From: Thioalkalivibrio sp.
GTDB taxonomy: Bacteria; Pseudomonadota; Gammaproteobacteria; Ectothiorhodospirales; Ectothiorhodospiraceae
DNA: 34,799 nucleotides
Reading direction: 5' to 3'
Assembly: GCA_007116035.1 (NCBI GenBank)
Contig: SKJG01000152.1
Span: forward strand, 1 to 34,799
The notes beneath the pieces were generated by a model that saw only the letters and a program-made list of their open reading frames with translations, was not told where the DNA came from and did not search any database. The number at the start of each line of letters is the position of its first letter. Positions within the stretch are counted from its first letter, which is position 1. Made by a program: the position numbers and the translations under genes. Shown piece by piece: positions 1-34,799 of the stretch.

Positions 1-1077
1 CGCGACATGCTGCTGCACCATGCGCGCAGCCACACTCGTCCCAGGCACCGGCTTGCGGCGGCCCGCGAGATGATCGAGTTCCTGGCCACCCCTCTGGAAT
101 CGGAACCGCCTGGCCACGACTGGCTGCGCGGCGAATTGCATCGCCTCCGGGGCGCGCGCGACAGCTACCTGTATCACGAGTATCTCGAAGAGACGAACGA
201 CCCCCTGCTGTTCAGCGACTTCGTGGCGCGGGCCAGCGATCACGGCCTGCAGTACCTCGCGGATACGCAGTTGCACACCCTGTTTCCCTCGACGCTCGGC
301 GCCGCGGCGGAGTCCAGCCTGGAGCGCTTCGACGAACTGGTCGACGAAGAGCAGTACGCGGACTTCCTGCGCCTGCGGCCCTTCCGCCAGTCGCTGCTCT
401 GCCGAGCCACGGATCCCCTGACTCGCGAGATCGACCTCGACGGCCTGCTGTCACTGCCGCTGTACACCGACCTGGCACCGGACGCGGACGGGATCCTGCG
501 CAGTTCCGCGGGCCAAAGCTTCCAGGCCGACAGCCCCCTGCTTCGCGCCGTTCTCGACGAGTTGAAAAAGAGCTTCCCCCGTGCCCGGAACCTGGCGGAC
601 CTGCTACCTGCAGCCGTTGAACGGATCGCGGGGAAAGCGGGTTCGCCCGCTGCCGCCACCGGCCCACTGATGCAGGAACTCTTCAATCTCTTTATCTCTG
701 GCGCGCTGCAGTTCACGCTCTGCGAGCCCGGCGCCCGCCGCGTAAACGACGTCCAACCCAGCACAAAGACAACGGACCGCCCGCAGGCACTGCGAATCGG
801 CCGCCTCCTGGCCGAAGCGGGAGAGAACCTCATACCGACGCAGCGGCACCAGGCGCTGCAACTGGATCCGGTCTCCGCGCGGATGCTGGCGCTCCTCGAC
901 GGGCGACGCGATCAGGTCAGCGTCGTGGAAGCGATGCTCACTGCCGCGGTTCGGGACCCGGCGCTGAACCGGTTGCTGGGGAACAAAAAGCCGGAACGCA
1001 TGCGTGCGGCGATCCAGGCCAGGCTCGCGCAGCTGCTGCGGCTTCTGCAGCGGCATGGATTGCTCGAGACAGGCTGA
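1..1077 (+). CDS. SAM-dependent methyltransferase, C-terminal regulatory part (5' end outside window)
   Basis: The reading frame is open from the first base, with Arg-Asp before the first Met, so the gene starts upstream. The visible part opens with the linker that follows the Rossmann methyltransferase domain in this family (RDMLLHHAR... then an AREMIEFLA helix). The methyltransferase regulatory domain (PF10119-like) follows, recognisable from YLYHEYLEETNDPLLFSDFV and HGLQYLADTQLHTLFPS. A C-terminal region around RIGRLLAEAGENLIPTQRHQ is also typical of these proteins. The SAM-binding motifs lie outside the window. Members are usually about 500 residues, so roughly 150 are missing. The substrate is unknown. 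The next gene, cfa, is 153 bp downstream behind its own candidate promoter. Confidence 0.8.
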   Translation, partial: RDMLLHHARSHTRPRHRLAAAREMIEFLATPLESEPPGHDWLRGELHRLRGARDSYLYHEYLEETNDPLLFSDFVARASDHGLQYLADTQLHTLFPSTLGAAAESSLERFDELVDEEQYADFLRLRPFRQSLLCRATDPLTREIDLDGLLSLPLYTDLAPDADGILRSSAGQSFQADSPLLRAVLDELKKSFPRARNLADLLPAAVERIAGKAGSPAAATGPLMQELFNLFISGALQFTLCEPGARRVNDVQPSTKTTDRPQALRIGRLLAEAGENLIPTQRHQALQLDPVSARMLALLDGRRDQVSVVEAMLTAAVRDPALNRLLGNKKPERMRAAIQARLAQLLRLLQRHGLLETG

Positions 1078-1166
1078 CACCCGACCCGCGGGCACGGCAG
1101 ATGCCGGTGGCCGCGGCGCGAGGACAACTGCGGCGGAATATCGAGCGGCGACGGACGCCAGCCGCT

Positions 1167-1195
1167 TTGCGCTAAAGTACGAAGCTGCGAATAAT
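1167..1195 (+). promoter_or_regulatory. candidate sigma-70 promoter for cfa
   Basis: TTGCGC at 1167-1172 is followed after exactly 17 bases by AATAAT at 1190-1195. This is the most AT-rich part of the 153-bp gap and lies about 35 bases before the cfa start. The -10 box matches five of six consensus bases and the -35 only three of six. Confidence 0.4.
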
Positions 1196-1230
1196 TTACG
1201 GTTTCCACCCACTGACTCACGGACGATGAG

Positions 1231-2409
1231 ATGACGCTCTTCGAACTTCTGGAAGAAAACGTTCGTCATGGCACGCTGGCCATGCAGTTGCCGGATGGAT
1301 CCGAACGTCGGTTCGGTTCGGGGCAGCCGGAGGCGACCATCCGGTTCACGGATCCCGCGACCCTGCGACGCATCGCCTACGACCCGGGCTTCGAGTTCGG
1401 CCAGACCTACATGGAGGGGGGGTGGGACTATGGCGAAGAAGGCTTGCCTGCCCTGCTCAACGTCACGATGGGCAACTTCGCGGGATTCTTTGCCAACCGC
1501 TCCCGCAAGCCCCTGAGCTTCCTGCAAAAGGCCCTGCAACAGAGTAATCGGATCCGCCGCGCCTACCGGAACGTTTCCCACCACTACGACCTCGACGAGT
1601 GGCTGTTCCGCCGTTTCCTGGACCGCGGCATGTTCTACTCCTGCGCGTACTTCGAGCGCCACGACATGACCCTGGAAGAGGCCCAGCAGGCGAAGTGCCG
1701 GATGATCGCGCGCAAGCTGCTCCTAGAGCCGGGCATGCGTGTGCTCGATGTCGGGAGCGGCTGGGGGGGGCTCGCCATGCATCTCGCCCGCGAGCACGGC
1801 GTGTCGGTCGATGGGCTCACATTGTCGCGCGAGCAGCTGCGCGTCGCCCGCGAGGAATGCGCCCGGCGCGGACTCGAAGGCCGCGTGGCCTTTCACTTCC
1901 GCGATTATCGCGAACATCGGGGGCAGTACGACCGCATCGTCAGCGTCGGCATGTTCGAGCACGTGGGCCAACCCTACTACCGCGCATTCTTCGATCAACT
2001 CAACGACCTGCTCAAGGAAGACGGGGTCGCACTGCTCCACACCATCGGCCGCACCAGCGCCCCGGGCACCACCAATGCCTGGCTGCGCCGCTACATCTTT
2101 CCCGGGGGATACACCCCTGCCCTGTCGGAACTGTCAACGGCGATCGAGCCCACCCCCCTGATGGTCACCGATCTCGAGGTCTGGCGCCTGCACTATGCCG
2201 AAACGCTCGCCGAGTGGCTCCGCCGGTTCCAGTCCGTTCGAGCGGAGGTGGCCGAACGTTTCGACGAACGCTTCTGCCGGATGTGGGAGTTCTACCTCGC
2301 CTCCTGTGAAGGCACCTTCCGGCACTGGGACCAGGTCGTCTTTCACGTGCAGCTGGCGAAGCAGCACGACGCGGTGCCCGTCACCCGCGACTACCTTTAT
2401 CGCGACTGA
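1231..2409 (+). CDS. cfa: cyclopropane-fatty-acyl-phospholipid synthase
   Basis: This 392-residue cytoplasmic, membrane-associating enzyme transfers a methylene group from SAM to the cis double bond of phospholipid acyl chains; E. coli Cfa is 382 residues. The SAM motif VLDVGSGWGG is at residues 171-180. The residues known to hold the active-site bicarbonate in E. coli Cfa have equivalents here: Cys138 in YSCAYF, Glu in MFEHVG, His and Ile in LLHTIG, and Tyr in LHYAETL. An N-terminal substrate-binding region precedes the methyltransferase fold. An out-of-frame ATG lies just upstream at 1226. The ATG at 1231 gives the expected N-terminus, though the ribosome site before it (GGACGATGAG) is only moderate. 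Confidence 0.93.
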   Translation: MTLFELLEENVRHGTLAMQLPDGSERRFGSGQPEATIRFTDPATLRRIAYDPGFEFGQTYMEGGWDYGEEGLPALLNVTMGNFAGFFANRSRKPLSFLQKALQQSNRIRRAYRNVSHHYDLDEWLFRRFLDRGMFYSCAYFERHDMTLEEAQQAKCRMIARKLLLEPGMRVLDVGSGWGGLAMHLAREHGVSVDGLTLSREQLRVAREECARRGLEGRVAFHFRDYREHRGQYDRIVSVGMFEHVGQPYYRAFFDQLNDLLKEDGVALLHTIGRTSAPGTTNAWLRRYIFPGGYTPALSELSTAIEPTPLMVTDLEVWRLHYAETLAEWLRRFQSVRAEVAERFDERFCRMWEFYLASCEGTFRHWDQVVFHVQLAKQHDAVPVTRDYLYRD

Positions 2410-2459
2410 CGCCGGCCACACATCGAAAGGCGCTTCCGTCGTCGTTTACGTGTCACGCG

Positions 2460-2465
2460 TATGAT
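2460..2465 (+). promoter_or_regulatory. candidate -10 box for the WRGQ-repeat protein
   Basis: TATGAT sits 32 bases before the ATG of the next gene, in an 88-bp gap. No convincing -35 hexamer is seen at 16-18 bases. A strong ribosome site (GAGAGGA) follows just before the start codon. Confidence 0.3.
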
Positions 2466-2497
2466 GAGAGGGCAGATACATCACAGAGAGGACACCC

Positions 2498-3124
2498 ATG
2501 ACGAGCACACCACGCGCGCGATTCCGTCGCCTGATCGTCGCGGCCGGGCCCGCACTGCTGCTGGGCCTGTTCCTGGTGGCCGAGGTCTCCGCACAGCCCC
2601 CGCCGCATGCACCCGGGCATGTCTGGCGGGGCCAGGAAGCGCAGATGCCGGGTCCCCCATCACACGCGCCCGCCTACGGTTGGCGGGGCCAGGAGGAACA
2701 CAGGCCCGGCCCGCCACCGCAGGCACCCGCATACGGTTGGCGCGGCCAGCAGGGGCAGATGCCGGCTCCGCCACCCCATGGCGGCCCCAGAGACCCGCGC
2801 GCCGAACAACGCCCCTCGCCATGGGGACCGCCGGGTGTCCCCGACTACCGGGGCGATCGCGAACCCGTCTGGCAGCACGACCCGCGTCGAGAAGCGGAAA
2901 GATGGCGTGGTCAGGGCGATGACCGCCCGGGCGCTCGCGATACACGACGGCCGCGGGACGACAGCCGTGACTTTCCACGTTATGACCGGCACCAGTGGGA
3001 CGACGAGGGCCGGTGGGGCGACCGGCGCCTGCGGGGCAGTGAGCGGGAGGCCGAAGACATGCATCAGTGGCAGGATGCGGAACAGCGCAGGGAACGTCGT
3101 GGCGACACCCAGCGTGAACACTAA
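2498..3124 (+). CDS. secreted repeat protein, unknown function
   Basis: This 208-residue protein has a clear signal peptide: a basic N-terminus, a hydrophobic stretch at about residues 12-28 and an Ala-X-Ala-like end near VSAQ (32/33). The mature part starts with three tandem 19-residue units at residues 34-52, 53-71 and 72-90, built on PPxxAPxxxWRGQxxxxPx. The rest is strongly charged and rich in Arg, Asp, Gln and Trp, with a further WRGQ at about residue 136, and looks intrinsically disordered. No enzymatic motif is seen. It should be exported to the periplasm or cell surface. A strong GAGAGGA ribosome site precedes the ATG. A small membrane protein gene follows 33 bp downstream and may be cotranscribed. 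I do not recognise a named family. Confidence 0.75.
   Translation: MTSTPRARFRRLIVAAGPALLLGLFLVAEVSAQPPPHAPGHVWRGQEAQMPGPPSHAPAYGWRGQEEHRPGPPPQAPAYGWRGQQGQMPAPPPHGGPRDPRAEQRPSPWGPPGVPDYRGDREPVWQHDPRREAERWRGQGDDRPGARDTRRPRDDSRDFPRYDRHQWDDEGRWGDRRLRGSEREAEDMHQWQDAEQRRERRGDTQREH
2597..2767 (+). repeat. three 57-bp tandem repeats inside a coding region
   Basis: In-frame units at 2597-2653, 2654-2710 and 2711-2767 encode the 19-residue PPxxAPxxxWRGQ repeats. Units two and three are the most alike (both encode APAYGWRGQ), while unit one has diverged (APGHVWRGQ). The repeats keep frame, so copy number could change without breaking the gene. Confidence 0.8.
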
Positions 3125-3157
3125 GCCCAGCCAAGGGCAACGGCGGGAATTCGGGAC

Positions 3158-3364
3158 ATGAGGCGTCGGCGCATCGACGGAGGTCTGGTGATTGTCGGCC
3201 TGGTGCTGATCGGTATCGGCACGTATGCGCTCTACACCGGCGAGATCTTCCTGAGCCGCCTCACCGTCAGCGAAGGCCAGAGCCTCGGCGGCGTCGGCGC
3301 GCTGGTAATCGCGGCCATCTTCATCGCCGCCGGCGTCTATTTCCTCTTCCAGTCCCGAAAGTAG
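3158..3364 (+). CDS. small two-helix inner-membrane protein, unknown function
   Basis: This 68-residue protein has a basic N-terminus (MRRRR) and two hydrophobic segments at about residues 8-26 and 43-64, separated by a polar loop. It ends in Gln-Ser-Arg-Lys, so both termini are predicted cytoplasmic. No motif is seen and no family recognised. It follows the WRGQ-repeat gene by 33 bp on the same strand, a likely two-gene unit. Its TAG stop codon (3362-3364) is formed by the first bases (GTAG) of the REP-like element, so the element's insertion probably set this end. Confidence 0.6.
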   Translation: MRRRRIDGGLVIVGLVLIGIGTYALYTGEIFLSRLTVSEGQSLGGVGALVIAAIFIAAGVYFLFQSRK

Positions 3365-3430
3365 GCCGGGTTAGCGCTGCGTAACCCGCCGGCTCGGTTT
3401 GTCGGGTTACGCTGCGCTAACCCGACCTAC
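3361..3430. repeat. REP-like inverted pair (GTAGGYCGGGTTAGCGC family)
   Basis: The left arm begins GTAGGCCGGGTTAGCGCTGC and continues GTAACCCG. The right arm, read on the other strand, begins GTAGGTCGGGTTAGCGCAGC and continues GTAACCCGAC. Each arm is itself a near-palindrome (CGGGTTAGCGC..GCGTAACCCG), and the two face each other around a short spacer (GCCGGCTCGGTTT). Elements starting GTAGGTCGGGTTAGCGCAGCGTAACCCGAC are dispersed repeats in many proteobacteria and resemble the REP sequences handled by REP-associated tyrosine transposases. The paired hairpins lie between converging genes and may act as a two-way transcription barrier. No second copy was noticed in this window. Confidence 0.8.
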
Positions 3431-4777
3431 GGTGGCGTCGTCCTTGGTCAGCAGGTCGCGCAGGCTGAGCGAATCGAGCGCCTTGGAACGCGAATCCTCG
3501 ACCCGCGAGACCAGGCTTTCCACCGCGGAGTGACCGGCCAGGCGCTGATAGCGGCTATCGCCCTCTTCGCGGCGAAGGGCTGTGAGGACCTCGTTGACCT
3601 CGATCTCCGCCAGGTCCCGGCCCGGCAGGTAGCGCGGGTCGTCCTCCCCGGCCACCACCAGCAACCCCGCTTTCTTCAAGGCCTCGGCCGCGCCGCTAAG
3701 GGAGCGACTGGGGACCTGTAATTCGTGCGCCACCTCGTCGAGGGTCGGAGCCTTTTCCCCTGCGAGGAAGCGTTGGCCCACGATCGCCATCAAGTGCAGA
3801 CCCAGGCGTTCGCGCATGGCGCCGGAGACCTTCATCCCGGCACCACGCACGCGGATGTACTCCGGATACTGGATATAGAAGGCGATGTTCGAACCCACCA
3901 GCAGGATGAGCCAGGCCAGGTAGATCCAGATCAGTAGCAGGATCATGATCGCAAAGCCGGAGTAGATCGCATCGTAGCGAGCGGAACCGGCCACCACCGT
4001 GGCGAACCCCCACCCGACCGCCTGCCAGAGGATCCCGGCGACCACCGCGCCGATCAATGCGGGCAAAAACCGCACGCGCGTATTGGGCACGAACATGTAA
4101 ATGAAAGTGAACGCGGCGACGATCAGTCCATAGGGAAGCAGCGTGGCAGCCGCTTCGAACAGGGTACCGAGGGGTTCGACCGAAGTGACCCGCTGCATCA
4201 GCGCAGAAGACATCACCGTGGCTGTGACGCCCAGCGCCGATACGACCAGCAACGGCCCGATCATGATCACCGACAGGTAATTGCTGAAGCGCTGCCCGAG
4301 ACTGCGGGTACCCTCGATGTGCCAGATGCCGTTGAACGCGAGTTCGATCTTCTGCACCAGGGAGACCACCGTGTAGACGAGGAAGAGCAGTCCCACGAAA
4401 CCGAGCACGCCGACGCGCATATTGTCGACGAAGGTCAAGACGTTCTGGGTGATCTCCACCCCCTGCTCGCCCAGCGGCTCCAGCAGCCCCAGCATCAGGG
4501 GCTCGACCGCGTTGTGGGCACCGAAGGCCTTGAGCACGGAGAACGACAATGCGAGGAGCGGAACCACGGAGAGAAGGGTGGTATAGACCAGGCTCATCGC
4601 GCGGAGCGTCAACTGGCCTTCGGTGGCCTCGCGAACGATGCCGGCAAGACCGCGGAAGATGCCCACGAACAGCGCTTGCCAACGAGGCAATACGGCCAGA
4701 TCAGCTCGGTTGAGCAGTTCGTCCGCCCGCCCCCACCAGCGCTCGAGGCGACCGACGTCGGCTGCGGGCGTGTTCAC
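3407..4777 (-). CDS. YihY/BrkB family inner-membrane protein
   Basis: This 456-residue protein has an N-terminal membrane domain of about six helices (roughly residues 45-310) and a cytoplasmic C-terminal part of about 145 residues. Family signatures include TLRAMSLVYTTLLSVVPLLA, a central FTFIYMFVPNTRVRFLPALIGA stretch shared by the family, and SGFAIMILLLIWIYLAWLILLVGSNIAF. The C-terminal region (PTLDEVAHELQVPSRSLSGA) resembles a winged-helix fold. The old name ribonuclease BN is a misassignment and no enzymatic role is claimed. The GTG start overlaps the upstream ydbL-type stop by four bases (GTGA). The last residues (VGRVSAA) and the TAA stop are encoded by the REP-like element. Confidence 0.88.
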   Translation of the reverse strand: MNTPAADVGRLERWWGRADELLNRADLAVLPRWQALFVGIFRGLAGIVREATEGQLTLRAMSLVYTTLLSVVPLLALSFSVLKAFGAHNAVEPLMLGLLEPLGEQGVEITQNVLTFVDNMRVGVLGFVGLLFLVYTVVSLVQKIELAFNGIWHIEGTRSLGQRFSNYLSVIMIGPLLVVSALGVTATVMSSALMQRVTSVEPLGTLFEAAATLLPYGLIVAAFTFIYMFVPNTRVRFLPALIGAVVAGILWQAVGWGFATVVAGSARYDAIYSGFAIMILLLIWIYLAWLILLVGSNIAFYIQYPEYIRVRGAGMKVSGAMRERLGLHLMAIVGQRFLAGEKAPTLDEVAHELQVPSRSLSGAAEALKKAGLLVVAGEDDPRYLPGRDLAEIEVNEVLTALRREEGDSRYQRLAGHSAVESLVSRVEDSRSKALDSLSLRDLLTKDDATVGRVSAA

Positions 4778-5391
4778 TTCTGACGCCAGTTGCCGCCGCC
4801 GTCCTGGTACCAGTAGCCGGAGGGCGCTTCATCCACCCACACCCGTGCGAAGGTCTCGCGGATATTCTGCTCCCAGTCCGGCCGATCGTTGGCACGCGCG
4901 ATTTCCCTGTACAGCGCGCTACGGTCGGCGTTCTCCTCGCGAACCAGACGCTGGACCTCCGAACGATCCCGCAGCGGCACCTCGGAGAGATCGCGAATCG
5001 CCACGAGCCCGTCGTTTCCAAAGCCGATCGCGCCACTGCGGAAATGCGGCGCCAGTTGCGCATTCCGTGCGCGCATCGACGCGCGCAGACGGTTCGTGGT
5101 CGGCGTCTCGACGCGCAGATCCGGGGCCTGGGCAGCGGCTGCCGGCACCAGACGGTCCATCGTCCAGGCGAGGAGACTCAGGCCGGCTCCCGGCGCGATG
5201 AATCGGCTGGTGGGCTCGGTGGTCGCCTCCGGCTCACCCGCGGGTGGCCCGTTGATCTCCAGCACATCGCGAACGATGGTTCGCGCCGCCTCCTCGGCCG
5301 CCGCCGCCGGAAAGTAGATGTGGATCGTGACACAGGCACTGGTCACGAGTGCGACCAGGGCGATCGCCGACAAACGCTGCACGGTCTTCAT
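4774..5391 (-). CDS. YdbL-type DUF1318 lipoprotein
   Basis: The 205-residue product starts at the ATG at 5391, behind a GTGGAG ribosome site. A hydrophobic signal ends in a lipobox-like TSAC with Cys20, though Thr at -3 is not canonical. The mature N-terminus, CVTIHIYFPAAAAEEAA, is a feature of one subgroup. The C-terminal ~100 residues match DUF1318/YdbL, ending with a YWYQDGGGNWRQK that parallels the YVQGINGKWVRK end of E. coli YdbL. In E. coli, YdbL works with the AsmA-like YdbH and the small lipoprotein YnbE in lipid transport to the outer membrane. Here a ydbH-type gene ends 55 bp upstream and no separate ynbE lies between. The lipidated N-terminus may replace YnbE, which is inference. 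Confidence 0.82.
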   Translation of the reverse strand: MKTVQRLSAIALVALVTSACVTIHIYFPAAAAEEAARTIVRDVLEINGPPAGEPEATTEPTSRFIAPGAGLSLLAWTMDRLVPAAAAQAPDLRVETPTTNRLRASMRARNAQLAPHFRSGAIGFGNDGLVAIRDLSEVPLRDRSEVQRLVREENADRSALYREIARANDRPDWEQNIRETFARVWVDEAPSGYWYQDGGGNWRQK

Positions 5392-5446
5392 GGCGCTACT
5401 CCACGGTTCGGGGGCGGGAAAAAAGGCGACATCTTCGCTTCGTTCA

Positions 5447-7588
5447 TTACTGTACAACAGGCGGTGGGCCTTCTCGAATGGCATTCAGGCGGCGGACCAG
5501 CTCCGGCCAATCCACCCGCCGGTTATGGCCGATCACTTCGATCCGGGGCAGGCCCCCGCCCTGCACCAGGACGAACGACCCGTCCGGGAGGTCGGCCACG
5601 CCCTCGACCACGCAGACCTCGCCATCGAGCGCGCAGCTGAAACCCAGCTGACGGTAAGAAAAGTCCTCAAACAAACGCAGAAAGACCATCGACAGCGCAC
5701 CCTGAATCCCGCCGCCGATGGCGGTCAGGTTTTCCACTGCACGCTGGCTGATCCGCCGGCGCCCGGGATCATCGAGCGGTGTATTCAGCATGAGCCGCAT
5801 GCGCTGAAGTTGCCAGTCCACCAGCATCAGGTCGTCGACCCTCCCCGACAGCCGACCTTCGACACGCCCGAAATCGAAGGCACGGGTCAAGAGTTCGAGT
5901 TCCAGCCGGCGGATATCGGCCGAGACCTCCAGAACCGGCGCGACCCCGAAGAGATCGCGGATGCGCAGGCCGCTGAATACCGCTTCGCCGTCGAAGACCT
6001 GCACCAGCAGACGTCCGTCCACCCGCAACCCGTCGATGTCATAGAACACCCGCGGGATGATCCCAGCCAGCTTGCCGGCGAAGCGCGGCCAGCCAAGCGC
6101 CTCTGTCAGCAACTCCAGGCTCATTGCGCGCAGCCCACCCTCGAACTCCACCTCCGGACCGTCGGGCCCTACGGTCACACGCAGGGTATCGACGCCGGGC
6201 CCCCCGTCGAGCACCGGGATGAAGAGCGGCTCGAGCAGGACGAACCCCCGGGGCTCAAGCCGGAGTCGCGCATCGAAGGCCCCCACGGGCAGACCGTAAA
6301 TCTCGCCGGCAGCGGCGGAGATCCGCGAATCGGTGCCCGCCTGATCGTCCCGCCAGTCCAGTTGCCCGACCGAACCCTCCAGTGCGAACCGCCCGCCATC
6401 GTCCTTCATGCCGAATGCCTGCCAGTTGGCCTGCGCGGCACGGGGCTGTCCCTCGCTAACGCTCAACGTTCCCCGGGCCTCTCCCTGGAAACGGGTCCGT
6501 CCGAGCACCGTGCCCGCGAGCAGAGGCTGCGCCAGCCACTCACCAACGACGTCCAGACGGTGGCCTTCCCAGGCGATCTCTCCCTGTTCCAGGCGGCCGC
6601 CGGCATATCGCAGGCCCTCACCCCGCACTTCCGCGTGGTCACCCAGCGTCAGTCGCGCTGAGGCGGCACGCAGGTCTCCGGCTTCCCACTCCGGTGGCCC
6701 GAACCGCAATCCCGACACACTCGCGTCCACCGGTCCCACCTCGGCAAAGTCCAGAAACCATGGATCGAAGAATACGGCCCCATGGGTAAACCGGAGCTGA
6801 ATCTCAGAGCCATCGGCCCCGTGCCTGAGGCTGCCCTCGGCTACGACAGCCTCACCGGCGTGCAGTCCGGCATCGTCGGTAAAGGTCAGGCCGGACAGGG
6901 CCAGATTCCCATGGACGGCCGGCACCCGCGTTCGGGTGTCGATCTGCCCCGAAACTGCAGCCAGGCCGGACTCGACCGTCACCGGAAGCTCAACGGGCAT
7001 CAGGCCGGAACGGATCAGCGCATGCAGATCGATCCCCGCAAGGTCGAGGTCAACGCGCACTCCCGCCGCCTCGATGGCGCCCGCGACCTGCCCCCGGCCC
7101 TGGAACAGACCCGGCCACGGCAAAGAGAAATGGACTCTCTCGGCGCTACGGTCCCATTCGAAGGCCAGCGTCGCGGCATCGAGGTGCCAATCCGGCGCTC
7201 TTGCGCTGAGACGCGCCTGCGCACAGGCCAGTCTCTCGGTGGTCAGGTCCACCCGTGGGCAGGACAGATGCAGATCCCTGATCCTGCCCACGGGCTCCGG
7301 GAGGCGGAGGCCGTCGGCGCGCAGCTCGAAACTGGGCTGGCGCTGTACCCACGACACACGGGCGCGCAGATTCTCGGCAGCAAAGGCTTCGTGTACCGCG
7401 CTGTCGATATCGAGATCGAGCTGGAATCCCCTGCCGCCGTCGGCGGCATGACCCGTCGACAGCGCGAGGGCGATGGCCAGGGACGCCAACACCCGAAACC
7501 TGGCGCGGCGGGCGGGCAAGATCAACCGGCCGGGAGGCCGCCCATCCGCCGCGCCGCCCACGGGCGGGACCTCAGCCCTGGCGGTCAA
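5447..7588 (-). CDS. YdbH-type AsmA-like intermembrane transport protein
   Basis: This 713-residue protein (E. coli YdbH is 879) has an N-terminal hydrophobic anchor or signal at about residues 33-49 (VLASLAIALALSTGHA). A long beta-rich body follows, typical of AsmA-like lipid-transfer grooves spanning the periplasm. The C-terminal third carries YdbH signatures: FAGKLAGIIPRVFYDIDGLRVDG, VFDGEAVFSGLRIRDLFG, VEGRLSGRVDDLMLVDWQLQ, and a Cys-containing end (FSCALDGEVCVVEGVADL). Relatives move phospholipid between the inner and outer membranes. The start is uncertain: TTG at 7588 overlaps ETHE1 by 17 bases, and an in-frame GTG encodes Val10. A DUF1318/ydbL-type gene follows, which supports the assignment. 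Confidence 0.82.
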   Translation of the reverse strand: MTARAEVPPVGGAADGRPPGRLILPARRARFRVLASLAIALALSTGHAADGGRGFQLDLDIDSAVHEAFAAENLRARVSWVQRQPSFELRADGLRLPEPVGRIRDLHLSCPRVDLTTERLACAQARLSARAPDWHLDAATLAFEWDRSAERVHFSLPWPGLFQGRGQVAGAIEAAGVRVDLDLAGIDLHALIRSGLMPVELPVTVESGLAAVSGQIDTRTRVPAVHGNLALSGLTFTDDAGLHAGEAVVAEGSLRHGADGSEIQLRFTHGAVFFDPWFLDFAEVGPVDASVSGLRFGPPEWEAGDLRAASARLTLGDHAEVRGEGLRYAGGRLEQGEIAWEGHRLDVVGEWLAQPLLAGTVLGRTRFQGEARGTLSVSEGQPRAAQANWQAFGMKDDGGRFALEGSVGQLDWRDDQAGTDSRISAAAGEIYGLPVGAFDARLRLEPRGFVLLEPLFIPVLDGGPGVDTLRVTVGPDGPEVEFEGGLRAMSLELLTEALGWPRFAGKLAGIIPRVFYDIDGLRVDGRLLVQVFDGEAVFSGLRIRDLFGVAPVLEVSADIRRLELELLTRAFDFGRVEGRLSGRVDDLMLVDWQLQRMRLMLNTPLDDPGRRRISQRAVENLTAIGGGIQGALSMVFLRLFEDFSYRQLGFSCALDGEVCVVEGVADLPDGSFVLVQGGGLPRIEVIGHNRRVDWPELVRRLNAIREGPPPVVQ

Positions 7589-8324
7589 GCTCGCACAGGC
7601 GCTCCTTCTCGGGTGGCAGATTGTCCGGACAGGCGCCGCAGGCCTCGTTACCAGGCAGGGCCCAGTCGATTTTCTTCGGATACGGCAGGTCCATGTCGTT
7701 CATGATCTGCACGAACTCTTCGAGCGTCCGGCCCTTCCCCAGGCGGGGATTGCGCATCTTTTCCTGGCCGATCGTGGTGATCTGCCGCTCGGAATAGTCG
7801 TGGGCCGGGTAAACCAGTGTCTCGTCGGGCAGTACGAAGAACTTGTCGTGGATGGAGTGATAGAGCGTCTGGGCGTCGCCCGACTGGAAATCGGTACGGC
7901 CACACGCCTCGATCAGCAGGGCATCCCCGGAAAACAGCATCGGCAGACCCGCGAGATCGAGCAGAAAGGCATGATGCGTATCGGTGTGCCCGGGCGTGAA
8001 CAGCGGATTCAGCACCAGATTCCCGATGCGCATCGGCTCCCCTTCGCGAAGACCCAGGTCCCGGCATGGGAGGCCGTCCAGCGCCGGCCCGGCCAGTTTG
8101 CAGCCGGTCCGCTCGCGAAGCATGCGCCCACCGGTGATGTGGTCGGCGTGGATGTGCGTCTCGATCGCGTAATCCAGCCGCAAGCCAAGTTGCTGCAACA
8201 CCTCGAGATCCCGTTCGACAGTCTCGATCACCGGGTCGATCAGCGCCGTCGTGCCGGTATCCTGGCAGCTCAGCAGGTAGGTGTATGTCGATGATTCGGT
8301 CTCGAACAGTTGCCTGAAGATCAT
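7572..8324 (-). CDS. ETHE1-type persulfide (sulfur) dioxygenase
   Basis: The 250-residue product starts at the ATG at 8324 behind AGGGAGA. It is a metallo-beta-lactamase fold enzyme. THIHADH holds His57, His59, Asp61 and His62; TPGHTD gives His113; SGDALLIEACGRTDFQSGD gives Asp134; and YPAHDY gives His175. The GDALLI..CGRTDFQ signature separates ETHE1/Blh persulfide dioxygenases from glyoxalase II. These mononuclear iron enzymes oxidise glutathione persulfide to sulfite in the cytoplasm. The C-terminus carries an extra CGAC in NEACGACPDN. It is divergent from ibaG and may be cotranscribed with the ydbH-type gene downstream, although no functional link is evident. Confidence 0.9.
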   Translation of the reverse strand: MIFRQLFETESSTYTYLLSCQDTGTTALIDPVIETVERDLEVLQQLGLRLDYAIETHIHADHITGGRMLRERTGCKLAGPALDGLPCRDLGLREGEPMRIGNLVLNPLFTPGHTDTHHAFLLDLAGLPMLFSGDALLIEACGRTDFQSGDAQTLYHSIHDKFFVLPDETLVYPAHDYSERQITTIGQEKMRNPRLGKGRTLEEFVQIMNDMDLPYPKKIDWALPGNEACGACPDNLPPEKERLCELDRQG

Positions 8325-8453
8325 TGCCTGTCTCCCTATGGACGAATGTATCCCATTTTGGTCGTGGGCCCCGCACGGAGTTCCCCTCTGCCCGCAGAAC
8401 ACCCCTTGTCCCGACCTCCCGTAGGTCTGGCTGTGGGCCGTACGCGATTTGGC

Positions 8454-8459
8454 TATGAT
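8454..8459 (+). promoter_or_regulatory. candidate -10 box for ibaG
   Basis: TATGAT lies 36 bases before the ibaG ATG in the 171-bp divergent gap shared with ETHE1. The -35 region is poor (CTGTGG about 17 bases upstream), so the call rests on the -10 and its position. No promoter for the ETHE1 side was found. Confidence 0.35.
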
Positions 8460-8495
8460 GCGCGCTTTCGCGCAAACTCTGAAAGGGAGAAGACC

Positions 8496-8735
8496 ATGCA
8501 ATCCAGTGAAGTCGCCGAATTGATTCGTTCCCGCCTGCCCGAAGCCGAGAAGGTCGAGGTCACCGGCGGCGAGGGCAAATTCGAGGCCCTGGTCGTCAGC
8601 CCGATGTTTGCCGACATGAACGCGGTGAAGAAGCACCAGACGGTCTATGCGACCGTTCGTGAAGAGATCGCCAGCGGCGCCGTACATGCCTTGTCCATCC
8701 GGGCGATGACGCCGGAGGAGTACGCGGGATCCTGA
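8496..8735 (+). CDS. ibaG: BolA family protein, IbaG-like
   Basis: This 79-residue single-domain BolA-like protein has the family core EVTGGEGKFEALVVSPMFAD followed by NAVKKHQTVY and VHALSIRAMTPEEY. It is closest in pattern to E. coli IbaG (YrbA), which pairs with monothiol glutaredoxin in iron-sulfur handling. His47 in KKHQ and His64 in VHALSI are candidate cluster ligands. The ATG at 8496 follows a strong AGGGAGA site by five bases, which excludes longer upstream starts. It lies two genes before lipA, an iron-sulfur enzyme, which may be meaningful or chance. Confidence 0.88.
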   Translation: MQSSEVAELIRSRLPEAEKVEVTGGEGKFEALVVSPMFADMNAVKKHQTVYATVREEIASGAVHALSIRAMTPEEYAGS

Positions 8736-8769
8736 CTGCGGCGGTTAGCGACCGGCAGGGCCCGCAGGC

Positions 8770-8774
8770 GGAGG
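8770..8774 (+). promoter_or_regulatory. ribosome-binding site fixing a GTG start
   Basis: GGAGG is followed after eight bases by GTG at 8783. No ATG is available near the N-terminus of the HExxH gene, so this site decides its start. Confidence 0.6.
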
Positions 8775-8782
8775 CCGTCCCC

Positions 8783-9286
8783 GTGCGCGACCACAGCCTG
8801 CACCGCTGTGTACCGGAGCGACTTCCGGCGCTGCGCGCGCTGCTCGCCCGTTTTGGCATCGCTCTGCGGGTGCACCCGGCAGAAGCCGAACTCCCGGGCA
8901 GCTACTGGGGCGACTCGGAAGCGGGTATCGTTGGCCTGCACCTGCATGTGCGCCCGGACACGCCGGTCCATTCGGCCCTGCACGAGGCCTGCCACCTGAT
9001 CTGCATGAACCCGTCCGGCCGTAGTGGCGTGCACACCGATGCCGGCGGCGATGACCTGGAGGAAGCGGCGGTCTGCCGGTTGCAGATTCTGCTGGCCGAC
9101 CACCTGCCCGGCGTCGGCCGCGATGCCCTGATGACGGACATGGACGCCTGGGGCTACAGCTTTCGCCTGGGTTCCACCCGGGCCTGGTTCCTCGACGATA
9201 GCGAAGACGCGGATGCCTGGCTGCGCAACCATGGCCTCGTCGATGCCACGGGCTCGGTGACCTTCCGCCTTCGCGCCGCGCCATGA
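8783..9286 (+). CDS. unknown HExxH protein, possible zinc metallopeptidase-like fold
   Basis: This 167-residue protein has no signal peptide or membrane helix. Its notable motif is HEACH at residues 67-71, followed by a LEEAAVCRLQILLAD helix whose Glu93/Glu94 lies 22-23 residues downstream. That HExxH...E spacing recalls the IrrE/ImmA (DUF955) minimal gluzincin core, although no other similarity is clear. Other probable functional residues are His84 in GVHTDAGGDD and His53/His55 in GLHLHV. The C-terminal half (WGYSFRLGSTRAWFLDD) is probably a beta sandwich or cap. The GTG start follows a good GGAGG site. It lies 47 bp after ibaG and is followed by a hairpin, then lipA. I do not recognise a named family. 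Confidence 0.7.
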   Translation: MRDHSLHRCVPERLPALRALLARFGIALRVHPAEAELPGSYWGDSEAGIVGLHLHVRPDTPVHSALHEACHLICMNPSGRSGVHTDAGGDDLEEAAVCRLQILLADHLPGVGRDALMTDMDAWGYSFRLGSTRAWFLDDSEDADAWLRNHGLVDATGSVTFRLRAAP

Positions 9287-9295
9287 CTCACGAAG

Positions 9296-9324
9296 CCCCG
9301 GCTTGCGAGCGACGCAAGCCGGGG
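9296..9324 (+). terminator. strong hairpin between the HExxH gene and lipA (no T tract)
   Basis: A perfect 11-bp stem (CCCCGGCTTGC with GCAAGCCGGGG) encloses a 7-base loop, nine bases after the HExxH stop codon. Neither strand has a T run behind it, so it is terminator-like at best. It could equally be an RNA-processing or stability element. Confidence 0.4.
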
Positions 9325-9431
9325 AAACCCGACCGTGAGCCGGGCGTCGTGCATGCCCGCGGGCCCGATGGCATAGTGAGGGCCAAGGCCGAACCGGCAA
9401 CGGTCAGGCGCAACACGACAGGGAGCACTGC

Positions 9432-10385
9432 ATGGAGACCCGCAAACGTCCGCAACCGGGCGAAAAGCTTCGGGCCGCCGACAAGGTCGCGCGGATCCCG
9501 GTGAAGATCACGCCGACGGAGCAGCCGCTGCGCAAACCGCGCTGGATTCGGGCGCAGAGCCAGGCAGCCCCGGGCGTGCAGCGGATCAAGCGCATCCTGC
9601 GTGAACAGCGCCTGCATACCGTCTGCGAGGAGGCCAGCTGCCCGAATCTCGGCGAATGCTTCGCTCACGGCACGGCGACGTTCATGATCATGGGCGATAT
9701 CTGTACCCGCCGCTGCCCGTTCTGTGACGTCGCGCACGGGCGCCCGAACCCCCTGGACCCCGATGAACCCCGGCACCTGGCCGAGACGATCCAGGCCATG
9801 GATCTGGCCTACGTGGTCATCACCTCGGTGGACCGCGATGATCTGCGCGACGGGGGCGCGGCGCATTTCGTCGCCTGCATCCAGGCCGTGCGCGGAATGA
9901 ACCCGCAGACGCGTATCGAGATCCTGGTTCCGGACTTCCGGGGCCGCATGAAGACCGCCCTGGAGATCATGCACGCAGCACCGCCGGACGTCTTCAACCA
10001 CAACCTGGAGACCGTGCCGCGCCTGTATCGCAAGGCGCGACCGGGTTCCGATTACGAGTGGTCGCTGGACCTCCTCGAAGCCTTCCGCGCGCAGCACCCG
10101 GGCGTCCCGACCAAGTCCGGACTGATGCTGGGGATCGGCGAGAGCCGGGGCGAACTGCTCGAAGTCCTGCAGGACCTGCGCGCGCATGGCTGCGAGATGC
10201 TCACCCTGGGCCAATATCTGCAACCCAGCCGCCACCACCTGCCGGTGGAGCGTTACCTGGACCCGGAAGAATTCGACGAACTGGCCCACCGGGCACGCGA
10301 AATGGGCTTTCGCCAGGTCGCCAGCGGCCCGATGGTCCGGTCGTCCTACCACGCCGACCAGCAGGCACGCGAGATCGTGGCCTGA
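9432..10385 (+). CDS. lipA: lipoyl synthase
   Basis: This 317-residue radical-SAM enzyme inserts two sulfurs into protein-bound octanoyl chains to make lipoyl cofactors. The auxiliary [4Fe-4S] cysteines are Cys65, Cys70 and Cys76 in [12 protein letters not shown]; the radical-SAM cysteines are Cys91, Cys95 and Cys98 in CTRRCPFC. The C-terminal RSSYHAD contains the conserved serine that ligates the auxiliary cluster. Length fits the family (E. coli 321). It converges with lipB, with only 15 bp between the two stop codons, so both steps of lipoate synthesis are encoded here on opposite strands. The 145-bp upstream gap contains a hairpin but no clear promoter. Confidence 0.97.
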
Positions 10386-10400
10386 TCGCGGCGTATCGGA

Positions 10401-11114
10401 TCAGCGTTCGCTGACCCGAGCCAGCATCCTGACCAGTGGCTCGGGCAGGGTGTGCACGGGTTCGAGAACACAGCCCAGACGGCCCGCAAGACGCTCTTCC
10501 AGCAGCGCCGCGACCTGGTCCGGATCGCTCCCGACGCCCAGTGCGAACAGGGAGGTACTGGCTAGCCCGGGATAGCCACAGGCGTCCATGCGCGCGAATT
10601 CCGCAAGCCGTGGACGCACGTTCAGCGCCAGCCCATGCATGCTGCAGCCATTGCGTACGCGCAGCCCCAGCGCAGCGATCTTGGCGCCATCGACGTAAAC
10701 GCCCGGTGCGTCGGCGCGAGCCTCCGCCAGGATGCCAAAACCGGCCAGGGTGTCGATGACCGCTCCCTGCAGCAATTCCACCAGCCCCCGGACGCCCAGG
10801 CGGTGACGGCGCAGGTCGAGCAGAACGTACAGAACCACCTGCCCCGGGCCGTGAAAGGTGACCTGTCCGCCACGATCGACACGGATCACCGGGATCGCGG
10901 CTGGCGCCAGGAGGTGTTGTGGGCGCGCATTGCGGCCGAGGGTGAAGACCGGCGGATGCTGTACGCGCCACAGGGCGTCCACGCCTTCCGCACCGCGTTC
11001 TCGCAGATGCAGCTGCATCGCCCGCCAGACCGGCACATAGGGCTGCAGTCCCAGGCGATAGCTGCGAAGAATCCCGGACGCCGTTTCCGACTCAGACGGC
11101 GTGTGGTCGGACAC
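10401..11114 (-). CDS. lipB: lipoyl(octanoyl) transferase
   Basis: This protein of about 237 residues transfers octanoyl from acyl carrier protein to lipoyl domains, producing the substrate of LipA. Signatures are RGGQVTFHGPGQ at residues 81-92, Lys145 in GAKIAALGLRVRNGCSMHG, and the acyl-thioester Cys179 in DACGYPG. A GTG at 11114 shares one base with the ybeD stop (TAGTG) and is the preferred start. An ATG at 11141 would add nine residues and overlap ybeD more. A small TCAGCG/CGCTGA palindrome covers its stop codon at 10401-10414. It is the last gene of the minus-strand envelope cluster. Confidence 0.94.
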   Translation of the reverse strand: MSDHTPSESETASGILRSYRLGLQPYVPVWRAMQLHLRERGAEGVDALWRVQHPPVFTLGRNARPQHLLAPAAIPVIRVDRGGQVTFHGPGQVVLYVLLDLRRHRLGVRGLVELLQGAVIDTLAGFGILAEARADAPGVYVDGAKIAALGLRVRNGCSMHGLALNVRPRLAEFARMDACGYPGLASTSLFALGVGSDPDQVAALLEERLAGRLGCVLEPVHTLPEPLVRMLARVSER

Positions 11115-11383
11115 TAGAGCACCATGCGCACCCGGGCGCATTGTCCCAGCGCCCGATAGAGCGTGTCGACCTGCTCCTGACTGGTCGCCGTCAGGGTGAT
11201 GGTCACGCCCACGTACTTCCCGCCCCGGGACGCGCGGTGGACGATGTCGACCGCATCGCGCTCGGGCAGGTGCCGCGCGATGCAGGCCTCGACATCCGCG
11301 AAGAATTCGGCATGTGCCTCGCCCATGACCTTGATCGGGAACCGGCACGGAAACTGAAGCAGCGTCTCGCGTTCCTCAGTCAT
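11114..11383 (-). CDS. ybeD: YbeD/DUF493 family protein
   Basis: This 89-residue small ACT-like-fold protein (E. coli YbeD 87) has the family features LLQFPCRFPIKVMGEA, then the SRGGKYVGVTITLTATSQEQ beta hairpin and a final YRALGQCARVRMVL strand. YbeD homologues are commonly encoded beside lipB. The function is unknown; a small-molecule-sensing role has been suggested from the fold. It overlaps the transaminase gene by eight bases upstream and shares one base with the lipB start, so all three are probably translationally coupled. Confidence 0.92.
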   Translation of the reverse strand: MTEERETLLQFPCRFPIKVMGEAHAEFFADVEACIARHLPERDAVDIVHRASRGGKYVGVTITLTATSQEQVDTLYRALGQCARVRMVL

Positions 11384-12248
11384 GCGCGACCTCGTTCCCC
11401 GGAACGCGCATCGCCCGGTCGCGCGCCTGCCGATACTGGTCCAGGGCCTCACGCCAGACGGGACCCGGTTGACCGTCACCGAAAGGCTGTCCATCGAGCC
11501 GCGTGACGGGAAGCACCTCCTTGGTCGAGCTGGTCAACCAGATCTCGTCCGCCGCGCGCAGTGCGCCCTCGGGCACCGGCTCCTCCCGGCAGTCCCACCC
11601 CCTGGCGCGCAGCACCCCCAGCAGGAAGTCACGGGTGATGCCCGGCAGGATCGCAGGACCCAGCGGCGTGGTGTACACCACGTCGTTCGTGACCACAAAG
11701 ACATTGCTCGCGGCCCCCTCGGTGAGCAGACCGTCCCGCAACAGGATCGCCTCGACCGCGGCATGATCGGCGGCCTGCTGCCGGGCCAGGACGTTTGCGA
11801 GCAGGGCCACCGACTTGATGTCGCAACGGCCCCAGCGTTGATCCGGGGCGGTGATTGCGCTGACTCCGGCCCCGGCCACGGTGGGCCCCTGCGGCGCAAT
11901 CGGACTCACCATGGCGAACACGGTCGCCGTCGCATGCCCTGGAAAGGCGTGATCACGCGGGGCCACGCCCCGGGTGACCTGCAGGTAAACCGACCGGTCG
12001 CCGCCCGGGTTTTCCCGCAAGAGGCGTTCCAGCATCACCGACCAGCCACCACCGGGGATCGGATCGGGAAGGCGGATGGCGGCGAGCGACCGCCCCAACC
12101 GCTCGAGGTGCGCATCGAGCAGGAACAGCTTACCGCCATAACTCGGGATGACCTCGTAGACACCGTCCCCGAACAGGAAACCCCGATCCAGCGGCGAGAT
12201 GCAGGCCTGCTCGGGCGGCAGGTACTCGCCGTTCAGGTACGCGATCAC
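11376..12248 (-). CDS. D-amino-acid transaminase-like PLP enzyme (class IV)
   Basis: This 290-residue class IV aminotransferase (the D-alanine/branched-chain/ADC-lyase fold) has SPLDRGFLFGDGVYEVI near the N-terminus, the PLP lysine as Lys145 in RCDIKSVALL, and TEGAASNVFVV and GITRDFLL in the second domain. Its position between dacA and ybeD-lipB suits a D-amino-acid transaminase supplying or recycling D-Ala or D-Glu for peptidoglycan. A branched-chain or 4-amino-4-deoxychorismate lyase role cannot be excluded from sequence alone. Its ATG lies six bases after the dacA stop codon, and it overlaps ybeD by eight bases. Confidence 0.85.
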   Translation of the reverse strand: MIAYLNGEYLPPEQACISPLDRGFLFGDGVYEVIPSYGGKLFLLDAHLERLGRSLAAIRLPDPIPGGGWSVMLERLLRENPGGDRSVYLQVTRGVAPRDHAFPGHATATVFAMVSPIAPQGPTVAGAGVSAITAPDQRWGRCDIKSVALLANVLARQQAADHAAVEAILLRDGLLTEGAASNVFVVTNDVVYTTPLGPAILPGITRDFLLGVLRARGWDCREEPVPEGALRAADEIWLTSSTKEVLPVTRLDGQPFGDGQPGPVWREALDQYRQARDRAMRVPGNEVAHD

Positions 12249-12254
12249 AGCCGG

Positions 12255-13505
12255 TCAGAACGGCCAGGCGGAACGGATTGCCAGCGCCGCACTGTCCCAG
12301 AGCCAGCGGAACACGCCGCCGGAGTCGACTTCCTCCAGCGCCACCAACGGCTGCCGCGCCAGCACCTCCCCGCGCAGGGTCACAATGACCTCACCCAACG
12401 CGTCACCGGCCGCAAGCGGCGCCATGTGGGGTCCGTGGAGCTCCATGCTGGCCTCCAGATGGTCACCCTGACCCTGGGGCAGCACGACCCAGAAGGGTTC
12501 GGACAGCCCTGCGGCGACCGTGGTGTTCCCGCCCTTGTAGACGCGCGGTTCGCTCAGCACGGCGCCAGCCTCGAACAGCTTGCGTGACTCGAAGAAACGG
12601 ATGCCCCAGTTGATCAGGGCCTGGGATTCGTTGGCGCGGATGATGCCCCCACGCTGATGGTTTGGCGCGTCGATCCCCATGACGACGGCGATCAGGCGTC
12701 GCTCATTGCGCTTCGCCGACGACACGAGGTTATACCCCGCGGCCGAGGTCCAGCCCGTCTTCAGGCCGTCGAAGCTCTCGTCGCGCCAGAGCAGAAGGTT
12801 CCGGTTGGACTGCTCTATATTATTGTATTTAAAAGACTTCTCACTGTAATATTTATAGGCGTCGGGAAAATCCCGAATCAGTGCGCGGGCAAGCCGGGCC
12901 ATGTCCGCGGGGGTGGTGTACTGCGCCTCATCGCTGGGCAAGCCGTGCGGGTTGGTGAAGTACGACCGACTCATCCCCAGGACCCGGGCCTGCGCGTTCA
13001 TCAGATCCACGAAGGCCCCTTCGGAGCCCGCCACGAGTTCGGCGAGGGCGGTCGATGCATCGTTGCCCGACTGCACGATCATGCCGCGCAGCAGATCCTC
13101 GACCCGCACCTGCTCGCCCACCTCGATGAACATCCGCGAGGCCCCCTGCATGCCGGTGCGCCAGGCACGCTCGCTGATCGTGACCTTATCGTCGAGGTTG
13201 AGTTTCCCCGACTTGATCTCGCCGAAGACCACGTAGGCCGTCATCAGCTTGGTGAGGCTCGCCGGCTCCCGCTCCATGTCCGGATCCAGGGCGGCAATGG
13301 GCAGACCGGAATCGAAGTCGATCAGGATGTAGCTCTTCGCCGTGATGTCCGAGGGCGGCTGCGGGACCACACCGAGGGAGGCGATCCCAGTCGCGCCGGG
13401 GGTCGGCAGGGTCGGCAGCGTCGGCGTCTGGGCCAGCGCCGGCAGCGATGGCAGAAACAGGGCAAATGCAAGAGAGACGAGCAGGAATGCGAAGGGCTTC
13501 TTCAT
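12255..13505 (-). CDS. dacA: D-alanyl-D-alanine carboxypeptidase (PBP5/6 family)
   Basis: This 416-residue periplasmic serine carboxypeptidase trims pentapeptide stems. A signal peptide of about 25 residues ends at PALAQ. A short Pro/Thr-rich linker follows, then the catalytic motifs: SLTK with Ser83 and Lys86, SGN at 146-148, and KTG at 249-251. The C-terminal PBP5 beta domain follows. The final ALAIRSAWPF stretch is the likely amphipathic membrane anchor. One local oddity is that codons for residues 217-230 are only about 17% GC (12816-12857) within an otherwise GC-rich gene. It lies between rlpA (93 bp upstream) and the transaminase gene (six bp downstream). Confidence 0.96.
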   Translation of the reverse strand: MKKPFAFLLVSLAFALFLPSLPALAQTPTLPTLPTPGATGIASLGVVPQPPSDITAKSYILIDFDSGLPIAALDPDMEREPASLTKLMTAYVVFGEIKSGKLNLDDKVTISERAWRTGMQGASRMFIEVGEQVRVEDLLRGMIVQSGNDASTALAELVAGSEGAFVDLMNAQARVLGMSRSYFTNPHGLPSDEAQYTTPADMARLARALIRDFPDAYKYYSEKSFKYNNIEQSNRNLLLWRDESFDGLKTGWTSAAGYNLVSSAKRNERRLIAVVMGIDAPNHQRGGIIRANESQALINWGIRFFESRKLFEAGAVLSEPRVYKGGNTTVAAGLSEPFWVVLPQGQGDHLEASMELHGPHMAPLAAGDALGEVIVTLRGEVLARQPLVALEEVDSGGVFRWLWDSAALAIRSAWPF

Positions 13506-13598
13506 CGATTGGTCAACCTGAACATGGGGCGGTGAGAAAGGGGTAACAGAGTTCGAATCCCGCGCAGGGATCCGTTGGTGGAACAGGAGTGGGAGCGG

Positions 13599-14495
13599 CT
13601 AGTCAATCACGATCCGGTAGTCCTCCAGTGCTGCCTGCTGCAGTCTCTCCTCGACGTCACGTACCACCGAGGGGTCTTCCAGGGGGCCGATCCGTACCCG
13701 GTGCAGCGGGCTCCCGGAGGTGGAGGACAGGGTGGTGACCCGCACCTTGGCAAACCCGAGGCTGTGTAGATCGTGCTGGACCCGTTCCGCCGCACTGCGG
13801 TCGGCAAAGGCACCCACCTGAACGAAGCGCGGCTCGATCCCGGCGCTGTCCCGCTGTTCCGGTAACGGACTGTCGACGGCTCCGGTTCCGGCAACCCGCA
13901 GGGGTCGAGCCTCCTCCTCGGTCGGGCCGACCACGCGGATATGCACCGGGGCAACGCCCTCATCCACCATACCGATCCGGTGCGCTGCCGCGTAGGAGAG
14001 ATCGATCACGCGTCCACCGACGAACGGACCACGGTCGTTCACACGCACGACGACGCGCTTGCCGTTGTCCAGGTTCGTGACTTCGACATAGCTTGGCAGG
14101 GGCAACTGCCGATGCGCCGCGGTCATCGCGAACATGTCGTAGGGCTCACCGCTTGACGTGCGACGACCATGGAACTTGGTGCCGTACCAGGATGCGAGGC
14201 CACGCTGTTCAAAACCGTCACTGGACACCAGCGTCCGGTAGCGCTGTCCGAAGACTTCGTATTCCGGCGGGTTCCCGTAGCGGCTGGGTGGCTCGAATCG
14301 CGGCACAGCATCGGGAATCGATGCCAGGTCGGGCGGGATAGACGAGGGGTGCCCATCCACCTGCCTCGACCTGTCCGGACTGCTGCCACAGCCCACGAGC
14401 ACCACGAGCAGGGAGGCCAGCAGGAACCCGGCCACCCCCAGTGCAGCCGCGATGCGCTCGCTGCTCCAGACAAAGCGATGCCGGGCGCCTCTCAC
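13599..14495 (-). CDS. rlpA: septal-ring lytic transglycosylase/lipoprotein RlpA
   Basis: The 298-residue product starts at GTG 14495 behind a GGGGGG-type site. It has an N-terminal signal with lipobox LVGC (Cys36), so it is an outer-membrane-bound lipoprotein. The double-psi beta-barrel domain runs from GLASWYGTKFHGRRTSSGE through TAAHRQLPLPSYVEV to VRVNDRGPF, then RVIDLSYAAA. The C-terminal ~75 residues (RFVQVGAFADRSAAERV) form a SPOR domain that binds denuded septal glycan. In Pseudomonas, RlpA is a lytic transglycosylase acting on naked glycan. It lies in the usual mltB-rlpA-dacA order, 58 bp after mltB. Confidence 0.95.
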   Translation of the reverse strand: MRGARHRFVWSSERIAAALGVAGFLLASLLVVLVGCGSSPDRSRQVDGHPSSIPPDLASIPDAVPRFEPPSRYGNPPEYEVFGQRYRTLVSSDGFEQRGLASWYGTKFHGRRTSSGEPYDMFAMTAAHRQLPLPSYVEVTNLDNGKRVVVRVNDRGPFVGGRVIDLSYAAAHRIGMVDEGVAPVHIRVVGPTEEEARPLRVAGTGAVDSPLPEQRDSAGIEPRFVQVGAFADRSAAERVQHDLHSLGFAKVRVTTLSSTSGSPLHRVRIGPLEDPSVVRDVEERLQQAALEDYRIVID

Positions 14496-14553
14496 GACCG
14501 ACCCCCCGGAAGTCCACCGACCGGCGTGGACCGGATTTCGCCTGAGCCACGGT

Positions 14554-15594
14554 TCACTGCCGCAGCGCCTCCGTCAACTGGTGGACTGCCATCGCGTACA
14601 GGGGACTGCGGTTGTAGCGGGTGATCACATAGAAGTTGGGGTAGCCAAGATAGAACTCGGGACCGTCGCTGCCCTCCAGACGGATCAGGGAGAACCGGCC
14701 GTCCGCCGGCACGACCTCGGTCGGGAACACGCCGTGCTCCGCCAGTTCGGCCAGCGAGAAGCGGGCCTGGTAGCCGCCGCCGAGCAGGGCCTCGTACGCG
14801 TCGCCGTCGGCCCGGGCACCCGCGACGACCGGCTCGCCCGTCTGCCAATGGTGTTGGCGAAAGTAGTTTGCAACGCTTCCGATCGCATCGGCCCAGGAGT
14901 TGATCAGGTCACGACGGCCATCGTCATCGAAATCGACCGCGTATGCCCGGTAGCTGGAGGAGATGAACTGACCCCGACCCATCGCACCGGCATAGGATCC
15001 CCGGGTCTCGCGCAGATCCAGCGCCTCTTCCTGCACCAGTTGCAGGAAGTGTCCCAGCTCGCTGCGGAAAAAATCCTGCCGCGGCGGATAGTCGAAGCCC
15101 AGCGTGACCAGGGCATCGACGACCCGGAAGCTGCCCAGGTTGCGACCATAGTTGGTTTCCACGCCGATGATCGCCGCAATCAGCTCCTGTTCGACGCCAA
15201 AGGCCTCCTCGGCGCGCTCGAGCCAGAAGGCCTCCTCGTCCATGAACACCAGGCCTCGCTCGATGCGCAGGTCATTCACGAAGATCGGCCGGTAGTCCTT
15301 CCAGGGCCGCGCCTCGGCGGGACGTGAGATCAGGTCGAGGATGCGCTGCTGGGGTTCGACGTCCTCGAACAGTTCCTCCAGCAGGGCACGGTCCATCCCC
15401 TCGGCGACGCGCTCGTCGATGAAGTCCTGCACCTCGGGACGCTCGAGATATGGTGGGTCCCCGGCACGAAACTCGGATTGCGAGACGGCCACCCCCGGCA
15501 GGGAGCATGCCCCAAGTAGCACGATCAGCAGGCCATGGGCGCATGCATGCAGAAGAACGCGGCCCGTGGCGATACGCGGGGGGGTGCCAGTCAT
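14554..15594 (-). CDS. mltB: membrane-bound lytic murein transglycosylase B
   Basis: The 346-residue lipoprotein cleaves the glycan strand to form 1,6-anhydromuramyl ends. The lipobox LGAC puts the lipidated cysteine at residue 30. The catalytic Glu146 lies in IIGVETNYGRNLG. GAMGRGQFISSSYRAYAVDFDDDG matches the MltB core, including the Asp-rich loop that resembles the calcium-binding site of Slt35. The ATG overlaps the rodA stop codon as ATGA at 15591-15594, which excludes a long open extension upstream in this frame and suggests translational coupling. Confidence 0.96.
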   Translation of the reverse strand: MTGTPPRIATGRVLLHACAHGLLIVLLGACSLPGVAVSQSEFRAGDPPYLERPEVQDFIDERVAEGMDRALLEELFEDVEPQQRILDLISRPAEARPWKDYRPIFVNDLRIERGLVFMDEEAFWLERAEEAFGVEQELIAAIIGVETNYGRNLGSFRVVDALVTLGFDYPPRQDFFRSELGHFLQLVQEEALDLRETRGSYAGAMGRGQFISSSYRAYAVDFDDDGRRDLINSWADAIGSVANYFRQHHWQTGEPVVAGARADGDAYEALLGGGYQARFSLAELAEHGVFPTEVVPADGRFSLIRLEGSDGPEFYLGYPNFYVITRYNRSPLYAMAVHQLTEALRQ

Positions 15595-16709
15595 CGATTC
15601 ACCAGTCGTTGTTGAGAATGAATGCCCATCAGGATACCGAAGCCCACCATGAGCGTCACCAGCGAAGTGCCTCCGTAGCTGACCAGGGGCAGGGGCACCC
15701 CGACCACCGGCAGCATCCCGCTCACCATCCCGATATTGACCACCATGTACACGGCGAAGGTCAGGCTGATGCTCCCGGCGACCAGGCGCGAGAAGCGGTC
15801 CTGCGCCAGCGCAGCGATCCACAGGCCGCGCGCGACGATCAGGAAGTACAGTGCCAGCAGCACCGCGATGCCGACGAAGCCGAATTCTTCCGCATAGACG
15901 GCAAAAACGAAGTCCGTGGAACGCTCGGGCAGAAACTGCAATTGCGACTGGGTCCCGTTCAGCCAACCCTTGCCATACAGACCGCCCGATCCGATGGCGA
16001 TCTTCGACTGGATGATATGATAACCGGCGCCCAGGGGATCGGACTCCGGGTTGAACAGCGTCAGGACGCGCTGACGCTGGTAGTCGTGCATCTGCGACCA
16101 CAATAGGGGAACCGCCGCAGCGATGGCGAGGCCCAGGCCCAGGAACCAGCGCCAGCTCAGCCCGGCGAGAAAGACCACGAGCAAGCCCGCCGCGCCGATC
16201 AGCAGTGCCGTACCCAGGTCGGGCTGTCGCATGACCAGCAGCACCGGCACGACGATCAACACGCTGATCACGAGCAGGTCGAGCAACCGCGGCGGTGCGT
16301 TGCGCAGAGACAGGTACCAGGCCACCATCAGCGGCATTGCGAGCTTCATGATCTCCGATGGCTGAAAGCGGATCAGTCCGAGGTCCAGCCAGCGGCGCGC
16401 ACCCTTCCCGATATCGCCCACCTGCATCACCGCGATCAGCATGCCGAGACCCAGCAGAAACAGCCAAGGCGCCCAGGCCCGCAGCGTCGACACCGGAACC
16501 TGGGCAAACAGCAGCAAGGCGAAGAGCCCGACTGCGATGCGGCCCGACTGCCGCTGCAGCGCCGCGATACTTTCCCCCGTGGCGCTGAACAACACCACCA
16601 GGCCGATGGCCAGAAGGATGCCGATCAGCACGAGCAATGTGCCGTCGAGGCGGAGGCTGCGCAGGATCCACTGCGAAGGCGTGAGCTCGCGCCCGGTGAC
16701 GCTGATCAC
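15591..16709 (-). CDS. rodA: peptidoglycan glycosyltransferase RodA
   Basis: This 372-residue SEDS-family polytopic membrane protein polymerises lipid II for side-wall growth together with PBP2. About ten hydrophobic segments are visible. Signatures include LIRFQPSEIMKLAMPL, RQPDLGTALLI, a large periplasmic loop with GAGYHIIQSKIAIGSGGLYGKGW, and FLPERSTDFVFAVYAEEFG, which contains the conserved SEDS Asp and Glu. The C-terminal GVPLPLVSYGGTSL is also diagnostic. The GTG start overlaps the mrdA stop codon as GTGA (16706-16709), so PBP2 and RodA are translationally linked. Confidence 0.97.
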   Translation of the reverse strand: MISVTGRELTPSQWILRSLRLDGTLLVLIGILLAIGLVVLFSATGESIAALQRQSGRIAVGLFALLLFAQVPVSTLRAWAPWLFLLGLGMLIAVMQVGDIGKGARRWLDLGLIRFQPSEIMKLAMPLMVAWYLSLRNAPPRLLDLLVISVLIVVPVLLVMRQPDLGTALLIGAAGLLVVFLAGLSWRWFLGLGLAIAAAVPLLWSQMHDYQRQRVLTLFNPESDPLGAGYHIIQSKIAIGSGGLYGKGWLNGTQSQLQFLPERSTDFVFAVYAEEFGFVGIAVLLALYFLIVARGLWIAALAQDRFSRLVAGSISLTFAVYMVVNIGMVSGMLPVVGVPLPLVSYGGTSLVTLMVGFGILMGIHSQQRLVNR

Positions 16710-18589
16710 GGCTCCTCCTCCGCCGCGGCCAGCAGTCCCAGCGAAGTCAGATAAGCGTCGATCACCCTGCGGGCGATCGGCGCCGCCACGCGGCCACCAC
16801 TACCCCCGTGCTCGGCGAGCACGGCAACCGCGATTTCCGGCGCTTCGGCAGGCGCGTAGCCGATGAAGAGGGCGTGATCCCACAGTCTGCGGTCCAGTTT
16901 GGACTCGTCGTATTCCTGGTCCGGAGCCAGACTGAAAACCTGGGCCGTCCCGGTCTTGCCGGCGATCCGATAGGTGTGCGAAGTGCTGCCGACACTGCCC
17001 CAGGCTGTCCCGTGCCGGGCATGCACGGCGTCGATCAGCGCCTGATGGATCACGTCCCAGTGGGCATCGCTCGCGATCACCGGGTCCAGGTATCGCAGCG
17101 GCTCGGCCAGCGGTTCCCCGTCGGCGCCGTCTCGGATCGCACGCACCAGTCGTGTCTGCACCCGCTGGCCACGGTTGGCCAGAGTACTGGTCACGTCCGC
17201 GAGCTGCAGCGGCGTGGTCAGCATATAACCCTGGCCAATGGCGGTGATCAGCGTTTCGCCGGGAAACCATTGCAGGTTCTGCACCGACCGCTTCCATTCC
17301 CGGCTGGGCAGGATGCCTGGACGTTCGCCGGTAGCGTCGATGCCGACCCGGCTCCCGACGCCGAAGGCACCGAGCATGGGCGCCATCCGGTCAATGCCAA
17401 GCTTGTGCCCAAGATCATAGAAATAGACATCCGAGGACACCGCAATGGCCCGATTCATGTCGACCCAGCCGTGGCCACCCCGCCTCCAGTCGCGATAGCG
17501 CCGCTCATGCCCCGGCAACTGGTAATAGCCGGTCGCGAACATCCGGCGTTCCGCCGTGGTCACATTTTCCTCGAGCCCCGCAAGGGCGACGATGGGCTTC
17601 AGGGTGGAACCGGGCGGATACTGACCGCTCAGTGCCCGATTGAACAGGGGCTTGTGGGGATCCGACTGGAGGGCTGAAAAATCCCTGTGTGAAATGCCGT
17701 TGACGAAGGGATTGGGGTCGAACCCCGGCTTGCTGACCAGCGCCAGCACCTCGCCGGTGGCCGGGTCGATCGCCACCACGGCCCCGTCGTGCGGCGCGAG
17801 GGCATCGCGCGCGGCGCGCTGCAGGCCGACGTCGATGCTCAGGAACAGATCCTGTCCCGGAACCGGCGGGACCACGGACAACTCCCGAATCACACGCCCC
17901 TGCGCGTTCACCTCGACCTGCTTGTGGCCCGTGGTCCCGTGCAGGACATCCTCGTAATGGCGCTCCACGCCGGTCTTGCCGGTGTGCGAGGTACCCGCGT
18001 AGTTGCGCATATCGAGCCGTCGCAGGTCCTGCTCGTTGATGCGCCCCACGTATCCGACCACGTGGGCGAAATCGGCGCCCTGGGGGTAATGACGCACGGG
18101 CCTTGCCTCGATCTCCACCCCAGGCAGCTCGTGCCGCGCCACTGCGATCCGGGCCACCGTCTCGTCATCGAGGCCCGACTTCAACAGTACTGGCTGAAAG
18201 GGACGGCGCTGGCGGACGGATGCGCGAAACCGGTCCATCTCTGCGGGAGAGAGCTCGACAAACCCGGAAAGGCGCTCGAGAAGGAGCTCGAGATCACCCG
18301 CCTGCTCGACCGTCACCTCGAGCTGATAGGCCGGGCGATTCTCCGCCAAGAGAATCCCGTTGCGATCGTAGATCAGGCCCCGGGTGGGCGGGATCGGCTC
18401 GATCCGCAGCCGGTTGTTCTCGGACAGTGTTGTGAAATGCTCGTGGGCTCCGACCTGCAAGGTGAACATCCGCCCAGCCAGCAACAGCACCAGCAGCAGC
18501 AGGAACAGGATCGAAACCAGAACCCGGACGGAAAACCGGCTCTGGTCCCGCCCTTCTTCGTTATAGGAGTCCTGCCGGTCAATCAACAT
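16706..18589 (-). CDS. mrdA: penicillin-binding protein 2 (elongation transpeptidase)
   Basis: This 627-residue class B PBP has a short cytoplasmic N-terminus and one membrane helix at about residues 22-45. The pedestal domain (PPTRGLIYDRNG at 68-79) is followed by the transpeptidase domain. Catalytic motifs are STLK with Ser328 and Lys331, SSD at 385-387, and KTG at 545-547 (AGKTGTAQVF). It crosslinks new glycan in the elongasome with RodA. The ATG at 18589 is clear. The 102-bp gap behind ppa shows no obvious terminator or promoter, so it may read through from ppa. Confidence 0.97.
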   Translation of the reverse strand: MLIDRQDSYNEEGRDQSRFSVRVLVSILFLLLLVLLLAGRMFTLQVGAHEHFTTLSENNRLRIEPIPPTRGLIYDRNGILLAENRPAYQLEVTVEQAGDLELLLERLSGFVELSPAEMDRFRASVRQRRPFQPVLLKSGLDDETVARIAVARHELPGVEIEARPVRHYPQGADFAHVVGYVGRINEQDLRRLDMRNYAGTSHTGKTGVERHYEDVLHGTTGHKQVEVNAQGRVIRELSVVPPVPGQDLFLSIDVGLQRAARDALAPHDGAVVAIDPATGEVLALVSKPGFDPNPFVNGISHRDFSALQSDPHKPLFNRALSGQYPPGSTLKPIVALAGLEENVTTAERRMFATGYYQLPGHERRYRDWRRGGHGWVDMNRAIAVSSDVYFYDLGHKLGIDRMAPMLGAFGVGSRVGIDATGERPGILPSREWKRSVQNLQWFPGETLITAIGQGYMLTTPLQLADVTSTLANRGQRVQTRLVRAIRDGADGEPLAEPLRYLDPVIASDAHWDVIHQALIDAVHARHGTAWGSVGSTSHTYRIAGKTGTAQVFSLAPDQEYDESKLDRRLWDHALFIGYAPAEAPEIAVAVLAEHGGSGGRVAAPIARRVIDAYLTSLGLLAAAEEEP

Positions 18590-18691
18590 GCGTCAAAAGT
18601 CGAAGGCCCTGCCGACGGGCAAAACGATGAAGGGGAAGGCCCACGGCCCGGAGTATCGGAGCATGGACCGCCACACCCCGCAGAAGAGGAG

Positions 18692-19228
18692 TCAGACCTT
18701 GCTCTTCTGGTAGCGCTTGTAGCTCGCGATGATTTCGGCCTTGGCGGTCTCGGCGTCCGACCAGCCTTCCAGCTTCACCCATTTGTTCTTCTCCATCTCC
18801 TTGTAGTGGCCAAAGAAATGGGTGATCTGATCCAGGAGCTCCTTCTGCACGTCGCCGGGCTCGTTGATCCGCTCGTATTGCGGATCGAGCTTCGTCACCG
18901 GCACCGCGAGAATCTTGGCGTCGGGACCCGCCTCGTCGGACATGTTCAATACCCCGATGGGCCGCGAGCGCACGATCGCCCCAGGGACGAGCGGCACGGG
19001 CGTGATCACCAGCACATCCAGCGGATCGCCATCCTCCGCCAGCGTGTGCGGAACGAACCCGTAGTTGCAGGGGTAGAACATGGCGACGGTCATGAACCGA
19101 TCGACCATCAAGGCCCCGCTGTCCTTGTCGATCTCGTACTTGACCGGTTGCCCCAAGGCCGGAATTTCGATGACGACGTTGATATCGTTGGGCAAATCCT
19201 GACCGGCGACAATCTTGCTGAGATCCAT
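18692..19228 (-). CDS. ppa: inorganic pyrophosphatase (soluble family I)
   Basis: This 178-residue cytoplasmic enzyme hydrolyses PPi to two phosphates and so drives biosynthetic reactions; E. coli Ppa is 176. Metal-binding and active-site signatures are NVVIEIPALGQPVKYEIDKDSG, FYPCNYGFVPHTLAEDGDPLDVLV (the D-x-D-P-x-D core), and AKILAVP, then a THFFGHYKEME helix. The ATG at 19228 (MDLSKI) aligns with the family; an upstream in-frame start at 19243 would add five residues. A perfect TATAAT lies 33 bases upstream. The gene is divergent from lptD. Confidence 0.97.
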   Translation of the reverse strand: MDLSKIVAGQDLPNDINVVIEIPALGQPVKYEIDKDSGALMVDRFMTVAMFYPCNYGFVPHTLAEDGDPLDVLVITPVPLVPGAIVRSRPIGVLNMSDEAGPDAKILAVPVTKLDPQYERINEPGDVQKELLDQITHFFGHYKEMEKNKWVKLEGWSDAETAKAEIIASYKRYQKSKV

Positions 19229-19260
19229 GTTCGAGGCCCTCACGGCTGTTTGGATGCGCC

Positions 19261-19266
19261 ATTATA
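19261..19266 (-). promoter_or_regulatory. -10 box for ppa (perfect TATAAT)
   Basis: The minus strand reads TATAAT here, 32 bases before the ppa ATG. The region 17 bases upstream (ATTCCT) is a poor -35, so strength may depend on an activator or be modest. It is the only perfect -10 I noticed in an intergenic position. Confidence 0.55.
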
Positions 19267-19284
19267 GCGGCGTTGCTGCCGAGA

Positions 19285-19312
19285 GGAATTGCCCTTGCCT
19301 GGTTTGATCTCA
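19285..19312 (+). promoter_or_regulatory. possible sigma-E-type promoter for lptD
   Basis: GGAATT at 19285-19290 and TCTCA at 19308-19312 are 17 bases apart, close to the GGAACTT/TCTGA pattern of envelope-stress sigma-E promoters. lptD-surA is under sigma-E control in E. coli. The match is imperfect and overlaps the sigma-70 candidate. Confidence 0.25.
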
Positions 19313-19323
19313 GCGGGTATAAG
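19295..19323 (+). promoter_or_regulatory. sigma-70 promoter for the lptD operon
   Basis: TTGCCT (19295-19300) is followed after exactly 17 bases by TATAAG (19318-19323). The match is four of six and five of six to consensus. It implies a leader of about 175 bases before the lptD ATG, in which I see no riboswitch-like structure. Confidence 0.5.
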
Positions 19324-19503
19324 TCGGCGGGCAGACATGACCCGCGCAAGCTTCTGGCGGGGCCGCCGAACCGTTCCGGCCACGGACACAACGGGCCGCC
19401 GAGAGTCACGCGTCCGACACCCAGGCGGCCCCGACCCGGGACCCACACACGGCACCCTCAGGAACGATCCGATGCCCCCAACTGGATCCAGCCTCCACCG
19501 ACG

Positions 19504-21711
19504 ATGAAGGTCATGTCCCTGCGATGCTTTGCCCCTGCCCTGGCCGTGCTCTTTCTGGCACTGGCGGCTCTGCCTGCACGGGGTGAATACCTGTCGTCGT
19601 GTCCCCTGCCCCCGGAATCCTTCTGGCCGGAAGTGCGCAGCCTGCCGCCGGATGTCATCGAGATCGAGGCGGATTATGTCGAGGCGATCCGTTCCGAGCA
19701 GGTCCATGCCCGCGGCGACGTCCGCCTGTTCGCCGACGGGCGTCGGCTGGACGCGGATTTCGTCGATCTGTTCGTCCCGGCCCGGACCGTGGAAACGCGC
19801 GGGCGTTCGCGCGTCTTCGACGGCGATCTGCTGGTCGAGGCCGGCGAAGGCCGCTACCAGCTCGATGACGACGTGGGGGAGTTCTCCGACATCGACTACT
19901 GGCTGCGATCCCGCCGGGCGCGCGGAAGCGCCGATGAGGCCGCGCAGGAGGGTCCCGGGCGCATCCGTCTGGCCGCCGGCAGCTTCACGACCTGTCCCGA
20001 GGGCGACGACAGCTGGTGGCTCACCGCCGGCAGGATCCGGCTGGACCAGGAGAGCGGGCGCGGACACGGTTACGACGTGACCCTACGCTTCAAGAACGTA
20101 CCGATCCTGTACACCCCCTACATCAACTTCCCCATCGACGACCGCCGGCAGTCGGGGCTGCTGACCCCCTCTGCCGGGTACAGCTCGAAACGGGGCCTCG
20201 ACCTCTCGGTTCCCTGGTACTGGAACATCGCGCCGAACTACGACGCGACGTTGGCCCCGCGCATCCTGTCCCGCCGTGGGTTGATGCTGGAGTCCGAGTG
20301 GCGCTACCTCCGCCCCCGAATGGGCGGTACCCTCGACCTCTCGTACCTGCCGAATGACCGGCTGGCCGACGACGAAGATCGTCATATGGTTCGCTGGCAG
20401 CACCGGGCCTCGATCCGACCCGGCCTGGACCTGCGCGTCGACGCGACCGACGTGTCGGACCAGAGTTATTTCAAGGACTTCGGCACGGACGTGTTCACGT
20501 CCAGCACACCGGTCGCCGAACGCCGCGCGGACCTCATCTACAGCCAGCCCAACTGGCGCCTGACCGGCCGGGTGCAGGATTTCCAGTCGCTCGACCCAAC
20601 GCTGTCTCCGCGTAACGAGCCCTACAGGCGACTGCCCCAGGTACTGCTCCAGGCGGGCCAGGGCCTGGATTCCGGCCTGTTCTGGACACTGCGTTCGGAA
20701 CTGGTCCGGTTCGATCGTCGGGCATCGGTCACTGGCACCCGCTTCGATGTTGAGCCGGAAGTCGGTTTTCGGCAGGACGTTGGCGGGTACTTCATCGAGC
20801 CGCGCGTCAGCCTGCGTCACACGAGCTATGAACTGGATGATGCGCTTCCAGAAACCGGACGCAGTCTCAGCCGCACCCTGCCCAGAGCCAGCGTCGATAC
20901 GGGTCTGGTGTTCGAGCGCATCCTCGATGACGGGGCCATGCAGACGCTGGAGCCGCGCCTGTTCTATGGCTACGTCCCGTTCCGCGACCAGGATGACATT
21001 CCCCGCTTCGACACCGGCGAGCGCGAGTTCAGCTTCGATAGCCTCTTCACCACGCAGCGGTTCGTCGGGGCGGACCGGGTGGGCGACACTCACCAGGTGA
21101 CGACTGCCGTAACCAGCCGCGTGATCGACCCGGATACCGGAACCGAGCGGCTCAGCGTCTCCGCAGGGCAGATCACCTATCTGGACGATCGCCGTGTCCG
21201 TCTGCGGCCGACCGATCCTCCGCGCAAGGAGAATCGCTCCGACCTGGCCGCCGAGGCCCAGGCCCGCTTCTCGAGCAACTGGCGGGGACGCGCCTCGATC
21301 ATCTTCGATACCGATCGCAGCCGCGCGCCCCTGGCGGCAGTGGGTTTCTCCTACAATCCGCAGAAACGGGCCCTGCTGAATCTGGGCTACCGCCTCCGCG
21401 AAGATGAGATCGAACAGACCGACATCTCCGGCTTCTGGCCGCTGAGCGACCGTCTGCAGGCCGTTGGCCGCTGGAATTACAGCCTCCTCGACAACCGGAA
21501 TCTCGAACTCCTGGCGGGCCTTGAGTATCGTACGTGTTGTTACGGTCTCCAGGTCGCGCTGCGCCGTCACCTCACCGATTTCGACGGCGAGTACAATAAC
21601 TCCATCTACTTTCAATTGACGCTCGACGGGCTCACCCGCCTCGACACCGGGCTCGATAACCTGTTACGCGAGGGAATTTCCGGTTATGGCACACACGATG
21701 ACCGCTACTAG
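19504..21711 (+). CDS. lptD: LPS-assembly outer-membrane protein LptD
   Basis: This 735-residue outer-membrane beta-barrel inserts lipopolysaccharide into the outer leaflet with LptE. The signal peptide ends around PARGE (residue 28). The OstA-like jellyroll (DVIEIEADYVEAIRSEQVHARGDVRL) is followed by a long barrel. Four cysteines match the two essential non-consecutive disulfides of E. coli LptD (Cys31, 173, 724, 725): Cys33 in LSSCPLP, Cys164 in FTTCPEGDDSWWL, and Cys678-Cys679 in RTCCYG. The ATG at 19504 gives the expected signal; the frame is open further upstream but without a signal-like start. The end overlaps surA by 26 bases. Confidence 0.96.
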   Translation: MKVMSLRCFAPALAVLFLALAALPARGEYLSSCPLPPESFWPEVRSLPPDVIEIEADYVEAIRSEQVHARGDVRLFADGRRLDADFVDLFVPARTVETRGRSRVFDGDLLVEAGEGRYQLDDDVGEFSDIDYWLRSRRARGSADEAAQEGPGRIRLAAGSFTTCPEGDDSWWLTAGRIRLDQESGRGHGYDVTLRFKNVPILYTPYINFPIDDRRQSGLLTPSAGYSSKRGLDLSVPWYWNIAPNYDATLAPRILSRRGLMLESEWRYLRPRMGGTLDLSYLPNDRLADDEDRHMVRWQHRASIRPGLDLRVDATDVSDQSYFKDFGTDVFTSSTPVAERRADLIYSQPNWRLTGRVQDFQSLDPTLSPRNEPYRRLPQVLLQAGQGLDSGLFWTLRSELVRFDRRASVTGTRFDVEPEVGFRQDVGGYFIEPRVSLRHTSYELDDALPETGRSLSRTLPRASVDTGLVFERILDDGAMQTLEPRLFYGYVPFRDQDDIPRFDTGEREFSFDSLFTTQRFVGADRVGDTHQVTTAVTSRVIDPDTGTERLSVSAGQITYLDDRRVRLRPTDPPRKENRSDLAAEAQARFSSNWRGRASIIFDTDRSRAPLAAVGFSYNPQKRALLNLGYRLREDEIEQTDISGFWPLSDRLQAVGRWNYSLLDNRNLELLAGLEYRTCCYGLQVALRRHLTDFDGEYNNSIYFQLTLDGLTRLDTGLDNLLREGISGYGTHDDRY

Positions 21712-23008
21712 CGCGCTTGGCACACTGTTCCTGACCCTGTTCCTTGCCGCGGGTACCACCGTCCATGCCCAGGAGCGCGACCGTTTCATGGACCGCATCA
21801 TCGCCGTGGTCGGCGAGGACGTGATCACGCAACGCGAACTCGTCTCACGCATCGACCTTACGGAGCAGCAACTGGCGCAGCGGGATGCGCAGATGCCGAA
21901 CCGCGACGTACTGGTGCGGCAGGTCATGGAACGCATGGTGGTGGAACGGGTGCAGCTCCAGGAAGCGGAGCGGGTCGGGATCAACATCGACGAGATCACG
22001 CTGAACCGCACCATGGAAAACATCGCCGCGGAGAACAACCTCACCCTGCTGCAACTGCGCAACGCGCTGGCCGCGGAGGGCGTGGATTTCGCCGCCTTCC
22101 GCCAGCAGATCCGGGACGAACTCACCATTGCACAGCTCCGGCGGCGCCAGGTGGACAATCGCCTGCGGGTGAGTGAGCAGGAGATCGACGACCTGATCGC
22201 GGCGGAGAGCGGCGCCATCGACCGGGATGTTCGATATCAGCTGTCGCACATCCTGATCGCGCTGCCGCAGGGGGCCGACTCGGGCACCATCGCCACTGCT
22301 CAGAAAAAAGCTGAGGAATTGCGCGCAAGAGCACGTTCCGGCGAGGATTTCTCAAGTCTTGCCATCAACCATTCGGATGCGCCCGACGCCCTGGACGGCG
22401 GCGACATGGGCTGGCGCGGGGCGGCTGACCTGCCGACCCTGTTCGCGCGCAACGTGATCCTGATGCGCCCGGGTGAGATCAGCCAGGTCCTGCGTTCCCC
22501 GAGCGGCTTCCACATCGTCAAGCTGATTGACCGCGAGGCTGGCGCGGAACAGAAGGTGAGCCAGACGCGCGCCCGGCACATCCTGATTAGCCCCGACCGT
22601 ATCCGGACCGAAGAGGAGGCCCTGGTCCAGGCCCGCAGCCTGCACAGCCGCATCCGCCAGGGTGCCCCCTTCGGCGACCTCGCCCGCGCCCACTCGGACG
22701 ATGCCGGCTCGGCCGCCCGCGGCGGCGAACTCGGTTGGCTCAGCCCTGGGGAGACGGTGCCCGCCTTCGATGAGGCGATGCGGAGTCTCGCCGTGGGTGA
22801 ACTCAGTCCGCCGATTCAGAGTCCGTTCGGCTGGCACATCATCGAGGTCCTCGAACGGCGCGAGGTGGACGCCTCGCGGGAACTCCTCCGGGCGCGGGCG
22901 CAGGAGATCCTGCAGAATCGCAAGCGCGAGGAAGAGACCGAGTTGTGGCTGCGGCGCCTGCGCGACGAGGCCTTCGTCGAGTACCGCATCGAGGGCCTGG
23001 GCGCCTGA
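21686..23008 (+). CDS. surA: periplasmic chaperone/peptidyl-prolyl isomerase SurA
   Basis: This 440-residue periplasmic chaperone for outer-membrane proteins, LptD among them, has a signal peptide ending at about VHAQE (residue 28). The N-terminal chaperone domain contains DRIIAVVGEDVITQRELVSRI. Two parvulin domains follow: the first from VRYQLSHILIALPQ to SGFHIVKLIDRE, the second from SQTRARHILISPD to FGWHIIEVLERRE. A C-terminal helix (EEETELWLRRLRDEAFVEYRIE) completes the fold. The start overlaps the lptD 3' end by 26 bases, with GAGGGA as ribosome site. Confidence 0.96.
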   Translation: MAHTMTATSALGTLFLTLFLAAGTTVHAQERDRFMDRIIAVVGEDVITQRELVSRIDLTEQQLAQRDAQMPNRDVLVRQVMERMVVERVQLQEAERVGINIDEITLNRTMENIAAENNLTLLQLRNALAAEGVDFAAFRQQIRDELTIAQLRRRQVDNRLRVSEQEIDDLIAAESGAIDRDVRYQLSHILIALPQGADSGTIATAQKKAEELRARARSGEDFSSLAINHSDAPDALDGGDMGWRGAADLPTLFARNVILMRPGEISQVLRSPSGFHIVKLIDREAGAEQKVSQTRARHILISPDRIRTEEEALVQARSLHSRIRQGAPFGDLARAHSDDAGSAARGGELGWLSPGETVPAFDEAMRSLAVGELSPPIQSPFGWHIIEVLERREVDASRELLRARAQEILQNRKREEETELWLRRLRDEAFVEYRIEGLGA

Positions 23009-23031
23009 GCGGCGGCCCGGGTTTTCCGACA

Positions 23032-24075
23032 ATGAGCCCGCATGTTGCACGTCTTGCGCTGACGGCGGGAGAACCCGCCGGAATCGGTCCGGACCTCCTG
23101 CTGCAGCTCGCCGCGCATCCCAGCGGAGCGCAGCGCGTGGCGATCGCTGACCCTGACGTTCTGGAACAGCGCGCCCGGAAACTGGGCCTTGTGGTGCGCC
23201 TTACGGAATTCTCGCCCGACACGCCGCGCCGGCCGACGGAGGCCGGGGAACTCCCGGTGATACCGGTACCCGTGGCCGCCCCGGTACAGGCAGGGCGTCT
23301 CGACCCCGTCAACGCCGGCCACGTGCTCGCGCTTCTCGAAACAGCCGCCGCCGGCTGCATCGGCGGCCTGTTCGACGCGATGGTCACGGGCCCGGTGCAC
23401 AAGGGCGTGATCAACCAGGCGGGCCACTCCTTCACCGGACACACGGAGTGGCTGGGCGAACGAGCCGGCGGCGTGCGGCCGGTGATGATGCTGACCGCGG
23501 GCAGCCTGCGCGTGGCGCTCGCCACCACCCATCTCCCCCTGCGCGCCGTGGCTGACGCGATTACCCAGGAACTCCTGACCGAGGTCATTACCATCCTGGA
23601 TCAAGACCTGCGCCGGGACTTCGGCATCGCCAGGCCGCGCATCGTCGTCTGCGGGCTAAACCCGCATGCCGGAGAGGGGGGTGTGCTCGGACACGAGGAC
23701 GACAGCATCATCGCCCCCACGCTCGCGGCCCTGTGCAAGCGTGGGCTGGATCTGCGCGGCCCCCTCCCCGCGGATACGGCCTTCACACCCCGGGTGCTGT
23801 CCGGTGCCGACGCCGTGCTCGCCATGTACCACGACCAGGGGCTTCCAGTGCTGAAGCACGCCGGCTTCGGCCAGGCCGTGAATGTCACGCTCGGCCTGCC
23901 GTTCATCCGCACCTCCGTGGACCACGGCACCGCGCTGGATCTGGCCGGCACTGGCAGGGCCGAACCGGGAAGCTTCCTGGCGGCAGAGCGGCTGGCGGCC
24001 GAACTCGCGACGCTCAGGCGCCCGGCCGTTTCCGCCCCGACAGGATCCGCCATTCCAGCATGGACCGGGACGTGA
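23032..24075 (+). CDS. pdxA: 4-hydroxythreonine-4-phosphate dehydrogenase
   Basis: This 347-residue NAD-dependent enzyme of pyridoxal-5'-phosphate synthesis acts just before PdxJ. It starts at the ATG at 23032 (MSPHVARLALTAGEPAGIGPDL), where the TAGEPAGIGPD motif is diagnostic. Zinc-ligand histidines are visible in GHTEWL, GLNPHAGEGG and MYHDQGL; TSVDHGTALDLAG is the C-terminal signature. It lies 23 bp after surA. Its TGA stop overlaps a possible ksgA GTG start (GTGA), and the alternative ksgA ATG lies inside it. Confidence 0.95.
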   Translation: MSPHVARLALTAGEPAGIGPDLLLQLAAHPSGAQRVAIADPDVLEQRARKLGLVVRLTEFSPDTPRRPTEAGELPVIPVPVAAPVQAGRLDPVNAGHVLALLETAAAGCIGGLFDAMVTGPVHKGVINQAGHSFTGHTEWLGERAGGVRPVMMLTAGSLRVALATTHLPLRAVADAITQELLTEVITILDQDLRRDFGIARPRIVVCGLNPHAGEGGVLGHEDDSIIAPTLAALCKRGLDLRGPLPADTAFTPRVLSGADAVLAMYHDQGLPVLKHAGFGQAVNVTLGLPFIRTSVDHGTALDLAGTGRAEPGSFLAAERLAAELATLRRPAVSAPTGSAIPAWTGT

Positions 24076-24953
24076 GTCATCCGATCCGGCCGCGCAAGCG
24101 CTTCGGCCAGAACTTCCTGCACGATCCCGCCGTCCTGGGCCGCATCGTCGCCGCCATTGCGCCGCGTGCCGACGACCCGATGATCGAGATCGGCCCGGGG
24201 CTGGGGGCGCTGACCGTCCCATTGCTGCAGCATCTCGGACACCTGGAAGTCGTGGAAATCGACCGCGATCTCATCGCCGGACTGCGCCAGATGGCGCCGC
24301 CCGAACGGCTGACCATTCACAACGCGGACGCCCTGAGCTTCGATTTCGCCGCGCGTGCCCCGGCCGCCGGCGGACTGCGCATCGTGGGCAACCTGCCCTA
24401 CAACATCTCCACGCCCCTGCTGTTCCACCTGCTCGGACAAGCGACCGCGATCCGCGACATGCACTTCCTGCTGCAGAAGGAGGTGGTGGAACGCATGGTG
24501 GCCGAGCCCGGGAGCAAGCGCTACGGGCGACTGACCGTGATGCTCGGTGCCCGGGCACAGGCCCGGCAACTGTTCACCGTGGGACCCGGCGCCTTCCGCC
24601 CGGCGCCAAAGGTCGACTCCGCCGTGGTGCGCATCGAACCCCTGGCGGAGCCCCTGGTCCCACCCCACCTCGAGGGCAGCTTTCGCAAGGTCGTGAACCA
24701 GGCCTTCTCCAACCGGCGCAAGACGGTGCGCCGAGCGCTGACCGGCATTCTCGACCCGGCAGCAATCGAAGCCGCGGGGATCGACGGCGGGCGCCGGCCC
24801 GACCAACTCGCCATCCACGACTTCCTGGCGCTGGCCGATGCAGCGCAACCCGCTGCGAATCCCGCGGTTGCGAAACCGGACCCTTCGCCGGACCCACTGC
24901 GGACCGCAGGAGATGCTTTTGGACCGGTTGACACCACCTTGGAGCAGCCATGA
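24060..24953 (+). CDS. ksgA: 16S rRNA (A1518/A1519-N6,N6)-dimethyltransferase
   Basis: This 297-residue enzyme dimethylates two adjacent adenines in the 3' helix of 16S rRNA, a late 30S assembly check. Motifs are RKRFGQNFLHD, the SAM site EIGPGLGALT, and the catalytic NLPYNIST. FSNRRKTVRRAL is in the C-terminal domain. Two starts are possible: the ATG at 24060, or a GTG at 24072 that overlaps the pdxA stop as GTGA, as at other junctions here. About 30 extra C-terminal residues rich in Pro and Ala extend past the usual end, and its stop overlaps the glk start as ATGA. Confidence 0.94.
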   Translation: MDRDVSHPIRPRKRFGQNFLHDPAVLGRIVAAIAPRADDPMIEIGPGLGALTVPLLQHLGHLEVVEIDRDLIAGLRQMAPPERLTIHNADALSFDFAARAPAAGGLRIVGNLPYNISTPLLFHLLGQATAIRDMHFLLQKEVVERMVAEPGSKRYGRLTVMLGARAQARQLFTVGPGAFRPAPKVDSAVVRIEPLAEPLVPPHLEGSFRKVVNQAFSNRRKTVRRALTGILDPAAIEAAGIDGGRRPDQLAIHDFLALADAAQPAANPAVAKPDPSPDPLRTAGDAFGPVDTTLEQP

Positions 24954-25957
24954 ACTTCCTCGTAGCCGATATCGGCGGCACCAAGACGCTGCTCGCCCTC
25001 GCCCATCCGGGTCCCGAGGGCTGGCATTTCGAACACAAGACCCGTCTCCCGAGCGGCGAATTTCCCAGTGCCGGGGACCTGATCCGACATTGGCTGCAGA
25101 CCGAGAAGCCGGAGGGCCGTCCGCTCGACGGCATTGGGCTGGCGCTCGCCGGGCCGGTGAAATCGGTCGACGGATCCGTGCGCGCGAAGGCCACGAACCT
25201 GGACTGGCCGGTCATGGACGAGGAGGAGCTGGGCCGCGAACTCGGCGCGCCCACCGTGCTGATCAACGATTTCGCCGCCATTGGCGCCAGCCTGGACGCG
25301 TTGGGGCCGGAGGACACCGTCACCCTGCAGTGCGGTGCCAAAGAGCCGGCGGGCCTGCGCCTGGTCGTGGGTGCCGGTACCGGACTCGGAACCTGCGCCG
25401 TCGGTCCACCGCCGCGCAGCCGACTTTTCGCCGGTGAGGGGGGTCACGCCGATTTCGCTCCCGCCGATGACTGGCAGGCTGCCCTCGCCGAGTGGGTCCG
25501 CGGCCAGGAGGGGCGCTGCAGCCGCGAGCACCTGCTGAGCGGTCCAGGCATTGCACGCATTGCGGCATACCTGCAGCAACAGTCCTCCGATACCGGACTG
25601 GCACAGGCTTTGCGGGACGCTGATCCGGCCGCCGCCATCGGGGAACTGGCGGAACAGGGACATGCCGGTGCCTTGCAGGTCGCCGAGCGGTTTGTCAGCA
25701 TATACGGCGGTCAGTTGGGCGATCTCGCCCTGTCGGCCCTCCCGCGCGGCGGTGTCTTCATCGCCGGCGGCATCGCTCCCCGCTGGCTGCAGCATTTCCA
25801 GACCCCGGGATTCCTCCGCTCCTTCCGCAACAAGGCGCCGATGCAGAAGCTTCTGGAAGAACTGCCCCTGCACCTGATTGTCCATTCTGAACCCGGCCTG
25901 CTGGGCGCGGCCGTCGCCGTGCATCGGGCCGTGGAACCTGTCGGAGAAAACGCATGA
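24950..25957 (+). CDS. glk: glucokinase
   Basis: This 335-residue ATP-dependent hexokinase of the bacterial Glk family (E. coli 321) phosphorylates glucose to glucose-6-phosphate in the cytoplasm. The N-terminal phosphate loop is VADIGGTKT. Glucose-binding parts are TNLDWP, NDFAAIG with the catalytic Asp, and GEGGHADFAP; the second ATP part is VGAGTGLGTC. SREHLLSGPGI and GVFIAGGIAPR complete the pattern. The gene sits inside the lptD-to-apaH operon, joined to ksgA and apaG by ATGA overlaps, which differs from the E. coli order. Confidence 0.92.
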   Translation: MNFLVADIGGTKTLLALAHPGPEGWHFEHKTRLPSGEFPSAGDLIRHWLQTEKPEGRPLDGIGLALAGPVKSVDGSVRAKATNLDWPVMDEEELGRELGAPTVLINDFAAIGASLDALGPEDTVTLQCGAKEPAGLRLVVGAGTGLGTCAVGPPPRSRLFAGEGGHADFAPADDWQAALAEWVRGQEGRCSREHLLSGPGIARIAAYLQQQSSDTGLAQALRDADPAAAIGELAEQGHAGALQVAERFVSIYGGQLGDLALSALPRGGVFIAGGIAPRWLQHFQTPGFLRSFRNKAPMQKLLEELPLHLIVHSEPGLLGAAVAVHRAVEPVGENA

Positions 25958-26334
25958 GCCCTACGGAACACCGCATCGAGATCGAAGTTGCCACTGCCTA
26001 CATCGAAGAGCAGTCGGATCCGGAGGCCTCTCGTTTCGTCTTCGCCTATCACATCACGATCCGCAATACAGGAGACGCATCGGTACAACTGCTGAACCGG
26101 CACTGGATCATTCGCGATGCCCGCGACCAGACCCAGGAGGTCCGCGGCGAGGGGGTCGTTGGCAAGCAACCGCGCATCCCTCCTGGCGAGGAGTTCGAAT
26201 ACACCAGCGGCACCGTCATCGAGACCCCGGTCGGAACCATGGAGGGCAGCTACGAGATGCGCGATGACTCGGGGTTTACCTTCCAGGCGCCGATACCCCC
26301 CTTTACCCTCTCCGTGCCGCACTCCCTGCACTGA
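25954..26334 (+). CDS. apaG: ApaG protein
   Basis: The 126-residue protein (E. coli 125) is a small fibronectin-III-like beta sandwich. Signatures are RFVFAYHITIRNTGDASVQLLNRHWIIRDA, GEGVVGKQPRIPPGEEFEYTSG, and a final GTMEGSYEM. Its biochemical role is unsettled. It is encoded upstream of apaH in most gammaproteobacteria, as here. The start overlaps the glk stop codon (ATGA at 25954-25957). Confidence 0.95.
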   Translation: MSPTEHRIEIEVATAYIEEQSDPEASRFVFAYHITIRNTGDASVQLLNRHWIIRDARDQTQEVRGEGVVGKQPRIPPGEEFEYTSGTVIETPVGTMEGSYEMRDDSGFTFQAPIPPFTLSVPHSLH

Positions 26335-26371
26335 TGCCGATGGGCCATACACAAGCGGCGCACCGCCTGAT

Positions 26372-26393
26372 CCCCGGACCCAAAATTCCGGGG
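26372..26393. other. short hairpin between apaG and apaH
   Basis: CCCCGGA pairs with TCCGGGG around an eight-base loop within the 125-bp gap. No T tract follows, so it is more likely an RNA-stability or attenuation hairpin than a terminator. No promoter for apaH was found. Confidence 0.3.
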
Positions 26394-26459
26394 CAGCCTC
26401 ACGACGCCAGCGCCAGGTCCGCCCCGGCACGCCGCGCCGGCGCCGACTGCTGAACCACG

Positions 26460-27284
26460 ATGGCCGTCTACGCGGTAGGTGACCTTCAGGGCTGTCTCGC
26501 GCCCCTCGAGCGGCTGCTGGAACACGCGCGCTTCGACCCCGCCCGCGACAGGCTGTGGCTGGTTGGCGATCTGGTGAACCGTGGACCGGATTCCGGCAAC
26601 TGCCTACGCTTTGTCCACGACCTCGGGTCTTCTGCAGTCACCGTGCTCGGCAATCACGACCTGCATCTGCTGGCCACCGCGGCGGGGCTCCGCCAACCCC
26701 GCCCGAAGGACACCCTCGAGGAGGTCCTGCGGCGTCCGGACGCCGAAGCGCTCCTCGAGTGGCTGGCGGCGCGACCGCTGGTGCATCACGACGCAACGCT
26801 CGGCTGGACCCTGGTCCACGCCGGGATTCCCCCACAGTGGGATCTCGAGCGGGCGTCCACCGAGGCCCGGGCGGTCGAGCAAGTGCTGCAGGATCCGCAA
26901 CGGCGCAACGAGTTCCTCGCGCGGATGTATGGCAACAGTCCCGACCGATGGGACGATGCCCTGAAGGGCGTGGACCGCCTGCGCTACACCGTGAATGCCC
27001 TCACCCGCATGCGTTTCCTTCGCAAGGACGGCGGACTGGACCTGGAGGAAAGTGGACCACCCGGGTCTGTGTCCTCCCGGTTGAGCCCGTGGTTCGAGGT
27101 GCGCAAACGGCGCATGGGCGGCCAACCGATCGTGTTCGGGCACTGGTCCGCGCTCGGATACCGGCGCGGCACCGACTGGCTGTCGCTGGACAGCGGCTGC
27201 GTCTGGGGCCGGGACCTGACCCTGGTGCGCCTGGACCCGGCGACGCCCGAAGAGCGAACCCTCTGGCAGCAGCCCTGCCGCTGA
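26460..27284 (+). CDS. apaH: diadenosine tetraphosphatase (symmetrical)
   Basis: This 274-residue calcineurin-like phosphoesterase splits Ap4A into two ADP and can also remove Np4 RNA caps. Metal-site motifs are GDLQGC at residues 7-12, GDLVNRGPDS, LGNHDLHLL and LVHAGIPPQWD, in the expected order. YTVNALTRMRFL and VFGHWSALG are ApaH-specific. The ATG at 26460 gives MAVYAVGDLQG as in other ApaH proteins, but the ribosome site before it is weak. It ends the lptD operon and converges with the Met-rich gene. Confidence 0.96.
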   Translation: MAVYAVGDLQGCLAPLERLLEHARFDPARDRLWLVGDLVNRGPDSGNCLRFVHDLGSSAVTVLGNHDLHLLATAAGLRQPRPKDTLEEVLRRPDAEALLEWLAARPLVHHDATLGWTLVHAGIPPQWDLERASTEARAVEQVLQDPQRRNEFLARMYGNSPDRWDDALKGVDRLRYTVNALTRMRFLRKDGGLDLEESGPPGSVSSRLSPWFEVRKRRMGGQPIVFGHWSALGYRRGTDWLSLDSGCVWGRDLTLVRLDPATPEERTLWQQPCR

Positions 27285-27382
27285 TCGGCATCGGCCTGCG
27301 TCGGGGTCCGTGGGTTCTGCTCGCGGACCAGCCCGATGGCCGGAAACGCGACGCGGCCTCGGTCGGTCACGAGCGGCTCAGA

Positions 27383-27904
27383 TCAGCGGAACGGCGTCAT
27401 CGGCATCAGGCTCTCCGGCCGCGTCATCCGGTTCATGTCCACCGAGATGCGACCCATGGAGTCGGACATGGCTCCGGTGGCGTGCGTCATCCGCGATACC
27501 GAAGCGTCCATTCCGTCGACGTTCCCGGACATGCTCCGGACACTCGAAGTGATGCTGTCGATATCTGCGTTCATCCGACTCATGTCGGCGCCCATCCACT
27601 CCGTGCCCGCGCGGACGCGGGCGAGTTCCCCGGAGATCCCCGCCTGGCCCTCGACCATGCTGTCGGCCATCAGGTCCATGTCACCCACCATCACGTCCAT
27701 GTCCACGGCCATGCTGGAGACATCGACACCCATCTGACTGACGGCCTTGGTCATCGCGCTCATGTCGCGGCCCATGTTGAACATGAACAAACCCATACCC
27801 GCAAACGCCAGGGCGACAACGACGAGCAGCACGGTCACGCCGGCCACGCGTGCCCCCGCGACGATGCTCGTGCCCTTTTCTGCCCCAGTGACCTGATCAG
27901 CCAT
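27383..27904 (-). CDS. methionine-rich membrane-anchored coiled-coil protein, unknown function
   Basis: This 173-residue protein starts at ATG 27904 behind GGAGAG. One membrane helix spans about residues 18-43, with the N-terminus predicted cytoplasmic, so the rest should be periplasmic. It contains 25 methionines. From residue 37 to 83 they fall at 37, 41, 44, 48, 51, 58, 65, 69, 72, 76, 79 and 83, an a/d heptad pattern. After a break at EGQAG, the pattern resumes from 90 (Ile, Leu, Val), then Met104, 108, 111, 125, 132, 139, 146, 150, 157, 160 and 167. Asp and Ser dominate the outer positions. No catalytic motif or family is recognised. The gene is divergent from a flavoprotein gene across 331 bp. 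Confidence 0.72.
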   Translation of the reverse strand: MADQVTGAEKGTSIVAGARVAGVTVLLVVVALAFAGMGLFMFNMGRDMSAMTKAVSQMGVDVSSMAVDMDVMVGDMDLMADSMVEGQAGISGELARVRAGTEWMGADMSRMNADIDSITSSVRSMSGNVDGMDASVSRMTHATGAMSDSMGRISVDMNRMTRPESLMPMTPFR

Positions 27905-28235
27905 CGCCCGCTCTCCAGCGTGTACAAGGACGCGGGTTTCCCACGCGCTGCTTCGCTCCGGCGACGACCGACACCTCGCGCTCGCCGCCCGTGAGCAAAG
28001 AATAGCTGACGCGAGCAGCGGGCGCACAGCCGTAACGAGGCGACAGGGTATCCACCACGCCACGGTCCGATCCGGTGCGGCACGCACCGTCCCGGCGCAG
28101 GTTCTGCACCACATCACGGCACCAGGACGGCGAGCGCCAGGCCGGACGGTCCGAGGCGGTCTCTTTCGGATCAAGGGGTCCGGAATTTGCTTCTGCCTTG
28201 GTTCCGTTTCCCCGGACGCCCAGAGGACGCCCACC
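27905..28235. other. 331-bp divergent gap, no gene seen
   Basis: Both strands have open frames here, but none has a ribosome site or family resemblance. On the minus strand near 28005-28010, a weak TATTCT could be a -10 for the Met-rich gene. For the flavoprotein gene only the GAGGA ribosome site at 28223-28227 is convincing. Short inverted pieces around GGACGGTCCG are seen, without a clear terminator. Promoters for both genes should lie here but cannot be placed. Confidence 0.4.
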
Positions 28236-29636
28236 GTGACCATGCCACCCGCCGTTTCCGAAGAGCGCGAAGTCGATGCACTGATCGTGGGTGGAGGCCC
28301 GGGGGGCATGAGCGCAGCGATCACCGCGGCCCAGGTATGGCCCGGGCGCAAGATCCTGCTGATCCGCCCGGAGGAGGAACCGGTGGTGCCCTGCGGCATT
28401 CCCTACATTTTCGGCACACTCAAGGGGGTGGAACATGACCTGCTCAGCAATGCGCCCTTCCGCATGCTGGGTGGCGAGATTCTCTGCGACCGGGTGATCC
28501 AGATCGACCGGCAGGCGCACACGGCGCTGACCGAGTCCGGTATCCAGGTGCACTGGCAGCGCCTGGTTTTGGCGACCGGGACCGTCCCGCACCTGCCGCC
28601 GATCCCGGGTATCGAGCGGCCGGGCGTTTTTGCGATCCGCAAGGACTACGACCACCTGGAACACCTGTTCGAGGATCTGATCCCCAAGGTCAAAAGGCTG
28701 GCCGTGGTCGGCGGTGGTTTCATCGGTGTCGAGTTCGCCGACGAGGTCCACAAGGGCGGCGTCGACGTCGGCGTGATCGAGCAACTGCCGCACATTCTGC
28801 TGCGCAACTTCGACGAGGAAGTCTCGGTGCGCATCGAGCAGGAACTGCGTTCCAGCGGCATCGCCGTACATACCGGCGCCGGCGTGACCGCGTTGGAAGG
28901 CGACGGCGAGAACGGGCCGGTGCGCGCGGTGCGCCTCGCGAACGGCGAGAGCCTTCCGGCGGAAGCGGTTCTGGTCGCGATCGGGGACCGGCGCAACACC
29001 GTATTGGGGGAGGAACTGGGGCTCACCATGGCGCGTGGTGGCGGTATCTGGGTGGACGCTTTCCAGCGTACTCGCGAGGATCCGCACGTTTTCGCAGTGG
29101 GTGACTGTGCATTCAAGCAGGATTTCCTGCTGCGCCGCTCGGTACCCTCGCTGCTGGCCTCGACCGCGGCCGCGGAGGGACGCACCGCTGGCATGAACCT
29201 GTTCGGGCTGCGTAACGAGCGGTACAACGCCGGCACCATCGCCATCTACGCCAGCCAGGTCGGGGACCTGGCGTTCGGCTGCGCGGGGATGACCGCCGCC
29301 GCCGCCCGCACCGAGGGCCTCACCGTGGTGGTCGGACGGATCGTGGTACCCGATCACCACCCGCCGAGCATGCCCGGCACGCGCATGATGACCTGCCTGC
29401 TGGTGTTCAGCCGTAGCGGCCTGCTGCTCGGCGGGCAGGTGCTGGGTGGCCCGACCACGGCCGAGGTACTGAACGCAATCGGCATCGCCATACAGGCGCG
29501 TTTGAGCGTGCACGAACTGGTCAGCTTCCAGTTCGGCAGTCACCCACGGCTGACCGCGCCCGCGCATCCAATCGCGCTTTGCGCATTGGACGCGATGCAC
29601 CAGCTGAGCGGGATCGGTAACGGAGTACAGTTGTAG
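28236..29636 (+). CDS. FAD/NAD(P)-dependent disulfide reductase, CoA-disulfide/polysulfide reductase-like
   Basis: The 466-residue flavoprotein has GGGPGG (19-24) for FAD, VVGGGFIGVEFADE for NAD(P)H, and VFAVGDCA for the second FAD contact. Cys53 in VVPCGIPYIFG sits about 34 residues after the glycine motif, as the single redox cysteine does in CoA-disulfide reductases, NADH oxidases and NADH-dependent polysulfide/persulfide reductases. The pyridine-nucleotide dimerisation domain forms the C-terminal third. No rhodanese domain is attached. In a sulfur oxidiser, reduction of CoA disulfide, persulfide or polysulfide is the likely role; the exact substrate is undetermined. GTG 28236 is preferred over ATG 28242 because GAGGA lies eight bases before it. 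Confidence 0.82.
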   Translation: MTMPPAVSEEREVDALIVGGGPGGMSAAITAAQVWPGRKILLIRPEEEPVVPCGIPYIFGTLKGVEHDLLSNAPFRMLGGEILCDRVIQIDRQAHTALTESGIQVHWQRLVLATGTVPHLPPIPGIERPGVFAIRKDYDHLEHLFEDLIPKVKRLAVVGGGFIGVEFADEVHKGGVDVGVIEQLPHILLRNFDEEVSVRIEQELRSSGIAVHTGAGVTALEGDGENGPVRAVRLANGESLPAEAVLVAIGDRRNTVLGEELGLTMARGGGIWVDAFQRTREDPHVFAVGDCAFKQDFLLRRSVPSLLASTAAAEGRTAGMNLFGLRNERYNAGTIAIYASQVGDLAFGCAGMTAAAARTEGLTVVVGRIVVPDHHPPSMPGTRMMTCLLVFSRSGLLLGGQVLGGPTTAEVLNAIGIAIQARLSVHELVSFQFGSHPRLTAPAHPIALCALDAMHQLSGIGNGVQL

Positions 29637-29738
29637 CTTCGACGCACCCGGGAGTGGATTCATCGAGGCGCGCGCTCGGGCCGGAGCGTGCGATACTCGC
29701 GCGGTGCGCTTTCGTTCCCGACCTGCTCCCGAGAAATC

Positions 29739-31193
29739 ATGGCGATCATCGAACTGGTGCTGTTCCTGGTGTGGGTCAACTTTCTCCCGTTCGTGGCCCA
29801 GTTGCTCATGGGGGATCGCCTGGGTCGGTCCGTGGACGGCGGACTGTGCTGGCCCGACGGGCGGCCGCTGCTGGGGCCGCACAAGACCTGGCGAGGGCTC
29901 GCGGCGGGCGTGCTGGCGGGGGCCGTGGCAGCGCCCCTGCTCGACCTGAGCTGGAGCGCCGGCGCGCTGGCGGGGGCGCTGGCGATGATGGGCGATCTGG
30001 CGACCAGCTTCGCCAAACGACGTCTGAGTCAACCCAGTGGCACCCCCAATGCCGGCCTCGATCAGGCACTGGAGGGGGCGCTGCCGTTACTGGTCCTGGT
30101 CCCAGCCATGGATCTGGGGCTCATCGAGGCGCTCGTGGGCCTTGCGATCTTCATTCCCTTGACCCATGCCGGATCGCGCTTCTGGGCCTTCATCCTGTCG
30201 CCTCGCGCGGACGTTGATTACCCACGCGTGATTCGCTCGACCACGCGTTTGCGCGAGTGGCGGGCCTGCCACTCGCCGCTGGCCCGCTGGCAACACTGGT
30301 TCAACTTCGAGAACTACGTGTACTACCGGGTCTTCATGACCTCGGTTTTCAAGGCGCTGGGTTGGTACGCGCAAGGCGTGCACAACACGCTTGGCGTGAC
30401 GGTCCGTGAGCACACCTTCTACTTCGACGATCTGCCCCCGGCCTTCGAAGGCTATCGGGTACTCCTGCTGACCGATCTGCACCTGGACGGTCTGCCCGGG
30501 CTCACGGACGCCATGATTCGGCAGGTCCAGGCGCATCCGGTGGATCTGTGCGTGATGGGCGGGGACGTACGCATGGAAATGTACGGTCCTACAGCGCCCG
30601 CAGTGCGGGACCTTCGGCGGCTACTGGCCAATGTTTGCACGCGCGACGGCGTCTACGGGGTGCTGGGCAATCATGACTGCATCGAGATGCTGCCCGAGTT
30701 CGAGGAAGCCGGCATTACCATGCTGGTCAACGACGCCCAAGCCATTCAACGGGGCGGGTCGGAACTCTGGCTGGTGGGCGTGGACGATCCGCACTATTAC
30801 CAGTGTCACGATCTGCCGCTGGCGTTTCGTGGCGTCCCTGCCCAGGGTTTCAAGATCTTTCTCGCACATTCCCCAGAGGTCTTCCGGGAGGCTGCTGCCC
30901 ACGGCGCGCAGCTCTACCTCTGCGGTCACACCCACGGCGGACAAATATGCCTGCCGCGCCTGGGTCCGGTATTCACGCATAGTCGTGCGCCCCGCTACAC
31001 GGCCGCAGGACCCTGGTGTTACGCAGGCATGCAAGGGTATACCAGCCGTGGCGCCGGGGCTTCCGGCATTCCGCTGCGCTTCAATTGCCCCGGTGAGATC
31101 CCGCTCATCGTGCTGCGGCGCTCAACTGCTGGAGCGAGTTCCGAGGGCGTTACCTTAGACCCGTGCCCGCAGGCTCCGACCCAGGCATCCTGA
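29739..31193 (+). CDS. fusion: CarS-like membrane CDP-lipid synthase domain plus metallophosphoesterase
   Basis: The uninterrupted 484-residue product has two parts. Residues 1-155 are polytopic and match the CDP-archaeol synthase (CarS, PF01864) pattern: DGG, LLGPHKTWRG at 44-53, MGDLATSFAKRRL at 84-96, and P-x(4)-LDQ at 103-109. Residues 225-460 are a YkuE-like metallophosphoesterase: DLHLDG with Asp246 and His248, GGD at 274-276, GNHD at 310-313, AHSPE with His377, and GHTHGGQ at 396-402. The linker (157-224) contains an aromatic NFENYVYYRVF stretch. CarS activates a phospholipid precursor with CTP; whether this bacterial version does so is unknown. The ATG at 29739 follows GAGAA. The flavoprotein gene ends 102 bp upstream. 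Confidence 0.8.
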   Translation: MAIIELVLFLVWVNFLPFVAQLLMGDRLGRSVDGGLCWPDGRPLLGPHKTWRGLAAGVLAGAVAAPLLDLSWSAGALAGALAMMGDLATSFAKRRLSQPSGTPNAGLDQALEGALPLLVLVPAMDLGLIEALVGLAIFIPLTHAGSRFWAFILSPRADVDYPRVIRSTTRLREWRACHSPLARWQHWFNFENYVYYRVFMTSVFKALGWYAQGVHNTLGVTVREHTFYFDDLPPAFEGYRVLLLTDLHLDGLPGLTDAMIRQVQAHPVDLCVMGGDVRMEMYGPTAPAVRDLRRLLANVCTRDGVYGVLGNHDCIEMLPEFEEAGITMLVNDAQAIQRGGSELWLVGVDDPHYYQCHDLPLAFRGVPAQGFKIFLAHSPEVFREAAAHGAQLYLCGHTHGGQICLPRLGPVFTHSRAPRYTAAGPWCYAGMQGYTSRGAGASGIPLRFNCPGEIPLIVLRRSTAGASSEGVTLDPCPQAPTQAS

Positions 31194-31286
31194 TCGGCAG
31201 GACCACCGCCGGGTCCCAGCGCCGCAGCAACTCCCGATTCCGGCTTTCTGGTGGCTGCGGTCTCAAGTGCTGCCCCTTGGTTGCCC

Positions 31287-31318
31287 AAAAGCAGAAAGGC
31301 CACCCAAGAAGATGGCCT
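31287..31318 (-). terminator. intrinsic terminator after tRNA-Pro
   Basis: On the minus strand, AGGCCA and TGGCCT form a stem around a 10-base loop, followed by the T-rich stretch TTCTGCTTTT. It lies 16 bases beyond the CCA end of tRNA-Pro and in the correct orientation. Confidence 0.65.
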
Positions 31319-31333
31319 AACTTGCTGTTTCTA

Positions 31334-31411
<78 letters not shown>

Positions 31412-31420
31412 AAGAACGTG

Positions 31421-31426
31421 ATTCTA
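31421..31426 (-). promoter_or_regulatory. -10 box for tRNA-Pro
   Basis: The minus strand reads TAGAAT, nine bases before the mature tRNA 5' end, so transcription would start almost at the mature end. No good -35 hexamer was found. Confidence 0.4.
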
Positions 31427-31531
31427 GCGGATTGGGGCTGTCCGGGGAAGGACCGGAGCGGACTCTCCGTGCCGCAGCCAACGATCGGCATTTGACCGGT
31501 GCAATTCGCTGCGCTCATGGGCACACATCCA

Positions 31532-31888
31532 CTACTGCCGAAGGATACGCAGGATTCCCTCGAGTTCGGTAATGGTGTCCTGCAGCAGCTGCTGGGTCTG
31601 GGACATGTCGCCCTTGGCCTCCTCGCCACTCAGCTTCTGCCGGGCCCCGTGAATCGTGTACCCCTGCTCGTACAGCAGGGCCCGAATCTGCCGGATGAGC
31701 AACACGTCGTGACGCTGGTAATAACGCCGGTTGCCGCGCCGCTTGACCGGGGAGAGCATCGGAAACTCCTGCTCCCAGTAGCGCAACACGTGTGGCTTCA
31801 CCTGACACAGCTCCGCTACTTCACCGATGGTGAAATAGCGCTTGCCGGGTATCGCCGGCAGTTCCTGACGCTCACTCGCCTCCAGCAT
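31532..31888 (-). CDS. MerR family transcriptional regulator
   Basis: This 118-residue regulator has an N-terminal winged helix-turn-helix: [25 protein letters not shown] at about residues 18-42, then the wing [16 protein letters not shown]. The second helix pair ([23 protein letters not shown]) is followed by a short C-terminal dimerisation helix ([18 protein letters not shown]). No metal-binding cysteines are present at the C-terminus, so the ligand is unknown. Its start (ATG 31888) lies within the 3' end of ihfA with a 17-base overlap. This ihfA-merR-tRNA-Pro arrangement is well conserved in gammaproteobacteria. Confidence 0.93.
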
Positions 31889-32171
31889 ACGCCTCCACCC
31901 TCTCCCGCAGCTTCTGCCCCGGCCGGAAGGTGACGACGCGGCGCGCCGAAACCGGGATCTCCTCACCGGTCTTCGGATTGCGTCCGGGTCGCTCGCTCTT
32001 GTCACGCAGCACGAAGTTGCCAAACCCCGACAGCTTGACGCTGTCCCCCCGTTCCAGGGCCATGCGCATTTCCTCGAAGAAGAGCTCGACGAGCTCCTTC
32101 GCTTCGCGCTTGTTCAGGCCCAATTCCTCATGCAATGCGGTCGCCAGTTCCGCCTTGGTAACAGCTGCCAT
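31872..32171 (-). CDS. ihfA: integration host factor alpha subunit
   Basis: The 99-residue DNA-bending protein pairs with IhfB. The helical base [25 protein letters not shown] is followed by [30 protein letters not shown], where the Pro in RNPKTG intercalates between base pairs, and [16 protein letters not shown]. The ATG at 32171 lies two bases after the pheT stop, so it is translated from the pheST message. It controls many promoters and recombination sites; no IHF site was searched for here. Confidence 0.97.
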
Positions 32172-32173
32172 GC

Positions 32174-34537
32174 TCAGTATCTCGGTTTCGCGCCAAAGAG
32201 GGCTTCAAGTTGATCCACGACCGCCTTCGTCACGGAATTGACATCCTTTTCATCAAGAGTGCGTTCAAAATCCCTTAAAATCAAGCCCAAAGCGATACTT
32301 TTCTCATTCTCTCCCAAACCCTTGCCCCGATACACGTCGAACAGCCGGGTTTCCTGCAGCAGGGGAAGGTCCAGTTGGGCAATCGCGGCCAGTATCTCGC
32401 CCGCCGCCACGTCCTCGTTCATCACCAGCGCGAGATCGCGCCGGATCGCAGGAAATGCCGACAAACCTCTGAACTGTGGCACCTTCTCGGATGCGATCAC
32501 CGCGGCATCCAGTTCGAACAGGAACAGCGCCGGCAGGTCGAAGCGCGCGCACAGCGAGGGATGCAGTGCACCAAGCCAGCCGATGCCCTGACCGCCCAGC
32601 ATCACCCGTGCGGACTGGCCATCGTGCAGCGCCGGATGCGTCGCCGGCTCGAAACGAAGGGCCTGCTGAACACTCGCGCAGAGTGTCTCGACCACCCCCT
32701 TCGCATCGAAAAAATCCACGGCGCGCCGCGAACCCTGCCAGTGCTCCGGCTCTGCCCGACCGCACAGAAGGCCCCCCAACCGCGATTCCTGCCGCAGACC
32801 GGCGGCATCGGGCACGAACCGCAGGCCATGCTCGAACAGCCGCAGGTCCATGCGCTGCCGCGCCAGATTGTGCGCCGCGGTGCGGACCAGGCCGGGCCAA
32901 AGCCCCGGGCGCATCACGGCCAGCTCGGAGGAGATCGGGTTCGCCAGTGCCAGGGCCTGCAGATCCGGATAGAAGGCCTGGGCCCAGTCCGGTGCGATGA
33001 AGCTGAAACTGATCACCTCGTGGAAACCCAGGTCCGCAAGCTCCCGCTTGCGCCGGCCCAGCGCCGCTTCGGCTGCCGAGGTCACCGGCACCGTGGTCGG
33101 CGGCAGGGTCTGCGGCAACCGCTCGTACCCGTGGATGCGCGCGAGTTCCTCGATCAGATCCTCTTCACGGGTCAGGTCGAAGCGAGCGCGCAGCGGCAGC
33201 ACCTCCCAGCCATCGCCGGTGGCCGCGACTCGGCAGCCCAGCCCGGTCAGGATGCGCTCGACCTCGGCGGGCGCGAAGGCCATGCCGAGTACCCTCGTGA
33301 TGCGCTCCCGGCGCAGGGTGACCCGGTCGTCAGCATGCGCGGACGGTACCGGGCCCTGGTGCACCACCGGACCGGCCTCACCACCGGCGATCTCCAGGAT
33401 CAGTGCCGTTGCCCGCTCCATCGCGTACAAGGGGATGGTGGGATCGACACCGCGCTCGAAACGGTGCGAAGCGTCGGTGTGCAGACCATGGGCACGTGCC
33501 CGACCCGCCAGTGCCCGTGGGCTGAAATGAGCGCTCTCGAGTACGATCCGGGTCGTGGCGGCGGTCACCGCGCTGCCCTCCCCACCCATGATCCCGGCCA
33601 GCGCCAGCGGTCCGTTGGCGCCCGTGATCAGAAGGTCAGCGGGTCCGACCTCGATGTCGTTGCCGTTCAGGAGCAGCAGCCGCTCGCCAGCGGTCCCGAA
33701 GCGCACGTCGATGGCCGGACCGGCGGCCTCCGCAGAAAACGCGTGCATCGGCTGACCAAGTTCGAGCATCACGTAGTTGGTCACGTCCACCACCGGATGC
33801 AGCGGCCTCACCCCGCAGCGACGCAGGCGTTCGCGCATCCAGAGCGGGGTCCTGGCGTTCGGATCCAGCCCATCGATCACCCGGGTCGCATAGAGGGGAC
33901 AGGCCTCCGGAGAGGCGACCCGAACCGCTACCGCGTGGTCCGCTCCGGCGCGAACCGGCTCGATTACAGGGCCGGCGACGGGCTGGTCCAACAACACCCC
34001 GGCCTCGCGAGCGATGCCCAGCATGCCGAGACAATCGGCGCGGTTGGGCGTCAGGTCGACCTCGAGGATGAAATCGTCGAGGCCCATCCACGCCCGGAAG
34101 TCGGCCCCGACCGGCGCGTCTCCGGGTAGCACCATCAGGCCGTCCGAGGACTCCGCAAGCCCAACCTCCACGGCCGAGCAAAGCATCCCCTGAGACTCCA
34201 CGCCGCGCAGCTTCGAACGCTTGATCCTGAAATCCCCGGGCAGCACGGCACCGATACAGGCCACCGGCGCCAACATCCCCTCGGCCACGTTCGGGGCGCC
34301 ACAGACGATGGTCAGCTTGTCGCCGGGACCCGCATCCACCTCGCAGACCCGGAGACGGTCGGCGTCCGGATGCGGGCGTACCGAAAGAACCCTCCCAACC
34401 CGCACGCCGCTGAAGACCGGTGCGGCGCCCTCGATCGCGTCCACTTCCAAACCCGCCATCGTCAGGCGATGGCCGAATGCCTCGGCCGTCTCTGCCACCG
34501 GAAGCCATTCCCGCAACCACTCCATACTGATCCGCAT
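32174..34537 (-). CDS. pheT: phenylalanyl-tRNA synthetase beta subunit
   Basis: The 787-residue subunit (E. coli 795) forms the alpha2-beta2 synthetase with PheS. An OB-fold tRNA-binding domain covers about residues 40-150 ([38 protein letters not shown]). The B3/B4 editing domain follows, with [23 protein letters not shown] and RFERGVDPT. Next come B5 and the catalytic-like core ([18 protein letters not shown]), and the C-terminal anticodon-binding FDX-ACB domain ([33 protein letters not shown]). The start ATG 34537 gives [13 protein letters not shown]; a second in-frame ATG lies four codons in. It lies five bases after pheS. Confidence 0.97.
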
Positions 34538-34542
34538 CGCCC

Positions 34543-34799
<257 letters not shown>

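Follow-up and report, generated by a model that had tools for sequence, protein, structure and literature searches.

The window analyzed here comprises 34,799 nucleotides of a Thioalkalivibrio sp. genome (contig SKJG01000152.1). The gene at 29739..31193 on its forward strand is confirmed to encode a CarS-like domain followed by a YaeI/LpxG-like calcineurin phosphoesterase, with the motifs of both intact. The product comprises 484 residues plus a stop, starting at the ATG at 29739 in a frame that is already open from a GTG at 29688 (+), and the two domains are joined without interruption, as the original prediction from the letters of the window had stated. The fusion combines enzyme families that are already known in a new way. 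It is flanked by a pyridine-nucleotide oxidoreductase gene upstream and a tRNA-Pro gene downstream, with no lipid-related gene recognised among its neighbors; Pfam annotation of 10 window frames, three of which have no assigned family, does not contradict the earlier comment that archaeal-lipid genes are otherwise not seen here.

The N-terminal half (residues 1-154, 29739..30200, +) is a CarS-like intramembrane cytidylyltransferase domain. Its match to PF01864 spans residues 3-154 (E 8.5e-13, 49.1 bits against a Pfam cut-off of 22), so the proposed CarS-like identity stands: lack of a match in residues 1-155 would have spoken against it. The CDP-archaeol synthase of PDB entry 5guf is the only sequence match in the PDB at E <=1 (E 2.5e-8). 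Structure prediction, one of the checks suggested at the outset, recovered a CarS fold and a calcineurin-like fold; residues 1-149 of the AlphaFold2 model superpose on ApCarS (5guf) with Z 15.8 and rmsd 2.5 Å, covering 142 of 158 residues at 35% identity, and Foldseek relates the model to the CarS fold at E 4.2e-7. Further evidence comes from the motifs, which were compared across an alignment of 57 fusions and in the alignment with 5guf. G46-x-x-K-T-x-x-G53 (29874..29897, +) features invariant G46, K49, T50 and G53 and is found in the 5guf alignment. Within G85-D-x-x-x-S-F-x-K-R-R95 (29991..30023, +), the residues G85, D86, S90, K93, R94 and R95 are invariant and again present in 5guf. L107-D-Q109 (30057..30065, +) combines an invariant D108 with L107 and Q109 that are conserved in at least 90% of the fusions, and reads LDQ in 5guf. 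Two of the patterns given in the original prediction, LLGPHKTWRG and GDLATSFAKRRL, are exact, but the third is P-x(3)-LDQ rather than P-x(4)-LDQ. In total, the 57 fusions share 16 invariant residues in the CarS half, 14 of which are identical in 5guf (D33, D40, G46, K49, T50, G53, G85, D86, S90, K93, R94, R95, G101 and D108); of the other two, P17 lies outside the 5guf alignment and P116 stands opposite a G.

The fusion scores below the CDP-archaeol synthase equivalog cut-off (NF003114; 70.2 against 148 bits, E 1.9e-19), as does one stand-alone gammaproteobacterial CarS-like protein (82.1 bits), and the CarS half is also below the cut-off for CdsA (PF01148; E 0.016, 15.5 against 24 bits). An identity to ApCarS of only 35%, together with this shortfall against the CarS equivalog model, would suit a CarS-like half whose nucleotidyltransferase role has been lost or changed, and which serves the phosphoesterase as a membrane anchor or lipid sensor. 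We consider such a role very improbable, given that 14 of the 16 invariant residues are shared with 5guf, and that 17 gammaproteobacterial genomes without the phosphoesterase still keep a stand-alone CarS-like gene; four of these genomes carry a CDP-alcohol phosphotransferase of the clade described below as A3 on the CarS contig.

The C-terminal half (residues 236-463, 30444..31127, +) is a YaeI/LpxG-like calcineurin-like phosphoesterase domain by PF00149, NCBIfam and the structural model. The PF00149 (Metallophos) match covers residues 240-400 (E 1.9e-7, 32.1 bits against a Pfam cut-off of 21.5) and, with the invariant metal-site residues, bears out the description of a complete phosphoesterase. 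The metal site comprises D246-x-H248 (30474..30482, +), D276 of a GGD sequence (30564..30566, +), G310-N-H-D313 (30666..30677, +), H377 (30867..30869, +) and G396-H-T-H-G-G-Q402 (30924..30944, +). Nine of its residues (D246, H248, D276, N311, H312, D313, H377, H397 and H399) are invariant both in the 57 fusions and in a 19-row alignment that includes 14 stand-alone relatives. Judged by their invariant active-site residues, both halves of the protein appear catalytically competent. Among NCBIfam models, the phosphoesterase half matches YaeI best (PRK11340, E 2.1e-26), with a score below the YaeI equivalog cut-off (NF008460; 93 against 188 bits), and the LpxG equivalog model (NF033458) gives E 3.9e-12 and 46.1 bits against a cut-off of 350. 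Residues 234-462 of the model adopt a calcineurin-like fold, with Z 14-17 to Mre11, GpdQ, Rv0805 and others. The lists of similar structures from Foldseek and VIA-align are full of Mre11, nucleotidases and purple acid phosphatases, and are used here to assign the fold alone; by sequence, the phosphoesterase profile matched no solved structure at E 0.001.

Between the two domains is a linker and juxtamembrane segment (FNFENYVYYR..., residues 155-235, 30201..30443, +), delimited from the model, the alignment and hydropathy, which aligns with stand-alone phosphoesterases from about residue 187. The AlphaFold2 model was computed from the 57-row fusion alignment (mean pLDDT 84.2, pTM 0.66); residues 155-172 fall below pLDDT 50, and the model does not fix the mutual placing of the two domains. 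A review describes ApCarS as having five membrane helices and a cytoplasmic domain built of two loops (PMC9385802). An odd number of helices with the loops inside would leave the C-terminus of the CarS half in the cytosol, such that this half is predicted to be N-out/C-in, and homology places the phosphoesterase half probably in the cytosol too, where the CarS active site also faces. The linker reaches a maximum 19-residue hydropathy of 1.40 among the 57 fusions, and the 14 stand-alone phosphoesterases do not exceed 1.03 over about their first 110 residues, with no N-terminal hydropathic membrane helix. Hydropathy is a weak test of topology here, as for the product of this gene the scan registers only three peaks above 1.4 where CarS has five helices; because the scan misses CarS helices, the low linker values are still compatible with a membrane segment.

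To survey the domain pair, as the original prediction had proposed, we scanned GTDB species genomes, which yielded 79 loci; fused or adjacent genes recur far beyond chance. Both domains share a frame in 72 cases among the loci examined, a few of them duplicates; we placed 11 of these in Gammaproteobacteria, and most of the remaining 61 bear the title Desulfobulbaceae or Deltaproteobacteria. Within the window's own genus a match was found in 5 of 30 genomes, two of which are cut by contig ends. PF01864 was present in 6 of 14 named control genomes, four archaea among them; neither E. coli nor B. subtilis gave a match. In the class of Desulfopila aestuarii (genome G403, locus L053; n=192), the phosphoesterase profile was found in 63 genomes and PF01864 in 91, and in 59 of those 63 a single long frame also contains the CarS match. 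The four exceptions comprise a stand-alone frame with no CarS match (G521), a 500-residue frame with no PF01864 (G475), two frames on one contig (G533) and a gene at a contig edge (G567). Two further genomes (G577 and G431) feature CarS-like frames of 230 and 335 residues without the phosphoesterase. A frameshift or assembly artefact is very unlikely to be the source of the fusion, because 56 other full-length loci show the same architecture, with 41-69% identity, as do 59 of the 192 genomes of the Desulfopila class; this judgment is based on recurrence across genomes. At two loci (L070 and L072) the two halves occupy different, overlapping frames, and these were left without read-through.

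The two domains also co-occur as separate genes. Among 369 gammaproteobacterial genomes, the CarS-like gene is present in 64 by hand curation, so the supposition that CarS is out of place in a gammaproteobacterium is not borne out, and the phosphoesterase subfamily is present in 54. Both occur in 47 genomes, CarS alone in 17, the phosphoesterase alone in 7 and neither in 298 (Fisher p 2e-37, a value that, like the other Fisher values given here, overstates the case owing to related genomes in the sample and CarS curation that was not blind). By family, 41 have CarS, 31 the phosphoesterase and 29 both (p about 1e-21, with the number of families taken as 181 from their labels). The phosphoesterase count retains 54 of 61 genomes at E <1e-70, where there is a gap in the scores. 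PF01864 matched 98 of the 369 genomes, of which 34 were removed by hand, after the results of both searches had been seen, as CdsA cross-hits or doubtful. Removal was guided by a frame length of about 265-375 residues and a profile range mostly within 42-161; the exceptions are G258 and G282, with profile ranges starting at 13 and 8, and G273, also removed, with a 423-residue frame and a range of 42-172, whose locus (L116) has no CarS-profile match. In the 47 genomes with both, the genes lie close together on one contig in 34 (33 convergent, 1 divergent), are fused in 5 and are on different contigs in 8.

Named plasmid records add to these arrangements, although a CarS-like gene is found at E 1e-5 in no more than three. 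Two of them, Methylobacterium nodulans pMNOD02 and Bosea sp. pB32-1, feature a convergent pair annotated 'metallophosphoesterase' and 'CDP-archaeol synthase'. A Variovorax plasmid record has a CarS-like gene with no phosphoesterase of this subfamily within 3 kb, and on a Bradyrhizobium plasmid the phosphoesterase gene is without a CarS match within 4 kb. The fused, convergent and divergent arrangements, with the alphaproteobacterial occurrence, suggest, although the genomes are not independent, that the pair has been repeatedly selected, and the partnership of the CarS-like protein and the phosphoesterase is strongly supported. The same recurrence of fused or adjacent genes beyond chance gives strong support to the idea that both halves serve one lipid pathway. 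A CarS tree was built from 79 of 115 rows; of the 61 non-gammaproteobacterial fusions it includes every third one and five more that were picked. In it, 41 stand-alone rows from Gammaproteobacteria group together (100/99), as do the 11 gammaproteobacterial fusions in a clade of their own (98/63), a pattern compatible with a single fusion event. The bootstrap of this tree had not settled. Its root is arbitrary, so no direction of transfer is claimed.

A gene for CdsA (PF01148) was found above cut-off in all 23 genomes searched, among them that of the fusion, where it is separate (G000:C144, E 2.3e-55). Replacement of CdsA by the CarS half is thus ruled out, and since every one of these genomes retains PF01148, the CarS half probably serves something other than the bulk supply of CDP-diacylglycerol.

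A possible third partner was found in the neighborhood of the fusion. A gene of about 180 residues with the CDP-alcohol phosphotransferase motif is near the fusion in 12 of 87 loci, mostly adjoining it, and all four of the neighbors scanned match PF01066, one belonging to a clade termed A4 and three to a clade termed A3. These conclusions are drawn from profile searches; a first clustering of neighbors by longest frames had chosen antisense frames in GC-rich loci, and one 11-locus neighbor cluster is antisense over the fusion. The A4 profile, built from these genes near the fusion, is found in 48 of the 192 genomes of the Desulfopila class, and together with the phosphoesterase in 37, against 15.8 expected (Fisher p 2e-13). 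In 22 of these 37 the A4 gene immediately adjoins the fusion and shares its strand (15 upstream, 7 downstream); 11 of the 48 A4 genomes have neither the phosphoesterase nor a PF01864 match. Clade A3 is present in 28 of the 369 gammaproteobacterial genomes, 12 of them CarS-positive (p 8.7e-4), and is near CarS on the same contig in six of those 12 (G044, G146, G155, G167, G375 and G387); in G387 and G155, CarS, the phosphoesterase and the A3 phosphotransferase are all together.

In a phosphotransferase tree, A3 and A4 fall outside the 18 rows labeled PgsA (98/93), a label that we assigned ourselves to the best PF01066 matches. Only 11 of 20 extra regions passed its motif and length filter, so third phosphotransferases are under-sampled; the filter used a motif pattern presumed to be typical of the family, two long rows leave the deep joins unsure, and one of the 'extra' rows duplicates the L055 neighbor gene. 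The four scanned neighbors are below the PgsA cut-off (TIGR00560, 109.1 bits), at 39.6, 32.6, 64.7 and 62.2 bits. The best solved match of both the A3 and A4 profiles is S. aureus PgsA, which is compatible with a phosphorylated acceptor, and serine transferases come next for A3. The genome of the fusion itself has no A3 phosphotransferase at E 1e-18 and possesses four PF01066 genes, none of which is assigned to the route. Two phosphotransferases of this genome were considered as partners and set aside: the C36 gene is uninformative, as 29 of 30 genomes of the genus have a match (27 at E <1e-50), and the C130 gene, a weak candidate, is in 23 of 30 (E <1e-60), including all five with the fusion.

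These data lead us to propose, tentatively and at somewhat under an even chance, that the protein is a bifunctional inner-membrane enzyme of a second bacterial phospholipid route resembling that of CdsA, PgsA and Pgp. The CarS-like half, with its active site facing the cytosol, would convert a membrane lipid phosphate into a CDP-lipid at the expense of CTP. A CDP-alcohol phosphotransferase would then exchange CMP for a phosphorylated alcohol, e.g. glycerol 3-phosphate; this enzyme would be the one encoded beside the pair in other genomes, and would be unlinked here. Finally, the metallophosphoesterase half on the cytosolic face would remove the terminal phosphate, releasing the finished lipid. 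In this scheme we infer which substrates are used, what type of acceptor takes part, how the steps follow one another, that the phosphoesterase acts after transfer, and which phosphotransferase belongs to it in the fusion's own genome. A phospho-alcohol acceptor like that of PgsA would call for a phosphatase at the final step, a role that suits a cytosolic membrane-facing phosphoesterase fused to the activator. Were the acceptor not phosphorylated, no phosphate would be left to remove, and the serine transferases among the solved matches of A3 and the ClsA matches given below count in this respect against the three-step route. So do several features of the distribution: 17 of the 64 CarS-positive gammaproteobacterial genomes lack the phosphoesterase, 7 of the 54 phosphoesterase genomes lack CarS, 16 of the 28 A3 genomes lack CarS, 11 of the 48 A4 genomes lack the fusion, the Variovorax plasmid has CarS with no such phosphoesterase close by, and most neighboring pairs are arranged tail to tail and are therefore not one operon. 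LpxG, the nearest characterised lipid phosphoesterase found, is moreover a pyrophosphatase.

That chemistry underlies the main rival, which we regard as unlikely: the phosphoesterase half would be a CDP-lipid pyrophosphatase, with LpxG-like chemistry and a role like that of CDP-diacylglycerol hydrolase, converting the CarS product to CMP and lipid phosphate and setting the level of CDP-lipid. LpxG is described as a calcineurin-like, membrane-associated protein that acts on a nucleotide-linked lipid by cleaving its pyrophosphate (PMC4807358). Both the fusion (E 3.9e-12) and a stand-alone relative (E 1.3e-18) match the LpxG model weakly, far below 350 bits, and in Gammaproteobacteria CarS is paired more tightly with the phosphoesterase (47 genomes) than with A3 (12). 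The best curated model for the scanned phosphotransferase neighbors is ClsA in three and PgsA in one, all far below cut-off, and the ClsA matches therefore make turnover slightly more likely and the three-step route slightly less. Yet unless its activity were regulated, a synthase fused to a hydrolase of its own product would presumably cycle to no purpose, and turnover gives no account of why a CDP-alcohol phosphotransferase so often lies next door. For this last reason, the earlier suggestion of a CDP-lipid made and then hydrolysed or exchanged is possible but less economical than a route of three enzymes, one of which adjoins the pair in other genomes.

A different order of events, in which the phosphoesterase prepares or limits the substrate of the CarS half or processes an acceptor, is rather improbable. 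A phosphodiester or a pyrophosphate lipid, polyprenyl diphosphate for example, might be cut to a monophosphate and then activated by CarS. The calcineurin-like fold is common to the diesterases GpdQ and Rv0805, and at one locus (L123) CarS is followed by a gene encoding EcKL/APH kinase domains, so other processing partners may exist; against this, the 10 neighbor proteins annotated by Pfam include no prenyl or polyprenyl gene, a weak point given that most clusters are outside that set.

The proposed three-step route can be compared with known systems. The CarS half resembles archaeal CarS (ApCarS, PDB 5GUF; PF01864) in its fold and in 14 of its 16 invariant residues, and differs from it in being fused to or paired with a phosphoesterase, in scoring below the NCBIfam equivalog cut-off, and in belonging to bacterial hosts with their own PF01148/CdsA. 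In bacteria, CdsA (PF01148) acts ahead of PgsA and the PGP phosphatases PgpA, PgpB and PgpC. The proposed logic of CTP activation, transfer by a phosphotransferase and removal of phosphate would be the same, whereas the activator would be of CarS type, the phosphotransferases lie outside the PgsA clade and the phosphatase would be calcineurin-like; to our knowledge, the Pgp enzymes have other folds. The phosphoesterase half is most like YaeI among NCBIfam models, albeit below the equivalog cut-off, and we take its likeness to YkuE, named in the original prediction, as an assumption. YkuE of B. subtilis is exported by Tat, unlike the phosphoesterase half of the fusion, which is predicted to be cytosolic. 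LpxG, the Chlamydia UDP-2,3-diacylglucosamine pyrophosphatase, shares the calcineurin-like character and the D-x-H, GNHD and GHxH motifs (PMC4807358), and, unlike the fusion, has no synthase domain.

A review presents CarS as an archaeal enzyme with a strong preference for unsaturated archaeal substrates, which failed to complement an E. coli cdsA mutant, and treats it chiefly in terms of archaeal lipids, as a contributor to maintaining the 'lipid divide' (PMC9385802). Among bacteria with archaeal-type lipid genes, CarS is one of two genes reported as undetected in a second study (PMC7852524). Within one limited collection of papers, we found none linking CarS with a metallophosphoesterase, and none linking a PGP phosphatase with a metallophosphoesterase. 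The recurring pair, often accompanied by a third lipid enzyme, points to an uncharacterised bacterial synthesis of membrane lipid. It is possible, if doubtful, that a second, archaeal-type headgroup pathway beside CdsA is widespread in Proteobacteria and in sulfate reducers related to Desulfopila, comprising a CarS-like activator, a dedicated phosphotransferase and a calcineurin-like phosphatase; its product would be a membrane lipid, or a class of lipids whose core is unusual, as yet without assigned genes. The presence of the CarS family in 41 gammaproteobacterial families, and of CdsA in the genomes checked, makes it a testable question which lipid the bacterial CarS activates and whether there is a headgroup pathway still to be assigned. 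Annotations of 'CDP-archaeol synthase' in bacteria should accordingly not be counted as evidence of archaeal lipids, and the fusion suggests a role for an unnamed branch of the YaeI-like phosphoesterases.

Fused and stand-alone forms of the phosphoesterase can coexist, since one fusion-bearing genome (G404) also carries a stand-alone copy as a 317-aa frame (contig C41, 26272-27213). The window itself holds a second calcineurin-like phosphoesterase gene (PF00149; 26460-27281, + strand), which from its position after surA and lptD we take to be perhaps ApaH, and which is seemingly unrelated to the fusion. On two MAG contigs the CarS-like and phosphoesterase halves are held in two different frames (L070, 5995-7397; L072, 5986-7391), a layout reflecting either a natural split or an assembly error.

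The CarS-like domain also occurs in other long frames. At L130 (1836-2900, - strand), a PpiC-type rotamase domain precedes it within a single 355-aa frame, which represents either another fusion or an assembly join; at the related locus L134, CarS and a rotamase-like gene, the latter called by eye, are separate neighbors. At L086 (1417-2865, - strand), an open frame of 483 aa ends in the domain, while Pfam recognizes nothing in its first 339 residues; this is possibly an over-long frame lying opposite the phosphotransferase gene.

In two related genomes, a kinase-like gene lies directly 3' of a stand-alone CarS gene (L123, 2133-3104, + strand; L122, 4874-5860, - strand), and the phosphoesterase is found on a different contig from CarS. 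The EcKL/APH assignment by Pfam applies to the L123 copy alone, and the enzyme encoded by this kinase-like gene may form a phospho-alcohol or a lipid phosphate.
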